Below are positions 1-64,000 of a stretch of 64,000 bases of DNA, one piece after another (within the stretch, counting starts at the first letter, position 1; every line of letters begins with the position of its first letter). Made by a program: the position numbers and the translations under genes. The notes below the pieces were generated by a model, which was not told the origin of the DNA, ran no database searches, and was given only the letters and a program-made list of their open reading frames with translations. Source of the stretch: Tepiditoga spiralis (GTDB lineage: Bacteria > Thermotogota > Thermotogae > Petrotogales > Petrotogaceae); NCBI RefSeq assembly GCF_014701195.1, contig NZ_AP018712.1:1816501-1880500 (forward strand), given 5' to 3'.

Positions 1-516
1 CAAAATTTACAGCTGTTTAATTATATGAATGTTTATGAAAATATTTTATCTGGATACGTTCATACCTTTAATAAAAATTCTTTTAATGATAAAAAATTAA
101 AATTAAAAGCATATGATGTCATTTTAGAAATTTCTGAATTGCTACAAATAAAAAACAGATTATTTTCTTATCCTTATCAATTATCTTATGGGATTTTAAA
201 AAGAGTAGAAATAGCTCGTGCAATAGTTTCTAAACCTAGTTTAATACTTTTTGATGAACCTGCTGCAGGCTTAAATAATCAAGAAACTTCAGAAATTCTT
301 TCCATTTTAAACTTATTAAAAAGTAAAGGAAAAACTATTTTACTTGTCGAACATGATATGTCTCTTGTAATGAAAGTTTCTGATGAAATAACGGTTATAA
401 ACTTTGGTAAAAAAATTGCTGAAGGAGCACCAAATGAAATTTCTTTAAATGAAGAAGTAATAAATGTTTACTTGGGAGGAGGAAAAAATGTTAAAAAAAA
501 TATTAGAAATAAATAA
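1..516 (+). CDS. livG: LivG-type ABC transporter ATP-binding protein (5' truncated by window edge)
   Basis: This is the C-terminal part of the ATPase of a branched-chain-amino-acid-type (HAAT) ABC importer. The reading frame is open from base 1. The first residues (QNLQLFNYMNVYENIL) match the Q-loop and following helix of LivG, so the ATG at base 25 is internal and the true start lies upstream of the window. Visible motifs are a degenerate signature LSYGILKRVEIARA (LivG proteins typically have LxYGxQRRLEIARA), Walker B LILFDEPAAGLN and the switch histidine in LVEHDM. It overlaps the start of livF by 29 bp, so the two are translationally coupled. The substrate cannot be read from the ATPase. 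A periplasmic binding protein gene is expected further upstream but is not in the window. Confidence 0.9.
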   Translation, partial: QNLQLFNYMNVYENILSGYVHTFNKNSFNDKKLKLKAYDVILEISELLQIKNRLFSYPYQLSYGILKRVEIARAIVSKPSLILFDEPAAGLNNQETSEILSILNLLKSKGKTILLVEHDMSLVMKVSDEITVINFGKKIAEGAPNEISLNEEVINVYLGGGKNVKKNIRNK

Positions 517-1192
517 CTTAATGGTCAACTATGGACAAGTTAAAGCTGTTAAAAATATTTCATTTGAAGTAAACAAAGGGGAAATTGTATCTATTTTGGG
601 GTCAAATGGTGCAGGAAAGACTTCAACTCTTTTTGGAATAATGAATGTTGTAAAAAATAAAGGAAGAATAAAGTTTAAAGGTATCAATATATCAAATATA
701 CCTACTTATAAAAGAGTTAAATCAGGATTGATTTTATGTCCAGAAAACAGAAGAGTATTTTATGAACTCTCTGTTGAAGAAAACTTAAAAATGGGGGCTT
801 TTATTCGTGGAAACATCAAAAAAAATTTAAAAAAAGTTTATGACTTATTTCCAAAACTCTATGATAGAAAAAAACAAAATGCAGGATCTTTATCAGGAGG
901 AGAGCAACAAATGCTTGCAATTGGACGTTCTTTAATGGGAGATCCAGAGTTATTTATGTTAGATGAACCTTCTCTTGGCTTAGCTCCAATAATAACAGAT
1001 GAAATTTTTAATATATTGTTAAAATTAAAAAAAGAAGGTATATCTATTTTATTAGTTGAACAAAATGCTATAAAATCTTTAGAAATAAGTGATAGAGCTT
1101 ATATTTTAGAAAATGGAAAAATTATTCAATCTGAAAATGCTAAGGAACTTTTAAATAATAAAAAGATCAAAAAAGCATATATTGGAATGTGA
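488..1192 (+). CDS. livF: LivF-type ABC transporter ATP-binding protein
   Basis: Second ATPase of the HAAT-family importer, 234 aa. Walker A GSNGAGKTST is at residues 38-47, followed by signature LSGGEQQ, Walker B LFMLDEPSLGL and the switch region LLVEQN, where the usual His is Gln, as is usual in LivF. I start it at the ATG at 488 rather than an in-frame ATG 24 bases upstream, because GGGAGGAGG lies just before 488 and LivF proteins begin with a short lead into the first strand. It overlaps livG by 29 bp and ends 9 bp before livH. Confidence 0.93.
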   Translation: MLKKILEINNLMVNYGQVKAVKNISFEVNKGEIVSILGSNGAGKTSTLFGIMNVVKNKGRIKFKGINISNIPTYKRVKSGLILCPENRRVFYELSVEENLKMGAFIRGNIKKNLKKVYDLFPKLYDRKKQNAGSLSGGEQQMLAIGRSLMGDPELFMLDEPSLGLAPIITDEIFNILLKLKKEGISILLVEQNAIKSLEISDRAYILENGKIIQSENAKELLNNKKIKKAYIGM

Positions 1193-1201
1193 GGTGAACT
1201 T

Positions 1202-2083
1202 ATGTTAATATTACAAAGTGTAATTTTAGGTATACCACAAGGTGCTTTATATGGACTAATGGCCATTGGTATATCTTTAATATTTAAAACTGTTGGAGTA
1301 ATGAATTTTTCTCATGGACATGCAGGAATGATTGGGGCTTATGTTGCATTTTCATTATATTTAATAACAAATAATTTTTTTGTATCTATAATTTTAGCAA
1401 TAATTTTTGGATTCTCACTTGGACTATTAATAGAAAAATTTTTAATGAGGCCAATAAAACATTTATCTCATGGAGCTATGTTAATAATAACTTTGGGATT
1501 ATTAATGGTATTTGAAGGATTGGCAATAATGATATGGGGAACAGAATTTAAAGTATTACCAGAAATTATTTCTCTTCCACCAGTTATTTTAAATTTAAAA
1601 GAAAATATTTTAGTGATGCCCGGAAATGATATATTTATAAGTATAATAGCTATTTTTATTTCCTTAAGCCTTACAATATTTTTAAAGTTTACAAAAATTG
1701 GAACAGCCATAAGAGCTCGTTCTCAAGATGAAATAGGTTCTGATGTTGTTGGAATAAATGTAAATTTGGTTGATTCTATAGTTTGGGGAATTGGAATATC
1801 TATTTCAGTAATAGTTGCTATATTGATTTCACCAAAAACTTACGTTAATCCTAATATGATGGTTAATATGCAATTATATGGTTTTACTGCTGGTGTTATA
1901 GGAGGTTTTTCAAGTTTTTTTGGTGCAATAATTGGAGGGTTAATACTTGGAATATTAGAAAAAATAGTTGGAATGTATATTTCACCTGATTATCAATTAT
2001 CAATTATATTATTATTAATTATATTAGTATTAGTTTTTAAACCAACAGGATTGTTCGGTAAAAGATCCGAAGGGAGAGTTTAA
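1202..2083 (+). CDS. livH: LivH-type branched-chain amino acid ABC transporter permease
   Basis: Inner-membrane permease of the HAAT importer, 293 aa, with about eight hydrophobic segments. The N-terminal stretch (IPQGALYGLMAIGISLIFK) and the cytoplasmic loop with GTAIRARSQDEIGSDVVGIN are typical of LivH and probably contact the ATPases. A GAGGTG ribosome binding site precedes the ATG. The stop codon is followed after one base by the livM-hydrolase start, so the two permeases are co-translated. The family carries branched-chain amino acids, urea, amides and some short carboxylates, so the substrate remains open. Confidence 0.93.
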   Translation: MLILQSVILGIPQGALYGLMAIGISLIFKTVGVMNFSHGHAGMIGAYVAFSLYLITNNFFVSIILAIIFGFSLGLLIEKFLMRPIKHLSHGAMLIITLGLLMVFEGLAIMIWGTEFKVLPEIISLPPVILNLKENILVMPGNDIFISIIAIFISLSLTIFLKFTKIGTAIRARSQDEIGSDVVGINVNLVDSIVWGIGISISVIVAILISPKTYVNPNMMVNMQLYGFTAGVIGGFSSFFGAIIGGLILGILEKIVGMYISPDYQLSIILLLIILVLVFKPTGLFGKRSEGRV

Positions 2084-2084
2084 T

Positions 2085-3794
2085 ATGAAAAAAATTATAT
2101 ATACTCTTTTAATAGGTTTAAGTTTAGGATTAATCTTTAGCTCAAAACCATTTATATTGTTAATTTTCTCAAGCATATTAATATTTTCAATAGTATCTCA
2201 AGGTTTAAATATTCTTTCTGGTTATACTGGACAAATATCCATAGGACATGGTGCATTTATGGCTATTGGAGCATATACAAGCACTTTTTTATCTATTAAT
2301 TTTAATACACCATTTATATTGAACTTATTGATAGTAATAATACTTTCTTCAATTTTAGGAATAATAATTGGAATGCCTGCACTTAGATTAAAAGGTTTTT
2401 ATCTAGCAATAGCTACTATGGCTTTTGGAATTTCTATTCAAGAATTAATTTCTTCTTTCTCTTTTCTAGGAGGACATATAGGGATAAGAAATATTCCTAA
2501 AATATTTAACAATGATTTTGGTATGTTTATTTTAAATTTAATATTTTATACATTATGTATTTATGTGAGTGATTTAATAGTAAATTCTACTATAGGGATA
2601 AAATATAAAATGGTAAGAGATAGTGAAGTTGCAGCTAAAGCTTATGGAATTTCTATTTCAAAAATAAAAGTACATGCATTTGTAGTAAGTTCTATTTATG
2701 GTGGAATTGCTGGGAGCCTATATGCACATACTATTGGTTATATATCTCCAACTGATTTTGGATTAAACACATCTTTAAACTTACTTGCCATAATAGTAAT
2801 TGGAGGTATGGCATCGTCATATGGTAGTTTAATTGGTTCTATTATAATTATTGGACTTCCTTTCTTATTCTCAAGAACTATGATACCCATGTCTTTTATA
2901 TTTGGAATATTATTAATAATTTTTGTTCTTTTTATTCCTAATGGAATTTTTTATGGTATATTAAAAGGATATTATAATTTTTTTGAATTACCTTTTATTT
3001 ATTTTATAAAAAAATATCATAAAAAATATAAAAAAGTAAATAAATTTGTAGAAATAAATAATAAAAAAATACATTATTATGAAAACGGAGAAGGCATACC
3101 AATAGTAATGATACATGGAAATTTTGCTTCTTTGAATTGGTTTAATCAAGTAAATACTATTGAAAATTTTAAAATTTATTCTTTAGATTTACCAAACTTT
3201 GGATTATCTGATAGAATAAATGAATTTAGTATTGATACATATTCTAATTATGTAAAAGAATTTATTATAACATTAAAAATTAAGAATCCAATAATAGTTG
3301 GTCATTCATTAGGTGGAGCAATTGCAATGAATTTAATTTTAAAAAATCCAAATTTATCTCAAAATTTAATTTTAATAAATTCATCTTCAATAGATGGATT
3401 AAAAACACCTGAAGAAAATTATCCAATACTAAATCTCTATAAAAATAATTTTTCACTCTTTAAAAAAGCTTTAAAATCAATCATGCCCGAAATGCAAAAT
3501 AAAAAACTTTTAAATGAATTAGTAAAAGATGGCCTTTTAATGAAATCTGAATGTTTTATAGAAAATGCTCGAGCCCTAGAAAAATATAATTATTTAAAAT
3601 TGAAAAATAAATTTAATGGAAAAATGTTATATTTGTATGGTAAAAAAGATACAATAGTTAGTACAACAATGGCTAAAAAAACAACTGATTTTTTTAATGG
3701 AAAATTAAAAATTATAGATCATGTTGGTCATTCATTAATACTAGAAGATCCAAATTTATTTATAACTATATTAAAAGATTTTTACAAGGAGTAA
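2085..3794 (+). CDS. LivM-type permease fused to an alpha/beta-hydrolase
   Basis: A 569-aa fusion. Residues 1 to about 300 are a LivM permease with several membrane segments, containing GYTGQISIGHGAFMAIGAY, PALRLKGFYLAIATMAFG and the loop VRDSEVAAKAYGI. After a lysine/tyrosine-rich linker, residues about 320-569 form a complete alpha/beta-hydrolase with oxyanion-loop motif VMIHGNFAS, nucleophile elbow GHSLGG (Ser408), probable acid Asp522 (GKKDTIVS) and His549 (DHVGHS). LivM proteins are usually 300-350 aa without an enzyme domain. From topology the hydrolase should lie on the cytoplasmic side, the same side as the ATPases, where it could cleave an ester or lactone as it enters. That role is inference. 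No stop codon or ribosome binding site is seen at the junction. The gene sits between livH and the tandem TetR gene. Confidence 0.88.
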   Translation: MKKIIYTLLIGLSLGLIFSSKPFILLIFSSILIFSIVSQGLNILSGYTGQISIGHGAFMAIGAYTSTFLSINFNTPFILNLLIVIILSSILGIIIGMPALRLKGFYLAIATMAFGISIQELISSFSFLGGHIGIRNIPKIFNNDFGMFILNLIFYTLCIYVSDLIVNSTIGIKYKMVRDSEVAAKAYGISISKIKVHAFVVSSIYGGIAGSLYAHTIGYISPTDFGLNTSLNLLAIIVIGGMASSYGSLIGSIIIIGLPFLFSRTMIPMSFIFGILLIIFVLFIPNGIFYGILKGYYNFFELPFIYFIKKYHKKYKKVNKFVEINNKKIHYYENGEGIPIVMIHGNFASLNWFNQVNTIENFKIYSLDLPNFGLSDRINEFSIDTYSNYVKEFIITLKIKNPIIVGHSLGGAIAMNLILKNPNLSQNLILINSSSIDGLKTPEENYPILNLYKNNFSLFKKALKSIMPEMQNKKLLNELVKDGLLMKSECFIENARALEKYNYLKLKNKFNGKMLYLYGKKDTIVSTTMAKKTTDFFNGKLKIIDHVGHSLILEDPNLFITILKDFYKE

Positions 3795-3797
3795 ATT

Positions 3798-4916
3798 ATG
3801 AATAAAAAAAATACAAAAGATAAAATAATAGATTCTGCCATTGAATTATTTTCAAAAAAATGGTTTGAAACAGTTTCAGTTGCCGAAATTTGTAGAAATG
3901 CAGGTGTTTCAAATGGAGTAATATATAGATATTTTAAAAATAAAAAAGTTATATTTGAATATCTTTTAAATTTATTACTCGAGTATATAGAAGAAATAAC
4001 ATCTACACTACAAGGAAATACTTCATCTGAAAAATTACAAGATTTTTCAGAAAAATTATTTAAAATTGCAATTGAAAAAAAATCTCTTGTTACTATTTTT
4101 AGAGAAGGGCAATTTAGATTCCCTGAATACGAAGAAAAATTAAGAAATATTTATATGAAAACCCTATCTGATATTTTCAATAAAAAAATATCAGAGGTTG
4201 AATATCTATATTTGTTATCTCCAATGAGATTTGTTAATATCAGATACGCTTATAATGCTCTTAAAACACCTATAGATAATTTAAAAAAATATTTGTTAAA
4301 TGGATTTTTTGATTATAAATTAAACGACCTTGAAAAACTATTTTCAAAACCAAAATTTATAAAATACAAAAAAGATAATAAAACTAAAAGTAAATTATTA
4401 GATTCTGGAATAAAATTATTTGGAGAAAACGGATATTTCAATGTTGGAATATATGATATAACAAAAGAAGCAGGTTTTTCAGTTGGAACATTTTATTTAT
4501 TATTTGATAGCAAAGATGAATTTTTAGAAGAAATAGTAAAAATAATTGGAAAAAAAGCAAGAGATTTTTTAAATACTAATCAAATTGATTCTTTAAATCC
4601 TCTTGAAAAAATAATAAGAAATATATACAATTTTATTTTATTTTTTAAAAAATATCATAATTATTATTTAATATTGAGAGAAGCAGAATTTGTTGTAAAC
4701 AAGGAAGTTGTTGAATATTATAACTTTTATGAAAAAATGTATAAAAAATTATTTGAAAGTTTTAACTATAAAGATAATATTTTATTAGCTAATATTTTTG
4801 TTGGATATAATCACTATATTGGTATAGAAAGCATATTTAGTAAAAATATTCCAAGTATAAAAATATTTTTAAAACAATTTTCAAAATATCTTTCAAATGG
4901 TATTAAACATATCTAA
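3798..4916 (+). CDS. Transcriptional regulator with two tandem TetR domains
   Basis: A 372-aa protein built from two TetR/AcrR units in one chain. The first helix-turn-helix covers about residues 5-50 (AGVSNGVIYRYFKNKK). The second covers about 194-240 (AGFSVGTFYLLFDSKDEF). Each is followed by a helical ligand-binding-type region. TetR proteins are normally 190-220 aa single units that dimerise, so this may act as a covalent pseudo-dimer; this is inferred from the layout. It begins 3 bp after the permease-hydrolase gene and ends the operon at a strong terminator, so it probably senses the substrate or product of the transporter and hydrolase and regulates the operon, whose promoter is outside the window. 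Confidence 0.85.
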   Translation: MNKKNTKDKIIDSAIELFSKKWFETVSVAEICRNAGVSNGVIYRYFKNKKVIFEYLLNLLLEYIEEITSTLQGNTSSEKLQDFSEKLFKIAIEKKSLVTIFREGQFRFPEYEEKLRNIYMKTLSDIFNKKISEVEYLYLLSPMRFVNIRYAYNALKTPIDNLKKYLLNGFFDYKLNDLEKLFSKPKFIKYKKDNKTKSKLLDSGIKLFGENGYFNVGIYDITKEAGFSVGTFYLLFDSKDEFLEEIVKIIGKKARDFLNTNQIDSLNPLEKIIRNIYNFILFFKKYHNYYLILREAEFVVNKEVVEYYNFYEKMYKKLFESFNYKDNILLANIFVGYNHYIGIESIFSKNIPSIKIFLKQFSKYLSNGIKHI

Positions 4917-4930
4917 AAAAAGTAAATAAT

Positions 4931-4972
4931 GAAAAAAAGATGATTTATTAACATAAATCATCTTTTTTTCAT
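4931..4972. terminator. Bidirectional rho-independent terminator
   Basis: A 17-bp stem (GAAAAAAAGATGATTTA at 4931-4947 and its complement at 4954-4970) with a 6-nt loop and A/T runs on both sides. It lies between the convergent tandem-TetR gene and the alpha/beta-hydrolase gene and can serve both. Confidence 0.85.
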
Positions 4973-5010
4973 TATAATTTCATTTTATTATATCAAAATT
5001 GATTATTCTT

Positions 5011-5793
5011 TTATTTTATAAATTTAATACAAATATTTAAATATTCATTCATTTTTTCTAAAAACATACCATGACCAGTTTCATTAAAAACTTTTAAAGT
5101 TGAATTTTTAATTTTTTTATTCATATTTTTCATTATATTTAAAGGAGTTATTATATCTTCATCGCCAGCAAGAATTAAAGTATCAGATTTTATAGTTTCA
5201 ATTTTATTTCTAACATCAAATTCTTTATTAGATTCTGCAAGTCTTATAAATCCATCATACCAATCTTTATTTAAATAATCTTTAAATATTTTTCTTCTTG
5301 ACATTAACCAATCATAATTATTGTTATAAAAATTTCTTGAATATATAATAGGTAATGCTATATCAAAAAATTTTTCTCCATCATATAGTTTTGCAGCTTG
5401 AATCCACAGCTGTCCTAAAACTTTTAAATAGTTATCAACATAATCAACCGTATTTGATAAAATTAATTTATCAACTTTTTCAGGAAATTTAAGTGTAAAT
5501 AATTGTGAAACCATTCCACCATAAGAAAGCCCAAGTAAATTAATTTTTTTTAAATTTAATTCTCCAATTAATTCATTTAAATCATTGACATGAATTGAAA
5601 TATCATATTTTTTTTCTTCATGCAATGACATTCCTTGATCTCTCATATCATAAGTTATTACAGTAAAATATTTTTCAAGAATCTTTACATGTTCAACCCA
5701 ACTTAAAGTATTCATCATTATTCCATTTAATAACACTAAAGGCTTACCACTTCCGTGAATTTCATAATTTATTTTTTTGTTTTTAGATAACAT
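5011..5793 (-). CDS. Alpha/beta-hydrolase
   Basis: A 260-aa cytosolic alpha/beta-hydrolase with no signal peptide. Catalytic residues are visible: Ser90 in the elbow GLSYGG, Asp213 in AGDEDIITP and His241 in ETGHGMFLEK. The order and spacing resemble 3-oxoadipate enol-lactonase/esterase-like members of the family, but the substrate cannot be called. The start is the ATG at 5793, preceded at 7 nt by GAGAGGTG. An in-frame GTG inside that ribosome binding site is not the start. It stands alone, convergent to the LivM-hydrolase/TetR operon, and is a second hydrolase close to that transporter. Confidence 0.85.
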   Translation of the reverse strand: MLSKNKKINYEIHGSGKPLVLLNGIMMNTLSWVEHVKILEKYFTVITYDMRDQGMSLHEEKKYDISIHVNDLNELIGELNLKKINLLGLSYGGMVSQLFTLKFPEKVDKLILSNTVDYVDNYLKVLGQLWIQAAKLYDGEKFFDIALPIIYSRNFYNNNYDWLMSRRKIFKDYLNKDWYDGFIRLAESNKEFDVRNKIETIKSDTLILAGDEDIITPLNIMKNMNKKIKNSTLKVFNETGHGMFLEKMNEYLNICIKFIK

Positions 5794-5826
5794 AAGAATC
5801 ACCTCTCATTTATTATATCACATTTA

Positions 5827-5856
5827 TTTAAAGAGAGTAATTATACTCTCTTTAAA
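5827..5856. repeat. 13-bp inverted repeat at the edge of a duplicated segment
   Basis: Arms TTTAAAGAGAGTA (5827-5839) and TACTCTCTTTAAA (5844-5856) flank a 4-nt loop. The right arm is the start of the segment copied from the end of the amylase gene (same bases at 6909-6921). The left arm is its inverted copy. There is no T-run on either side, so this looks like a duplication scar rather than a terminator. Confidence 0.7.
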
Positions 5857-5985
5857 TAATAAACTCCAGGTTCAAAAATATTGATTTCTTTTTCATTACT
5901 TATCAAATCTTTAAACTTATATTCCATTTTAAAAGTTTCAAAGGGTATTAAAACAAAAATTTCTATTTCTTTTAAATGGTTGTAA
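5844..5985 (-). pseudogene. Relic duplicate of the amylase 3' end
   Basis: Bases 5844-5911 are identical to 6909-6976, the last codons of the GH13 gene at 6897-8219. Similarity continues with scattered substitutions to about 5964. A second short match (5962-5978, TTTCTATTTCTTTTAAA) corresponds to amylase bases near 7157, implying an internal deletion of roughly 130 bases. No ribosome binding site, start or catalytic region remains. This is a truncated, decaying copy of the enzyme's C-terminus. Confidence 0.8.
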
Positions 5986-6220
5986 AAGATAGTGTATGAG
6001 ATAAAATAGAACCAATTAAAGTACTCATAATTTAATTCAAATAAATGTTGATTATTTTCAAATTGAAAAATAGATTAAAAATAGAAATATTAAGATTATA
6101 AATACAATGTTAAAAGCAAAAAAAATATTTTTATTTCAAATAATTGTAAAGAATTTGTATATGAAGATCAAACAAAAATTATAAAAATGAATAATAATAA
6201 CATTAAAAAAACAAAAATAG
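5986..6220. other. AT-rich intergenic stretch, no gene recognised
   Basis: Between the amylase relic and the promoter at 6221 the sequence is very AT-rich, with stops in all frames. I see no RNA gene or convincing protein match. It is probably further debris of the duplicated or deleted region. Confidence 0.4.
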
Positions 6221-6249
6221 TTGACAATATATATATTTTTTTATATAAT
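6221..6249 (+). promoter_or_regulatory. Consensus sigma-70-type promoter
   Basis: TTGACA (6221-6226), a 17-bp spacer and TATAAT (6244-6249), a perfect match to both hexamers. It points into the short broken reading frame at 6297 and the small membrane protein gene at 6390. Confidence 0.7.
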
Positions 6250-6296
6250 ATTTTTGACATAAATAAAAATAGTTTAAAAGATTAAAAGAAGGTGAT

Positions 6297-6392
6297 TTGA
6301 ATATTTTTAATTGATAATATCAAAAATATTGATAATACTTTATTAATTGGTACAATTGGAGAAAGCATTTCTGGATGGATGGATAATAAATG
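6297..6392 (+). pseudogene. Short peptide frame (about 31 codons), interrupted by a +1 shift
   Basis: An AGAAGGTG ribosome binding site is followed by TTG AAT ATT TTT AAT and a stop. If one T is removed from the run of five T's, the frame continues to a TGA at 6390-6392 that overlaps the ATG of the next gene (ATGA). The conceptual peptide contains IGESISGWMDNK. It resembles nothing I recognise. It could be a broken gene, a sequencing error or a slippery site. Confidence 0.35.
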
Positions 6393-6704
6393 ATAAAAAA
6401 ATTAACATTAAAACATTTATTAACTACATGTATGGGTTTATTGTTGTTATTTCTTATAAAAATTCTTGAGGTACCTGTTTTAACAAGTGATGTAATTGGT
6501 TTTTTTGTAATGCTTATTTCTATAGATATTTCAATGAACCTTATTAAAATGAAATATAACATTAATGATAAATTTTTTATAAATATTGCAGAGGTATTAA
6601 GAGCTATTATTTCTATTGTATTTTTTTGGTATTATCCACCAATGTATTTTTCATTTATTGGAGCAATATATGGCAAAAAAATTTTTAAATATTTAAATGA
6701 ATAA
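6390..6704 (+). CDS. Small membrane protein of unknown function
   Basis: A 104-aa protein with three hydrophobic stretches (about residues 10-28, 33-50 and 68-92) and a basic C-terminal end (YGKKIFKYLNE). I do not recognise the family. Its ATG overlaps the stop of the interrupted short frame upstream, which suggests it was the second gene of a two-gene unit driven by the consensus promoter at 6221-6249. No good ribosome binding site lies directly before 6390 (GGATGGATGG is about 10 nt upstream), which fits translational coupling. Confidence 0.5.
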   Translation: MIKKLTLKHLLTTCMGLLLLFLIKILEVPVLTSDVIGFFVMLISIDISMNLIKMKYNINDKFFINIAEVLRAIISIVFFWYYPPMYFSFIGAIYGKKIFKYLNE

Positions 6705-6841
6705 AGATTTAATAAAAGCAATTTATGAACAGACTTTTGACAAGTAGACAATTAATTAAATTAAAATACTGCAAAAACTATAGTGTTTACAAACTAAAAT
6801 TAATATGAAAGAAAATGTTGTATAAATAATAAACTATACAT

Positions 6842-6880
6842 AAAAAAGTGCAAATTCATTAGAAAATGCACTTTTTTTGA
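6842..6880. terminator. Terminator between small membrane gene and amylase
   Basis: Stem AAAAAAGTGCA (6842-6852) pairs with TGCACTTTTTT (6867-6877), loop 14 nt, with A/T tracts on both sides. It serves the convergent membrane-protein and amylase genes. Confidence 0.8.
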
Positions 6881-6896
6881 TATTAATATAATAAAT

Positions 6897-8219
6897 TTAA
6901 AAGAAATGTACTCTCTTTAAATAATAAACTCCAGGTTCAAAAATATTGATTTCTTTTTCATTACTTATCAAATCTTCAAACTCATAATCTGCTTTAAAAG
7001 TCTTAAATGTTATTAAAACAAAAGTTTCTTTTTTATTCAGTTTTTTCTTAAATAAAATGCTATCATCACTACTATATATCAATTCATAACTTCCATCAGA
7101 TAATTCTTTGTTTTCTTTTCTAATCTTTATTAATTTTTTTATTAAATTAAAGGTTTCTATTTCTTTTAAATTCCAATTTTTTTTAAATTTCATTGGAACT
7201 CTTCCACTTTCATGAAACCATTCAAAGTTTTTATCTCCAGCTAATGCTATTTCATTTCCATACTCTAACATAACATTCCCAGTTATTACCATAAGAACTT
7301 TCATAACATTAAAAAATATTTCTTTATTTTTACACAAATCTATGAACCTTGGTACATCATGATTTTCAACAAAATAAGTTAAATTAAAGTGTGTATCATT
7401 TAATTCATTTGATTTTGAAATCATTTTATAAAAGTCTTTTAAAGATTTATTTTTTTCTATAAATACATCTTTCAAAACATCATATATAAAAAAATCAAAT
7501 AAACTTGTAAATATTTTTTCATTTTCAAAACTTTTAAATTTTTTTATTAATTCATAGTTTTCTTCTTCATCTGCAACATCATCCCAAACTTCTCCAAGTA
7601 AGATAACATCACTCTTTATCTTTTTCATTTCTTTAGAAAATTCTTTCCAAAAAGAACGTTCAATTCCCAAAGCATGATCTAATCTAAAACCATCAACATC
7701 AAAATTTTCTAACCAATACTTTCCAACATCAATTAAAAATTTTCTTGTTTCAATATCTGATATATTCCAAAATTGAAATAAGGTTTGCCATCTTTTTTCT
7801 TGAATAGACTGTGGTGGTTCAGTTTTCACATTAAAATTTTTAATTGATTTCATATCATAATTTTTAGATGCATGGTTTAAAACCAAGTCTAAAATTACCT
7901 TTATACCTCTCTTGTGAGATTCAATTAATAATTTTTTTAATACTTCATTTCTTTTATTTTCTTCTTTAGAAGAAAGGTGAGATGCAATTTTATAATAATT
8001 TATAGTATCATAACCATGAGTTGTTTTAGATTCATATATTGGACCTAAATAAATTAAATCTATTCCAAGATCTTGTAAATAATCTAATTTTTCAATAATC
8101 CCTTGTAAATCTCCTTCAATTGAATTTTTTTCAAACTTCAAATATTCTTCTTTTTTCCAATTGTTTTCAATATTTCCATCTTTAAAAAATTTAATTAATA
8201 TATGATATCCAATAAACAT
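6897..8219 (-). CDS. Intracellular GH13 alpha-amylase-family glycosidase
   Basis: A 440-aa enzyme that hydrolyses alpha-glucosidic bonds. GH13 motifs are present: DLVLNH (region I, 111-116), GFRLDHALG with nucleophile Asp181, ILLGEVWD with acid/base Glu210, and FVENHDVPRF with Asp288. No signal peptide, so it probably acts on imported maltodextrins in the cytosol. The start is the ATG at 8219, preceded by GAGGAGGAATTT. An in-frame ATG 39 codons further up would add a tail that crosses the promoter. It is divergent from mscS and carries a LacI-type operator. Exact specificity (amylase, neopullulanase or cyclomaltodextrinase) is not resolved. Confidence 0.9.
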   Translation of the reverse strand: MFIGYHILIKFFKDGNIENNWKKEEYLKFEKNSIEGDLQGIIEKLDYLQDLGIDLIYLGPIYESKTTHGYDTINYYKIASHLSSKEENKRNEVLKKLLIESHKRGIKVILDLVLNHASKNYDMKSIKNFNVKTEPPQSIQEKRWQTLFQFWNISDIETRKFLIDVGKYWLENFDVDGFRLDHALGIERSFWKEFSKEMKKIKSDVILLGEVWDDVADEEENYELIKKFKSFENEKIFTSLFDFFIYDVLKDVFIEKNKSLKDFYKMISKSNELNDTHFNLTYFVENHDVPRFIDLCKNKEIFFNVMKVLMVITGNVMLEYGNEIALAGDKNFEWFHESGRVPMKFKKNWNLKEIETFNLIKKLIKIRKENKELSDGSYELIYSSDDSILFKKKLNKKETFVLITFKTFKADYEFEDLISNEKEINIFEPGVYYLKRVHFF

Positions 8220-8245
8220 AAATTCCTCCTCAAAAGTAAAGTTAT

Positions 8246-8273
8246 TAAATACATTATAATAGAAAACGTTTTC
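8246..8273 (-). promoter_or_regulatory. Amylase promoter with LacI-family operator
   Basis: On the minus strand the perfect palindrome GAAAACGTTTTC (8273-8262) is followed by TATAAT (about 8259-8254). The CG-centred palindrome is the type bound by LacI/GalR-family regulators, including MalR- and CcpA-like proteins. It sits between the -35 and -10 positions, so binding should block the polymerase. No LacI-family gene is in the window, so the regulator acts in trans. Confidence 0.7.
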
Positions 8274-8386
8274 AATAAGATTAAGAGATATTGTATTTCT
8301 TGTATTGAAAAAATATTTTTGCATTATATTCTTCAATAGTGTATAATTTTATTAATTATATTTTATAAAGAAGGTGATGCCTGAAT

Positions 8387-9169
8387 ATGAATTGGTTAAA
8401 ATTAGATATAATTATTGATTATTCTATAAGAATTGGAGCAAGTTTACTTTTGTTATTTTTAACAAAAGTAGTTTCAAATGTTTTATACAATGCAATAACT
8501 AAAAATATTAAATTAAAGTATAAAAATTCTACTAAATCATTAATAAATTTAGCTTCATACACCTTTTCTGTTTTTATAATAATTTCTATACTCTTTAAGG
8601 ATTTTATGCCATTTTTAACTGGAATGGGGATAAGTGGTATTATAGTAGGTCTTGCTGTAAAAGAACCTGTTTCTAATTTTATTTGTGGAATTTTAATAAT
8701 GATGAACAAAATTTTTCTTGAAAATGAAGCAGTTGAAATAAATGATGTTAGTGGAACTATTGAAGAAATAACACTAAATCATGTTTTAATAAAAACTTGG
8801 GATGGAAAATTAGCTTATATTCCAAATAATATTGTTTGGTCTTCAAAAATCATTCATTATTGGCCAGAAAATATTAGAAGAAATGAATTAATTATTGGCA
8901 TTTCTTATGAAAGTAATATTCAAAAAGCTTTATCTATCATAAATGAAACTTTAAAAAATTTTGACATTGTAGATGATGAAAACCATAGTACTATGATTTT
9001 ATTTGACTCATTTAATTCTTCATCAATTGATTTTAATATAAAATTTTGGGTTAAAAAAGAAGATTTTTTTACACTAAAAATGAATTTAGCAAAAAAATTA
9101 AAAGAAGAATTTGATAAAAATGGTATTGAAATTCCTTATCAAAAAATAGACTTAAAAATATTAAAATAA
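8387..9169 (+). CDS. mscS: Small-conductance mechanosensitive channel (MscS family)
   Basis: A 260-aa inner-membrane channel that opens under membrane tension and releases solutes on hypo-osmotic shock. It has three hydrophobic segments. The third is pore-like (LTGMGISGIIVGLAVKEPVSNF, about residues 78-99), followed by the beta domain (VSGTIEEITL, WDGKLAYIPNN) and the C-terminal alpha/beta domain. Length and order fit the compact MscS/YkuT type. It is divergent from the amylase gene, with AGAAGGTGA upstream of the ATG, and ends at a terminator hairpin. Confidence 0.92.
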   Translation: MNWLKLDIIIDYSIRIGASLLLLFLTKVVSNVLYNAITKNIKLKYKNSTKSLINLASYTFSVFIIISILFKDFMPFLTGMGISGIIVGLAVKEPVSNFICGILIMMNKIFLENEAVEINDVSGTIEEITLNHVLIKTWDGKLAYIPNNIVWSSKIIHYWPENIRRNELIIGISYESNIQKALSIINETLKNFDIVDDENHSTMILFDSFNSSSIDFNIKFWVKKEDFFTLKMNLAKKLKEEFDKNGIEIPYQKIDLKILK

Positions 9170-9196
9170 AGATGGGAAATCCCATCTTTATTTTGT
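9163..9196. terminator. Bidirectional terminator
   Basis: A 14-bp stem, AAAATAAAGATGGG (9163-9176) and its complement (9181-9194), with loop AAAT. Shared by mscS and the convergent C45-type gene. Confidence 0.85.
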
Positions 9197-9209
9197 TTAT
9201 TTATAAACA

Positions 9210-10817
9210 TTATTTTTTATTTGTAGAAGTAAGAATACTTTTAAAAAATTCATCTTCATAACTGTTTTCTATATTTAATCCAATATTTGCATATTTACGA
9301 ACTTTTTCATATTCTTTTCTTTCATTATAAACTTGTGTTAAAACCATAAGTGAATATATATAATTTTCTTTTACTTCCGAATAATCTTTTTTATTTTTAC
9401 TATTTTCATATTTAATTTTATTATCATTCATATAATCTATTACATCTTTAATATATTTTTGTGCTTCATTTTTTAATCCAACATCATCTAAATAAAAAAT
9501 AATATCTTGTTTTTTCCAAACATTCTTTATATCTTTATACTTTAAAAATGAATTTAAAATCGATAGTATTTTTTCTTTTTTCCATTTTCCTGATTTCAAA
9601 TTTTCCTTTGAAATATATGATATATAATCTAAATAGTCATCTATATAATCAACAGTTTTTAAATAACTTAATTGATTGTTTTCATATTTAAATTTAAAAT
9701 ATCTTCCAGTTGGTGCATATGGAGAATCATTAGCTGCTACATAAATTTGACTTGAAGTTGGAAGAAAAACAACGCTTTGAACAGTTCCCCATTTACATAT
9801 TGGATTATCTCCTTCTCTAAATCTTAATACATCTATCATATCTTTAGCACTTAATTTTTCATGATTTAATTTTGAATAAGCTTCTTCTTTTCTTGTTTTT
9901 GTATCTTTTAAATAATCTAATTTTTTGTTTTTTAGCTTTGTAAAATGATTTGTGGATGTAATTATATTATCATTTTCTATTTTTTCAAGATATTTTGAAT
10001 CAAATTCAAAAACAACTGCTTTTTTATCTTTTTTACTTCCTATCATTAAATTATTACCAATTGTTCTTTTTGTTGATCTTAATATCTTTTCTACATCATC
10101 AACATTATTTGATTTTTCAAGTATCATTCTATATAAAATACCAGTTGGAATACCTGAACTTGATTCATTAACAGATTCCGATGTCATAGATCCCAAACTA
10201 ATTCCTTTATCATTCGTTCCAGTCAAAACTCCTATTATACCAGGAAAATTCAATGATAAAAATCCATTTTCATCTTTTATATCATAAACAAACAAAACAT
10301 TTGAATCCCAGATTGATTCAACATACATATAATCTAAATTTCTTCCATGAATGATTTCTCCATTCTCTGTATTCTTTCCCCATATAGCTGCATTAGTACA
10401 TCCATATAAATTATAAATTTCATCATAAACATTCAATAAAATTATGGTATCTAATGATACTTTAGAAGCTTTTGATATTTCAGCCATTTCTTTTTTATAT
10501 TTTACTGGAATATTTTTAAAATAACTTTTTAATGTATATCTAATTGCAATATTTTCAAAAAAATTAGTATCTTTCATTATATTTTTTAATTTTAATTCCA
10601 TAGAATGTATATCATCTTTTAAAGCTAATCCATGCTGATATCCAATTTCTTCATAATTACCAGATAAATAAACTACTTTTATGTTCCCATATTTTTCTAT
10701 TTTAAAATTTTTATTTTGAATTTTATCAACAGTATAATTTATTGGTAAAAATAAATATCCAATATATACTAAAATTAATAAAATCACAAAACTAATACTT
10801 AACGCTATCTTTTTCAT
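9210..10817 (-). CDS. C45-family Ntn hydrolase (acyl-CoA:6-APA acyltransferase-like), membrane-anchored
   Basis: A 535-aa protein. Residues 5-25 form an uncleaved-type signal anchor. The extracytoplasmic domain has EEIGYQHG near residue 56 and the autocatalytic nucleophile motif GCTNAAIW (Cys140), followed by HGRNLDY, FPGIIGVLTG and GISLGSMT, as in the C45 family. Mature members begin with the Cys after self-cleavage and hydrolyse amide bonds of acylated amino acids or peptides. The last 150 residues are helical repeats, possibly TPR-like. The ATG has a GTGGAGG ribosome binding site. It is single, bounded by terminators on both sides. The substrate is unknown. Confidence 0.82.
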   Translation of the reverse strand: MKKIALSISFVILLILVYIGYLFLPINYTVDKIQNKNFKIEKYGNIKVVYLSGNYEEIGYQHGLALKDDIHSMELKLKNIMKDTNFFENIAIRYTLKSYFKNIPVKYKKEMAEISKASKVSLDTIILLNVYDEIYNLYGCTNAAIWGKNTENGEIIHGRNLDYMYVESIWDSNVLFVYDIKDENGFLSLNFPGIIGVLTGTNDKGISLGSMTSESVNESSSGIPTGILYRMILEKSNNVDDVEKILRSTKRTIGNNLMIGSKKDKKAVVFEFDSKYLEKIENDNIITSTNHFTKLKNKKLDYLKDTKTRKEEAYSKLNHEKLSAKDMIDVLRFREGDNPICKWGTVQSVVFLPTSSQIYVAANDSPYAPTGRYFKFKYENNQLSYLKTVDYIDDYLDYISYISKENLKSGKWKKEKILSILNSFLKYKDIKNVWKKQDIIFYLDDVGLKNEAQKYIKDVIDYMNDNKIKYENSKNKKDYSEVKENYIYSLMVLTQVYNERKEYEKVRKYANIGLNIENSYEDEFFKSILTSTNKK

Positions 10818-10886
10818 ACAAAAACCTCCACTTTAAAAATTTTTTTATAAAATATTTTTTTAATTAGTTAAAATAAACCCAAAAAA

Positions 10887-10926
10887 TACTAAAATAAAGA
10901 TACAAGGTTCATCTTTATTTTAGTAT
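10887..10926. terminator. Terminator of the EFR-RND-TetR operon
   Basis: ACTAAAATAAAGAT (10888-10901) pairs with ATCTTTATTTTAGT (10911-10924). On the minus strand it follows the TetR gene by about 10 bases. Confidence 0.75.
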
Positions 10927-10934
10927 TATATATA

Positions 10935-11510
10935 TTATTTTGTCCAATATCTTGATAATTCATTATCAATAAAATCATTCCATATTTTTTCATATTCAAT
11001 TTTAAAGTCAAAAGAAATGTATAAACCAAGGGAATCGAGTAATATAAATGTTTTTTGTGAAATCAATTTTGTATCAGTATCTTTTTTTAATAATCCCATT
11101 TTTTTATATTCTTTAAATAAATTTTCAAATAAATTCATAAACATATTCATTAAATCATTTAATTTCATTTTTACAGAATTATTTCTTGAAGATTCTATCA
11201 TTACTTCCAAAGTGAATTTTTGTATTTGAATATTTTCTTTATACATTTTTAAAGATTCAAACCCAAAGTTTTTAATATCTTCTAAAGTCAATGGAATATA
11301 TTCACTAAAACCATTCATTATTTGTTTAGAAAAGAACTCTATTGTTTTTAAAAACAAATCTTCTTTACTTTTAAAATAATGATATAAAGCACCTTTAGAA
11401 ACATTAGCTTTTTTTATTATTTGATTTATACTAGTTCCATTATATCCAGAATTTGAAAATTCTTCAAAAGCTGAAAAAATTATTTTATCATAAGTTTTTA
11501 TTTTTTCCAA
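10935..11510 (-). CDS. TetR-family transcriptional repressor
   Basis: A 191-aa regulator with an N-terminal helix-turn-helix (residues about 12-55, containing TSINQIIKKANVSKGALYHYFKSKEDLF with small gaps to consensus) and a helical ligand-binding domain. I place the start at TTG 11510, six bases after AGGTG. The in-frame GTG at 11519 lies inside that ribosome binding site, but it is used in some annotations of this layout. It is the last gene of the operon with the RND exporter. The likely target is the ACCGA-N4-TCGGT operator at 14826-14839, giving substrate-induced autoregulation of the exporter. Confidence 0.87.
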   Translation of the reverse strand: MEKIKTYDKIIFSAFEEFSNSGYNGTSINQIIKKANVSKGALYHYFKSKEDLFLKTIEFFSKQIMNGFSEYIPLTLEDIKNFGFESLKMYKENIQIQKFTLEVMIESSRNNSVKMKLNDLMNMFMNLFENLFKEYKKMGLLKKDTDTKLISQKTFILLDSLGLYISFDFKIEYEKIWNDFIDNELSRYWTK

Positions 11511-11511
11511 A

Positions 11512-14037
11512 CTATTCACCTACTTTATCAATATAACTTATAATAGATGTAACTGTAAAAATAGTTATTAAATAACTCAAAGTGATTCCAATTGTAAATA
11601 TTAATCCTAAGCCAACAAACCCTCGATACTTTGCAAGCATAAAAGAACCAAAAGCAGCAACTGTTGTTAATGTAGTTAAAGTTATAGCTTTTCCAGTACT
11701 TTTTAAAGCTTTAGACAAACTTTTTTCTATTTTATATCTATGAATTAAATGTATTCCATCATCAACGCCTATACCAATAATTAATGGAAAAGCAATTATA
11801 TTTACTACATTAAATTTTATATTAAACCATCCCATAATTCCAAGTAATATTATAACAGATAATATCATAGGAAGTGTTGCAATTATTGAATATTTAAAAT
11901 TTCTTAAGTCTAATAATAATACAAAGTAAATGGCAATTATTGTTGCTATAAGTATTTTACCTCCTTCTTTTCCAGATAATTCTATAACTTTTAAAAATAT
12001 TAATCCAGTTCCGCTAACTTCTTTATCTTTAATTTTATTTAAGTCATTAAAATATTTTTTTTGAAAATCATATTTCCATATATCTCCAGATGGATAAACT
12101 GTTGTTAGATATAATCCATTATTATAATAATTTTCTTTTATATTTTCTGGAATTGAATTTATGGTTATAAAATTTTTTGTATTTAAATTATTTTTTATAT
12201 TGAATAAAACAGAATTTATTTTTTTCTCTGCATTTAAAAGGGTTAATGAGCTTTGTTTACTTATTTTATTTACTATATTACTTTTCATTAAATTCAATAA
12301 TGAATCAGCTAATTTATTTTCTTTTAATGCTCTTAAAGCCAATGAAGATTTTAATAAATTAACATTTAATAATGAGAGTTCTTTTCTTAACTTACTAATA
12401 TCAATTTTCTCAATTTGAGAATTATAATTTTTTATAGCTTTTGAATAATTTAATCTTGAATTTTGTAAGGTTTTTTCTGGTATATAATCCACAATACTAT
12501 CTATCATAGACACTGTTTCAAGTTTAGTCAGCTGTTTTTTTAATCTTCGAGCATCTTCTAAAGAATCATTAATAAATATTGTATTATCAGAAGATAATTC
12601 AAACTTTTCAATTAATTTTTGGTTTAATTCTAAACTTTTTAAACCTTTTGCTTCTATTTTCATCATGTTAGTTTCAAAACTAACATTTCCGATTTTATAA
12701 AAAGATAAAACTAATAATACAATAGTTATAATTAATGCTGGGAGTCTAATTTTTTTAATATTTATATTTATATTATAGCTTTTAGATTGTTTAAATTTAT
12801 TTCCATATATCATTAACAATGAAGGTAAAATTAAAATTGAAGCTATTAATATAGATATTATTCCAAGAGATAAAACAATTCCAAATTCCTTAAAAGCTGG
12901 GAAACTACTAAAAGCAAATAATCCAAATCCAATCGCTGTTGTTACAGAACCAGATATTATTCCTCGAACACTTTTTAAATAAATTTGTCTTATAGAATCT
13001 TCTATATTATATCCTTCATTTCTATATTCAAGAAAAATAGAAATAATATGTATTGAATAATCAATTCCAAGTCCCATTAAAATTGAAGCCATCATCATCG
13101 TCATAATATTTAATGAACCAATAAGAAAGTAAGTAAGTCCAAGAGACCATAAAATTCCTATTAATAATGGTACCACAGATAAAATAGTATATCTAAAAAT
13201 CTTAAATCCTAAAATAAAAATTATTAAAATTAAAATTAAAGATACAATAGTAGAAACAGCCATATCTCTATCAGAAGTTTCCATTTCATCTCTTGAAATA
13301 ACATATGTACCAGTTATATCTGCTTTTACATTGTATTTTAAAGCATTTTCTTTTATTATTTTTTCTACAGTATTTACAAAATTAACAATTTTAAAAATAT
13401 CATTTGAATCTATGGATGGATTTATTATAAAAATACCCATTTTCCCATCATTTGAAATCATATATTCAGATCCCAATAAAAAATTTTTAGTATTTTTTTC
13501 TATATTTTTATTTTCATTTATTGAATTTAAGAGAACAGTAAGATTTTTTATTATTGACTTAAATTGTTTTTTAGATTGATTATCAATTTTATATCCTTTT
13601 TTTGGTTCTTCAAAAGACTTATTTAATGCATGAAAAAATGATACAAGAGAATCAGAAGTTAAAATTTGTTTTAAATATTCTTGTTCTAAATCATTTGAAA
13701 ATAATATTAAATTTTTTGATATAAATTCTAAAGGCATTTTTGATATTACATTATCTGTGTCTTCTAAAGTTTTAATTTTTTCTGAAACATTGTTTATGTA
13801 ATTAATAATATCTTTTTCATTTCCATTTATTCCAACTATTATACTATCTATTCCATTAAATGTTTTTGATGCTTTATTGTAAACTTTAACATAACTATTA
13901 TTTGCTGGAAGAAGATCTATCATACCAGGTTTTATAATTAGTTTAGTTATAAAAAAAGACATAACAACAGTTAAAACAATTGAAACTAAAATAATACGTT
14001 TGTGATTTTTAATAATAAAATTTGCAAATTTGTTCAT
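11512..14037 (-). CDS. RND-superfamily exporter (MMPL/HAE3-like)
   Basis: An 841-aa inner-membrane protein with two repeats of one membrane segment, a large extracytoplasmic loop and five to six membrane segments. The paired membrane motifs GLGIDYSIHI and GIGVDDGIHLIHRY carry the acidic residues used for proton coupling in HAE3/MMPL transporters. These proteins export lipids, hydrophobic compounds or drugs. Its ATG overlaps the stop of the flavodoxin/ferredoxin gene (ATGA) and has GGAGGTG upstream, so the two are coupled. The TetR gene follows. No membrane-fusion or outer-membrane partner is encoded nearby, as is usual for HAE3. Confidence 0.9.
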   Translation of the reverse strand: MNKFANFIIKNHKRIILVSIVLTVVMSFFITKLIIKPGMIDLLPANNSYVKVYNKASKTFNGIDSIIVGINGNEKDIINYINNVSEKIKTLEDTDNVISKMPLEFISKNLILFSNDLEQEYLKQILTSDSLVSFFHALNKSFEEPKKGYKIDNQSKKQFKSIIKNLTVLLNSINENKNIEKNTKNFLLGSEYMISNDGKMGIFIINPSIDSNDIFKIVNFVNTVEKIIKENALKYNVKADITGTYVISRDEMETSDRDMAVSTIVSLILILIIFILGFKIFRYTILSVVPLLIGILWSLGLTYFLIGSLNIMTMMMASILMGLGIDYSIHIISIFLEYRNEGYNIEDSIRQIYLKSVRGIISGSVTTAIGFGLFAFSSFPAFKEFGIVLSLGIISILIASILILPSLLMIYGNKFKQSKSYNININIKKIRLPALIITIVLLVLSFYKIGNVSFETNMMKIEAKGLKSLELNQKLIEKFELSSDNTIFINDSLEDARRLKKQLTKLETVSMIDSIVDYIPEKTLQNSRLNYSKAIKNYNSQIEKIDISKLRKELSLLNVNLLKSSLALRALKENKLADSLLNLMKSNIVNKISKQSSLTLLNAEKKINSVLFNIKNNLNTKNFITINSIPENIKENYYNNGLYLTTVYPSGDIWKYDFQKKYFNDLNKIKDKEVSGTGLIFLKVIELSGKEGGKILIATIIAIYFVLLLDLRNFKYSIIATLPMILSVIILLGIMGWFNIKFNVVNIIAFPLIIGIGVDDGIHLIHRYKIEKSLSKALKSTGKAITLTTLTTVAAFGSFMLAKYRGFVGLGLIFTIGITLSYLITIFTVTSIISYIDKVGE

Positions 14038-14804
14038 TTTACACCTCCAGATATTATTTTCTGTATAGGCAAAGCTTTATAAAAATTTTTATCATTTTTT
14101 TTAGTGGAAATTGCATCAGATGGGCAATAAGTTATACATCTCATACACGCTTGACACGAATCATTAAAAACAGGATATTTGTCAACAGTTATATTATTTA
14201 CAGGACAAATTTTTTCACACAGTCCACAAGAAACACATTTATTTTCATCTACTTTTGGGGATATATATTTTGAAATAACTTTCCAAACCACTTTATTAGA
14301 AACTAAATAATAAAGAAGATCTGATAAAATTGGATTTCTACCCCACTTTGATTTATTATTTATTATAGAACTTATATATGTTTCTACTTGAGATAATGAA
14401 CCTTTTATTTTTTTATTATTAATTTCTTTTTTTGAAAGAAAATTACTTGGCATTTTAAATTCATATGCCCCTATTGGGTTGAATCCCTTTTTTAATAAAA
14501 TTCTTTTCATAGGACCAACAACTGCACCCGAAAACATTTCAAGAGTATCTAACATAAATATATCAGTGTTTTCAACATTTGGAAAATTTTTAACAAAATC
14601 CCAAACAAATGGATAGGTACTTTGAACTGCAACTGGAAAGGCTAATCCAATTATATGAGAAACATCAATATTTTTTGGATTTGATTTTTCTAATCTATAT
14701 AAATTAACTTTAAAGTTATTTTTTTCAAATACTTTTTTTGCTTTTTCAACAATTAAATAAGTATTTCCTGTCCCAGAAAAATAATAAAAGTCTATTATTT
14801 TAAT
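14034..14804 (-). CDS. EFR1-like flavodoxin-ferredoxin protein with apparent ATT start
   Basis: The frame encodes an N-terminal flavodoxin-like FMN loop (FYYFSGTGNT, near residue 6), a flavodoxin-type body, and at the C-terminus two [4Fe-4S] motifs, CVSCGLCEKICP and CQACMRCITYCP. This is the EFR1-type architecture, a cytosolic one-electron carrier. The first ATG (14555) would delete the flavodoxin loop. In this frame, between the upstream stop at 14822-14820 and 14555, there is no ATG, GTG or TTG. An AGGAGG (14817-14812) lies 7 nt from ATT at 14804, which I take as the start (256 aa). A sequence error is the alternative. It is first in the operon with the RND exporter and TetR. Confidence 0.75.
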   Translation of the reverse strand: MKIIDFYYFSGTGNTYLIVEKAKKVFEKNNFKVNLYRLEKSNPKNIDVSHIIGLAFPVAVQSTYPFVWDFVKNFPNVENTDIFMLDTLEMFSGAVVGPMKRILLKKGFNPIGAYEFKMPSNFLSKKEINNKKIKGSLSQVETYISSIINNKSKWGRNPILSDLLYYLVSNKVVWKVISKYISPKVDENKCVSCGLCEKICPVNNITVDKYPVFNDSCQACMRCITYCPSDAISTKKNDKNFYKALPIQKIISGGVK

Positions 14805-14825
14805 ATTAATCCCTCCTTTTTAAAA

Positions 14826-14878
14826 ACCGACCGTTCGGTATATAAAAACATAATAACATAATTTTTTTCATTTGTCAA
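14826..14878 (-). promoter_or_regulatory. Promoter and TetR-type operator of the EFR-RND-TetR operon
   Basis: Minus strand: TTGACA (14878-14873), 17-bp spacer and TATTAT (14855-14850). Just downstream lies ACCGA-N4-TCGGT (14826-14839), covering the expected start of transcription. This G/C-rich palindrome stands out in a 25% GC genome and matches the general form of TetR-family operators. The TetR gene at the end of the same operon is the obvious ligand. Confidence 0.75.
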
Positions 14879-14895
14879 TTACTAATAATTTGAAT

Positions 14896-14930
14896 AAAAA
14901 AATGTGTGAGTTTACTCACACATTTTTAAG
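14896..14930 (-). terminator. Terminator after the ABC exporter genes
   Basis: AAAAATGTGTGAG pairs with CTCACACATTTTT around a TTTA loop, overlapping the stop codon of the ABC gene at 14926. T/A tracts flank both sides, so it can also shield the facing promoter region. Confidence 0.75.
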
Positions 14931-16776
14931 ATATTTCAGCATTTTCAAATTGACTGTTATAAAGATTTGCATAAAAACCTTTTCTTGTAAGAAGTTCTTT
15001 ATGTTTTCCTTGTTCTACTATATCTCCTTCATTCATTACCAATATTAAATCAGCATCTCTTATTGTAGATAAACGATGAGCAATTATAAAACTCGTTCTA
15101 TCTTTCATTAAATTATTCATTGCCTTTTGTATTTTGACTTCAGTACGAGTATCAACAGAGCTTGTAGCCTCATCAAGTATTAATATTTTAGGATCTGCAA
15201 GAATAGCTCTTGCTATTGTAATTAATTGCTTTTCTCCTTGAGAAATATTGCTTGTTTCTTCATTTAAAATCATATCGTAACCTTTTGGTAAATTGTGAAC
15301 AAAGCTATCTACATGAGCCATTTTAGCTGCTTTTATTACTTCTTCATTTGTTGCATCAAGTCTTCCATATCGTATATTATCCATTATACTTCCATTGTAT
15401 AGCCATGTATCTTGCAATACCATACCAAAAAGTGAACGTAAATCATTTCTCTTATAATTTTTTATGTTATTTCCATCAACTAATATCTCGCCATCATTTA
15501 CATCATAAAAGCGCATTAATAATTTTACTATTGTTGTCTTACCAGCACCAGTTGGACCTACTATTGCAATTCTTTGACCTGCTTTTACAGATGTAGAAAA
15601 ATTCTTAATTACTATTTTATCAGTATATCCAAAATGTACATTTTTAAATTCAACACCTGTATGAACTTCTGGTATTTTTGCTGGATTTTTTATTTCTTCA
15701 ATTTCTTCTTCTTCATCTAAAAATTCAAAAACACGTTCTGATGAAGCCGCAGTTTGCTGTAAAATATTTGAAATATTTGCAAGTTGTGTTATTGGCTGAG
15801 TAAAAGACCTTACATATTGAATGAAAGCCTGTATATCTCCAACTTCCAAAGCTTTTTTTGAAGCTAAATATCCTCCAAGAACACTTATTGCTACATATCC
15901 TAAATTTCCAACAAAAGACATTATTGGCATCATCAATCCTGATAAAAATTGAGATTTCCATGCTGCACCATACAACACATTATTATATTTATCAAACTTT
16001 TTAATACTTTTTTCTTCTCCATTAAAAGTTTTCATTATTATGTGTCCGCCATACATTTCTTCAATATGACCATTAACATGACCCAAATAATCTTGTTGTT
16101 GTTTAAAATATTTTTGAGATTGTTTTATTATACCTATAATCAACATAAAAGATACAGGAATTATTGCAAGTGCTATTAAAGTCATTTGCCAACTTATACT
16201 CAACATCATTATTAATACACCAACAACAGCTGTAAATGAAGTAATTAACTGTGTTAAACTTTGATTTAATGTTTGACTTACTGTATCAACATCATTTGTT
16301 ATTCTTGAAAGAACTTCACCTTGTGTTGTTTTATCAAAATATTTTAAAGGTAATCTATTTATTTTTTCAGAAATTTCTTTACGTAATTTATAAGTAACCT
16401 TCATAGATACACTTGACATTATCCATCCTTGAATATAACTAAACAATGCACTTATTAAATATAGTCCTGCAAGCAAGAGTATTATATTGCCAATATATGC
16501 AAAATCTATTCCATTCCCAGTACCAGTTATTTTTCCCATTATTCCTTCAAATAACTTTGTAGTAGCTTTTCCTAAAATTTTAGGGCCTACTATTGTAAAA
16601 ATTGTACTAAGCACTGCAAAAATAAAAACAATTATGAATGAAAATTTAAAAGGACTTAAGTATGCAATTAATTGTTTCATAGTTTTTTTAAAGTTTTTGG
16701 CTTTTTCTCCACCTCTCATAATTCCACCAGGTCCGTGTCCAAAGCCACCTCTTCTTCTTTGTGTTTTTTCACTCAT
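14926..16776 (-). CDS. Heterodimeric ABC exporter, catalytic-site subunit (TM288-like)
   Basis: A 616-aa half-exporter: about six membrane helices, then an ATPase with Walker A GPTGAGKTT, a divergent signature ISQGEKQL (instead of LSGGQ), canonical Walker B LILDEATSSVD with the catalytic Glu, and switch IIAHRLST with His. With its partner (next gene upstream) the pattern of one full and one degenerate site matches heterodimeric exporters such as TM287/288 and BmrCD. It begins MSEKTQRRRGG at ATG 16776, preceded by GGGAGG and overlapping the partner's stop by 4 bp (ATGA), so 1:1 synthesis is likely. The Gly/Arg-rich tail before the first helix is common in this group. Probable role: multidrug or lipid export. 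Confidence 0.92.
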   Translation of the reverse strand: MSEKTQRRRGGFGHGPGGIMRGGEKAKNFKKTMKQLIAYLSPFKFSFIIVFIFAVLSTIFTIVGPKILGKATTKLFEGIMGKITGTGNGIDFAYIGNIILLLAGLYLISALFSYIQGWIMSSVSMKVTYKLRKEISEKINRLPLKYFDKTTQGEVLSRITNDVDTVSQTLNQSLTQLITSFTAVVGVLIMMLSISWQMTLIALAIIPVSFMLIIGIIKQSQKYFKQQQDYLGHVNGHIEEMYGGHIIMKTFNGEEKSIKKFDKYNNVLYGAAWKSQFLSGLMMPIMSFVGNLGYVAISVLGGYLASKKALEVGDIQAFIQYVRSFTQPITQLANISNILQQTAASSERVFEFLDEEEEIEEIKNPAKIPEVHTGVEFKNVHFGYTDKIVIKNFSTSVKAGQRIAIVGPTGAGKTTIVKLLMRFYDVNDGEILVDGNNIKNYKRNDLRSLFGMVLQDTWLYNGSIMDNIRYGRLDATNEEVIKAAKMAHVDSFVHNLPKGYDMILNEETSNISQGEKQLITIARAILADPKILILDEATSSVDTRTEVKIQKAMNNLMKDRTSFIIAHRLSTIRDADLILVMNEGDIVEQGKHKELLTRKGFYANLYNSQFENAEIS

Positions 16777-18995
16777 GCTAATTCCTCCCTTGATAACTGG
16801 GATAATGCAATTTCTTGATAAGGTACACAATTTTTCATTAAATAATCGTGAGTTCCAATTCCAACTATTTTCCCTTCATCTAATACGATAATTTGATCTG
16901 AATTCTTTACAGTTGAAATACGTTGAGCTACTATTATAACTGTACTATTCTTTGTTTCTTCTTTCAAATCTCTTTTTAATTGAGCTGCAGTTTTAAAATC
17001 TAATGCAGAAAAACTATCATCAAAGATATATATTTTTGGTTTCTTTAAAATTGTACGAGCAATAGATAATCTTTGTTTTTGACCTCCAGAAACATTAGAT
17101 CCGCCTTGTGATATTTCTGTATCAAATTTTTTAGGACTTTTTTCAATAAATTCCATAGCTTGTGCTATTTTTGCTGTTTTAACAATATCTTCGTCAGTAG
17201 AATTTTCATTTGCATACTTTAAGTTAGACTTTATAGTTCCACTAAATAAAATTCCTTTTTGAGGAACATAACCTATTTGTTTTCTCAATTCACTCTGTTT
17301 TAAATCTTTAATATTAATTCCATCAATTAATATTTCTCCTTCGGTTGCATCATAAAATCTGAGGATTAAATTTATCAATGTTGTTTTTCCAGAACCAGTT
17401 GATCCAACTATTGCAGTTGTTTGTTTTGGTTTAGCTTTAAAAGTTATATTTTTTAACATGTTTTCTTCTGCACCATTGTATTTGAATGAAACATTTTTAA
17501 ATTCTATTTCACCTTTAGCTTCATCTAAATTTTTTGGATTTTCAGGATCTTTTATAGAAGCATCTGTTTCTAATACTTTAGCAATACGTTGACCAGATAC
17601 AGAAGCTCTTGGCACCATTATAAACATAATTGCTAACATTAAAAATGAAAAAATAATTTGCATAGCATATTGCATAAAAGCCATCATATCTCCAACCTGC
17701 ATGCTTGAATTAGCTATTTGATGTGCTCCAACCCAAACTATTAAAATTGAAACTCCATTCATAATTAACATCATTGCAGGCATCATAACTACCATTATAC
17801 GATTTACAAAAAGAGAAACATTTGTTAAATCTAAATTAGCCTTATCAAATCTTTTTTCTTCAAATTTTTGTGTATTGAATGCTCTTATAACCATAAGACC
17901 AGATAAATTTTCTCTTGCAACTAAGTTCAATTTATCTATTAATTTTTGAACTATTTTAAACTTTGGAAAAGCTACAGAAAATACGATTAAAATCAAACCA
18001 AGTAATACTAAAACGGCAAGAGCTATTATCCAAGACATTGAAGCACTCTTTTGAAGAGCTTTAAAAACTCCACCTATACCTATTATAGGTGCATAAAATA
18101 GTATTCTTATTATCATAAAAACAACTTGTTGTATCTGTGTAATATCATTTGTAGTTCTTGTAATCAAAGAAGAAGTAGAAAATTTGTCAAATTCAGCATT
18201 TGAAAATTTTTGAACCTTTGAAAAAACATCTCTTCTTAAATTTTTTGCCACTCCAGCTGCCGTTTTTGCCGCTAAGAATCCAACTAAAATTGTACTTATT
18301 CCACTCAATAACGATAGCAAAAGCATAAATAAACCAGTATTTATTATATATTTACTTTGAAGTTTAGAAGTATTTATTCCAACTGCATCATATTCTTTTT
18401 TTAAATAAGAAACCGCTGCTTGATTTACCATATTATCTCCAAGAGAGGTAAATTTTTCATTCATTGAATTTGCCATTTCAATTCTTTGAGTTTCAGGCAA
18501 AAATGATAAAAATGAATATATATTTAACTTAGCAGGTATTTTTGTACCATTTAAATCTATAAAACCATCTTTTTCATTTTCTTTTAGCTTTTCTATTCCT
18601 TCAATAGCTAAAAAACCTTTTCCAAATATTTTTTTTAATGGTTCTAATGTTTTTGAATCATTATTTTTCAATACATAAATAGGCTCTTTTTTTAAAATTG
18701 GATATTTTTTTAAATATATTGCATACTCTTTTTTGGTTTTATCAATATAAATGTAATTCTTAGAAAGTTCTTTTTTTTCATTTGTAGACAAAAATAAACT
18801 TAATTTATCTACTGTACTTTTTCTAATTGCTATTGGAACAGAATTTTCTATTCCATTTTGCTGTATTCCAACATTTACTATCTTTGACATATAATCTGGT
18901 AATGCCAAATCACTCAATGATCTAACAGAAACAAACAAAATAGCAAGTAATATGATAAAAGCAAAAGGTTTTAAATACCTAAAAAGTTTTGTCAT
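16773..18995 (-). CDS. Heterodimeric ABC exporter, degenerate-site subunit (TM287-like, with large first loop)
   Basis: A 740-aa half-exporter. A stretch of about 160-190 residues, largely hydrophilic, is inserted between helix 1 and helix 2 (about residues 45-215), predicted to be extracytoplasmic. That explains the length compared with about 580 aa in minimal members. The ATPase has Walker A GSTGSGKTT and a normal signature VSGGQKQRL. Its Walker B ends in Asp (IYIFDDSFSALD) instead of Glu, and the switch reads VAQRIST with Gln instead of His. These losses mark the non-catalytic nucleotide site of heterodimeric exporters. It lies 5 bp after the ferredoxin gene in the MarR-controlled operon. 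Confidence 0.92.
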   Translation of the reverse strand: MTKLFRYLKPFAFIILLAILFVSVRSLSDLALPDYMSKIVNVGIQQNGIENSVPIAIRKSTVDKLSLFLSTNEKKELSKNYIYIDKTKKEYAIYLKKYPILKKEPIYVLKNNDSKTLEPLKKIFGKGFLAIEGIEKLKENEKDGFIDLNGTKIPAKLNIYSFLSFLPETQRIEMANSMNEKFTSLGDNMVNQAAVSYLKKEYDAVGINTSKLQSKYIINTGLFMLLLSLLSGISTILVGFLAAKTAAGVAKNLRRDVFSKVQKFSNAEFDKFSTSSLITRTTNDITQIQQVVFMIIRILFYAPIIGIGGVFKALQKSASMSWIIALAVLVLLGLILIVFSVAFPKFKIVQKLIDKLNLVARENLSGLMVIRAFNTQKFEEKRFDKANLDLTNVSLFVNRIMVVMMPAMMLIMNGVSILIVWVGAHQIANSSMQVGDMMAFMQYAMQIIFSFLMLAIMFIMVPRASVSGQRIAKVLETDASIKDPENPKNLDEAKGEIEFKNVSFKYNGAEENMLKNITFKAKPKQTTAIVGSTGSGKTTLINLILRFYDATEGEILIDGINIKDLKQSELRKQIGYVPQKGILFSGTIKSNLKYANENSTDEDIVKTAKIAQAMEFIEKSPKKFDTEISQGGSNVSGGQKQRLSIARTILKKPKIYIFDDSFSALDFKTAAQLKRDLKEETKNSTVIIVAQRISTVKNSDQIIVLDEGKIVGIGTHDYLMKNCVPYQEIALSQLSREELA

Positions 18996-19000
18996 TTAAT

Positions 19001-19408
19001 TTACTCCTTTCCTAATTTTTTATTGTTTTCTAAAAAAGCTTTTTTATGTTCTTCTGTTGATAAAAATTTTAAATTATACTTTTTTTTAAAAGGTAGCCTT
19101 AATGTATTATAGAAAACTGAAAAAAATCTACTTTTTATAGTTTTTTCTTTATTTCTTAATGCACCCGTTGGACAAGCCATTATACAGGAGTTACAATTCA
19201 AGCATAGTTCTGGATGAATCATTACGGGACGCTTTCTAATTCTTTTATCAATACCCATTAAAGATACTTTCATGGTTTTAAATTTCCATATTTCTTTTCC
19301 TCTTGGACAAGCTGTTATACACTCACCAGCTCCACCACAAATTGGATAATCAATTGTATAATTTGTTTTAGATTTCATTTCTTCATAATAAATTTTCCAA
19401 TCTTTCAT
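19001..19408 (-). CDS. Ferredoxin-type [4Fe-4S] protein in the ABC exporter operon
   Basis: A 135-aa cytosolic protein. One motif is canonical (CLNCNSCIMACPTG). The other reads CGGAGECITACPRG, where the second Cys of the usual CxxCxxCxxxCP is replaced, so that cluster may be [3Fe-4S] or use another ligand. The start is ATG 19408 with GGAGGT 7 nt upstream. It follows the MarR gene and precedes both ABC subunits in one operon. It may be a redox partner or sensor linked to the exporter. No enzyme domain is present. Confidence 0.8.
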   Translation of the reverse strand: MKDWKIYYEEMKSKTNYTIDYPICGGAGECITACPRGKEIWKFKTMKVSLMGIDKRIRKRPVMIHPELCLNCNSCIMACPTGALRNKEKTIKSRFFSVFYNTLRLPFKKKYNLKFLSTEEHKKAFLENNKKLGKE

Positions 19409-19423
19409 TATGTATACCTCCAA

Positions 19424-19861
19424 CTACTCTTCAGTTTTTAATAATTTTTCTAATTTTTCTAAACCATCAAGAATTGAATTTATATCTTCGGATGATGCAT
19501 TATTCATCATTATTTCAAAATTCTTTTCTATATTTTCAAAACTTTTTTGAAATTCTTTTTGAAAATCTTTAGTTATTGTTACATAAACAACTCTTCTATC
19601 TTTTTCACTACGGATTCTTTCAACCATTTTTTGTTTTTCTAATCTGTCAACTATTCCAGAAATAGTACTATTTGATAAACCTAATTCTTTACTTAAATCA
19701 CTAATTTTCATTTTTTTATGTTTTGCTAAAGTTCCAATTAGCATACCTTGTGGTCCAGTTAAGTTAAATTCCTCAAAATTTTGTTTAATTTTATTTCTCA
19801 TGTGATTCATTATATTTTTTAAATACTTTACAGCTTTAATACCTTTTTCTACTTCATTCAT
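19424..19861 (-). CDS. MarR-family transcriptional regulator
   Basis: A 145-aa winged-helix repressor. The recognition region is KISDLSKELGLSNSTISGIV followed by the wing SEKDRRVVYVTIT. N- and C-terminal helices form the dimer interface. ATG 19861 is chosen because AAGGAG is 7 nt upstream; the ATG two codons earlier is only 1 nt from it. It is first gene of the operon with the ferredoxin and ABC exporter. A palindrome directly after the promoter's -10 element fits autorepression relieved by the exported compounds. Confidence 0.9.
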   Translation of the reverse strand: MNEVEKGIKAVKYLKNIMNHMRNKIKQNFEEFNLTGPQGMLIGTLAKHKKMKISDLSKELGLSNSTISGIVDRLEKQKMVERIRSEKDRRVVYVTITKDFQKEFQKSFENIEKNFEIMMNNASSEDINSILDGLEKLEKLLKTEE

Positions 19862-19895
19862 ATACATTCTCCTTGATTATATTTTCTATAAGAAT

Positions 19896-19941
19896 ATTTC
19901 GCATACGAAATAATTATATATCAAAAAAAAATATAAGTCAA
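19896..19941 (-). promoter_or_regulatory. Promoter and MarR-type operator
   Basis: Minus strand: TTGACT (19941-19936), 17-bp spacer and TATAAT (19918-19913). Immediately downstream is ATTTCG-N4-CGAAAT (19896-19911), a 16-bp site with 6-bp arms on the transcription start. It lies ahead of the MarR gene, so autoregulation is likely. Confidence 0.8.
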
Positions 19942-19984
19942 GCATTATAATCTCTATTAATAGTAACATTTTAAAAATATATTT

Positions 19985-20013
19985 TTGCATATTAATGTTT
20001 TTTATGATAAAAT
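19985..20013 (+). promoter_or_regulatory. glmS promoter
   Basis: TTGCAT (19985-19990), 17-bp spacer, TAAAAT (20008-20013). The transcript would start about 65 bases before the ribozyme cleavage site. Confidence 0.55.
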
Positions 20014-20079
20014 AGTTTGTATGATTTTTTATATGGAGGTGATAAATTAAAAATAAAATAAAAAGGAGGTGAATTCAGT

Positions 20080-20205
20080 TAAAAAAAGCGCCAGACCCTT
20101 AATGGGTGACGAGGATCGAAACTTATCGAATATTCGGCGGATGGTTTCGGGGCATTGGTATAGTCCTTAAAGGATTTACAAAACTCAAAGGAAACTTTGA
20201 GGACA
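20080..20205 (+). ncRNA. glmS: glmS ribozyme (GlcN6P-activated self-cleaving riboswitch)
   Basis: The 5' untranslated region of glmS has the catalytic core of the glmS ribozyme. GCGCCAGA starts at 20088, with cleavage expected between 20087 and 20088. Stem P1 is ACCC/GGGT (20095-20098/20104-20107). The conserved GACGAGG (20108-20114) and the TATTCGGCGGATG strand (20131-20143) follow. A helix CGAAAC/GTTTCG (20117-20122/20144-20149) matches P3 of the known ribozyme. A 3' hairpin CTCAAAG/CTTTGAG within GTCC/GGAC corresponds to P4. The known class cleaves when glucosamine-6-phosphate binds, and the downstream mRNA is then degraded. This gives feedback on amino-sugar synthesis. Confidence 0.93.
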
Positions 20206-20280
20206 AAAAAATCCAAATATCAAAAAATAAAAATAAAAAAATGCAATCAATTTGCATTTTATTTTTTTGGAGGAATAAAA

Positions 20281-22107
20281 ATGTGTGGAATAGTTGGATA
20301 TATAGGAAACAAAAATGCAAGAGAAGTGTTAATAGACGGATTGGATAAGTTGGAATATAGAGGTTATGATTCTGCTGGAATGGCACTTCTTTCTGAAGAA
20401 GAATTAAAAGTTAGAAAATTCAAAGGAAGATTATCCGTTTTAAAAGAAAATGTTGAAAAAGAAAATTTGTATGGAAATGTTGGAATAGGTCACACAAGAT
20501 GGGCAACGCATGGCGAACCATCTGATGTTAATTCACATCCTCATACAAGTGAAAATAACAATATTGCAGTTATTCATAATGGTATTATTGAAAATTATAT
20601 TCAATTAAAAGAATGGTTGATAAAAGAACACGATATTAAATTCAAATCTGAAACAGATACAGAAGTAATAGCACATCTCATAAATCATTTCTATAATGGA
20701 GATTTATTAGATGCGGTTTATAAGGCAATAGATAAAATGGAAGGTGCTTATGCTATAGGAGTTCTTTGTAAACAAGAACCAGACAAAATAATAGCCGTTA
20801 GAAAAGATAGTCCATTAATAGTTGGAATAGGAAAAGAAGAAAATTTTATAGCTTCTGATATACCAGCACTTTTAAAGTACACAAGAAATGTATATTTAAT
20901 AGAAAATGGAGAAGTTGTTGTTTTAACAAAAAATGATATAAAAATATACAATGAATTGAGGCAAGAAGTAAAAAGAGAAGTATATAAAGTTAATTGGGAT
21001 GTTGAGTCAGCAAAAAAAGATGGCTTTGAACATTTTATGATGAAAGAAATTAATGAACAACCAAAAGGAGTACATGAAACACTATTTAGACGTTTAAAAG
21101 AAGATAAAGTATATATAGATGGTATAAAAATCACAAAAAAAGACTTAGAAAGAATAAATAAAATTTATATAGTAGCTTGTGGAACAGCCTATCATGCAGG
21201 ACTTGTAGCAAAACGTGCAATAGAAAATTTTGCAAAAATACCAGTTTATGTTGATGTTGCTTCAGAATTTAGATATTCCGATCCATTTGTAGACAAAAAT
21301 ACTCTATTCATTGCAGTTAGTCAATCAGGCGAAACACTTGATACCTTAGCCGCTTTAAGAGAAGCTAAAAGAAAGGGTGCAAGGGTATTATCTGTTGTAA
21401 ATGTTGTAGGAAGTTCTGTTGCAAGGGAATCTGATGATGTTTTTTATACTTGGGCTGGACCTGAAATTGCAGTTGCTTCAACAAAAGCATTTACAACTCA
21501 ACTCATAGCTTTATATTTAATTGCACTTCACATGGGAATAACAAATGAAAAGCTTACAGAAAAAAGATATTTTGAAATAATAAAAGAACTAAAAGTTTTA
21601 CCAGAAAAAATAGAAAAAATACTTAAAAATACAAAACAAATCCAAGAATTAGCAGATAACAATTTTAATAATAACAGTATATTTTTTATGGGAAGAGGTA
21701 TTGATGTTGATATTTCAATGGAAGCTTCATTAAAATTAAAAGAAATATCTTATATAAATTCATTTGCAATACCAGCAGGAGAGTTAAAACATGGAACAAT
21801 AGCCCTCGTTGAAAAGGGAACATTAGTCATAGCAATTTCAACACAAAAAAGACTTACAGAAAAAATGATTTCTAATATAAAAGAAGTTAAAGCAAGAGGT
21901 GCAAAAGTAATAGTTGTTACTCTTGAAAGTAATAAAGATGTTGTAAAGGTTGCAGATGATGTTATATATATACCAGAAACATTAGACATCTTAACCCCTG
22001 TTTTAAGCATAATACCAATGCAAATATTTGCTTATTATGTGTCAATTGCAAGAGGCAATGATGTTGATAAACCAAGGAACTTAGCAAAATCCGTAACCGT
22101 AGAATAA
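20281..22107 (+). CDS. glmS: Glutamine--fructose-6-phosphate aminotransferase (isomerizing)
   Basis: A 608-aa enzyme making glucosamine-6-phosphate from fructose-6-phosphate and glutamine, the first step to UDP-GlcNAc. The start at ATG 20281 gives MCGIVGYIG with the N-terminal glutaminase Cys exposed after Met removal, and TTGGAGG precedes it. The glutaminase domain has GHTRWATHGEPS. Two SIS sugar-isomerase domains follow (VACGTAYHAG, VSQSGETLDT) and the C-terminus is DKPRNLAKSVTVE. Expression is controlled by the ribozyme in its leader. Single gene, ended by a GC-rich hairpin. Confidence 0.97.
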   Translation: MCGIVGYIGNKNAREVLIDGLDKLEYRGYDSAGMALLSEEELKVRKFKGRLSVLKENVEKENLYGNVGIGHTRWATHGEPSDVNSHPHTSENNNIAVIHNGIIENYIQLKEWLIKEHDIKFKSETDTEVIAHLINHFYNGDLLDAVYKAIDKMEGAYAIGVLCKQEPDKIIAVRKDSPLIVGIGKEENFIASDIPALLKYTRNVYLIENGEVVVLTKNDIKIYNELRQEVKREVYKVNWDVESAKKDGFEHFMMKEINEQPKGVHETLFRRLKEDKVYIDGIKITKKDLERINKIYIVACGTAYHAGLVAKRAIENFAKIPVYVDVASEFRYSDPFVDKNTLFIAVSQSGETLDTLAALREAKRKGARVLSVVNVVGSSVARESDDVFYTWAGPEIAVASTKAFTTQLIALYLIALHMGITNEKLTEKRYFEIIKELKVLPEKIEKILKNTKQIQELADNNFNNNSIFFMGRGIDVDISMEASLKLKEISYINSFAIPAGELKHGTIALVEKGTLVIAISTQKRLTEKMISNIKEVKARGAKVIVVTLESNKDVVKVADDVIYIPETLDILTPVLSIIPMQIFAYYVSIARGNDVDKPRNLAKSVTVE

Positions 22108-22222
22108 AGTTACTACAATTAAACAATTAATTAACTTAAGAAACTTATTATTAACACGGTAAAGATAGAATAAAAATGAAAATATAAGAAATCCCCCCTG
22201 AGATAAAAGATCCCAAAATTAA

Positions 22223-22248
22223 GTGCCCGAAAGGGCACATTTTTTTAT
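22223..22248 (+). terminator. glmS terminator
   Basis: GTGCCC-GAAA-GGGCAC (22223-22238) with a GNRA-type tetraloop, followed by seven T's. Confidence 0.9.
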
Positions 22249-22269
22249 TTGTATAAAAAAGAATTTTGG

Positions 22270-22830
22270 AAATTTAAATAGAATATACAGAAAAGATTTT
22301 TTATAAAAACTATTATTATTACGATTTTAGAGATATCATTTATAATTTAAAAAATGATACAAAGTACTTATTGTTAGATTTAAGAGATACATCAAGAGGA
22401 TCTTTTAAGAATGTTGTGCATACACTTAATTTTATTGGAGATAAGTCAAATAATTTAATAAAAAAATTTTTGTTAAAAAAAATAATAAGATAATTTAAGA
22501 AAAATATCCATACTTTATAAACGGAAGAAAAAAATAAACAAAAAAATATACGTTTTAGTAAATGAAAATACAGAAATGTTTGGAATTTCATTTGCACATC
22601 ATTTAAAGGAAAATGTATTGGCAAAAATAATAGGGGTTGATCCTTATAGAGATCTAAATTTTAAATTTAGATCTCTATAATAATTACTATACATTACCAA
22701 ATACAAGATTAGCTTTAGTAATACCTGATACTCAGATATTCTTATCTAAAAAAACAAATAATTTAAAGATTAATACTTCACTTTCATATAAATTTAATAA
22801 AAAATTATATACAAATAAATGCTTGATTTT
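22270..22830 (+). pseudogene. S41-family peptidase pseudogene (5' truncated, frameshifted, with fold-back insertion)
   Basis: Conceptual translation over two shifts gives pieces of the C-terminal protease core of the tail-specific protease (CtpA/S41) family: YLLLDLRDTSRGSF, then YPYFINGRKK, IYVLVNENTEMFGISFAHHL and IIGVDPYRDLN, then YYTLPNTRLALVIPD. The N-terminus and start are missing. A stop and a frameshift lie in A-rich sequence near 22490. A 25-bp inverted-duplication insert at about 22660-22684 interrupts the codons DLN-YYTLP. There is no ribosome binding site. The remnant ends near a 19-bp terminator hairpin, which was probably the gene's own. The region 22250-23020 otherwise holds no gene. 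Confidence 0.75.
22644..22680. repeat. 37-nt palindrome with single-base centre
   Basis: An 18-nt arm (22644-22661) and its exact complement (22663-22680) around one T. It lies inside the S41 relic. Removing about 25 bases (22660-22684) restores a continuous S41-like frame, so the right arm looks like an inverted copy of the left arm inserted into the gene. Confidence 0.85.
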
Positions 22831-22861
22831 CAAATTATAAAAAAAATCAAGCATTTATTTG
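22812..22861. terminator. Long terminator hairpin downstream of the S41 relic
   Basis: A 19-bp perfect stem, 22812-22830 with 22843-22861, 12-nt loop. The stem is AT-rich with A- and T-tracts at the loop side. Probably the terminator of the former S41 gene. Confidence 0.65.
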
Positions 22862-23020
22862 ATTATTTTACTCTATATTAGTATTTAATCAATATTTTTA
22901 TAAACTATAAAAATATGATATAATTTATTGTTATGGTTTTCGTTAAAACATTATAAATAAAATATTAAAATTTAATTTTAATTATAAAAAAACGTAATAT
23001 AATAAAAAGGAGGGAAAAGT

Positions 23021-23491
23021 ATGAAAGAAAAACTACTTATTTTATTGTTTGTTTTAAGTTTTACTATTTTTACATTTAGTTTCCAATTGTCAGGAAGTTA
23101 TTTATTGGAACTATCAGGATACGAGAGAACTTTTTATGGAACTAATGTTATATTAGGAGATAAAGATATTATCGGCTTAGAATTTGGTGTTTTTTTACCA
23201 CCAGATACTATTGAAACAGGTGAATTAACTTATCTTCAACCAACAACTTTTCTTTTAGCTCAATTACCTCTTAATAATTTTAAATTTTTTACAGGAATAA
23301 GCCCTATATTTCAATATTATAAAAGTGAATTTTCATTGTACTCTTATACTATGTATTTAACAAAAGCTGGGCTTTCATTGTATTTAGGACCCATAGTTTT
23401 AACTGGAGGAATTAACACAATAATTGATCTTTCATTTCAGCAAACATTTGGTATTTACGGAGTATACGGAGAACTTGGATTAAGATTCTAA
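23021..23491 (+). CDS. Secreted small beta-barrel-like protein, unknown function
   Basis: A 156-aa protein with a clear signal peptide (residues 1 to about 20, ending TFSF). The rest is alternating hydrophobic/polar strands rich in Tyr, Gly, Leu and Phe, and the last residue is Phe (GELGLRF), the C-terminal signature of outer-membrane barrel proteins. An AGGAGGG ribosome binding site precedes the ATG. It is 16 bp from a lipoprotein gene with the same spacing and ribosome binding site strength, so the two probably form an envelope unit. I do not recognise a named family. An 8-strand barrel is inference from length and pattern. Confidence 0.65.
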   Translation: MKEKLLILLFVLSFTIFTFSFQLSGSYLLELSGYERTFYGTNVILGDKDIIGLEFGVFLPPDTIETGELTYLQPTTFLLAQLPLNNFKFFTGISPIFQYYKSEFSLYSYTMYLTKAGLSLYLGPIVLTGGINTIIDLSFQQTFGIYGVYGELGLRF

Positions 23492-23507
23492 AAAGGAGGA
23501 AAATTTT

Positions 23508-24875
23508 ATGAAAAAATATATTTATATAGCAGTATTATCAATCTTATTAATCTTAACATTATTTTCTTGCCAAAAAATAGATCCATTATTAGGAAATAGT
23601 GATATATCAGGTATTTCTGTTTTAAATGATTCAAATAATCATGAGAATATAAAAATTTCTATTGAAGGATTAGAAAACGGTTTTAGCCCTATAGATGCTA
23701 TCTCTACTATAAGTGCTACATTATCCGATAAAAATGGTAATTTTTCATTAGAAAACATCCCTGCTGGAAATTATATTATTAAAGCAGAAAAAAATGGATA
23801 TTTTCCAACAAAAAAATTTATCAACGTAGAAGATAATAAAGAAATAACTTTAGATAGTACCTTAGTATTATATCCTTTGAGTGATTACGGAACTCTAAAT
23901 GGTAACGTAAAATACATAGATAAATCAGACAATACTGGTATTTTATTGGAAATAAGAACACCTAAAGGTGAACCATTACCTGATATGTATACTTTTTCAG
24001 ATAAAAATGGAAATTATTCATTTGAATTTGTACCTGTTGGAAATTATGTTATTTATGCACACGATCCTTCAAAAAATTCAAAATATTCAGCTGACGCAGC
24101 TCCAATATTAATTGAAAACTTAAAAAATACTGTTGCTCCAAATCTAATATTAAGAAAAGCATCAGAACATGTTGTCATCTTTAGAGATATTGCTGCATGG
24201 GGTGCTTCGGATGCTATACCAAATATTTTAAAAGATATGGATTTTACAGAAGGCACTGGTTTACATCAATATGAAATAAAAAATTCAACGGATATGAACA
24301 ATTTAAGTAGTTTTAATACTTCATGGTCAATAATAATAGAAGGAGATCAAACAACAGATTTTTATAATATATATAAAGAAAATTCAAATAAATTTGATAC
24401 ATTTGTTAGAAATGGTGGAACTTTATTTTGGATAGCTTGTGATAACGGTTGGAATTCAGGAGATTTTACTGGAACTTTACCTGGTGGAATAACTTGGAGA
24501 GATACTTATGATAGTTATAATGATTTAGTTAATAAAACTCATCCATTATTAGAAGGATTCCCATTTGATCGTTCTTTAGAAGGAAATTATGCAAGTCATG
24601 GAGGGTTTGATAATTTAAAAAATGCAAATATTGAAAACTTAGTTGTATTTATTAAAGAACATACTACAAGTGAACAATATCCAACATATATAGAATATAG
24701 ATATGGAAACGGAAGAGTTGTTTCATCAACAACACCTTTAGAATTTTACATAAATCATTCAGATTATGATAATGATTGGTATATTTTACTTCTTAGAAGA
24801 TCCATTGAATATGTATTTAATTTACCTCTTAGTCCAGTTAATATAAACCCACCTGCTTATACACTATCAAATTAA
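23508..24875 (+). CDS. Lipoprotein with two carboxypeptidase-regulatory-like domains and a GATase/ThuA-like domain
   Basis: A 455-aa envelope lipoprotein. The signal ends in LTLFSC, with Cys21 as the lipidated residue. Two beta-sandwich repeats resemble carboxypeptidase-regulatory domains: about residues 35-120 (DKNGNFSLENIPAGNYIIKAEKNGY) and 125-215 (DKNGNYSFEFVPVGNYVIYAHD). Residues about 220-455 resemble a class-I glutamine-amidotransferase-like/ThuA fold (FDTFVRNGGTLFWIACD, THPLLEGFPFD, YGNGRVV) without an obvious amidotransferase catalytic triad, so a binding role is more likely than catalysis. It follows the small barrel-like gene and ends at a hairpin terminator. Confidence 0.72.
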   Translation: MKKYIYIAVLSILLILTLFSCQKIDPLLGNSDISGISVLNDSNNHENIKISIEGLENGFSPIDAISTISATLSDKNGNFSLENIPAGNYIIKAEKNGYFPTKKFINVEDNKEITLDSTLVLYPLSDYGTLNGNVKYIDKSDNTGILLEIRTPKGEPLPDMYTFSDKNGNYSFEFVPVGNYVIYAHDPSKNSKYSADAAPILIENLKNTVAPNLILRKASEHVVIFRDIAAWGASDAIPNILKDMDFTEGTGLHQYEIKNSTDMNNLSSFNTSWSIIIEGDQTTDFYNIYKENSNKFDTFVRNGGTLFWIACDNGWNSGDFTGTLPGGITWRDTYDSYNDLVNKTHPLLEGFPFDRSLEGNYASHGGFDNLKNANIENLVVFIKEHTTSEQYPTYIEYRYGNGRVVSSTTPLEFYINHSDYDNDWYILLLRRSIEYVFNLPLSPVNINPPAYTLSN

Positions 24876-24899
24876 TTTATAATATTAATAGTACTTAAT

Positions 24900-24931
24900 A
24901 AAATACTTCCTTAATGGAAGTATTTTATTAT
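24900..24931 (+). terminator. Terminator of the barrel/lipoprotein unit
   Basis: AAAATACTTCC pairs with GGAAGTATTTT around TTAAT, followed by T-rich sequence. Confidence 0.8.
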
Positions 24932-25058
24932 ATAAAACTATAAATAATTATCTTAAAATTTTAATACAATGTAAAAAAATAACATTGTTTATTTTTTATT
25001 AATTTTTTTATTATTTTAAATTTAAACAATAAAAAAATTAAAAAAATAAAAGTATTAC

Positions 25059-25087
25059 TTGACTTTTTTTATAAAAAATAGTATAAT
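25059..25087 (+). promoter_or_regulatory. Promoter of the ABC-2 exporter genes
   Basis: TTGACT (25059-25064), 17-bp spacer, TATAAT (25082-25087). It lies 37 bases before the ABC ATPase start codon, so the true start is 25125 and the in-frame upstream codon at 25059 is part of the -35 box. Confidence 0.85.
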
Positions 25088-25124
25088 TTTTAAAATAAAA
25101 AAATTATACATAAGGAGGTATTTT

Positions 25125-25871
25125 ATGTTAAAAGCAATTAAACTTGTGAAAGAATTCGGAAATTACAAAGCAGTAAACGAAGTCACTTTAAATATTAAAA
25201 AAGGAGAAATTTATGGCTTTTTAGGACCTAATGGAGCAGGAAAAACAACAACTATTAGAATGCTCACTGGAACACTCAAACCAACCTCTGGAGATGTTGA
25301 AATTTTAAATCTAAATTTATTTAATAATGAATTAGAAATTAAAAGAAGAATTGGTGTTGTACCAGATGAACCAAAAATGTATGAAAATCTAAAAGGTTTT
25401 GAATACATAGAATTTATAATGGGAATATACAAATTAAATAAAGATGAAACTAAAAAAAGATTTGATGAAATTTGTGATGCTTTTGAAATTGATTATTTAA
25501 ATAATTATATAGGTGACTTTTCTCATGGTATGAAACAAAAATTAATGGTTGCTTCTGTTTTAATGAGAAAACCTGAAGTAATATTTTTAGATGAACCAAC
25601 AGTTGGATTGGATGCAAGATCAGCAAAAATATTAAAAGAACTTTTACATAAATATAGAGATGAAGGAATGACAATCTTTTTAACAACTCATATACTTGAA
25701 ATTGCCGAAAAGATGTGTGATAGAATAGGAATAATAAAAGAGGGTAGAATGCTTGCAGAAGGTACAATTGAAGAATTGAGAAATTCTACAGAAAATAAAG
25801 GTTCTCTTGAAGATATTTTCTTAGAACTAACTGGTGATGACAGTATAGAAGATGTCATAAAAGAACTTTAA
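25125..25871 (+). CDS. ABC-2-type transporter ATP-binding protein
   Basis: A 248-aa ATPase of the DRA/CcmA group. Walker A GPNGAGKTTT near residue 38, a weak signature FSHGMKQKL, Walker B VIFLDEPTVGLD and switch FLTTHI. The typical C-terminal tail (SLEDIFLELTGD) follows. The start at 25125 has AAGGAGGT upstream. It is paired with the membrane protein 14 bp downstream. Such pairs export drugs, peptides, lipids or polysaccharide precursors; the cargo is not evident. Confidence 0.92.
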   Translation: MLKAIKLVKEFGNYKAVNEVTLNIKKGEIYGFLGPNGAGKTTTIRMLTGTLKPTSGDVEILNLNLFNNELEIKRRIGVVPDEPKMYENLKGFEYIEFIMGIYKLNKDETKKRFDEICDAFEIDYLNNYIGDFSHGMKQKLMVASVLMRKPEVIFLDEPTVGLDARSAKILKELLHKYRDEGMTIFLTTHILEIAEKMCDRIGIIKEGRMLAEGTIEELRNSTENKGSLEDIFLELTGDDSIEDVIKEL

Positions 25872-25885
25872 GGAGTGGTTTTAAT

Positions 25886-27475
25886 ATGAGTGATTTATCT
25901 TTATTAATAAAATATTCATTTCAAAATAAATCAAGATATTCAAAAAAGAAAAAAAATGGTAAAGAAAGAAAACCAACAAATCCCATTATTTCTATAATAT
26001 TAACTTTGTCTATATCTGCAACATTAGGATTAATATTAGCTCCAATTTACTATTATGCTTTTAAAAATAGTGCTATACCATTGACTAAATTTGGTATACA
26101 ATCTACATATAATTTTGTAGATATAATTTTTTCATCTACATATATTGGATTAGGAATAATGTTTTTGATGACTTTTTCTTCATATTTAGTAGTAAATTTA
26201 TATGATGGAGATATGACTGAGTTATTTTTGACAATGCCAATAAAGAGATCAACAATTTTTTTATCAGCAGCAATAGATAGCTTAATATTATCAGGTATGC
26301 CTCTTGGAATGTTAATTCCTCTTTCAATAGTTCACGCAATAATTTTAAAAGGAAGCATAATAGCTTCAATATTATCTATAACTTTATTTGTTTACTTATT
26401 GGGAATATTAGCATTAATTATTTCTATGTTGTTATCGCTTTTTATTGGTAAAACAGCAGCAAAAAGAACTGCTATGTTAATGAGTTTTGGAAGTTTATTA
26501 ATATATATCATTTCTACAAATTTAATTTCTAAAATAAAAACTACCGATCCAAAAGTTTTTGTTGACGGAATAAAAGGTGCTCTTAATTTTATACTTTTCC
26601 CTGCTTTTCCACATACTCAAATGATAAATGGAATAAATGGAAATTATTCCAGTATAGCAATTATGATTATTTTTAGTATAATTTTTACTTTTGTTTTTTA
26701 TTACTTTTCTAATAAAATGGACTTTGGAATGAAATCTAAAAAAAGTTCAAAAAAGATTAAAAATATAAAAATAAGTGGAATGCCTCTTTTGAAAAAAGAC
26801 TTGAAATTATTATCTAGAGATTCACAATCAATATTTATGATTTTTTATCCTATTGCATTATCTGCAATATTCTTCTTTACGGGAAATAATAGTATAACCT
26901 TTATATCTATAATGTTTATAATAATAGCTGCTTTTTATTCTGCTTATTTAACAATTATAATGCTTGCAGAAGATACAAAAATTTGGCCTTTGCCAAGATT
27001 ATTTCCAGTAAAAATTAGTACTATTGTTAATAGAAAAATTATAATCCCAGTAACAATTTTTATGTTAGAATACTTTGCTGTATTAATATTTTTAGGTATA
27101 AAAGATAAATTAGATATTTCTGGAATATTTTTTATTGTTCCTATGCTTATAATAATGTTTTATTCTTCAATATTTGGTGCAAGACTATTTTTAAAAAATC
27201 CAAAAAGAGATACTAAACAAAAAAATATCTTATCCACTAAAGAAATTTTTATGCTTGAAGGTGTTTCTATGGGATATTCATTAATAATATTTGTTTTATT
27301 AACTTTTGAACAAATGTTAATAAAGCATGGACCATTTTGGATTTTTAAAAATATACCTATAATTTTTTCACATTTAATATTTTTAGGAATACCTATAATT
27401 TTAATACTATTTATTCTTTCTAAAACAAGAAAAGAAATGAATAAAATAAAAAAATTAATAGAAAGTTGGGAATAG
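25886..27475 (+). CDS. ABC-2-type transporter membrane protein
   Basis: A 529-aa integral membrane protein with about twelve hydrophobic segments, a basic N-terminal cytoplasmic stretch and one central basic loop (KSKKSSKKIKNIK). Its length suggests a double-size permease that may pair with an ATPase dimer. It is translated from GGAGTGG 14 bp after the ATPase gene and ends at a terminator shared with the opposite strand. No conserved motif shows the substrate. Confidence 0.85.
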   Translation: MSDLSLLIKYSFQNKSRYSKKKKNGKERKPTNPIISIILTLSISATLGLILAPIYYYAFKNSAIPLTKFGIQSTYNFVDIIFSSTYIGLGIMFLMTFSSYLVVNLYDGDMTELFLTMPIKRSTIFLSAAIDSLILSGMPLGMLIPLSIVHAIILKGSIIASILSITLFVYLLGILALIISMLLSLFIGKTAAKRTAMLMSFGSLLIYIISTNLISKIKTTDPKVFVDGIKGALNFILFPAFPHTQMINGINGNYSSIAIMIIFSIIFTFVFYYFSNKMDFGMKSKKSSKKIKNIKISGMPLLKKDLKLLSRDSQSIFMIFYPIALSAIFFFTGNNSITFISIMFIIIAAFYSAYLTIIMLAEDTKIWPLPRLFPVKISTIVNRKIIIPVTIFMLEYFAVLIFLGIKDKLDISGIFFIVPMLIIMFYSSIFGARLFLKNPKRDTKQKNILSTKEIFMLEGVSMGYSLIIFVLLTFEQMLIKHGPFWIFKNIPIIFSHLIFLGIPIILILFILSKTRKEMNKIKKLIESWE

Positions 27476-27497
27476 GGGCTTTTAGCCCCTATTTTCA
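27471..27497. terminator. Bidirectional terminator between the ABC-2 permease and DUF4130 genes
   Basis: A 10-bp stem, AATAGGGGCT (27471-27480) and AGCCCCTATT (27484-27493), with a 3-nt loop. It overlaps the stop codons of both convergent genes. Confidence 0.85.
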
Positions 27498-28204
27498 ATT
27501 AAATATTTCCAAAATCTATTTGGAATAAATTTATTTTGCAACTTTAAATTGTATCTTTCTTCAATTGCAGTATATTTATGATAAGTCTTCCACAAGTTTT
27601 GAAATTTAATTTCGTTTTGATGGTATTCATCACTTAAATTTAAATTTTTTACTTGCATAAATTCAACCTTTTTATCATACATTACAATGTATCTTCTTTT
27701 TATATCATGAAGAATAAACTTTTCATTTTTAAATCTATTGATAAAATGCGGAGTTAGTAATGGAATAACATTATAAATTGGTTTTATTGATGAAAAAAAT
27801 GTTCCATCTTTTAATTCTTTAAATCTAATCAATCCTAAATATCTATGAGCATCGTTTGTTACTTTTTTATAATATACATTTATATCTTTTACGTATGTAT
27901 AACTAAATAAATTAGAAGGATCCATTTTTTTGCTCAAAGTTAAAATTAAAAATTCAAATGAACTTTTTTCAAAGCCTTTTATTTCAGATAAAAATGCATA
28001 GAATATTTTTTCTAAAACAGTTGGATAATTTTTTTTTAAATAAAGAATTAATTTTTTAGAATTTTCAAAATCAGTTGAAATAAATGCAGAATTTAATAAT
28101 GAATTATCTTCATTATTTATATTTTGTGGAATTATTTTTTTTCTTATTAAATAGTAAAATAAACTCATCAATCCTTCAAAACTTCCATCATATTGATAAA
28201 TCAT
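27482..28204 (-). CDS. DUF4130/TIGR03915-type putative DNA-metabolism protein
   Basis: A 240-aa protein starting MIYQYDGSFEGLMSLFY, the signature of the TIGR03915 (SAM/UDG-link) family. Family members sit next to, or are fused with, a radical SAM protein and a uracil-DNA-glycosylase-like domain, and are thought to act in DNA repair or modification; no activity is established to my knowledge. Conserved pieces include VTNDAHRYLGLIRF, PHFINRF and the C-terminal WKTYHKYTAIEERYN. The ATG follows the radical SAM stop codon with no gap (TAAATG). The glycosylase domain seen in fused relatives is absent here. Confidence 0.85.
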   Translation of the reverse strand: MIYQYDGSFEGLMSLFYYLIRKKIIPQNINNEDNSLLNSAFISTDFENSKKLILYLKKNYPTVLEKIFYAFLSEIKGFEKSSFEFLILTLSKKMDPSNLFSYTYVKDINVYYKKVTNDAHRYLGLIRFKELKDGTFFSSIKPIYNVIPLLTPHFINRFKNEKFILHDIKRRYIVMYDKKVEFMQVKNLNLSDEYHQNEIKFQNLWKTYHKYTAIEERYNLKLQNKFIPNRFWKYLIENRG

Positions 28205-29443
28205 TTAATAAGTCCTTTCTGGAATATTTTTTAAAAATAATGGTATACTTTTATTTTTTGAACTTAAAACATTTTTTAAGTTCTTTGGATCTTTAAAAAT
28301 ATAACCTTGAAATTTACCATTACAGGTTATAAAATACTTTGCTCTTTTTAAAACTACCCTTATCTTTTTTAAAATTTCAAAGTTAATATTTTCATATTTT
28401 CTGGTTTTAATTATTTTTAATGCAGAATTTATGCCAATACCAGGAACTCTAATTAACATTTCATAAGGTGCTTTGTTTACTTCAATTGGAAATAAATTAA
28501 AGTTTCTTATAGCCCACATTGATTTTGGATCTAATTTTTCATTTAAAAATGGCTCATTTTCATCTAAAATTTCATTAGCACTGAATTTATAATATCGCAA
28601 AAGCCAATCAGCTTGATATAATCTATGCTCTCTTAATAGTGAAGCATTTTTTTGTGGTAGTTTTGAATCTGTATTTACTTTAATAAATGCAGAATAATAA
28701 ACTCTTTTTAAATTAAAGTTTTTATATAATTTTTCAGATAAATTTATTATAGTTTTATCACTATCTGGAGATGCTCCTATTATCATTTGTGTGCTTTGTC
28801 CTGCTGGCACAAATGAAGGAGCAGTTTTAAATTTTTTTCTTTCACTAATGCTCACTAAAGCATTTGAACCAATATATTTCATAGGTTTTAATATATTTTC
28901 TTTGCTTTTATCAGGAGCTAAAACCGCCAAACTTTTTTGTGTTGGCAATTCAATATTTACACTCATTCTATCTGCATAAAAACCAGCTTTTCTTATTAAT
29001 TCTTTATCAGCACCTGGTATGGCTTTTAAATGTATATAACCATTAAAATTTTTTTCTCTTAATTTTTTTACTACAATAAACATTTTTTCCATTGTATAGT
29101 TTGCTGATTTTATTATTCCAGAACTTAAAAATAATCCTTCTATATAATTTCTCTTATAAAAGGATAAAGTTAAATTTACTAATTCTTCAGGAGAAAAAGT
29201 AGTTCTTTTTATGTTGTTACTCTTTCTATTTATACAATAAGCACAGTCAAATTTACAATAATTTGTATATAAAACTTTTAATAAAGATATACATCTTCCA
29301 TCAGCAGCCCAGCTATGGCAAATTCCAGATTTTTCAGTATTACCAATTCCATCAATATTTAATCTCTCACTTCCACTTGAAGAACAAGATACATCGTATT
29401 TAGCCGATGAAGACAAAATTTTTAATTTTTCATTTAAGTCCAT
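28205..29443 (-). CDS. Putative DNA modification/repair radical SAM protein (TIGR03916-type)
   Basis: A 412-aa protein with a radical SAM motif, Cys-x3-Cys-x2-Cys, in YCKFDCAYCINR, which should bind a [4Fe-4S] cluster and S-adenosylmethionine. The C-terminus has a helix-hairpin-helix DNA-binding motif (RVPGIGINSALKIIKTRKY). This is the known partner of DUF4130. The ATG at 29443 has AGAGGTG upstream; the in-frame GTG inside it is rejected. A perfect promoter and a 16-bp palindrome lie upstream. The substrate is unknown. Confidence 0.88.
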   Translation of the reverse strand: MDLNEKLKILSSSAKYDVSCSSSGSERLNIDGIGNTEKSGICHSWAADGRCISLLKVLYTNYCKFDCAYCINRKSNNIKRTTFSPEELVNLTLSFYKRNYIEGLFLSSGIIKSANYTMEKMFIVVKKLREKNFNGYIHLKAIPGADKELIRKAGFYADRMSVNIELPTQKSLAVLAPDKSKENILKPMKYIGSNALVSISERKKFKTAPSFVPAGQSTQMIIGASPDSDKTIINLSEKLYKNFNLKRVYYSAFIKVNTDSKLPQKNASLLREHRLYQADWLLRYYKFSANEILDENEPFLNEKLDPKSMWAIRNFNLFPIEVNKAPYEMLIRVPGIGINSALKIIKTRKYENINFEILKKIRVVLKRAKYFITCNGKFQGYIFKDPKNLKNVLSSKNKSIPLFLKNIPERTY

Positions 29444-29455
29444 AAAATTCACCTC

Positions 29456-29504
29456 TTATACATATGTATAATTACATTATATACTTTTTCTAAAAGAAAG
29501 TCAA
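29456..29504 (-). promoter_or_regulatory. Promoter with perfect 16-bp palindrome ahead of the radical SAM pair
   Basis: Minus strand: TTGACT (29504-29499), 17-bp spacer, TATAAT (29481-29476). Directly downstream, 29456-29471 is the perfect palindrome TTATACATATGTATAA, placed like an operator over the start of transcription. The regulator is unknown. Confidence 0.75.
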
Positions 29505-29570
29505 CTTAACTTTTTTGTAACTATATTTGACTATGAAAATGATAAAATTAAAATAAATGGGGGTGAAAGT

Positions 29571-30791
29571 ATGAACTTAGAACTTGGAAGAAAAAAAATC
29601 AAATGGGTTGAAAAATATATGAAAGTTGTAAATTATTTAAGAGATATGTATATAAATGAAAAACCTTTTAATGGAGTTAAAGTTGCAATGAGTATTCATT
29701 TGGAAGCAAAAACAGCTTATCTTGCAACAATATTAAAACAACTTGGTGCAGATGTGGCAATTACTGGTAGTAATCCATTAACAACTCAACCTGAAGTTGC
29801 AGAAGCATTAAAAGAATATGGAATACATGTATATGCTGAAAAAACATTAGATGAAGATATTTACTGGAAAAATATGGATAAGGTATTAGAATTTAATCCA
29901 AACATAATAATAGATGATGGTGCTGACCTTGGAATAAGATTGATTGAAAAATTTCCGGAAAAAATTGAAAACCTTTGGGGAATTTGTGAAGAAACCACAA
30001 CAGGAGTAAAAAGATATAAAGCACTTTATAATGATGGTAAATTATCTGTTCCTTTAATAGCTATAAATGATTCATACATGAAATACTTGTTTGACAATAG
30101 ATATGGAACTGGGCAATCAACTTGGGATGGTATAATAAGATCTACTAATATAACGGTTACTGGAAAAAATGTAGTTGTTGGTGGATATGGTTGGTGCGGA
30201 AGAGGCATTGCAATGAGAGCTAAAGGTCTTGGCGCTAATGTTATCATTACAGAAATTGATCCAATAAAGGCAAATGAAGCTATAATGGATGGATTTAGAG
30301 TTATGAAAATGAATGAAGCTTGTAAAATAGGAGATATATTTGTAACAGCAACAGGAGATATTGATATAATAACAGAAAAACAATTTTTAAACATGAAAGA
30401 TGGAGTTATACTTGCTAATTCAGGTCATTTTGATGTTGAAGTTAAAGTTGCTGATTTAGAAAAAATAAAAGTAGAAAAAAAAGAAGTAAGACCTGGTGTG
30501 GAAGAATATGTACTCCCTAATGGGAAAAGTGTATTTCTACTTGGAAAAGGTCGTTTAGTAAATTTAACAAATGCAGACGGACACCCAATTGAAATAATGG
30601 ACTTATCTTTTGCTCTTCAACTTGAAGGAGCTAAGTATATAATGGAAAATTATAAAAATATGGATATTTCTATAAAACCAATACCTTATGATATAGATAA
30701 AAAAGTAGCTTCTATAAAATTAAAAACTATTGGCATTGAAATTGATACATTGAGTGAAGATCAAAAAAATTATTTAAATAGTTGGAAGTAA
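29571..30791 (+). CDS. ahcY: S-adenosylhomocysteinase
   Basis: A 406-aa NAD-dependent enzyme splitting S-adenosylhomocysteine into adenosine and homocysteine, which keeps methylation going. Conserved parts are AMSIHLEAKTAYLATILKQLGA, EETTTGVKR, the NAD-binding GGYGWCGRGIA near residue 202 and NSGHFDVEV. The length fits the short form seen in Thermotoga. Some C-terminal residues of the long eukaryotic form are absent. A GGGGGTG ribosome binding site precedes the ATG. Monocistronic, divergent from the radical SAM pair. Confidence 0.95.
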   Translation: MNLELGRKKIKWVEKYMKVVNYLRDMYINEKPFNGVKVAMSIHLEAKTAYLATILKQLGADVAITGSNPLTTQPEVAEALKEYGIHVYAEKTLDEDIYWKNMDKVLEFNPNIIIDDGADLGIRLIEKFPEKIENLWGICEETTTGVKRYKALYNDGKLSVPLIAINDSYMKYLFDNRYGTGQSTWDGIIRSTNITVTGKNVVVGGYGWCGRGIAMRAKGLGANVIITEIDPIKANEAIMDGFRVMKMNEACKIGDIFVTATGDIDIITEKQFLNMKDGVILANSGHFDVEVKVADLEKIKVEKKEVRPGVEEYVLPNGKSVFLLGKGRLVNLTNADGHPIEIMDLSFALQLEGAKYIMENYKNMDISIKPIPYDIDKKVASIKLKTIGIEIDTLSEDQKNYLNSWK

Positions 30792-30831
30792 ATTTATAGT
30801 ATTACACATATTTTATAAAAAATATTAAACT

Positions 30832-30880
30832 AAAAAGTGCTTGATTTCAACTGAACTTTTGAATCAAGCACTTTTTAATT
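30832..30880. terminator. Bidirectional terminator after ahcY
   Basis: AAAAAGTGCTTGATT pairs with AATCAAGCACTTTTT, a 15-bp stem with a 15-nt loop (30832-30876). Confidence 0.85.
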
Positions 30881-30928
30881 AATTTTTAATTTACTTTATT
30901 TGTATTTTGAAAGATAAAAATGTATTTA

Positions 30929-31840
30929 TTAAAAAGCATTTTTTATAATATAAAAATTATTTGGTAAAGTGTATTTTCCTAATAAATCCTCATTTTTTAT
31001 TATTACATTGTTTTTTCCAACAATTTTTCCAGAAAAAATCATTTTTGAACACAAACAAGTTTTTCCATCATTTAAAAATAAATTATAATTTTCAGAATCT
31101 ATTTTATTATCTTCTATATCAGCATATATTTTTCCATTTAAAGATACTGCATAATTATATATATTAATAATTTCATTATCAAATATATTTGAATTTATAT
31201 CTCCAAGAAAAACTACTCCATTAACACAATATTTTATACTATTATTTATTATTTTAGATTCTGTATGCATTGAAGTAGATATTATTATAGCATTAGCATA
31301 ATCTGAAATTTTATTATTTTTAATAGTAGTCATATTATTTCTAAATAAGTGTATTCCTGAATTTGAAATATAAATTTCTTTACCATTTTCTGATTTTTTT
31401 GTTTTACCTGATAACTTAGAATTTTCCATAGAAAAATCATTATTAAATAGGTATCCAAAAATTGCATCTTTAGAAGAATAAATTTCAACATTATTTAAAT
31501 GTACACCAGCATTTATTATATTTATTCCAGTTCCTGGAGAAGTAATTTTTATATTAGATATATTAACATTTGAAGAATCATAAATTTTAAAAACTGATTT
31601 ATCATTATTTTTAGGTTGAATTAAAACATCATCTTCTCCTTTAATATTTACATCTTTTGTTATTATTACATTTTCTCGATAAGTACCTTTTTCTAAAATT
31701 ATAGTATCTCCAATTTTTGCATTGTTTAATGCTTCTTGAATAGTTTTATATTTAGAATTTACACATCCAACTTTAATATCTGTAGAAAAGCCTAAAACAC
31801 TTATTATTATTAATAAAAATATAAAGTATTTATTTTTCAT
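30929..31840 (-). CDS. Secreted right-handed beta-helix protein (NosD/pectate-lyase-like fold)
   Basis: A 303-aa protein with signal peptide MKNKYFIFLLIIISVLGFST. It then has the entry motif of the NosD/pectinesterase-type beta-helix (IQEALNNAKIGDTIILEKGTY) and repeating strands such as NVNISNIKI, NNVEIYSS and NNMTTIKNNKISDY. No pectate-lyase or pectinesterase catalytic residues are evident, so a binding or structural role is likely. Four Cys residues are present, including a C-x-C near the end (KTCLCSK). It has an AGGAGG ribosome binding site and lies 30 bp downstream of the seven-cysteine peptide frame on the same strand, so the two were probably co-transcribed. Confidence 0.72.
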   Translation of the reverse strand: MKNKYFIFLLIIISVLGFSTDIKVGCVNSKYKTIQEALNNAKIGDTIILEKGTYRENVIITKDVNIKGEDDVLIQPKNNDKSVFKIYDSSNVNISNIKITSPGTGINIINAGVHLNNVEIYSSKDAIFGYLFNNDFSMENSKLSGKTKKSENGKEIYISNSGIHLFRNNMTTIKNNKISDYANAIIISTSMHTESKIINNSIKYCVNGVVFLGDINSNIFDNEIINIYNYAVSLNGKIYADIEDNKIDSENYNLFLNDGKTCLCSKMIFSGKIVGKNNVIIKNEDLLGKYTLPNNFYIIKNAF

Positions 31841-31870
31841 TTTTAACCTCCTAAAATATAAAGTGAACTT

Positions 31871-32216
31871 CTAATTATTTTTACATGGATAAATTGTTAT
31901 AGTTTTAAACTTCACACATTGCCATTCTCCATAAAATTGACATCCTGCAGCAGCTACAGCAATGCAAGCAGCATATGCTGGCGGAGTTTCTTCAAGTGCG
32001 TAGCATGGTAATTTTGCTACTTTAAAACAATTTTGATCAAAATAAGGTGGTTTATAAACTTTTTTTACACAAACAGCTCTTGTAACTGGTTTAGAATACT
32101 ATCATCACACTTTGATCAATAACTCCGTTAAAATTTGCAAATACATTCATTGATATCATAGTTAATAAAAAAGTAAAAAATATTAACCATGATGTTCTCT
32201 TTTTCGTTTTTCTCAC
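31871..32216 (-). pseudogene. Secreted seven-cysteine peptide gene, frame-disrupted
   Basis: GTG at 32216, after GGAGGAG, opens a clear signal peptide (RKTKKRTSWLIFFTFLLTM to VFA). That frame stops after DQSVMIVF. A second frame, offset by one base near 32096, runs on to a TAG at 31873-31871 and encodes about 73 residues with seven cysteines (CVKKVYK, NCFKVAK, PCYALEE, ACIAVAAAGC, QCVKFK, PCKNN). Removing one T joins the two. The compact core with paired Cys and Ala runs is reminiscent of halocin-C8-like bacteriocin cores, but I cannot confirm homology. It could be a recent pseudogene, a sequence error or programmed slippage. The beta-helix gene lies just downstream. Confidence 0.6.
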
Positions 32217-32229
32217 TTTTTCTCCTCCT

Positions 32230-32455
32230 CACTTGTATTTTTAATAGCAAAGCTATTAGTATTAAAAATAATATAGTTATAATATAATAAATTGTTTCTC
32301 CATACTTAGAATAAAATATTTGTTCTACAATTCATAATAAATTATTTTTGTTTCAATAAATTTTTTAAAACTTTCCCATTGTTGTTTATTATTTTCGTTA
32401 TTCTTGAGTTCATTAATTTGGTTATATACACGTTATTTTTTGATGTTCTAAACTT
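32230..32455 (-). pseudogene. Debris of a small protein with one membrane segment
   Basis: On the minus strand a frame without a start codon reads NNKQQWESFKKFIETKIIYYEL and stops. Shifted by one base it continues as QIFYSKYGETIYYIITILFL then ILIALLLKIQVRRRKSEK, a hydrophobic segment with a basic tail that runs into the ribosome binding site and start of the cysteine-rich peptide. It looks like another decayed short gene. No family is recognised. The remainder of 32456-32741 holds no gene I can support. Confidence 0.35.
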
Positions 32456-32712
32456 TGTGGATACCAACACTGTGTATGGTATACTTGAACATCAATAACA
32501 TTATATCAAAAAAAAACGTTGTCAACTATTTTTATAAAATAATCAATATTTTTACTAAAATGCAATATAATAAATTTAATTTATATCATTGCTTTTATTT
32601 TTTTATGTTATTATTAATCTTTCTCATTATACACTATTTTTTTACCTTTAAACTTACAATTTTGTAAGTTTGTTTTGCTAATTTTTTTTGTATAAACATA
32701 TGATTTATTAAT

Positions 32713-32729
32713 TTATGGTATAATAAAAC
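32713..32729 (+). promoter_or_regulatory. Extended -10 promoter of the AAA-like gene
   Basis: TGGTATAAT (TATAAT at 32719-32724), an extended -10 element with TG one base upstream and no good -35 box. It is unusually close to the ATG at 32742, so the leader is about 10 bases and consists of little more than the GAGGTG site. Confidence 0.45.
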
Positions 32730-32741
32730 GAGGTGATAAAA

Positions 32742-34532
32742 ATGAAAAAAAGGCTTCCAATAGGACAAAGCGATTTTAAAACTATAATAGAAGAAGATAT
32801 GTACTTTGTAGATAAAAGCTTGTTAATTAAAGAAGTTATTGAAAGTGGAAATGTTTTATTAATAACAAGACCAAGAAGGTTTGGTAAAACTCTCAGTCAA
32901 TCTATGATGAAGTACTTTTTTGATATTACTCAAAATAACGAATACCTCTTTAAAAACTTAAAGATTTATAAAGAAAAAAATATAATAGAAAAACATTTGA
33001 ATAAACATCCTGTTATATACATCACCTTTAAGGATTTAAAATCTAATAACTTAAAGAAAATGCATGATTTATTAATTTCTGAACTTTCAACTTTGTACAT
33101 TGATCATAAGTATGTTTTAAATGTTTTGGATGAAGAAGAAAAATTAGTATATAAATCAATAACCTTAAAAAAAGCTAATGATTCTGAATATGAAAACTCT
33201 ATAAGAAACTTGTCAAAGTATATGGAAAGATACTATAGTAAAAAGGTAATAATATTAATAGATGAATACGATACTCCAATTCAACAAGCTTACTTACATG
33301 GATACTATGATGAAATAATATCTTTAATTGGTAACTTATTTGGCATGGCTTTAAAAGACAATGTATACCTTGAAAAAGCAGTTCTTACTGGTATAACAAG
33401 AGTTTCTAAAGAAAGCATCTTTACTGGTGTGAATAACTTAGAAGTTTCTACTGTATTAAATGAACTATTCAATGATAAGTATGGATTAACTAAAGAAGAA
33501 GTTGAAGAAACACTTAAGTATTATGAACTTGAATATGAAGAAGATGAAGTTATAAATTGGTACAATGGTTATAACTTTGGTGGTGTTGAAATTTACAATC
33601 CTTTTTCTATAGTAACTCTTGCAAAGAATAAAGGTAAAATAAGACCATATTGGATGAATACGAGTGGAAATTTCTTGGTTAAACAATTAATAAAACAAGG
33701 AAGTGCTGAATTAAAAGATAAAATTGAAAAACTAATAAATGGTGAAGAAATTGAAAGTACAATAAATGAAACTATGGTTTATGGAGACTTAAATAACAAC
33801 TTAGAAGAGTCTGTATGGACATTATTTTTATTCAGCGGATATTTAAAATGGACAAAAAATATAAATCATGATTATGAAAGATATACTTTAAAGATACCAA
33901 ATAAAGAAGTAAAAATATTTTATAATAAAACTGTAGTATCTATGCTTGAAGAAGAAAGAATAAAGTTTGATAATATGTTATTAAATCTAAAAGTAGGAAG
34001 AATAAAAACCTTTACAGATCAATTTAAAGATTTAACGATGAACACATTGAGTTACTTTGATGTTAGTGGAAAGGAACCAGAAAGATTTTATCATGGACTA
34101 ATACTTGGAATGAGTGTTGGTTTAAAAGAAAAGTACATAATAAAGAGTAATAGAGAAACAGGCCTTGGAAGAGCAGATGTTATTTTAATTCCAAAAGATA
34201 AAACAGATAAGGGAATAATTATTGAGTTTAAAAAGTACAATAGAGATGAAGATAAAAGTTTAAAAGACAGTGCAAAAAATGGACTAAATCAAATAAATGA
34301 AAAGAAGTATGAAGAAGAAATAAAAAGTTATGGAATAAATAACATAATAAAAGTTTCAATAGCTTTTGATAAAAAAGAAGTTGAAATTATTAGTAATTTG
34401 GATAAAGGTATTGAATTAACTCCAGAAGAAAAAATAGCTAAAGAAATGATAAAAAAAGGATTAGATATAAATATGATTTCTGAATTAACAGGTATTTCAA
34501 TAGAAAAACTTAAAAATATGCTTAATAAATAA
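32742..34532 (+). CDS. AAA-ATPase-like protein with C-terminal PD-(D/E)XK nuclease-like domain
   Basis: A 596-aa protein of the widespread AAA-ATPase_like/DUF1703 type. The N-terminus reads LPIGQSDFKTIIEEDMYFVDKS, then a phosphate-binding loop RPRRFGKTLSQ near residue 49 and Walker B VIILIDEYDTP near 172. Residues about 440-550 have the PDDEXK_9 nuclease pattern (GRADVILIP, then IIIEFKKY). A short helix-turn-helix-like segment ends the protein (DINMISELTGISIEKLKNM). The start is ATG 32742; the GTG in the ribosome binding site is not used. Its function is unknown. The family often occurs in many scattered copies and is suspected to be mobile or defence-related, but no repeat or partner gene is seen here. 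Confidence 0.88.
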   Translation: MKKRLPIGQSDFKTIIEEDMYFVDKSLLIKEVIESGNVLLITRPRRFGKTLSQSMMKYFFDITQNNEYLFKNLKIYKEKNIIEKHLNKHPVIYITFKDLKSNNLKKMHDLLISELSTLYIDHKYVLNVLDEEEKLVYKSITLKKANDSEYENSIRNLSKYMERYYSKKVIILIDEYDTPIQQAYLHGYYDEIISLIGNLFGMALKDNVYLEKAVLTGITRVSKESIFTGVNNLEVSTVLNELFNDKYGLTKEEVEETLKYYELEYEEDEVINWYNGYNFGGVEIYNPFSIVTLAKNKGKIRPYWMNTSGNFLVKQLIKQGSAELKDKIEKLINGEEIESTINETMVYGDLNNNLEESVWTLFLFSGYLKWTKNINHDYERYTLKIPNKEVKIFYNKTVVSMLEEERIKFDNMLLNLKVGRIKTFTDQFKDLTMNTLSYFDVSGKEPERFYHGLILGMSVGLKEKYIIKSNRETGLGRADVILIPKDKTDKGIIIEFKKYNRDEDKSLKDSAKNGLNQINEKKYEEEIKSYGINNIIKVSIAFDKKEVEIISNLDKGIELTPEEKIAKEMIKKGLDINMISELTGISIEKLKNMLNK

Positions 34533-34565
34533 CAATCTAAATAGAAAATAAATATAAAAAATTTA

Positions 34566-34600
34566 ATAAAAATGCACGATTAAAACGTGCATTTTTATTA
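34566..34600 (+). terminator. Terminator after the AAA-like gene
   Basis: AAAAATGCACG pairs with CGTGCATTTTT around ATTAAAA, followed by T-rich sequence. Confidence 0.8.
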
Positions 34601-34712
34601 TAAATATAAGTCATAAAAACTAATATTAAAACTTATTTTTAATTTTTTAAAAAAAATTTATACATTATAAAAAATATTTTTTTATTATAAAATAAATATA
34701 TTTAAAATTTCT

Positions 34713-36422
34713 TTAATTTCTTGCAATATAAGTTGTATGTAATAATTTATGTGCTAATTCGCTATTTGGTTCTCCTAAAAATTCTTTATAAAGTTCTTGA
34801 ACAGCTGGATTTTCATGAGATTTTCTTATTTTTAATTCTCTATCAATATCATAAATAGCTGTCATTCTTTCTAAAATAGTTTCATCATTTGTAGGTATTG
34901 GCTGTCCTCCACCACCAATACAACCTCCTGGACATGCCATGAATTCAACAAATTGATATGTTTTTTCACCAGATTTTATCATTTCTAATAATTTTCTTGC
35001 ATTTCCCAATCCATTTGCAATGGCTATATTTAATTTATGAGTCCCTATTGTAATAGTAGCTTCTTTTATTCCTTTTATTCCGCGAACTACATTAAAATCT
35101 AATGATTCGAGTTCTTGACCTGTAAGAACTTCATAAGCAGTTCTCAAAGCAGCTTCCATTACTCCTCCAGTTGCTCCAAAAAGTACTGCTGCACCAGAAG
35201 ATTTGCCAAGTGGATCATCATATTTACTCTCTGGAAGATTTAATAAATCTATTCCAGCTTCTTTGAACATTTTTCCCAATTCACGTGTTGTAAGAACATA
35301 ATCAACATCCCCTTTTAATTCTGGTCTTGTTCGTTCATATTTTTTTGCTGTACAAGGCATTATTGATACTACTATTATATTTTCTTTATCTATTCTCATT
35401 TTTTCAGCATAAAATGATTTTACTATTGAACCAAACATTTGTTGTGGAGATTTACAGGTAGATAAATTCGGAATAAATTCTGGGTAATTATGTTCTAAAA
35501 ACTTTATCCATCCTGGACTACAAGACGTAAATATTGGAAGATTTTTATTACTTTTAAATCTTTTTATAAATTCAGTTCCTTCTTCCATTATAGTTAAATC
35601 AGCAGCAAAATTTGTATCAAAAACTTTATCAAAACCGAGTAATTTTAATCCAGATACAAGTTGACCAGTTGTTGTACTACCAGGCTTTTCATTAAATTCT
35701 TCTGATATAGCAACACGCACTGCTGGAGCTGTTTGAACAACAACATGTTTTTCTGGATCTTCTATAGCTTTCCAAACACTATCAATATGATATACTTCAT
35801 GAAGAGCACCACTTGGGCATTCTAAAATACATTGTCCACAATTTGTGCAATCAACATTTCCCATTCCTCTATCCATATAAGTGGTCACATGTGTATTTGG
35901 ACCTTTATTAGCTATAGTTAAAATATTTACATTTTGTACCTCAGAACATTTTCTTACACATCTATTACAAACTATACATTTTGATGGTTCTCTAACTATT
36001 GAAAAACTACTATTATCTATTAATTCTTCTTTTGGAATAGGAGGTATTCTTATATTAATCACACCAATTTCTTGTGCAACTTCTCTTATTTCACAATTAT
36101 CAGCTCTTGGACAATTTAAACAGTTTAAATCACAACTAATACTATGCGATGAAATAATTAATTCCATTATTATCTTTCTAACTCTTCTAACTTTTTCACT
36201 ATGCGTTTTTATATTCATACCATCTTTTATTTTAGTAACACAAGAAGGCATTAAAGTTTTTTTACCTTCAACTTCAACGGAACATAATCTACAGCTTCCA
36301 TAAGGAGCAAGTTTTTCATTATAACATAGTGTTGGAACTTTTATATGTGCTTTCTTGGTTGCTTCAAGTATAGATAATTCTTCATCAAATTCAAAGATTT
36401 GATTATTTATGGTAACTTTCAT
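34713..36422 (-). CDS. hydA: [FeFe]-hydrogenase catalytic subunit (HydA, NAD-linked trimeric type)
   Basis: A 569-aa enzyme producing or consuming H2. In order: N-terminal [2Fe-2S] domain (CYNEKLAPYGSCRLC), His/Cys-ligated [4Fe-4S] site (HSISCDLNCLNCPRADNC), two [4Fe-4S] motifs (CIVCNRCVRKC, CTNCGQCILECP) and the H-cluster domain with L1 TSCSPGW near 298, L2 MPCTAKK near 355 and L3 MACPGGCIGGGGQP near 495. L1 has Ser instead of the second Cys of TSCCP, known in some lineages. It lacks the extra C-terminal [2Fe-2S] domain of Thermotoga HydA (about 645 aa). Its start overlaps the hydB stop by 4 bp. With hydB and hydC it probably forms a cytosolic NADH- or NADH/ferredoxin-dependent (possibly bifurcating) hydrogenase. 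Confidence 0.94.
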   Translation of the reverse strand: MKVTINNQIFEFDEELSILEATKKAHIKVPTLCYNEKLAPYGSCRLCSVEVEGKKTLMPSCVTKIKDGMNIKTHSEKVRRVRKIIMELIISSHSISCDLNCLNCPRADNCEIREVAQEIGVINIRIPPIPKEELIDNSSFSIVREPSKCIVCNRCVRKCSEVQNVNILTIANKGPNTHVTTYMDRGMGNVDCTNCGQCILECPSGALHEVYHIDSVWKAIEDPEKHVVVQTAPAVRVAISEEFNEKPGSTTTGQLVSGLKLLGFDKVFDTNFAADLTIMEEGTEFIKRFKSNKNLPIFTSCSPGWIKFLEHNYPEFIPNLSTCKSPQQMFGSIVKSFYAEKMRIDKENIIVVSIMPCTAKKYERTRPELKGDVDYVLTTRELGKMFKEAGIDLLNLPESKYDDPLGKSSGAAVLFGATGGVMEAALRTAYEVLTGQELESLDFNVVRGIKGIKEATITIGTHKLNIAIANGLGNARKLLEMIKSGEKTYQFVEFMACPGGCIGGGGQPIPTNDETILERMTAIYDIDRELKIRKSHENPAVQELYKEFLGEPNSELAHKLLHTTYIARN

Positions 36423-37633
36423 ATTTTCACCTTCTCTATATAAAACTTTTCAAGTATAGACGCAATTAAATTTACAGAAGATTGTCCAAATCCACAGCGA
36501 GCGGCTAATCCTATTGCTTCCTTAATTTCATTAATTATTTTTATATCTTTAGAATTTATTTTTTTATTATTATTAAAATTTTCTAATATTTTATTTATAT
36601 TTCTATTTCCCTCTCTACAAGGAAAACAAGTTCCACATGTTTCATTTTTAAAAAAATCAGAAACATTTTTAATTATTTCAAGATAATTTCTTTGGTTTGA
36701 TACTACAATCATTCCACCTGAACCCAAAGAACTTCCAGAATTTGAAATGTCTTCATAAGTATAGAGAATATTCAATTCACTTTCAGAAAGTGCTTGAGTT
36801 GCAATTCCACCTGGAATTACAAAACCAATATTACCTATTTTCATGCCACCACCAAATTCATTTATTATTTCTTTTATTGTCATTTTTCCAAATTCAATTT
36901 CATAAACTCCAGGATTATTTATATCTCCACTCAATGAAATTAATTTTGTACCTCTACTTTCAGAAGTTCCAAGAGTAGTATAAGGATTATTTTCATATTT
37001 CATTATTTCTGCTGCAGCAGATAAACTTTCAACATTATTTACTATTGTAGGTTTTTTATACAACCCACTCTCTATTGGAAGAGGAGGTTTTATTCTTGAA
37101 CGACCTCTTTCTCCTTCTATAGAATTTATTAAAGACGTTTCATCTCCACAAACATAAGCTCCTGCTCCACGAACTAACTTTAAATCAAAATTAAAATTAG
37201 AATTTAAAATATTTTTTCCTAATAAATTTTTTTCATACATTAATTCTATAGTTTCTTTAATTTTTTTTATAGCTTTTTCATATTCTCCTCTTATATAAAT
37301 ATATCCATAATTTGAATTTGTTGCATAACCAGAAATTATTATTCCTTCTATAACTTTAAAAGGCATATTTTCCATTAAAAATCTATCTTTAAATGTTCCA
37401 GGTTCTCCTTCGTCTCCATTACAAATAATAAATTTCACGTCAGACTTTATAGAATATCCATACTCCCATTTTATTCCCGTTGGAAACCCAGCACCACCAC
37501 GACCTCTTAATCCACTTTTTTTTATTTTTTCAATAATTTTTTCTGGACTTAATTTTAATGACTTTTTTAATCCTAAAAACTCATAATTATATAAATTTTT
37601 ATTTTGATCTTTTTTTAAAAATATCTTTTCCAT
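36419..37633 (-). CDS. hydB: NuoF-like flavoprotein subunit of the hydrogenase (HydB)
   Basis: A 404-aa subunit binding FMN and NAD(H). Motifs are GLRGRGGAGFPTGIKW (FMN/NAD site), CNGDEGEPGTFKDR, GAYVCGDETSLINSIEG and the [4Fe-4S] ligands ETCGTCFPCREG plus a distal Cys. Thermotoga HydB (about 626 aa) has an extra N-terminal thioredoxin-like [2Fe-2S] domain and C-terminal ferredoxin domains; both are missing, leaving only the NuoF core. ATG 37633 with TGAGGTG upstream is chosen over the GTG three codons earlier. Located between hydC and hydA. Confidence 0.93.
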   Translation of the reverse strand: MEKIFLKKDQNKNLYNYEFLGLKKSLKLSPEKIIEKIKKSGLRGRGGAGFPTGIKWEYGYSIKSDVKFIICNGDEGEPGTFKDRFLMENMPFKVIEGIIISGYATNSNYGYIYIRGEYEKAIKKIKETIELMYEKNLLGKNILNSNFNFDLKLVRGAGAYVCGDETSLINSIEGERGRSRIKPPLPIESGLYKKPTIVNNVESLSAAAEIMKYENNPYTTLGTSESRGTKLISLSGDINNPGVYEIEFGKMTIKEIINEFGGGMKIGNIGFVIPGGIATQALSESELNILYTYEDISNSGSSLGSGGMIVVSNQRNYLEIIKNVSDFFKNETCGTCFPCREGNRNINKILENFNNNKKINSKDIKIINEIKEAIGLAARCGFGQSSVNLIASILEKFYIEKVKI

Positions 37634-37643
37634 AAATCTCACC

Positions 37644-38063
37644 TCAATCTAAAGACTGTAAAATATTAACAGCCTTTTCTGGAGTTAAATAGTTATAAAC
37701 AGTACTGTTTATTATCATAACTGGTCCTTCCCCACAATGTCCAAGACATTCAACTACTTCAAGTGTAAATTTTAAATCATTTGAAGTTTCACCAGAACCT
37801 ATTTTTAAATAATCTTTTATAGAGTTTAATACAGCATTTGAACCATTTAATCTGCAAGAAACACTATCGCATAATCTTATTATATACTTACCAGTTGGTT
37901 TAGTATATAACATACTATAAAAGCTTATTGTTCCAAATAAATTTGCTTTTGGAATGGAACGTTCTTTTGAAATTCTGAGGATTTCTTTTTCAGGAATATA
38001 ACCATAAGCATCTTGAATATCTCGAAGTTCTTCTAAAAGTTCTTTTTGAAAAAATTTTTCCAT
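37644..38063 (-). CDS. hydC: NuoE-like [2Fe-2S] subunit of the hydrogenase (HydC)
   Basis: A 139-aa thioredoxin-like ferredoxin. The N-terminal helical part (LRDIQDAYGYIPEKEI) is followed by [2Fe-2S] ligands in CDSVSC and VECLGHCGEGP. It should pass electrons near the flavin of HydB. First gene of the operon, with AAAGGGGG as ribosome binding site, 10 bp before hydB. Confidence 0.93.
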   Translation of the reverse strand: MEKFFQKELLEELRDIQDAYGYIPEKEILRISKERSIPKANLFGTISFYSMLYTKPTGKYIIRLCDSVSCRLNGSNAVLNSIKDYLKIGSGETSNDLKFTLEVVECLGHCGEGPVMIINSTVYNYLTPEKAVNILQSLD

Positions 38064-38280
38064 ACAAATTCCCCCTTTATATTAAAAAAATTTTTAGGGA
38101 ATAATATCTATGTTTAAATTTTAGAAGATAAATAATCGAAAAAGAATTTTAGGAAAGATATTATTTCAGTAACATAAATTTAATCTATATTTAAATTATA
38201 AAGTTTTTAAGTTAAAAAAACATTTCACAAATATTAAAAGTGTTTTAATTCACATAATTGTTTAATATTTATAATAAAAA

Positions 38281-38320
38281 TACCTGATCCCTTTAAACAT
38301 TAGGAATCAGGTATCTATTT
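38281..38320 (-). terminator. Terminator of the peptide-binding protein gene
   Basis: GATACCTGATTCC pairs with GGATCAGGTA (minus strand, 38317 to 38281), with A/T tracts. It lies 15 bases beyond the stop of the gene at 38333. Confidence 0.75.
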
Positions 38321-38332
38321 ATATATTTTTTA

Positions 38333-40072
38333 TTAATTTTCCTTCCAAATTGCATAAATTCTATATGTACTTTTTATATAAGGGTTTGGTTTTTTTGTAT
38401 ATAAATGTACCTTGTTGTTTACAGCTACTAAGTAATTTTGTGCAAAAGTATAAATTAACACTTGTTCTTCAGCTAAAATATTATTGAATTCTTTAAATAG
38501 TTTTGTTAATTTTTCATCATCTAATAGTGTTTTCTGTTGCACCATAATTTCATCTATTCTCTTTTCATAATCTGGTACAAAATAATCTTCTTTATCAACA
38601 AACTCTTTAGTTTCTGGTGAGAAATTCCAAAAATGAAGTCCACCTTTTAATGTCCAAACATTTTCTGCAGCTGGATCAGGAGTATCTCCTGATAATCTTA
38701 GTATAACAGCATCCCATTGACCAGTTGTTATAATTTTTTGAACTAATGTATTGAATTGAATAGGAGTAAATATAACGTCTATACCAAGTTTTTGTAATGA
38801 ATCTTTTAAAATATTAGCAATATCTACCCAAACTTCTGTACTAACATTTGTTTCTATAGAAAATGTAACTTGATTTCCAAATTTATCAAATAACTTTCCA
38901 TTTTTTAAAACATATCCAGCTTTTCTTAAAATACTTTTGGCTTTACTTAAGCTATATTTATAATGCATTCTATTGATTGTTTCTTCATCATAATACTTTG
39001 AATCAGGTACTTCTCTTGAAAATACTGCTGCGCCCATACCATTTAACATATTGTCAACAACAGAATTTCTATCTAAAGCAAAAGAAACTGCTTTTCTAAA
39101 TTCCGAATCTCTAAACCAAGCTCTTTTATATTTTTCTGGAGCATTAAAATTAAAAGCAATAAATGATGGTCCAGGATTCAACTCTCCAACTATTGTTTTA
39201 TAGTTTCCTTCCTCTTCACCTGCTTTAAGTGTTGGATAGTCATTTGCAGTAATTCCCATTAAATCTAAATCTCCTGCTTTAAATCTTAATAATTCAGTTT
39301 GATTATTTGGTAATATAGTATAAATTATTTTATCTAAATAAGGTAATCTAATTCCATCTTTTGATTTAGCATAATAATTTGGATTTTTTTCTAAAACAAT
39401 CCTTACGCCTTCCTTATAGTCCTTTAAAATAAATGGTCCGGATGCAACAACAGATTTTAATTGATCAACTGTCCAAGTTTGAGCTAGAGCATCTGAGCTA
39501 GAAACATGGTCTTTAAATATATGTTTTGGTAATATACTTGTACCTCCAAAAATCCCATTACCATTTCTTACTAAAGTTTTGTAAGTAAATTTTACTGTAT
39601 AATTATCTACCTTTTCGATAATTGGAAGATTTTTTTCTGAATCTAAGTAAGAATCATTTCCATTAGGTGTCATGTCATTTTTAAAATAAATTTTTTCAAA
39701 AGTAAAAATAACATCATCAATTGTTAGTGGTTCTCCATCAGACCATTTTAAACCTTTTCTTAAAGTAAAATAATATGAAACTCCACCTTCTGATGTTTTT
39801 TCATATTTCCAAGATTTAGCTAAGGCTGGCTGTGTTACAAATCCATATTGATCTTGTTGTAACATACTATCTAAAAACAATGAAATAATATCATTTGATG
39901 ATGTTTCTTGAGAAGTTGCAGGATTTAATGTCTTTGGACCAGATGTTGTTCCTAAAAACAAAGTATTTCCTGGAACTCCACCATCAACATCTACAACTAA
40001 CCACTCTACGTCTTCTGCAAAAAATAGTATTGAAGAAATCAAAGCAATAAATACAAATAGTAACTTTTTCAA
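38333..40072 (-). CDS. Family 5 extracellular solute-binding protein (peptide/sugar ABC transporter)
   Basis: A 579-aa periplasmic protein with a signal peptide (residues 1 to about 19, SSILFFAED). The family-5 signature is WKYEKT...YYFTLRKGLKWSDGEPLTIDDVIFTFE. Further family motifs are SGPFILKDYKEG, FRKAVSFALDR and GDTPDPAAENVWTLKGG. It binds oligopeptides or oligosaccharides for an ABC importer; no permease or ATPase gene is adjacent, so it relies on components elsewhere. The start is TTG 40072, 8 nt after GGGAGGG. In the Thermotogota many family-5 proteins bind sugars, so a peptide ligand should not be assumed. Confidence 0.9.
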   Translation of the reverse strand: MKKLLFVFIALISSILFFAEDVEWLVVDVDGGVPGNTLFLGTTSGPKTLNPATSQETSSNDIISLFLDSMLQQDQYGFVTQPALAKSWKYEKTSEGGVSYYFTLRKGLKWSDGEPLTIDDVIFTFEKIYFKNDMTPNGNDSYLDSEKNLPIIEKVDNYTVKFTYKTLVRNGNGIFGGTSILPKHIFKDHVSSSDALAQTWTVDQLKSVVASGPFILKDYKEGVRIVLEKNPNYYAKSKDGIRLPYLDKIIYTILPNNQTELLRFKAGDLDLMGITANDYPTLKAGEEEGNYKTIVGELNPGPSFIAFNFNAPEKYKRAWFRDSEFRKAVSFALDRNSVVDNMLNGMGAAVFSREVPDSKYYDEETINRMHYKYSLSKAKSILRKAGYVLKNGKLFDKFGNQVTFSIETNVSTEVWVDIANILKDSLQKLGIDVIFTPIQFNTLVQKIITTGQWDAVILRLSGDTPDPAAENVWTLKGGLHFWNFSPETKEFVDKEDYFVPDYEKRIDEIMVQQKTLLDDEKLTKLFKEFNNILAEEQVLIYTFAQNYLVAVNNKVHLYTKKPNPYIKSTYRIYAIWKEN

Positions 40073-40191
40073 TATAATCCCTCCCTAAAAAGATTAAATT
40101 ACTGTTAATTTATTATAATCCTTTTAATAAAGAGATTTTTATTATGAAAGTAATAAAACTATATGACTTATATCATGTTCTATAAAAATTT

Positions 40192-41130
40192 TTAATCTAA
40201 ATTAGAAATATCCTGTATTATAACTGTATTTTTAGAAAATATTTTCAATTTATTATTACCATTTTTTATATTTAATTTTTTAGTATAATTTTTATTAAAA
40301 AAAATGATATTCGGTGCTTGAATCTCATAATCATATTTTTGATTTTTATTTAAAACAATTAAAGTAGTTCCAAAACTTTGATTAATTTCACATTTATTAA
40401 ATTTTTTCAAGTATAATGAAATATTACCAAATACATTTTTTATATACATTTTATTTACTGAAGCTGTTAATTTAATATTCCCTTCTTTATTTATAATTTT
40501 TGAAAAAACAGTATTCGAAAAATTTTTTAAATCTATATCTCCTCGATCATTTTTTATTTCTAATTCACCATTAGAAATAAAATTATTCGAAAGTATTTTT
40601 CCATTTACATTTTCTAAATAAATATTTTTTGAAGAAATCGAAAAAGGGAAAATATTTCCAATAGTATTTTTAGCAATTAATCTATAATTTGTAAATATTT
40701 TTTTTAACTTAATATTTCCCTTATATGAAACAAAAATAGCATCATCTTTCTTATTTGTCATAACAGTAAAAGTTCCGCTTTTTAATGAATTATTATTTTG
40801 ATTAGAATTGAATACAAACTTTTTTAAAAGAAAAAATGGATTATTTTTATTTAAAGTTTCAGTTAAATTTATCAAATCAAAATCTTTTTTAAAAAGTATA
40901 TCGGGAAAAATGTTTAACTCATTTTCATAAAAACATATCAATGAATTTTTTTCAGAATAGTAAATATTTATGTTAGAAATATTTGACTCAATATTTATTT
41001 TTTTTATTTCACTTAAAGAAAATTCAAAACTTTTTGTATTTGAAAGTATAATAGACGAAAACAACAAAACCGTAATCATTATCAATTTTTTTATAAATAA
41101 TTTATTTATAAGTTCTTTCAAAATAATCAT
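40192..41130 (-). CDS. Putative envelope protein, DUF4097/adhesin-like beta repeat
   Basis: A 312-aa protein with a hydrophobic segment at residues 15-33 (signal or anchor). The remainder is short beta strands like those of DUF4097 putative adhesins (INIESNISNINIYYSE, GELEIKNDRGDIDLKNFSN, NKEGNIKLTASVNKMYIKNVFGN broken by turns). It starts 4 bp inside the end of the response-regulator gene and is the third member of the sensor kinase/regulator operon. In other bacteria DUF4097 proteins occur with envelope-stress systems, which fits, but the function is unknown. Confidence 0.65.
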   Translation of the reverse strand: MIILKELINKLFIKKLIMITVLLFSSIILSNTKSFEFSLSEIKKINIESNISNINIYYSEKNSLICFYENELNIFPDILFKKDFDLINLTETLNKNNPFFLLKKFVFNSNQNNNSLKSGTFTVMTNKKDDAIFVSYKGNIKLKKIFTNYRLIAKNTIGNIFPFSISSKNIYLENVNGKILSNNFISNGELEIKNDRGDIDLKNFSNTVFSKIINKEGNIKLTASVNKMYIKNVFGNISLYLKKFNKCEINQSFGTTLIVLNKNQKYDYEIQAPNIIFFNKNYTKKLNIKNGNNKLKIFSKNTVIIQDISNLD

Positions 41131-41783
41131 CCATTCATAACTTTTTGCACATAAAGTGCCAATTGTGTTCTATCTCTAATTTGTAGCTTTGAAAGTATCC
41201 TTGTTATATGATTCTTAACAGTTCCTTCAGTAATAAAAAGCAATTGACTAATTTCTTTATTAGATTTTCCAATTGATATTAATTGTGCAATTTCTACCTC
41301 TCTTGAAGTTAATGATTCATAAGGACCATTTATTTCTAATTTGTTTTCTTTTGTATTTTTACTTTTATTTCCAAGTTCTTTAATAACTTTATTTGCAATT
41401 TCAGAATGTAGTAAAAGATTTCCAGAATAAACCGTTTTTATTGATTCTATTATTTTATCGGACTTTACATCTTTTAATATATATCCATCTGCTCCATTTT
41501 TCAATGCTTCAAAAATAAATTCATCATCTTTAAATGTAGTTAATATTAATATTTTTATATTTGGATATTTTACTTTTATTATTTTAGTTGCTTTCACCCC
41601 ATTCATTATAGGCATTTTTATATCCATTAAAATAACATCAGGCTTTTTTTCTTCTATTAAATTCAAGGCCTCCTCTCCATTTGAAGCTTCTGCAACTAAC
41701 TCTATATCATGACACAAACTCAATAACATAGATATTCCTTCTCTAACTAAAGTTTGGTCATCCACAATCATTACTTTAATCAT
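41127..41783 (-). CDS. NarL/FixJ-family response regulator
   Basis: A 218-aa two-component regulator. The receiver domain has acidic pocket VDDQ, phospho-acceptor Asp54 (VILMDIKMP) and Lys in LKDVKSD. The LuxR-type helix-turn-helix is at the C-terminus (LTSREVEIAQLISIGKSNKEI, then GTVKNHITRIL). It overlaps the kinase gene by 4 bp. The target is probably its own operon, including the DUF4097-like gene. Confidence 0.93.
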   Translation of the reverse strand: MIKVMIVDDQTLVREGISMLLSLCHDIELVAEASNGEEALNLIEEKKPDVILMDIKMPIMNGVKATKIIKVKYPNIKILILTTFKDDEFIFEALKNGADGYILKDVKSDKIIESIKTVYSGNLLLHSEIANKVIKELGNKSKNTKENKLEINGPYESLTSREVEIAQLISIGKSNKEISQLLFITEGTVKNHITRILSKLQIRDRTQLALYVQKVMNG

Positions 41784-42928
41784 TTTAATCCCTCCATCAA
41801 AGGTATTACAATTTTAGTTTCAAAACCTTCTTTATTTAAAGAATTAAATATTACTTGGCCATTCACTTTTTTTATTCGCTCTTCTATTCCATTTAATCCA
41901 GTACTTTTTTGTATATTTAAACATCCTATACCATTATCTTTTATATTTAAAGTAATTTCATTATTATTTTTTAAAATATTTAAATTTATTTTTGAAGGCT
42001 TCCCATGTTTAATACTATTTGTTAAGCTTTCCATAACTGTTTTGTATATTATATTTTGAATGTCTAAATCAATATTATTTATTTCTTTGCTATATTTAAA
42101 GTCAATTTCAATATTCTCAATTTTTATATTTTTTATTAATTTATTAATAGAATCAGAAAGCGAATAAAATTGTTCATTTTCTTTTAATGCATACACTGCT
42201 TCTCTTAATGATTTCATAGTACTTCTTGAAATTTCTTGAGATTTTAATATGTGTTCTTTTGCTTTTTTTGCATCAATGTCTATTATTTTTTCTATGTAAT
42301 CCAATCTCATAATAAGTGCCGATAGTTTGTGCCCAATTGAATCATGCATTTCTTGAGCAATTCTATTTCTTTCTTTTTCTATTGATAAATCTGCTATTGT
42401 TTTAAGAGATTTTTTTAATTCTACATTTAATTTTTCTGCTTTTTTTCTTTCATGATATTGATTTTTTAATGTTATTAAAGCAAAAATTATTAGAAAATAT
42501 ATAATATAGTTTGTTAGTATTGAAAATCCATAATTTTTCCAAAGTGTTATAAAGTTAAAATCTGTATAATTCATTAATTCTTTTGTACTCATAAATACAT
42601 ATAAAAATATATGTAATAATAAATATTTCTTATTCTTATTTATTATTATAAATTCGTATAAATATAAATAAAATAGGAATATAGCATCTCCATTAACAAA
42701 TGTTGAGATGTAAGTTATACTTAAAAGAGAAAAACTAATAGAAGAAAAATATATGATTTTTTTCTTTAAAAAATAAGAAGTTCTGAGTATATCATTTATA
42801 AATACTATAATTAAAAATGTAGTATATAAAAAAAACTTACCAATAAAATATATAAAGTTAGTATATAAAGTTAAAATAACTAAAATTAATATTAAAAATT
42901 TTATAGAAAAAAATATTTTTTTCTTCAC
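41780..42928 (-). CDS. Membrane sensor histidine kinase (HisKA_3 / DesK-LiaS type)
   Basis: A 382-aa kinase with about six hydrophobic segments in residues 8-155, no large external domain, then a short coiled coil, the HisKA_3 box EMHDSIGHKLSALIMR with the phospho-His, and an ATPase domain (ESLTNSIKHGKPSKI, DNGIGC, STGLNGIEERI). The architecture resembles membrane- or envelope-stress sensors. It starts at GTG 42928 after AAGAGGTGA. Paired with the NarL-type regulator and a DUF4097-like protein. Confidence 0.9.
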   Translation of the reverse strand: MKKKIFFSIKFLILILVILTLYTNFIYFIGKFFLYTTFLIIVFINDILRTSYFLKKKIIYFSSISFSLLSITYISTFVNGDAIFLFYLYLYEFIIINKNKKYLLLHIFLYVFMSTKELMNYTDFNFITLWKNYGFSILTNYIIYFLIIFALITLKNQYHERKKAEKLNVELKKSLKTIADLSIEKERNRIAQEMHDSIGHKLSALIMRLDYIEKIIDIDAKKAKEHILKSQEISRSTMKSLREAVYALKENEQFYSLSDSINKLIKNIKIENIEIDFKYSKEINNIDLDIQNIIYKTVMESLTNSIKHGKPSKINLNILKNNNEITLNIKDNGIGCLNIQKSTGLNGIEERIKKVNGQVIFNSLNKEGFETKIVIPLMEGLK

Positions 42929-43126
42929 AGTTCACCTCTTAAAAAATATAAATTACTTATTTTATTATAACAGTTAGAAAAAAATATACAAATAAAATTA
43001 TGTAAAGTATGAATTAACATAAGGTTATTTATTTAATTTTAAAATTAAAAAATAAGACTTTAGACTTTTTTAATTTTTTTATTCATAAAAAAATTAAAAT
43101 TTAAAAAAATTTTTACAAAAAATAAT

Positions 43127-43155
43127 TTGCAATCCATTGTTAAGAGTGCTAAAAT
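43127..43155 (+). promoter_or_regulatory. htpG promoter with a possible HrcA half-site
   Basis: TTGCAA (43127-43132), 17-bp spacer and TAAAAT (43150-43155). GAGTGCTAA (43145-43153), the right half of the CIRCE heat-shock operator, overlaps the -10 box. The left half (TTAGCACTC) is not present at the right distance, so HrcA control is doubtful. Confidence 0.5.
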
Positions 43156-43196
43156 ATAAATAGACTATTTATAAAAAAATATATGGAGGTGTTATA

Positions 43197-45032
43197 ATGT
43201 CTACAAAAATGAACTTTCAAACTGAAACAAAAAAGCTTTTAGATTTAATGATTCATTCTATTTATACAAATAAGGAAATTTTTTTAAGAGAATTAATTTC
43301 AAATTCATCAGATGCTATTGATAAAATAAGATTTGAATCTTTAAAAAATCCAGAAATTTTAAATGGAGATAATAAATTTGAAATTAAATTAGAATTAAAA
43401 GACAATAAATTAATTATAGAAGATAATGGTATTGGAATGTCTTATGACGAAGTTATTGAAAATATTGGTACAATTGCAAGATCCGGAACTAAAAAATTTA
43501 TTGAAGAATTAAAAAAAGAAGAAAATAATACAAATGATTTAATAGGTCAATTTGGTGTTGGATTTTATTCTGCTTTCATGGTTGCAGAAAAAGTTACTTT
43601 AGAAACCAAAAAATACAATGAAAGAGAAGGTGTAATTTGGAAATCAGAAGGAAATGGTGAATTTACTATCGATAAAACAGAAAAAAATAATAGAGGAACA
43701 AAAATAACTTTAGAACTTAGAAAAGATATAGAAGATGAAATAAAATTAGATGAAGATAAAATAAAAGAATTAATAAAAAAATATTCTAATTATATTAAAT
43801 ATCCAATAAAAATGGAAATAGAAAAAGAAGGAAAAAAAGAATTAGAAATATTAAATTCTATGGAATCATTGTGGATGAAGAACAAAAAAGATATAAAAAA
43901 AGAAGAATATGATGAATTTTATAAAGAAACTTTTCATGATTGGATTGATCCATTTGAAATTATTCATACTAAAGCAGAAGGTAGTATAGAATATACCGCA
44001 TTGTTGTTTATTCCATCAAAATTACCAATAGATTATTATTCTAAGAATTATAAAAGAGGAATACAACTCTATTCTAAAAATGTTTTTATTATGGAAAAAT
44101 ATGAAGACTTATTACCAGAATATTTAGGATTTATAAAAGGACTTGTAGATTCTCCTGATTTTTCTTTAAATATCTCAAGAGAATTATTACAACAAAGTAG
44201 ACAATTGCAAATCGTTAAAAAAAATATTGAAAAAAAGGTATTAAACACTTTAGAAAATATACTAAAAAAAGATCAAAAAAGATACATTGAATTTTGGGAA
44301 CAATTTGGTAGGTCTATAAAATCAGGTATATATGAAAATTTAACTAATAAAGAAAAATTAGAAAATCTATTAATTTTTAAATCATCTTTTGAAAAAGATT
44401 ATACAACTTTAAATAGTTATATTGAAAGAATGAAAGAAGATCAAAAATATATTTATTTTGCATCTGGAGAAAATGTTGAAAGTATTGAAAAATTACCTCA
44501 ATTAGAAGCTGTTTTAGATAATGGCTATGAAGTTTTATACTTTAATGATAGTATAGATGAATTTTTAGTTCAAATGATGAGAGAGTTTAAAGGAAAAGAA
44601 TTTAAATCAATTAGTAGTAATGATTTAAATTTAAAAAATGAAGAAGAAGTTAAAAAATTAGAAAAAGAAAATGGTTCTTTACTTGAAGAAATAAAAGAAA
44701 TATTAAAAGAAAAAGTTTCAGAAGTTAAATTAAGTTCAAGATTGAAAACATCACCAGTTTGTATAGTTACAGGAAATATGGGAATATCAACAAATATGGA
44801 AAAAATATTAAAAGAGTTAGATCAACTTCCATTTAAAGCCGATAAAGTTCTTGAAATTAATCCAAACCACGATTTATTTAAAACTATGGAGGAATTACAT
44901 AGAAATGGTGAAAAAGAAAAATTAAGAGATTACTCAGAATTATTATACAATCAAGCATTAATTTTAGAAGGTTTAAAACCAGAAAATCCAACTGAATTAG
45001 TAAATTTAATTTCTAAATTAATAACAAAATAA
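43197..45032 (+). CDS. htpG: Chaperone HtpG (bacterial Hsp90)
   Basis: A 611-aa ATP-dependent chaperone. The GHKL ATPase domain at the N-terminus has LRELISNSSDAIDKIRF, DNGIGMS and GQFGVGFYSAF. The middle domain has YSKNVFIME and NISRELLQQSRQL. The C-terminal dimerisation domain follows. Length and order are standard. The ATG follows TGGAGGTG. Single gene with its own promoter and terminator. Confidence 0.97.
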   Translation: MSTKMNFQTETKKLLDLMIHSIYTNKEIFLRELISNSSDAIDKIRFESLKNPEILNGDNKFEIKLELKDNKLIIEDNGIGMSYDEVIENIGTIARSGTKKFIEELKKEENNTNDLIGQFGVGFYSAFMVAEKVTLETKKYNEREGVIWKSEGNGEFTIDKTEKNNRGTKITLELRKDIEDEIKLDEDKIKELIKKYSNYIKYPIKMEIEKEGKKELEILNSMESLWMKNKKDIKKEEYDEFYKETFHDWIDPFEIIHTKAEGSIEYTALLFIPSKLPIDYYSKNYKRGIQLYSKNVFIMEKYEDLLPEYLGFIKGLVDSPDFSLNISRELLQQSRQLQIVKKNIEKKVLNTLENILKKDQKRYIEFWEQFGRSIKSGIYENLTNKEKLENLLIFKSSFEKDYTTLNSYIERMKEDQKYIYFASGENVESIEKLPQLEAVLDNGYEVLYFNDSIDEFLVQMMREFKGKEFKSISSNDLNLKNEEEVKKLEKENGSLLEEIKEILKEKVSEVKLSSRLKTSPVCIVTGNMGISTNMEKILKELDQLPFKADKVLEINPNHDLFKTMEELHRNGEKEKLRDYSELLYNQALILEGLKPENPTELVNLISKLITK

Positions 45033-45054
45033 TATAATATAAATTAAATTATAA

Positions 45055-45090
45055 TTAAGATACCTACAAATTTTGTAGGTATCTTATTAT
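45055..45090 (+). terminator. htpG terminator
   Basis: TAAGATACCTACAAA pairs with TTTGTAGGTATCTTA (15-bp stem, 45057-45088), followed by T-rich sequence. Confidence 0.85.
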
Positions 45091-45210
45091 TTTATTAATA
45101 ATTATATCTTAAATCGTTTGAAAACTCAAAAATTTATTAAAAGTTTAGAATTAAATAAACTTTTATATGATAAAATATAGTATATCAACCTTGAGGGGGC
45201 GTATAATTAT

Positions 45211-45846
45211 ATGGATTTTTATAAGTGGAAGTATTTAAATATTGGTGAAAGACTTGTCACTAAATTAAAAAACTTAAAACATGATGCATATCTTGTTGAA
45301 AACAAAAATGAAGTCGTTCCTCTTTTAAAAAAATTAATGCCTGAAAATTCTAAAGTAGGAGTAGGCGGAAGCGTTACTTTATCAGAATGTAATGTTCTTG
45401 AATTTTTAAGAAATGAAAAATTCAATTTTTTAGATAGATATTCTGTTAAAACAGAAGAAGAAAAAACAGAAATTTATTATGAAAATTTTAAAACCGACTT
45501 TTTTTTATGTAGTGCTAATGCTATAACTATGGATGGAAAAATAGTACAATTAGATGGGAATGGAACTAGAGTTGCTCCAATGATATGGGGACCTAAAAAT
45601 GTAATAATAGTTGCTGGAATGAATAAAGTAGTAGAAGACTTAAATGAAGCAGAATTAAGATTAAAATTTATATCTCCAATGAACGCAAAAAGAGTTAATG
45701 CAAAAACTCCTTGTTCAAGAATCGGGGAATGTATAGACTGTGAGTCACATGATAGAATTTGTATTCATAAAACAATTTTAGAAACAGGGGTAAGACAACC
45801 AGGAAGGTTTAAAATAATATTAGTTGCAGAAAAATTAGGCTTTTAG
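45211..45846 (+). CDS. LUD-domain protein (DUF162, LutC/YkgG-related)
   Basis: A 211-aa protein with the LUD fold shared by lactate-utilisation proteins. Conserved pieces are VGVGGSVTLSECNV, FFLCSANAITMDGKIVQLDGNGTRVA and GPKNVIIVAGMNK. The C-terminus has a cysteine cluster (CSRIGECIDCESHDRIC) that could bind metal or an Fe-S cluster. LutA and LutB are not next to it. It has a strong ribosome binding site (GAGGGGG) and is followed 14 bp later by panD, perhaps in one transcript. The reaction is unknown. Confidence 0.85.
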   Translation: MDFYKWKYLNIGERLVTKLKNLKHDAYLVENKNEVVPLLKKLMPENSKVGVGGSVTLSECNVLEFLRNEKFNFLDRYSVKTEEEKTEIYYENFKTDFFLCSANAITMDGKIVQLDGNGTRVAPMIWGPKNVIIVAGMNKVVEDLNEAELRLKFISPMNAKRVNAKTPCSRIGECIDCESHDRICIHKTILETGVRQPGRFKIILVAEKLGF

Positions 45847-45860
45847 TTTGGAGGTGTATT

Positions 45861-46238
45861 ATGTTTAAAATAATGTTAAAAGGAAAAATTCATAGAGCTA
45901 TAGTAAATGAAAAAAATATAAATTACGAGGGAAGTATAACAATAGATCCAGAGTTAATGGAACTTGCTGGAATGGAAGAATTTGAAAAGGTTCAAATTGT
46001 AGATATAAATAATGGGAAACGCTTTGAAACTTATATCATAAAAGGTGAATATGGAAAAAGAGAAATAGGTTTAAATGGTGCCGCAGCAAGAATGTGTGAA
46101 CTTGGAGATCAAGTAATAATAATGTCATATGCTCTATATGAAAAAAACGAAGTACCAAATCCAAAAATAGTAGTTGTAGATAACAACAACAATCCAAAAA
46201 CAACAAAAAATTCAGAAACACCTAATACTTTTTGCTAA
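45861..46238 (+). CDS. panD: Aspartate 1-decarboxylase
   Basis: A 125-aa pyruvoyl enzyme converting aspartate to beta-alanine for pantothenate and CoA. The self-cleavage site Gly24-Ser25 is in NYEGSITID. Ser25 becomes the pyruvoyl group. LNGAAARMCELGDQVIIMSY is typical of the C-terminal half. The Asn-rich tail is longer than usual. Ribosome binding site TTTGGAGGTG. No other pan genes are in the window. Confidence 0.94.
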   Translation: MFKIMLKGKIHRAIVNEKNINYEGSITIDPELMELAGMEEFEKVQIVDINNGKRFETYIIKGEYGKREIGLNGAAARMCELGDQVIIMSYALYEKNEVPNPKIVVVDNNNNPKTTKNSETPNTFC

Positions 46239-46244
46239 AATTTA

Positions 46245-46275
46245 AAACAAAAAAGGATATTATCCTTTTTTGTTT
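46245..46275. terminator. Bidirectional terminator after panD
   Basis: AAACAAAAAAGGAT pairs with ATCCTTTTTTGTTT around ATT, with T's on both sides. It overlaps the end of the convergent FlhB-like gene. Confidence 0.8.
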
Positions 46276-46523
46276 TTTTTATCTATTGAATAAACATAAG
46301 CAAGAATTTCTGCAGCTATTTTATACATTTCAGGTGGAATTTCAACATTTATATCAACCCCATAAAATTCTTCTGCCGCATATTCATCTTCTATTATTGG
46401 AATCTTCTCCTCTTTCGCAACGCTTATTATTTTATCTGCTATTTCTCCAACGCCTTTAGCAATAACTTCTGGAGCGGTATCTTTACCTTTTTTATATCTT
46501 AAAGCCACAGCTTTTTTTTTCAT
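46260..46523 (-). CDS. FlhB C-terminal-domain-like protein
   Basis: An 87-aa protein matching only the cytoplasmic tail of FlhB/YscU export-gate proteins (AVALRYKKGKDTAPEVIAKGVGEIADKI, then EDEYAAEEFYGVDINVEIPPEMYKIAAEILAYVY with family spacing). The membrane part and the NPTH autocleavage site are missing. It corresponds to the post-cleavage fragment, as in FlhX/YlqH-type proteins. Its ATG overlaps the stop of the phosphoesterase gene by one base (TAATG). Whether it assists flagellar export or has another use is unclear. No flagellar genes are in the window. Confidence 0.83.
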   Translation of the reverse strand: MKKKAVALRYKKGKDTAPEVIAKGVGEIADKIISVAKEEKIPIIEDEYAAEEFYGVDINVEIPPEMYKIAAEILAYVYSIDKKNKKG

Positions 46524-47290
46524 TATTCACCTCTTATATTTAATACTGTTATTTCAGGAAAAGTCAAAAATCTTGCATGATACCATGAACCTAAACCTGT
46601 GTTCACATAGAGTTTAGTATTTTCAATTTTATACATACTTTTTATATAATAATTCCCCATATATTCTCTTAAAATAAAATTGGTAACAAAAGGAATTGTA
46701 ACTTGTCCACCATGTGTATGACCAGAAAAAATTATATCTGCATATTTCAATACTTTCTTATTTTTAAAAACATTTGAAGGAATATGGGTCAAATATATAT
46801 TAAAAGCATTTTTATCATATTCAAAATTTTTCAATGGATAATACATTGGTAATCCTGTTATTAAAAATTTATTTTTCTTTATGTATATTTCTTTTGTTAT
46901 TCCATCCACAATAGATATATTTGTTCCATTATAAGCAGAATTCAATTTTTTGATATCATAATAATCCCAATTTCCATAAATTGCATAAACTGGTGCTATT
47001 TTATTTAGTTTTAAAAAAAATTTATGTATTGAATTTTCATCAGAGCTTTTTTTCAAAGTATCACCAGTGTATAAAATTATGTCAGGTTTTATTTTTTTTA
47101 TCTTATTTAAAACAATATCATGAAAAAAATAATAATTAGTAATATGTAAATCGCTTATATCAACAATTTTTATATTTTCTTTAATATCTTTTTTTATAAA
47201 ATTTATATTCTTTTTTACAACAATCAATGATGGCTCAATAAAAAAAACATAAAATACAATTAAAAAAAGAAATAATAAAATTTTTTTCAT
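46523..47290 (-). CDS. Membrane-anchored metallophosphoesterase (YkuE/YaeI-like)
   Basis: A 255-aa calcineurin-like phosphoesterase. It has an N-terminal signal anchor (residues 3-22), then metal-binding motifs DISDLHI, YTGDT, YGNWD and FSGHTHGGQ in the canonical order. Relatives act on lipid or cell-wall precursors at the membrane. The ATG follows TGGAGG. It precedes the FlhB-like gene in a two-gene operon. Confidence 0.9.
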   Translation of the reverse strand: MKKILLFLFLIVFYVFFIEPSLIVVKKNINFIKKDIKENIKIVDISDLHITNYYFFHDIVLNKIKKIKPDIILYTGDTLKKSSDENSIHKFFLKLNKIAPVYAIYGNWDYYDIKKLNSAYNGTNISIVDGITKEIYIKKNKFLITGLPMYYPLKNFEYDKNAFNIYLTHIPSNVFKNKKVLKYADIIFSGHTHGGQVTIPFVTNFILREYMGNYYIKSMYKIENTKLYVNTGLGSWYHARFLTFPEITVLNIRGE

Positions 47291-47451
47291 GTAAAAACCT
47301 CCAATTTTAGCTAAAATATTTGTCTTATCATAAATATTGTATATTCTTCTTTTAAATTATACAATAGTTTTATTTTTTAATTTACGTTAATTATGGTAAA
47401 ATTATTATGAAGAAAGGTTAATTCTTTAAAAACAAAAGGGGGATGATTAAA

Positions 47452-48528
47452 ATGGAGAACATTGTAAATGTTAATATTAATGGTGAATCAATCGCAATTT
47501 CAACACAAACACCCTTTCCACTAATGCTTTCAGAATATCTTTATGAAGGTGATTTTGACTTAATGATGGCAGATTTAAATAATAAAAAAGAATTTATAGA
47601 AGAATGCAAAAAAGTAAAATTTTTAATGGATAATCTTCCAGGATTAACTTCAAGTTTTATAACCACACCTTTTATCTTCAATAATTTCATTACTTATTTT
47701 GATGAATTTAATATAAAAGCTACTGATTTAAATCATGTTTCACTAAATGGCTTATTTGATATAGTACTCGATAGAGCCGATAGAAAAGATTTTGATTTAG
47801 TAAAAAAAATTATAGAATTCATGCTTAAAATAGATAAAAATTTTGCTCCAGCATATGAATTATATGGTTCTATATTAATAGAAGAGGGTGATTTTAATAA
47901 AGGTACAGAATATTTAGAAACATCTATAAAATTAGAACCTTGGAATGTAGCTGCATTATCAGAACTTGGTGAAACTTATTTTAATCTTGGCGAATATGAT
48001 AATGCTGCCAAAATTTGGAAAAAAGAAATTAATTTATCTCCAGATAATTATGTAACTTATTTTATGTTAACCGATGCTTATATAGAAGCAAAGAAATTGA
48101 CTAAAGCTGCACATGTTTTAGAAAAATTTTTAAATAGATTTCCAAAAAGTATTCTTGGAAAGTATGAACTTTCTGGACTTTATGAAAAACTTTCAAGAAC
48201 ACTTGAAGCAAGTGAATTAAAAGATGAAATTATGAAATCAGTACCTGTTTATTCAAGCGATATAGAAGTTTGGACAAAAATAATGTTTGAAAAAAATCAG
48301 TTTAAAAAAGTACAAGAATTTTTAGAAAAATATATTGAAAATAAAAAAGATCATGATCATTTTAAGTTATTATTAGTAGTTCCATACATAAAAAGTGGTA
48401 AAGTTGAAGAAGCAAAGAAAATTTATGATGAAATGAAAAATAAATATAAATGGTATTTGTATGGATTAAAAGAAATAATGGAAAAATATATCGATAAAAA
48501 TTTATTGGAGGAAATGGAAACAAAATGA
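47452..48528 (+). CDS. TPR-repeat protein
   Basis: A 358-aa soluble protein. The N-terminal 110 residues are a helical region without known motif. Residues about 130-350 are tetratricopeptide repeats (e.g. FAPAYELYGSILIEEGDFNK, WNVAALSELGETYFNLGEYDNAA), a scaffold for protein contacts. AAAGGGGG lies 8-9 nt before ATG 47452. The ATG three codons earlier sits in the ribosome binding site. It overlaps the next gene by 4 bp (ATGA), so its partner may be the prepilin-peptidase-like protein. Confidence 0.78.
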   Translation: MENIVNVNINGESIAISTQTPFPLMLSEYLYEGDFDLMMADLNNKKEFIEECKKVKFLMDNLPGLTSSFITTPFIFNNFITYFDEFNIKATDLNHVSLNGLFDIVLDRADRKDFDLVKKIIEFMLKIDKNFAPAYELYGSILIEEGDFNKGTEYLETSIKLEPWNVAALSELGETYFNLGEYDNAAKIWKKEINLSPDNYVTYFMLTDAYIEAKKLTKAAHVLEKFLNRFPKSILGKYELSGLYEKLSRTLEASELKDEIMKSVPVYSSDIEVWTKIMFEKNQFKKVQEFLEKYIENKKDHDHFKLLLVVPYIKSGKVEEAKKIYDEMKNKYKWYLYGLKEIMEKYIDKNLLEEMETK

Positions 48529-49004
48529 AAAAACTTTTATTAAATAAATTTATGTGGTGCCTTATTGGCACCACTATTTTTATAAACATCATTTTAACCT
48601 TAAATAACAAATGGTATGATATAATTGTATTAAATTCACTCTTATTTGCTGGTATTTATGATTTTTTTAAATTTATTATACCTGATACAACTATCTTAAT
48701 AATTATAGGAGTATCAATTTTTAATTTTAATTTTTTATCTTTTATTTCATCAATAATTATGTTTTTTATAACCTTTTATTTTTGGAAAAATAAAAAAATG
48801 GGATTTGGTGATGTAAAATTATTAACTGCTATCTCATTATTTTATGGAAATAATTCATTTATAATTTTAATTCTTAGCATAATATCTGTCTTTATTATTA
48901 ATATCAAAGAAAAAGAAAAAAAAGTTCCTTTTGGTTTTTATATTTTTATAGGAAGTATTATATTTTATCTTTACGAGGTGATAAAGTGTTTTTTTATAAA
49001 GTAA
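48525..49004 (+). CDS. A24-type prepilin peptidase-like membrane protein
   Basis: A 159-aa membrane protein with the A24 catalytic motif GFGD (MGFGDVKLLTAISLFYG) between hydrophobic helices, and an earlier Asp near a membrane end (YDFFKFIIPD). The cysteine/methylase domain of full PilD/TapK is absent, as in CpaA/FlaK-like short forms. It should cleave type IV pilin-like leader peptides at the inner membrane. It is coupled to the TPR gene upstream and overlaps the next gene by 19 bp. Confidence 0.8.
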   Translation: MKKLLLNKFMWCLIGTTIFINIILTLNNKWYDIIVLNSLLFAGIYDFFKFIIPDTTILIIIGVSIFNFNFLSFISSIIMFFITFYFWKNKKMGFGDVKLLTAISLFYGNNSFIILILSIISVFIINIKEKEKKVPFGFYIFIGSIIFYLYEVIKCFFIK

Positions 49005-49759
49005 TTGGTTCTTTTTTTGAAATTCCTGGTATTTTTGTCTTATTATGTATATTAATGTTTATATATTATTTAAAAAAAGAAAAAAAAATCAGAAAATTTT
49101 TATTATTTATTACACTAATAATATATATAATTTCATCTGGCTGGTTTTCAAAGATATTTATACCCATACTAGAAAATCAATATTCTCCATTTATATTTGA
49201 AGGAAAAAGTTTTGAAAATGAAAAAGGTTTAATAGTAATTTTAGGTGGTGGAGTTATTTCTAATACACCTAATAATAATCTTGGGGAGCTTTCTGATTCT
49301 TCTATGCAAAGAGTATATAATGGTTATTTAATGTATAAAAATCTAAACTTTCCAATAATAGTTACAGGAGGTACTCTTGATAAAACAGATAATATTCCTG
49401 AGGCTTTTAAAATGAAAGAAGTATTACTAAAAATGGGTGTAAAACCATCTGATGTTTATCTTGAAACTAGTGCAAGAAATACCTATGAAAATGCTAAATT
49501 TACATCAGAAATTGCAAAAAAATTAAATAAAGAAAAAATTTATCTTGTAACTTCAGCTATTCACATGAAAAGATCATATGAAATATTTAAAAAATATATA
49601 AATAAAAATACTAAATTAATTCCAGTTCCTGTAAATTATTTAGTTTCAAGAACATCAATAAATTGGTATGATTTTTTACCCAAAATAGATTCTTTAAAAG
49701 CTACTTCTTATGCATTTCATGAATTATTAGGTATTTTATTTGAAAAAATCTTTAGTTAA
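48986..49759 (+). CDS. DUF218/YdcF (ElyC/SanA-like) membrane protein
   Basis: A 257-aa protein with two N-terminal hydrophobic helices followed by the DUF218 domain (GLIVILGGGVISN, VTGGTL, ETSARNTYENA, LVTSAIHMKRS). In E. coli, ElyC and SanA influence envelope and peptidoglycan integrity. Starts at GTG 48986 with CGAGGTG upstream. Last gene of the TPR/A24/DUF218 unit. Confidence 0.85.
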   Translation: MFFYKVIGSFFEIPGIFVLLCILMFIYYLKKEKKIRKFLLFITLIIYIISSGWFSKIFIPILENQYSPFIFEGKSFENEKGLIVILGGGVISNTPNNNLGELSDSSMQRVYNGYLMYKNLNFPIIVTGGTLDKTDNIPEAFKMKEVLLKMGVKPSDVYLETSARNTYENAKFTSEIAKKLNKEKIYLVTSAIHMKRSYEIFKKYINKNTKLIPVPVNYLVSRTSINWYDFLPKIDSLKATSYAFHELLGILFEKIFS

Positions 49760-49767
49760 TCACATTA

Positions 49768-49796
49768 TTGACTTTTAAATAATTATATGTTATAAT
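49768..49796 (+). promoter_or_regulatory. tRNA-Pro promoter
   Basis: TTGACT (49768-49773), 17-bp spacer, TATAAT (49791-49796), ending 18 bases before the tRNA. Confidence 0.85.
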
Positions 49797-49814
49797 GAAG
49801 TTTAGTTTTAATTT

Positions 49815-49891
49815 CGGAGCGTGGCGCAGGTTGGTAGCGTGCTTGCATGGGGCGCAAGAGGGCGCTGGTTCGAGTCCAGTCGCTCCGACCA
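49815..49891 (+). tRNA. tRNA-Pro (GGG anticodon), CCA encoded
   Basis: Full cloverleaf. Acceptor CGGAGCG/CGCTCCG, D stem GCGC/GCGT, anticodon stem CTTGC/GCAAG with loop ATGGGGC (anticodon GGG), T arm GCTGG-TTCGAGT-CCAGT, discriminator A and encoded CCA. It follows a perfect promoter and is followed by a terminator. Confidence 0.96.
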
Positions 49892-49896
49892 ATATC

Positions 49897-49928
49897 AGAG
49901 AGAATTTTTTAGTTCTCTCTTTTTTTAT
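49897..49928 (+). terminator. Terminator after tRNA-Pro
   Basis: AGAGAGAA (49897-49904) pairs with TTCTCTCT (49913-49920), followed by seven T's, immediately before aroE. Confidence 0.85.
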
Positions 49929-49939
49929 GAGGTGACTTT

Positions 49940-50698
49940 ATGAAAAAATTTTGTTTGATTCAATATCCACCAAAAGATTCCATGTCAAAAATAATTTTTA
50001 GTAATTATTTTAATAAACATAAATTACCATATATATATGAAGATATATCTATTCCTAAAAATTTATTTGAAAAAAATATAAATAAAATATTATTAACTTA
50101 TGATGGAATAAACATAACTATTCCATACAAAGAAAAAATTATAAAATTTATTAAAATTAATGATAGCGCAAAAAAAATAGGAGCCGTTAATTGTATATAT
50201 AAAAATATAGGATATAATACAGATTATTTAGGATTTATAAATTCTTTAAATAATTTAAATATGCCTAAAAATATAACATTGATAGGAGCTGGAGGTGTAT
50301 CTAGAGCAATAATATTTGGACTATATAAAATCGGTGTTAAAAAAATCACTTTAATAAATAGAACTATTGAAAAAGCATTTAATTTAAAAAAAATTTTTAA
50401 TTATATAGATATAGATGTAATGCCCTTAACTTCTTTAAATAAAATAATTAAAAAAACTGATTTTTTAATAAATGCAACTTCAATTGGAATGCAAGGAGAA
50501 ACATTTAATTTAAAAAATAATTCAATAAAAATTTTTTACGATACAATTTATTATGAAACACCTCTACAAAAATTTTTTAAAAATCAAAACACTACAGTTA
50601 TTAATGGTAAAAAAATGTGGTTTTATCAAGCTATTGAAAATTTAAAACTTTGGAATATATATGAAAAATCATTCTTTGACTTTTTTGATACATTATAA
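49940..50698 (+). CDS. aroE: Shikimate dehydrogenase
   Basis: A 252-aa NADP(H)-dependent enzyme reducing 3-dehydroshikimate to shikimate. Motifs are NITIPYKEKI with the catalytic Lys, GAVNCIY, NTDYLGF, nucleotide-binding GAGGVSRAI and NATSIGM. ATG 49940 has ATGAGGTGA upstream. First of three shikimate genes in the window. An HD-GYP gene separates it from aroK. Confidence 0.95.
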   Translation: MKKFCLIQYPPKDSMSKIIFSNYFNKHKLPYIYEDISIPKNLFEKNINKILLTYDGINITIPYKEKIIKFIKINDSAKKIGAVNCIYKNIGYNTDYLGFINSLNNLNMPKNITLIGAGGVSRAIIFGLYKIGVKKITLINRTIEKAFNLKKIFNYIDIDVMPLTSLNKIIKKTDFLINATSIGMQGETFNLKNNSIKIFYDTIYYETPLQKFFKNQNTTVINGKKMWFYQAIENLKLWNIYEKSFFDFFDTL

Positions 50699-50797
50699 TA
50701 ACTTATTTTAATCTAAAGAAAATCTTTAATTAACTAAAAATAATATATAATGAGATGATCAATCTTAATTTTTTAAACAGTAACTGGAGGATATTTA

Positions 50798-52135
50798 ATG
50801 ATAAAAAAAATTAATATCATATTTTATATTTTAATTATATTATTTTTTATATTTTTTGAATTTTTAAATAAGCAAAATAGTTATATTTTATTTATTACTT
50901 CCCTAATTATGACTATTACAACTTTTTTATCTTTTTTTTATATTTATATCTTAACAAAAAAAATAAATAATAAAAATAAAAATTTAGAATTAAAAAATTT
51001 AAACAAAAAATTAAATGCTTCATTTTTAAAAATTAATAACCTTTCAAAAAAATTAAAACAATTAACTGAATTAACTCGAGATTTGGGAAATAATAATATG
51101 GAATTAGATGATTTTTGTAATGAACTTTTAGAAACAGCTCATAATTTTATTCCACAATCTAATTATGGATCAATTTCATTAATAAAAAATGGAGAATGGA
51201 ACTTTATTTCTACAATAGGACACAATATAAACTTATTAAAAACTTTAAAATTTAATGTTTATGAAATTAATCCAAAAGAAGGTATTCAAATTATTAACAT
51301 TAATAAGAGAAATAAAAATTTAAAAAAAGAAATAAAAGAAAAATTATTTTTAGCTACACAACCAACAAAAGAAACTCTTGCATCTTATATAAAATTAAAT
51401 GAAACCTTAGCCTTGAATATATCATTAGATATTTCAAAAGAAAATAAATTAAATTTTGATGATACTTCAATAGAGTTAATGGAATCTTTTTCAAATATAA
51501 CTAAATCATTTTTTAATCAAAAACTATCTCACGATAATATAAAAGAAGCTTATTATGAGTTTGCAAATAAACTTGCAATAATTTCGGAAGGATATGATGA
51601 AGATACTGGTAACCATGTAAAAAGAGTTAGTATTTTATCTGGATTCATAGCAGAAAAAATTGGACTAAATAGCAAAAAAGTAAATGATATCAAAAAATTT
51701 GCACAATTACATGATATAGGAAAAATATTTACACCAAAGGAAATATTGAATAAAAAAACATCTTTAACCCCTCAAGAATGGGAAGAATTAAAAAAACATA
51801 CTATAAATTCAAAAAAACTTTTAAATGGCAAATATTTTAAAACAGCTTTAAACATAGCACTTTATCATCATGAAAAATATGATGGAACTGGATATCCATT
51901 TGGACTTTCTAAAAATTTAATACCAATTGAAGCACAAATTGTTGGTATTGTTGATGTATATGATGCCTTGCGTTCAAAACGTTCTTATAAAGAAGCATTT
52001 GATCATAATAAAGTTTTAAATATAATTTTAAAAGGAGATGGGAGAACTAATCCAAAACATTTTAATCCTGTCTTATTGAAAATTTTTACAAAATATGAAA
52101 GAAAAATAGAAGAACTCTACAATGAATTAAAATAG
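50798..52135 (+). CDS. GAF-HD-GYP signalling protein with two membrane helices
   Basis: A 445-aa protein. Two N-terminal membrane segments (residues 5-25 and 28-50), a coiled coil, a GAF-like domain (about 85-235) and an HD-GYP domain (about 245-440) with HDIGKIFTPKEILNKK, ALYHHEKYDGTGYPFGL and GDGRTNPKHFNP. HD-GYP proteins hydrolyse cyclic-di-GMP. All the metal-binding His/Asp and the GYP motif are kept, so it should be active. Ribosome binding site CTGGAGG. It stands between aroE and aroK and resembles the HD-GYP protein at 54407. Confidence 0.9.
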   Translation: MIKKINIIFYILIILFFIFFEFLNKQNSYILFITSLIMTITTFLSFFYIYILTKKINNKNKNLELKNLNKKLNASFLKINNLSKKLKQLTELTRDLGNNNMELDDFCNELLETAHNFIPQSNYGSISLIKNGEWNFISTIGHNINLLKTLKFNVYEINPKEGIQIININKRNKNLKKEIKEKLFLATQPTKETLASYIKLNETLALNISLDISKENKLNFDDTSIELMESFSNITKSFFNQKLSHDNIKEAYYEFANKLAIISEGYDEDTGNHVKRVSILSGFIAEKIGLNSKKVNDIKKFAQLHDIGKIFTPKEILNKKTSLTPQEWEELKKHTINSKKLLNGKYFKTALNIALYHHEKYDGTGYPFGLSKNLIPIEAQIVGIVDVYDALRSKRSYKEAFDHNKVLNIILKGDGRTNPKHFNPVLLKIFTKYERKIEELYNELK

Positions 52136-52156
52136 TATTAAATAGGAGTATTAAAA

Positions 52157-52651
52157 ATGATATCAAAAAAAATTTTTCTTATTGGAATGATGGGATGTGG
52201 AAAAACGACTTTAGGAAAAAAATTAAGTAATATTTTAAATCTTCCTTTCATTGATATAGATAGTGAAATTGAAAAAAAAGAAAAAAAATCTATTGAAAAC
52301 ATTTTTAAAGAAAATGGTGAAACTTATTTTAGAACTCTTGAAAAAAAAACATTAAAAGAAATAAATTATTTTTATACTTCTGGAATAATTTCTACAGGTG
52401 GCGGAATCATTTTAGATGATGAAAATTTTAATATTTTAAAAAATGAATATACTATTTTTCTTTATGTTTCAATTTCAGAATTAAAAAAAAGATTAGAAAA
52501 AGATACTAAAAGACCTTTATTAAAAAATAAAAACATAATAAACATTTGGGAAGAAAGAAAAAGTTTATACAATTCATTTAAAAAAGTAAACTTATCGGGT
52601 TTAACTATAAATAGTTCGTTAGAGAAACTTTTAAAAGAAATAATCAATTGA
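52157..52651 (+). CDS. aroK: Shikimate kinase
   Basis: A 164-aa P-loop kinase making shikimate-3-phosphate from shikimate and ATP. Walker A GMMGCGKTTLGKK near residue 10. Shikimate-binding Asp in FIDIDSEIEKKEK and Arg in FRTLE, GGG at STGGGIIL, and lid RPLL. ATG 52157 with TAGGAGT upstream. It ends at a terminator. Confidence 0.93.
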   Translation: MISKKIFLIGMMGCGKTTLGKKLSNILNLPFIDIDSEIEKKEKKSIENIFKENGETYFRTLEKKTLKEINYFYTSGIISTGGGIILDDENFNILKNEYTIFLYVSISELKKRLEKDTKRPLLKNKNIINIWEERKSLYNSFKKVNLSGLTINSSLEKLLKEIIN

Positions 52652-52681
52652 ATTCTATTTAATTGATTGTTTTTTTTTTAT
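52642..52681 (+). terminator. aroK terminator
   Basis: AATCAATT pairs with AATTGATT (52642-52649/52661-52668), followed by a run of ten T's. It overlaps the aroK stop codon. Confidence 0.8.
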
Positions 52682-52729
52682 TTAATTAAGAGTTATAATT
52701 TAATATATCAAATTAAGGGAGGTACTAAT

Positions 52730-53104
52730 ATGAAAAAAATTCATAACCCAGAAGGAGTTCCACAACCAATTGGTCCTTATTCAATTTCAAATATTTTTGA
52801 AAACTTGATTTTTTTATCTGGTCAATTACCTGTAGAAAATGGTGAACTAATTAAAGGAGATATAAAAAAAGAAACAGAACTCATAATTAAAAATATAAAA
52901 ACAATTTTAGAAACAGCTGGGAGCTCTTTAGATTGCGTATTAAAAACAACTGTTTTCTTAAAAAATATGGATGATTTTGGAGATATGAATGAAATTTATG
53001 GCAAATACTTTAAAAATAATCCACCAGCACGTTCTGCAATACAAGTTGCTAAATTACCAAAAGATTCAGATATTGAAATTGAATTAATTGCATATAAAAA
53101 ATAA
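52730..53104 (+). CDS. ridA: RidA-family enamine/imine deaminase
   Basis: A 124-aa trimeric enzyme that clears reactive 2-aminoacrylate-type intermediates made by PLP enzymes. Family motifs are PEGVPQPIGPYSIS, FLSGQLPVENGE and PPARSAIQVAKLPKDSDIEIELIAYKK with the substrate-binding Arg. ATG 52730 with GGGAGGT upstream is chosen. A longer in-frame start would cross the aroK terminator. Confidence 0.93.
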   Translation: MKKIHNPEGVPQPIGPYSISNIFENLIFLSGQLPVENGELIKGDIKKETELIIKNIKTILETAGSSLDCVLKTTVFLKNMDDFGDMNEIYGKYFKNNPPARSAIQVAKLPKDSDIEIELIAYKK

Positions 53105-53130
53105 AGAGGCTAAGCCTCTTTATTTTTTAT
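53101..53130. terminator. Bidirectional terminator after ridA
   Basis: ATAAAGAGGC (53101-53110) and GCCTCTTTAT (53114-53123), loop of three, then T's. Shared with the convergent DMT transporter. Confidence 0.85.
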
Positions 53131-53963
53131 ATTGGAGTTATTTTTTCTTTATTTTTAGAAGGAATAGTTCCAATTATTAATGAAATAATCATTATAGATG
53201 CGCCAAGAAATTGTTTGACACTTAATGTTTCTTTTAATATTAAAAATGCAAAAAAAGCTGCAAATATTGGTTCTCCTATAAAAACAAATGCAGACATATT
53301 ATTACCCAAAATTTTTTGATATTTAGATTGAAATAAAGTAGCAATTATAGTTGAAAAAACTGCCGTATATATAACAACTAAAATTAATGGAATTGATACT
53401 TTTCCACCTGGAGAAGTAAATGCTAAGGCTGTATTCATTATTGCAACAGCAATAAATTGATAAGATAATAATGATGATTCTGGTACTATTTTTGAATATT
53501 TAGTAATATATACAACAGACAAAGCATAAAATACTGCACATAAGACTGTTAAAATATCTCCAACATTAAAACCTTTAACTCCGCCTGATAAAAAATATGA
53601 ACCTAATATAGATATTGGAAAAGCTATTATTTGCATTAAAGTTGGTTTCTCTTTTTCAATTAAATAAGCAAATACTGGAACTAACACTATATATAAAGAA
53701 GTTATAAATCCACTTTTTGAAGCTGTAGTAAGTGTTAATCCAATTGTTTGAGTTATTTGTCCAAGAGAAATAAAAATTCCTATTATTAAACCATACTTTA
53801 AAGAATGTTTCTTCCATAAAAACATAGATAATATTCCTGCAAGCCAAAACCTAAGTGATAAGTATAAATAAACAGATTCACCATTAACTGCCATTTTTAT
53901 AAAAGGAAATGTAGAACCCCAAAGAAACGTAACCATCAACAATGCAAAAAAAGCTCTTACCAC
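53127..53963 (-). CDS. EamA/DMT-family transporter
   Basis: A 278-aa membrane protein with ten hydrophobic segments in two EamA repeats (FLWGSTFPFIKMA at the start, FIGEPIFAAFFAFLILKETL in the second half). It exports or imports small metabolites such as amino acids; the substrate is unknown. Ribosome binding site AAGGAGG. It follows aroQ by 12 bp on the same strand. Confidence 0.9.
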   Translation of the reverse strand: MVRAFFALLMVTFLWGSTFPFIKMAVNGESVYLYLSLRFWLAGILSMFLWKKHSLKYGLIIGIFISLGQITQTIGLTLTTASKSGFITSLYIVLVPVFAYLIEKEKPTLMQIIAFPISILGSYFLSGGVKGFNVGDILTVLCAVFYALSVVYITKYSKIVPESSLLSYQFIAVAIMNTALAFTSPGGKVSIPLILVVIYTAVFSTIIATLFQSKYQKILGNNMSAFVFIGEPIFAAFFAFLILKETLSVKQFLGASIMIISLIIGTIPSKNKEKITPI

Positions 53964-53975
53964 TTAAATTCCTCC

Positions 53976-54395
53976 TTAAATTTTTTCTTTTAAATATTCT
54001 AGTGCTAATAAATACCCCTTAAATCCCAATCCAGTTATTTTTCCATTACATACTTCAGAAATTACGGAATTTTTTCTAAACTCTTCTCTTACATAAATAT
54101 TTGATATATGAACTTCTATTTTTGGAATACTTAATATTTCAAGAGCATCTCTTATTGCATAACTATAATGTGTATATGCTCCTGGATTTATTATTAATCC
54201 ATCATAATTTAATTGATGTATTCTATCTATAATTTTTCCCTCTATATTAGATTGAAATATTTCAATATCTATTTTATTAATTTCAGACCACTCATTCAGC
54301 AATTCTTTTAAGTCATCGTAACTTCCATCACCGTATACACTTATTGGTCTTCTTCCTAACATATTTAAATTTGGACCATTAATAATTAATATCAT
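53976..54395 (-). CDS. aroQ: 3-dehydroquinate dehydratase, type II
   Basis: A 139-aa enzyme that forms 3-dehydroshikimate. Motifs are NGPNLNMLGRRP, the region 17-26 where the catalytic Tyr is expected (SVYGDGSYDDL), FQSNIEGKIID, NPGAYTHYSYAIRDA and EVHISNIYVREEFR. It is 11 bp downstream of the large HD-GYP gene and 12 bp upstream of the transporter, on the opposite strand to aroE and aroK. Confidence 0.94.
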   Translation of the reverse strand: MILIINGPNLNMLGRRPISVYGDGSYDDLKELLNEWSEINKIDIEIFQSNIEGKIIDRIHQLNYDGLIINPGAYTHYSYAIRDALEILSIPKIEVHISNIYVREEFRKNSVISEVCNGKITGLGFKGYLLALEYLKEKI

Positions 54396-54406
54396 TTTTA
54401 TTCTCC

Positions 54407-56560
54407 TTAATTTTTAAATATTTGATTATATATACTTTCTATTTCTTTTTCATAATTAATAAAAATTTTTAATATTTCTGGATTAAAATGACTTGGTTGA
54501 GTTCTTCCATCTCCATTTACTAATATTTGAAAGGTTTTTTCGTGAGAAAAAGCTTCTTTATAAGGACGATTTGATCTAAGAGCATCATAAACATCAACAA
54601 TAGAAACTATTTGAGCTTCTATGGGAATATTATCCCCAATAAGATTAAATGGATAACCCGTTCCATCGTATTTTTCATGATGATACAACGCTATATTCAA
54701 TGCAACTTTAAAATATTCATTGTCTTCTAATAATTTTCTTGCATAAAGAGTATGTTTTTTCATTTTATTCCATTCTTCATCACTTAATTTTCCTTTTTTA
54801 TTTAAAATATTTAATGGAATAAAAATTTTTCCAACATCGTGCAATGGAGAAAAATTTCTTATTTTTATTACCATTTCTTCATTAAGATTCATTTTTTTTG
54901 CTATAAATTCTGATAAAATTCCAACTCGTTCTATATGGTTTCCAGTTATTTCATCATGAGCTTCTGCAACCATGGCAAGTTTATTTGCAAAATTTACATA
55001 AGATTTTTTAAAATTATTTTCATATTTTTTTTGTTTTAATATTGTTTCTGAAAGAGTTTTAAATGCTTTGGCTATTTCTATATCTTCATTTGTAAATTTT
55101 TTTTCTTTATTATCAAAAGATATACCAGCAATCTTTTCTCCATTTACTATTAATGGAATTAAAAGTGTATATCTACTTTTTTTTATTCCTTTTTTTAATT
55201 TTTCTAAAGTACTTTTTGGTATCTCAGTATTATATCTTTCTATATTTTCAACAACTTCAACATTGTAAACATCAAATACATATTTTTTATCTAAATCAAG
55301 TGTTTTCAAAATCCCTATATCATGACCTATTGCATCTACAAATATCCATTTATTTCCTACAAATTTATAAACACTTCCATAATCAGAATTTATAACATTA
55401 ATAGATATTTTTAACATTTCTGATAATAAAAAATCATTTTCTCTTTTTAAAAAATCTGATATTTTAGAATTAATTTCTAATAACTTTTTAAATCTTTTAT
55501 GTTCAAATTCTTCACTTTTTAAACTTATATCTAAAATATTATTTAGAGAAGTTATTTCATTATACTTTTCTTCTAACTTTTTTTTGCTTTTTTCCATTTC
55601 ATTGTACATATTTTCAAGTTCTAAATTATTACTTTTTAATTGTTCATTTTGAGCTTGCATTTCTTCATATGAAGCCTCTATTTCTTCTTTTTGATCTTTT
55701 ATCTTTTTAGTTTTTTTGGAAACAATTTTTTTTAATAAATATACTATAAAAAATAATATAAAGATAATCATAACTGAGCTAATGATAATTATATAAATCC
55801 ACATTGGTACTTTGTTTTTTGCATTTTTTTGTAAATATTTATCTAAAATACTATAATATATTGAATTTGAATCATATTTCATTTTTTTTAAATACATATC
55901 TATTGTATTAATTATAGAATTATCTACATTCTTAGAAAATATAAAAAATAGTTCTATAGGATAAAACATAAGTGTTGTATCTTTTATATTATATTTTTTT
56001 TCATTCATTAATCCATAAATCCTTGGAACTATTCCTATATCAATTATATTTTTAGATAAAGCTATCATTATTTCATCATAAGTATCATACTCAATATAAT
56101 TACATTTAATTCCAAAACCATTTAATAAATTTTTTATTCCATTTTTTCCTTCATAAAATATATCACTCTTCATTACACCAACACTTTTATTTGAAAACTC
56201 TTTAAATGAAGTTATATCTTCTTTATAATTAGTATAAACTTCCCCCCAATCAGATATTATTGGAATAGTATTATAATTAAAAATTTTGCTTCTTTCTAAA
56301 GAATAACCAAATGCAAAAGCTATATCTAAATTTCCATCTTCTAATTCTTTCATAATATTTTTTTGAGGTTTAATTGTATAATTTATATTCCAATGTTCTT
56401 TTTCTGATATAAAATTCAATATATCTGAAAAAATTCCTTTTACATTATTATCTTTAGTAAATGAAATTGGATAATTTTCATATGTCCCTACATTTAAATT
56501 ATAAGAAAAAACCCTTATAAAAATAAATAAAATAAATATTCCAATAGAAATTTTCTTCAT
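54407..56560 (-). CDS. Periplasmic-sensor GAF-HD-GYP protein
   Basis: A 717-aa sensor enzyme. A signal peptide is followed by an SBP_bac_3-type periplasmic binding domain (about residues 20-245; GTYENYPISFTKDN, GNLDIAFAFGYSLERS), a membrane helix (about 255-280, IYIIIISSVMIIFILFFIV), a coiled coil, a GAF domain (about 365-515) and HD-GYP (about 520-715) with HDVGKIFIPLNILNKK, ALYHHEKYDGTGYPF and GDGRTQPSHFNP. It should degrade cyclic-di-GMP in response to an amino-acid-like ligand. ATG 56560 with a weak GGTG upstream. Confidence 0.92.
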   Translation of the reverse strand: MKKISIGIFILFIFIRVFSYNLNVGTYENYPISFTKDNNVKGIFSDILNFISEKEHWNINYTIKPQKNIMKELEDGNLDIAFAFGYSLERSKIFNYNTIPIISDWGEVYTNYKEDITSFKEFSNKSVGVMKSDIFYEGKNGIKNLLNGFGIKCNYIEYDTYDEIMIALSKNIIDIGIVPRIYGLMNEKKYNIKDTTLMFYPIELFFIFSKNVDNSIINTIDMYLKKMKYDSNSIYYSILDKYLQKNAKNKVPMWIYIIIISSVMIIFILFFIVYLLKKIVSKKTKKIKDQKEEIEASYEEMQAQNEQLKSNNLELENMYNEMEKSKKKLEEKYNEITSLNNILDISLKSEEFEHKRFKKLLEINSKISDFLKRENDFLLSEMLKISINVINSDYGSVYKFVGNKWIFVDAIGHDIGILKTLDLDKKYVFDVYNVEVVENIERYNTEIPKSTLEKLKKGIKKSRYTLLIPLIVNGEKIAGISFDNKEKKFTNEDIEIAKAFKTLSETILKQKKYENNFKKSYVNFANKLAMVAEAHDEITGNHIERVGILSEFIAKKMNLNEEMVIKIRNFSPLHDVGKIFIPLNILNKKGKLSDEEWNKMKKHTLYARKLLEDNEYFKVALNIALYHHEKYDGTGYPFNLIGDNIPIEAQIVSIVDVYDALRSNRPYKEAFSHEKTFQILVNGDGRTQPSHFNPEILKIFINYEKEIESIYNQIFKN

Positions 56561-56714
56561 TATTTTCACCAACTTTTAATTTATATAATTATATAATATA
56601 ACTTTTATTATATTATATCAAAAAAATATTAAAAATTTAATCTTTTTTTCACTTCAAAATTTAATTAAAGTTTGATATAATATAATATAATTAAAAAAAT
56701 ACGAGGTGTTTAAC

Positions 56715-57395
56715 TTGGAATTAAAATGGTGGATGTTTTTAATAGTGGGTTTAATGACTTCTTTTTTGTTTTTTCCTGATATAACTGGGAAAACTACTTA
56801 TCCAACAACTTTATACAATTATCATGAAAATTTACAAATCTTTTCAAATAATGTAGAAATATCATTTGATAGTAGTACGGATAAACTTTATTTACCCAAA
56901 AATTTAATTATAAAAAAAATAAATAACACATTAAGTATAAGTACTCCACTTAATACAAAGCAAACCTATAAAATAATTATAGGAAGCAAAAGATCTTTTA
57001 AAAAAATACAAATAAATTCTGGCAAAATAAATATAAATGGGACCTTAAAATCAAATAGTTTTAAGTTAATTGGATCTGGAATAGAATTAAATACAAAATT
57101 TTATGGAAAATCGTTGTATATTAATGGTGCTGACGTTAAAATTTTAGGAAATTACTTTTGTAATGAACTTCAAATAAATGCTACATCAATAAAAAGTAAT
57201 GTGTCTTTAAATATTAAATCTATAAACATTAATTCATTTGACTTTTCTGGTACCATTAAATATTCTAAAATAAATACTAATAGTCAATTAAAAATTTCTT
57301 CAAAAGGATATTTAAATATTTTTATTCCCAAGAATTCTAATAATCTTCTTAAAATTACTAAAAATAAAATTATAATAAATACAAAAAAATATTAA
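56715..57395 (+). CDS. Signal-anchored beta-repeat protein, unknown
   Basis: A 226-aa protein with an N-terminal hydrophobic anchor (WWMFLIVGLMTSFLFF). The remainder consists of short beta strands rich in Ile, Asn and Lys (INSGKININGTLKS, IKSININSFDFSG, GYLNIFIPKNSN), like the DUF4097-type protein at 40192. I place the start at TTG 56715, six bases after GAGGTG. The GTG at 56706 is part of that site. Divergent from the HD-GYP gene, and ends at a hairpin. No function is recognised. Confidence 0.6.
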   Translation: MELKWWMFLIVGLMTSFLFFPDITGKTTYPTTLYNYHENLQIFSNNVEISFDSSTDKLYLPKNLIIKKINNTLSISTPLNTKQTYKIIIGSKRSFKKIQINSGKININGTLKSNSFKLIGSGIELNTKFYGKSLYINGADVKILGNYFCNELQINATSIKSNVSLNIKSININSFDFSGTIKYSKINTNSQLKISSKGYLNIFIPKNSNNLLKITKNKIIINTKKY

Positions 57396-57424
57396 AAAAT
57401 ACGGATGTTATCCGTATTTTTTAA
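57394..57424. terminator. Bidirectional terminator
   Basis: AAAAAATACGGAT pairs with ATCCGTATTTTTT around GTT. Lies between the beta-repeat gene and the convergent acylphosphatase gene. Confidence 0.85.
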
Positions 57425-57693
57425 TATTTCACAACAAATTCATTAATATTATTTTCTAATTTATCCAAAATTTTTTCTTCTATATCTTCAACTCTGCTAA
57501 ATCCGTTTCCTTTAATAACAAAAGCTTTAAATGAACTTAAATTTTTTTCATCTGATTTAGCTAAAATTTCAACACTTCCATCCGGAAGATTTTTTACATA
57601 TCCACTTATATTTAATTTTAAAGCTATATTTTTTATAAAATATCTGTACCCCACCCCTTGAACTCTACCATAAACTTTTAATTTTAAAATCAT
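57421..57693 (-). CDS. acyP: Acylphosphatase
   Basis: A 90-aa enzyme hydrolysing acyl phosphates such as acetyl phosphate. The phosphate loop is YGRVQGVGYRYF with catalytic Arg, and the catalytic Asn is in SGYVKNLPDGSVEI. Length is standard. It overlaps the upstream hypothetical gene by 4 bp (ATGA). Confidence 0.95.
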   Translation of the reverse strand: MILKLKVYGRVQGVGYRYFIKNIALKLNISGYVKNLPDGSVEILAKSDEKNLSSFKAFVIKGNGFSRVEDIEEKILDKLENNINEFVVKY

Positions 57694-58052
57694 TCAAATC
57701 CTCCTAATGAAGAACCAGGTTCTTTTACTTTCTTTACTTTTATAAACATTTCATTTAAATTTTTTGAAAATATATATTCTGTTTCAAATCCCATTTCTTT
57801 AAATTTTTCAATTATTTGAAACAGATCTCCAGCATCTATATCAAAATTTTTTTCATCCAAAGATATATCATTATTTTTTATTAAAAATCCTTTTTCTTCT
57901 TCTAATACACTCATTAAAGTCTTTTTTAATTTTTCATCTAAATACAATTCTTGTATGGGAACTTTACCTTTTCCACTTATATAACTTTTATAAGCATCCA
58001 CTATTTGTTTTAATTCTATTATTTCTTGTAATTCTTTTGTAAAGTTATCCAT
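57690..58052 (-). CDS. Hypothetical protein coupled to acylphosphatase
   Basis: A 120-aa acidic, soluble protein that is mostly helical (DNFTKELQEIIELKQIVDAY, AGDLFQIIEKFKEMGFE), with a beta end (IFIKVKKVKEPGSSLGGFE-like). No motif is recognised. It has an AGGAGGTG ribosome binding site and overlaps acyP by 4 bp, so it is translated with it. Confidence 0.65.
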   Translation of the reverse strand: MDNFTKELQEIIELKQIVDAYKSYISGKGKVPIQELYLDEKLKKTLMSVLEEEKGFLIKNNDISLDEKNFDIDAGDLFQIIEKFKEMGFETEYIFSKNLNEMFIKVKKVKEPGSSLGGFE

Positions 58053-58218
58053 ACTTTTTTCACCTCCTTATTTTTTATTATACATGATTTATTAAAAAAA
58101 ATCAACTTAATTTTAATATTTGAATATAAAAATACATATTCATTCACACAAAAACAAAATTTACCGATATAAAATAATAAAAAATTACTAATTTGTAAAA
58201 AAATAATATAAAATTAAA

Positions 58219-58274
58219 TTTCTTAATATTTCTTAAAAAATATTAAGAAATAAATAAAAAATTAAAATTATACT
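58219..58274 (+). promoter_or_regulatory. pst promoter with candidate PhoB site
   Basis: Repeats of TTCTTAA at 58220 and 58230, one helical turn apart, together with TTTCTTAATATT/AATATTAAGAAA inverted arms (58219-58230/58239-58250), lie where the -35 box would be. TATACT (58269-58274) could be the -10. Absence of a -35 hexamer with repeats in its place is the usual layout of PhoB-activated promoters. The exact box is inferred. Confidence 0.5.
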
Positions 58275-58316
58275 ATAAGTGTATTTGAAATACAATCAAA
58301 AAATGGAGGGAAAAAA

Positions 58317-59141
58317 ATGAAAAAAACTTTTTTAATCATTTTATTAGCATTAACTATTTCTACCCTTTTTTCAAAAACATTAATTATTAAAGGTTCTAAC
58401 ACAGTTTTTCCAATTGCTCAACTTTGGATTGAAGAATTAAAAAAAGAAAACTCAAATTTCACAGCAACTCTCGAAGGTGCAGGATCATCAACAGGAATTG
58501 CAGCTCTTTTTAATGGAACAACAGATATTGCCGATTCTTCTAGATGGTTAAAAAATAAAGAAATAAAGAAAATGCAAGATGAAGATAAATATTTTATTCC
58601 AATAGTAGTTGGTTATGATGGTATAGCTATCATTACAAATCCTAAATTAAATATAAATAATTTAAGTAAGGGCACCTTAAAAAAAATTTATACAGGAAAA
58701 ATAATCATGTGGAATCAAGTTAATCCAAACTTACCTAAAAAAAGAATAGTAATTTATTCAAGAAATACAGCTTCAGGAACTTATGAAACTTTTGAAAAAA
58801 AAGTTTTAGATAGCGAAAGACTTGCACCTTGGGTCAAAATGGTTGAATCAACTCAATTTGAAATTGATTCTGTTGCAACTAACCCTTATGCAATTGCTTA
58901 TGTTGGAGTAGGATACGTAACAGATAAAGTAAAAGTTGTAACTGTAGAAAATATAATTCCTTCAAAGATAAATATATTAACTTCAAAATATCCAATTTCA
59001 AGACCATTATATGTATTCATAGATGCATCAAAAGGTTATCCAGAAACAGGTATTATAAAAGAATATATAACCTTTGGACTTTCAAAAAAAGGTCAAGAAT
59101 TAGTTGAAAAAGCTGGTTATGTAGCTGCATACGGTTTTTAA
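58317..59141 (+). CDS. pstS: Phosphate-binding protein
   Basis: A 274-aa periplasmic phosphate receptor of the high-affinity Pst importer. Signal peptide residues 1 to about 19. KGSNTVFPIAQLW and GAGSSTGIAALFNGTTDIADSSR carry the Thr/Ser/Asp phosphate contacts, then NTASGTYETFEKK. ATG 58317 has ATGGAGGG upstream. First gene of pstSCAB-phoU-phoB-phoR. Confidence 0.95.
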   Translation: MKKTFLIILLALTISTLFSKTLIIKGSNTVFPIAQLWIEELKKENSNFTATLEGAGSSTGIAALFNGTTDIADSSRWLKNKEIKKMQDEDKYFIPIVVGYDGIAIITNPKLNINNLSKGTLKKIYTGKIIMWNQVNPNLPKKRIVIYSRNTASGTYETFEKKVLDSERLAPWVKMVESTQFEIDSVATNPYAIAYVGVGYVTDKVKVVTVENIIPSKINILTSKYPISRPLYVFIDASKGYPETGIIKEYITFGLSKKGQELVEKAGYVAAYGF

Positions 59142-59157
59142 AAAGGGGTTGTAACTA

Positions 59158-60021
59158 TTGTATAGAGAATTAAAGCATAGAATAAATACGTTTTTTATAT
59201 ATACTTTTGCACTCACTGGTATTATAATGTTAATTTCAATATTTATTTTCATAGTTAAAGAATCTTTACCCGCTCTGAAAAATTTTGGAGCGGACCTTTT
59301 CCTAAACTTTGACTGGTATCCAACAAGCGATCCAGCATCTTATGGACTCTTAACTATGTTGTTTGATTCTTTAATTATAACATTTTTATCTTCTGTAATA
59401 GTTCTACCTTTGGGATACATTATAGCTTTTTTTATGAACAATTATTCCAAAAATAATGAAAAGAAAATATTAAAATACTCTGTTGAACTATTATCAGGAG
59501 TTCCATCAGTAATAATAGGTATGTTTTTGTTGATTTATATTTCTCCATGGATGCTAAATATAGGTGCATGGTCTCAAGAAAATTTATTGCTTGGTAGTGT
59601 TGGTCTTGTAATTATTTCACTTCCATATACATCTTCTTTAATGGAAGAAGCCATGGATTCTGTTGATAAATCCTTAAAAGAAAGTTCATTGGCATTAGGA
59701 GCAACAAAATTTACAACTGGATTTAAAATCATTTCAAGAGCTTCAATGAGTGGAATATTAAATTCCTCTATATTAACTATAAATAGAATAATTGGAGAAA
59801 CAATGATAGTTTTAATGGCTGCTGGTGGAGCTAATATGATTCCAACTAATATTTTAGATCCAGTCAGAACTTTAACTGCAGCAATTGCAAGTGAAATGGG
59901 AGAAGTTGAACTTGGAAGCATTCATTATTCTTCCTTATTTGTTGCTGGATTAATTTTACTAATAATTTCTATTATTTTGACAACTATTTCAAAGAAAATA
60001 TCAAGGAGTTTTAAAGTATGA
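59158..60021 (+). CDS. pstC: Phosphate ABC transporter permease PstC
   Basis: A 287-aa inner-membrane permease with six hydrophobic segments. The family stretch LSGVPSVIIGMFLLIYISPW and the coupling loop ESSLALGATKFTTGFKI are evident. Starts at TTG 59158 with AAAAGGGG about 8-10 nt upstream. Overlaps pstA by 4 bp. Confidence 0.94.
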   Translation: MYRELKHRINTFFIYTFALTGIIMLISIFIFIVKESLPALKNFGADLFLNFDWYPTSDPASYGLLTMLFDSLIITFLSSVIVLPLGYIIAFFMNNYSKNNEKKILKYSVELLSGVPSVIIGMFLLIYISPWMLNIGAWSQENLLLGSVGLVIISLPYTSSLMEEAMDSVDKSLKESSLALGATKFTTGFKIISRASMSGILNSSILTINRIIGETMIVLMAAGGANMIPTNILDPVRTLTAAIASEMGEVELGSIHYSSLFVAGLILLIISIILTTISKKISRSFKV

Positions 60022-60854
60022 AAAAAGACCTTATAATTTCAATAATATTTAGAGTAATAAGTTACTTTGTGTTTTCTGTAATACTCTCTTTATTTACAGT
60101 AATTATTTTCAGTGGAATTAAAAATTTTTCACTCGATTTTTTCTTTCAATTTCCAAAAGATATGATGACAGCTGGAGGAATTTTCCCTGCTATTTTAGGA
60201 AGTTTTTTGCTTTTAATACTAACTTTGATAATATCCATTCCAATAGGTATATTAACAGGGATTTTTTTATCTGAATACGGAAACAATATACTCGGAAGTT
60301 TTTTAGATATTTCAATTACTTCATTATCTGGTGTTCCATCTATTGTCTTTGGACTTTTTGGATTATCATTTTTTTCAATTGGATTGAATTTAAAAACTTC
60401 TATAATTTCAGGAAGTTTAACACTTGCCGTTATGACACTTCCTATAATAGCTTCAACAGTAAAGGAAGCTATATCTTCCGTTCCTAATTTTTTAAGAGAG
60501 TCTTCAATGGCGCTTGGCGCAAAGAAAACAGAAACTATTTTTAAGGTAATTGTTCCTGCTGCTAAAACAAGAATAACAACTTCTGTATTAATTGGTTCTG
60601 GAAAAATAATAGGTGAAACAGCACCAATTTTATTAACAGGAGCTGTGTTTTATTCAACTCGATTACCTCATTCTTTAAAAGAACCAGTAATGACTTTAAC
60701 AACTCATATATATAATATTTCAATGGCATATGGTGAAAATGCTCAATGGATGGCAAAATCAACTGCTTCATTTTTAATGCTTTTTATTCTTTTAATATAT
60801 GGAATTGCATTTAACTTAAGGAGGAAAATGAATGGAAAACATAATAACTTTTAA
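60018..60854 (+). CDS. pstA: Phosphate ABC transporter permease PstA
   Basis: A 278-aa inner-membrane permease, partner of PstC. It has [19 protein letters not shown] and the coupling loop [18 protein letters not shown]. The ATG is within the pstC stop (ATGA), and its end overlaps pstB by 23 bp, so the transporter parts are translationally coupled. Confidence 0.94.
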
Positions 60855-61587
60855 AAATTTTAATAGTTTTTATGGAAATAAACAAGTTTTAAAAGATATA
60901 AATATAAACTTTAAAAGAAATAAAATAAGTGCAATAATTGGTCCATCTGGATGTGGAAAATCTACTCTTTTAAGAAGCATTAATAGAATGAATGATGAAG
61001 TTTCTTCTTATAAAACAACCGGAGAATTAATTTATGAAAATAAAAGCATATATGATAAAAATTTAGATTTAACGATATTTAGAAAAAAAGTTGGAATGGT
61101 CTTTCAAAAACCAGTTCCTTTTCCAATGTCAATATATGAAAATGTTTCTTTTGGATTAAAAATTCATGGAATAAAAGATAAAAGAAAAATTGATAAAATT
61201 GTTGAAAAATCTTTAAAAGGAGCTGCACTTTGGAATGAAGTTAAAGATGAATTGAATAAATCTGCTTATTCTTTATCTGGTGGACAACAACAAAGGCTTT
61301 GTATAGCAAGAGCAATTGCCATTGATCCAGAAGTAATACTCTTAGATGAACCTACTTCGGCTTTAGATCCAATTGCCACTCAAAAAATAGAAAGATTAAT
61401 AGAAGAGCTTTCCGAAAGATATACTATAATAATAGTAACTCATAATTTAGCTCAAGCAATAAGAATTTCTAATTATATGTATTTTATGTATCAAGGAGAG
61501 TTAATTGAATCTGGTTTAACTTCAAATATAATAAAAGCTCCTAAAATAAAATTGACAGAAGATTATTTAAACGGTAGAATAGGATAG
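60832..61587 (+). CDS. pstB: Phosphate ABC transporter ATP-binding protein
   Basis: A 251-aa ATPase. Walker [20 protein letters not shown] near residue 38, Q-loop [11 protein letters not shown] typical of PstB, signature LSGGQQQRL, Walker [14 protein letters not shown] and switch [15 protein letters not shown] lies 7 nt before the ATG, inside pstA. Confidence 0.96.
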
Positions 61588-61597
61588 AGGTGATAAA

Positions 61598-62260
61598 ATG
61601 ACAGAGTTACATCATTTTGAAAATGAATTATTAATGCTAAAAGCAGATATATCAAAAATGTTATCTTTAGTACTTGAATCATATGAAATGTCTATTGAAT
61701 CCTTAGAAACTTATAATATAAAATTAGCTAAAAGAGTACTTTTATTAGATGATAACATAGATGATTTAAACAGAAATATTGAAGAATCAGTATATCAAAT
61801 AATTGCAAGATACAATCCTCTTGCAAAAAATTTAAGATACGCAATGACTATGGCAAAATTTTCAAGTAATTTAGAAAGAATAGGTGATTTATCCTGTAAT
61901 ATTGCTCAAAAAACTATAAAATTTTCAAATGAAAACATAAAATGTGAACTAACTGAAGAAATTAGAAAAATAATAGGAATTTCTTTACAAATGATAAAAG
62001 ATACATTTAAAGCTTTTGGAGAAAAAAATATTGAACTTGCAATAAAAACATGGAAAACAGATAATAAAATAGATGATTTGGAAAAACTAATTTATAATGA
62101 TGTTTTTAAAAAAATAAAGTCAAAAGAATTAAATGAAGAATTAATTGTTCCATTTATATTAATAACTAGAGATATTGAAAGAATCGCTGATCATTGCACA
62201 AATTTGTGTGAAGAAATTGTTTATATAGAAACAAGTAAAGAACTTACAACATTTCTATAA
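61598..62260 (+). CDS. phoU: Phosphate signalling regulator PhoU
   Basis: A 220-aa all-helical protein with two PhoU repeats, each with the metal-binding E/D motif (SSNLERIGDLSCNIA and TRDIERIADHCTNLCEE). It relays the state of the Pst transporter to PhoR and restrains phosphate uptake. AGAGGTG precedes the ATG. Directly follows pstB. Confidence 0.95.
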   Translation: MTELHHFENELLMLKADISKMLSLVLESYEMSIESLETYNIKLAKRVLLLDDNIDDLNRNIEESVYQIIARYNPLAKNLRYAMTMAKFSSNLERIGDLSCNIAQKTIKFSNENIKCELTEEIRKIIGISLQMIKDTFKAFGEKNIELAIKTWKTDNKIDDLEKLIYNDVFKKIKSKELNEELIVPFILITRDIERIADHCTNLCEEIVYIETSKELTTFL

Positions 62261-62272
62261 AGGAGGAATTTA

Positions 62273-62938
62273 ATGGCATCAATTTTAATAGTAGAAGATG
62301 ATAAGGATATAAGAGATATTTTAAAAACATATTTAAAAATTGAAAATTATGATATATATGAGTCTGAAACTATATTAGATGCAAAAAACATTATAAATAA
62401 AAATAATATAGATATTATTCTATTAGATATAATGCTTCCAGACGGAGAATCAATTGATGATCTTCCAAATATTAGATCTAAAAATCCAGATACTGGAATC
62501 ATTATTATATCTGCTAAAAATACTGATAGAGATAAAATTTTTGGAATTGAATTAGGAGCTGATGATTATATAACAAAGCCATTTAATCCTCGTGAAGTAA
62601 TTGCTAGAACAAGATCTCTTTTAAAAAGATTGAAAAAACATGATGTAATATTAAAATATAAAAATTTAGAACTCTTACCAGACAGTTTTTCAGTAAAAAA
62701 AAATAATTTATTAATAGAACTGACTTCAAAAGAATTTGAAATTCTATATCTTTTATCTAGTAATCCAGAAAAAATTTTCTCAAGAAATAATATAATAGAA
62801 AAAGTATGGTATGGTGATGAATATATAACGGATAGAGTTATCGACGTTCATATAAGTATGATAAGATCAAAAATAGGAAAATCTTGGATAAAAACAGTGC
62901 GAAATATTGGATATAAATTCAATAAAAATGGAGAATAA
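62273..62938 (+). CDS. phoB: OmpR/PhoB-family response regulator
   Basis: A 221-aa regulator: receiver with phospho-acceptor Asp52 (IILLDIMLPDGE), Lys in ITKPFNPRE and a winged-helix DNA-binding domain (LTSKEFEILYLLSSNPEKIFS, YITDRVIDVHISMIRSKIG). It lies in the pst-phoU operon next to its kinase, so PhoB is the natural name. Its likely target is the repeat-bearing promoter at 58219-58274. Confidence 0.92.
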   Translation: MASILIVEDDKDIRDILKTYLKIENYDIYESETILDAKNIINKNNIDIILLDIMLPDGESIDDLPNIRSKNPDTGIIIISAKNTDRDKIFGIELGADDYITKPFNPREVIARTRSLLKRLKKHDVILKYKNLELLPDSFSVKKNNLLIELTSKEFEILYLLSSNPEKIFSRNNIIEKVWYGDEYITDRVIDVHISMIRSKIGKSWIKTVRNIGYKFNKNGE

Positions 62939-62939
62939 A

Positions 62940-63893
62940 ATGGAATATTTAAACTATATATCAGAAGGATTTATAAAAATAAAAAATATAAAAGTACTAT
63001 TTGCAAATAAAAATGCACAAGATTTAGGATTCTATAAAAATAAAAATTTATTGAGCATTTTTACTTTTAATTCTATTGATGAACTTATGAAAAGTATATT
63101 AAATAATCAAAAATTTGAATGTGAAACAACTATTCACTTTTTTAATGGAAAAAATAAATTTTGTAAAATATTTTATATTCCAAATGATACTATTATAATA
63201 AAAGATAAGACTGAGTCTGAAATTATAAAAAAAGTAAAAGCTGATTTTATTTCTTCAATATCTCATGAAATAAGAACACCTTTAACAGTTGCTAAGGGAA
63301 ACACTCAAATATTACTTGATTTTTTAGATAATAAAAAATTCGAAAGCAATATAAAAACAATTAATAAAGCTTTATCAAAAATAGAAAGAATCATTGAACA
63401 ATTGACATTATTATCTATGGCTGAATTTGGTAATTATACTTTAAAAACACAAATATTTTCACCTAATGAAGTATATGAAGATGTTATAAATGATTTAGAG
63501 AAAAAAATAAAAGAAAAAAATATAAAATTAATTTATGTATGTAATACAGAAATTTTAAATGGAGATAAATTTATAATCTATACATTAATAAGAAACTTAG
63601 TTTCAAATGCAATAAAATATTCTTTTAAAAACTCTAGCATAAAAGTAGAAATTAAATCAAATAAAATAATAGTCTCTGACACAGGAATTGGAATTAAAGA
63701 CAATGAAAAAAATAGAATTTTTGAAAGATTTTATAGAGGAAGTGAAGCTTCAAAAATTGCCAAAGGATCAGGTTTAGGTTTATCTATAGTAAAATATTTA
63801 TGTGAACTTTCTAATTACAAAATAAAATTTGATTCAAAATGGAATGTTGGAAGTATTTTTGAAATTTATCTAAAAAAACAGGATAAAATCTAA
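62940..63893 (+). CDS. phoR: PhoR-like histidine kinase lacking membrane segments
   Basis: A 317-aa kinase. Residues 1-95 are a PAS-like domain. HisKA has SSISHEIRTPLTVAKGN (His109). The ATPase domain has N-box NLVSNAIKYSF, G1 DTGIGI, FERFYRG and GSGLGLSIVKYL. There is no hydrophobic helix anywhere, whereas most PhoR proteins have at least one, so it should be cytosolic and depend on PhoU/PstB contacts. ATG 62940, one base after the phoB stop, with TGGAG upstream. Confidence 0.9.
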   Translation: MEYLNYISEGFIKIKNIKVLFANKNAQDLGFYKNKNLLSIFTFNSIDELMKSILNNQKFECETTIHFFNGKNKFCKIFYIPNDTIIIKDKTESEIIKKVKADFISSISHEIRTPLTVAKGNTQILLDFLDNKKFESNIKTINKALSKIERIIEQLTLLSMAEFGNYTLKTQIFSPNEVYEDVINDLEKKIKEKNIKLIYVCNTEILNGDKFIIYTLIRNLVSNAIKYSFKNSSIKVEIKSNKIIVSDTGIGIKDNEKNRIFERFYRGSEASKIAKGSGLGLSIVKYLCELSNYKIKFDSKWNVGSIFEIYLKKQDKI

Positions 63894-63921
63894 TATTTTA
63901 TTATATTTTATCCTGTTTTAT
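63872..63921 (+). terminator. Terminator of the pst-pho operon
   Basis: AAAAACAGGATAAAAT (63874-63889) pairs with ATTTTATCCTGTTTT (63905-63919). T-rich sequence follows. The stem overlaps the end of phoR. Confidence 0.8.
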
Positions 63922-64000
63922 TTTATAAAAAATTATAGTATTTAAAAAAAGATATAAAAATCAATGAATCAACTGTCGATAAAATATACAATATAATACC

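Follow-up and report, generated by a model that had tools for sequence, protein, structure and literature searches.

The window analysed here comprises 64,000 nucleotides of the Tepiditoga spiralis genome (contig NZ_AP018712.1, positions 1,816,501 to 1,880,500 of the forward strand) and carries, close to its start, a gene in which a LivM-type permease is joined to an alpha/beta-hydrolase. Genes upstream of the window are given in L036 numbering, in which the window position equals the L036 position minus 8000. The genes and features of the locus are as follows.

L036 2239-3258, same strand, upstream of the window: KASIII-like protein PRK06840, above the curated cut-off
L036 3258-3989, same strand, upstream of the window: SDR
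L036 about 4009-5322, same strand, upstream of the window: CoA-transferase
L036 5335-6537, same strand, upstream of the window: thiolase
L036 6550-7704, same strand, upstream of the window: binding protein
1..516, plus strand: LivG-type ATPase, truncated at the 5' end by the window border (complete gene at L036 7755-8516)
488..1192, plus strand: LivF-type ATPase (the ATG at 488 has a better ribosome site than the start at 464)
1202..2083, plus strand: LivH-type permease
2085-3794, plus strand: LivM-hydrolase fusion gene, open frame, 569 aa
2085..2957, plus strand: LivM permease domain of the fusion, residues 1-291 (Pfam and AlphaFold2 model)
2958..3038, plus strand: basic helical linker, residues 292-318 (alignment, AlphaFold2 model, start and charge analysis)
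3039..3791, plus strand: alpha/beta-hydrolase domain, residues 319-569 (Pfam and fold comparison), followed by the stop codon at 3792-3794
3306..3308, plus strand: codon of Ser408, nucleophile, invariant in 33/33
3648..3650, plus strand: codon of Asp522, acid, invariant in 33/33
3729..3731, plus strand: codon of His549, base, invariant in 33/33
3798..4916, plus strand: tandem TetR regulator, a single polypeptide with two TetR_N matches, conserved with the cluster
5011..5802, minus strand: second alpha/beta-hydrolase, ABH2, PcaD-like, often in relatives' clusters

The upstream enzyme genes, the binding protein gene, the LivG, LivF and LivH genes and the fusion gene form one operon-like run. The fusion gene has its own ribosome site, begins 1 base past the LivH gene and stops 3 bases short of the tandem TetR gene. 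An earlier note on this DNA, made from the window, had reported the TetR gene and a second hydrolase gene 1.2 kb away; both are real, and the binding protein gene that it expected upstream was found after the thiolase gene and before the LivG gene. Most of the stretches examined show these cluster genes around the fusion again, though their order varies. Two distant genomes (G138 and G263) have every gene of the cluster, but in them LivM is unfused and the hydrolases are encoded separately. Double TetR proteins (372-407 aa, two TetR units per chain) accompany the cluster (L036-L071), also in the distant genomes with an unfused LivM. In genome G012, a gene for a methyl-accepting chemotaxis protein lies between two cluster Liv operons (L046 13026-15026; L069 1026-3026), which suggests chemotaxis towards the same substrate.

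Analysis of the fused protein by Pfam, alignment and AlphaFold2 agreed with the earlier reading of one frame that joins LivM to a complete hydrolase with an intact Ser408/Asp522/His549 triad. The BPD_transp_2 (PF02653) match covers residues 24-279 (E 1e-33, 116.9 bits against a cut-off of 26.8) and thus the whole permease length, which identifies a LivM-type permease here and in 33/33 homologues. The Abhydrolase_1 (PF00561) match, above the cut-off, starts at residue 339 (E 2e-23, 83.5 bits) and, together with the Ser-Asp-His triad, identifies a serine-type alpha/beta-hydrolase. The E. coli-type LivM model (NF008450) gives the fusion 135.8 bits, below the curated NCBIfam cut-off of 366. In the AlphaFold2 model, built with 33 homologues (mean pLDDT 90.5, pTM 0.74), the permease and the hydrolase are both complete and are connected by an extended basic helix (288-314) that exits the membrane part, and the net charge of residues 284-318 is +6. 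Since there is no in-frame start codon within the linker and the first one, Met342, lies inside the hydrolase and lacks a Shine-Dalgarno sequence, a single polypeptide is expected. The C-terminus is predicted to be cytoplasmic because an EAA-like loop (about residues 167-190) would lie inside and is followed by an even number of crossings. The hydrolase domain should therefore face the cytoplasm, as the earlier note supposed and as family knowledge and the positive-inside rule would have it; the basic linker and the split homologues, whose hydrolase has no signal peptide, also support this orientation.

The fusion is not peculiar to the T. spiralis genome. Strong matches (E <= 1e-50) occur in 66 of 103 genomes of the phylum (Thermotogota), and about 49 of the 103 have a single match that extends over both domains. 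Because dozens of independent genomes carry the same fusion, neither an assembly artefact nor a sequencing stop or frameshift near the linker can explain it. Judging from these genomes, the LivM-hydrolase fusion is a common and apparently old trait of the phylum. A 390-genome search reaching other phyla found no fusion outside the phylum, the five outside matches being LivM only; no plasmid record had one place covering 80% of the fusion query, and a genome contig scan with one query sequence, which has a short reach, found single-domain relatives only. A Pelagibacter match (L001) was rejected as a fusion, being an ordinary LivH/LivM pair. In a genome of another phylum (G202), L060 9197-11071 is a 624-aa frame with LivM as its second half and probably LivH as its first half, i.e., a LivH-LivM fusion, and a KASIII-like gene lies nearby. 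The open-access literature yielded nothing relevant on LivM-hydrolase fusions, PRK06840 or Liv-type 3-hydroxybutyrate uptake. The permease-esterase fusion is real and conserved and, as far as that literature goes, undescribed.

Ser408, Asp522 and His549, along with H344-G345-N346 in the oxyanion region and S349, are identical in 33/33 aligned fused proteins, and H407-S408-L409-G410 is likewise invariant. Pairwise dN/dS was 0.05-0.22 for the hydrolase domain and 0.05-0.11 for the permease domain, showing that both are under purifying selection; the linker evolves faster than the domains in most pairs. A hydrolase catalytically dead in all relatives, the outcome that the earlier note had named as fatal to its reading, is rejected on these sequence grounds. 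In one genome (G066; L071 10568-12773) about 450 bp interrupts the gene inside the hydrolase and breaks the frame there; the insert has inverted ends, with TGTCAACTTAAG on both sides, and is probably a small mobile element.

In quick trees made without bootstrap, the fused, split and free hydrolase copies group apart from ABH2 (SH-aLRT 94); nested inside fused lineages are the free copies found in genus g11 and the split ones found in genus g25. The 34 fused and 3 split copies of the permease stand together. Constraining all fused hydrolase copies to one clade was rejected (AU p 0.00016). These trees fit one old fusion, followed by two fissions. In g11 the importer has been replaced by one of another Liv type (LivM about 30% identical), and the hydrolase is retained beside the cluster enzymes. 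In this genus (L039, L040, L041, L072-L075), in-frame stretches whose starts look like signal peptides lie ahead of the free hydrolase domain, and on its longest frames the hydrolase would look secreted. Most copies, however, have a strong AGGAGG-type site directly 5' of an internal ATG at the domain start. It is conceivable that there are two forms, one secreted and one cytosolic.

The upstream genes supply the enzymes that 3-hydroxybutyrate degradation would need, i.e., a dehydrogenase, a CoA-transferase and a thiolase with intact active-site residues. SDR S151/Y164/K168, CoA-transferase E257 and thiolase C86/H355/C385, which we take to be the active-site positions, are at least 95% conserved. 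All 17 SDRs (17/17) have an Asp at the end of beta-2, which is a sign of NAD use, suggesting that the SDR works in oxidation. The nearest relatives of the CoA-transferase are 4-hydroxybutyrate and butyryl-type enzymes, and the thiolase is of the acetyl-CoA acetyltransferase type. The KASIII-like PRK06840 protein has a strictly conserved Cys122, and its gene is tied to the CoA-transferase/thiolase cluster. Like the 3-hydroxybutyrate/acetoacetate degradation route (Bdh, Ato-type CoA-transferase and thiolase), the cluster has a dehydrogenase, a CoA-transferase and a thiolase that follow the order of the reactions, but it differs from that route in the type of its CoA-transferase, the extra KASIII-like protein and a dedicated ABC importer with a tethered esterase.

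The hydrolase domain and these enzymes also occur together across the phylum. Hydrolase domain and CoA-transferase were both present in 65 of the 103 genomes, with 1 genome having the hydrolase without the transferase, 4 the transferase only and 33 neither (Fisher p 2e-21, not corrected for relatedness), and 49/49 same-contig pairs lie within 15 kb. With PRK06840 the corresponding counts, also uncorrected for relatedness, are 51 with both, 15 with the hydrolase only, 4 with PRK06840 only and 33 with neither, and the two are at most about 17 kb apart in 38/38 same-contig pairs. Loss of the fusion and a change of the importer to another Liv type have not separated the hydrolase from the cluster enzymes.

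The best hydrolase model for the fused domain is the short-chain PHA depolymerase NF050089, at 98.5 bits against a cut-off of 300 and over the first 130 of 288 positions; since the cut-off is not reached, the domain resembles, rather than is, a PHA depolymerase. The same model is best for six further fused, split or free copies (107-126 bits), and ABH2-type proteins prefer the PcaD model. The closest solved fold is the B. thuringiensis PHB depolymerase PhaZ (8ynv), with many esterases, aryl esterases included, scoring nearly as well; an enzyme that degrades acyl-homoserine lactones also ranks high by fold. By sequence, the nearest solved structure is 5jd6, an esterase whose substrate is not stated. 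Compared with the intracellular short-chain PHA depolymerases (NF050089, PhaZ, 8ynv), the fused domain has the same triad order, but it is about 25% identical, shorter, far below the cut-off and without the longer lid insertion of PhaZ.

In six genomes, presumably Petrotoga-like (G008, G009, G012, G014, G016 and G018), a gene above the curated PHA depolymerase cut-off adjoins the KASIII gene of the cluster, the one in G012 scoring 449 bits and matching 8ynv at E 3e-103. As the six genomes are closely related, these neighbours represent one event. Among the indications of a substrate, this depolymerase neighbour carries the most weight. Four other members of the family have a PHA depolymerase gene elsewhere in the genome, and the T. 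spiralis genome has no PhaZ gene. Curated PhaZ genes were found in 11 genomes of the phylum (e.g., L069 12318-13211), with two copies in G003 (L081 8162-9151 and 10695-11516). The PHA synthase family PF07167 was found in 0/103 genomes and TIGR01836 was above its cut-off in 0/103, so that a PHB storage system with PhaC is missing from this sample. Turnover of the cells' own PHB was therefore rejected as the source of the ester, and an imported source would be needed. A secreted PHB depolymerase feeding the importer was also rejected, PF10503 being absent in the T. spiralis genome and weak or partial elsewhere.

The cluster enzymes, the family leaning of the hydrolase, the PhaZ neighbour and the absence of a synthase lead us to propose the following function. 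A Liv/HAAT-type ABC importer, made up of the binding protein, the two ATPases, LivH and LivM, would handle transport for a catabolic cluster, with a serine ester hydrolase attached to the cytoplasmic C-terminus of LivM. The cargo would be a short ester of a 3-hydroxyacid, and PHB-derived dimers or oligomers of 3-hydroxybutyrate, made by other organisms, are the most probable candidates. These esters could be cut in the cytoplasm by the tethered hydrolase together with ABH2 and, in Petrotoga-like relatives, the PhaZ depolymerase. The NAD-dependent SDR would then oxidize the freed hydroxyacid, the CoA-transferase would activate the 3-oxoacid and the thiolase would convert it to acetyl-CoA. Control of the cluster presumably lies with the tandem TetR. 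An importer plus cytosolic esterase that feeds a route from 3-hydroxyacid to acetyl-CoA is the probable function of the locus, and the assignment of 3-hydroxybutyrate oligoesters as its specific cargo is an even call. Evidence against the latter is that the fused domain scores far below the depolymerase cut-off, that the depolymerase neighbour is limited to one clade, that esterase folds are similar and that the likeness of the binding protein is broad. The uptake-and-hydrolysis system for a carboxylate or ester put forward in the earlier note is thus supported, and the upstream genes and the PhaZ neighbour sharpen it to 3-hydroxybutyrate-type esters. Its idea that the substrate is processed as it is delivered is speculative; two lineages have the hydrolase unfused beside the same enzymes. 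Because such free and split versions occur, tethering would be helpful at most and non-essential. It is a speculative and rather doubtful idea that the hydrolase docks where the importer opens into the cytoplasm, cuts the ester leaving the channel and traps the products, as a coupled transport-catabolism machine for polyester fragments.

The same architecture could serve another cargo, such as an aromatic ester, an acyl-homoserine lactone, a longer hydroxyacyl ester or a lactone or thioester, with the resulting acid passing to the CoA-transferase and thiolase. The closeness of 5jd6, the aryl esterases and lactone degrader among the best folds and the aromatic-acid binders among the nearest structures of the binding protein make this a possibility to be taken seriously, if a minority one; the neighbouring enzymes, however, suit a C4 3-hydroxyacid without extra steps, ring-cleavage or CoA-ligase genes do not recur in the cluster, and six genomes have a curated PHA depolymerase gene beside it. 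The binding protein (model pLDDT 91.5) resembles annotated leucine, aromatic-acid and fatty-acid binders about equally, and since amino-acid and carboxylate binders fit alike, its fold gives no choice of ligand. Its closest fold is a leucine-binding protein, which, along with the LivF, LivG, LivH and LivM family names, would suit an importer of branched-chain amino acids and its chance fusion with a hydrolase that has an unrelated housekeeping role. This is improbable, given that all importer subunits fall below the curated Liv and Urt cut-offs, that the cluster genes, of fatty-acid/ketone rather than amino-acid type, are nearly always found together with the hydrolase domain and that the fusion is retained across the phylum.

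Two further readings retain the cluster and alter the role of its parts. The enzymes could run in the building direction, from acetyl-CoA to 3-hydroxybutyrate as a fermentation sink, with the importer recovering leaked product. Thiolase and CoA-transferase reactions are reversible, and FabG and acetoacetyl-CoA reductase models also give the SDR good scores, but a complete importer, an NAD-type SDR signature and hydrolases that biosynthesis does not need make this direction very unlikely. That the hydrolase domain is a non-catalytic scaffold or regulatory part of the importer would explain a tether without obvious need, as free and split versions occur; with triad and oxyanion residues identical in every fused protein aligned and dN/dS low, it is the least credible reading considered.

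The locus shares subunit set, order and folds with Liv/HAAT-type ABC importers (LivKHMGF, UrtABCDE), and differs from them in the C-terminal alpha/beta-hydrolase of LivM and in the catabolic enzymes encoded in the same run. LivM-LivG and LivH-LivM fusions are known among Liv importers; these are likewise fused inside the importer, with a partner after LivM on the cytoplasmic side, whereas the partner here is a catabolic enzyme and not a transporter subunit. The bacteria that carry the fusion are anaerobic and probably heat-loving. Published expression work on Pseudothermotoga reads Liv operons as amino-acid uptake (PMC10057702), and those operons may differ from the one described here. The Liv-type importer of this group is probably mis-annotated as an amino-acid transporter. 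If the proposed function is true, "branched-chain amino acid permeases" across the phylum would belong to a pathway that scavenges polyester fragments, and the locus would provide a candidate importer for 3-hydroxybutyrate oligomers. It would also offer a natural permease-enzyme fusion for studying whether uptake is coupled to the first catabolic step, with the fused, split and free versions as controls.
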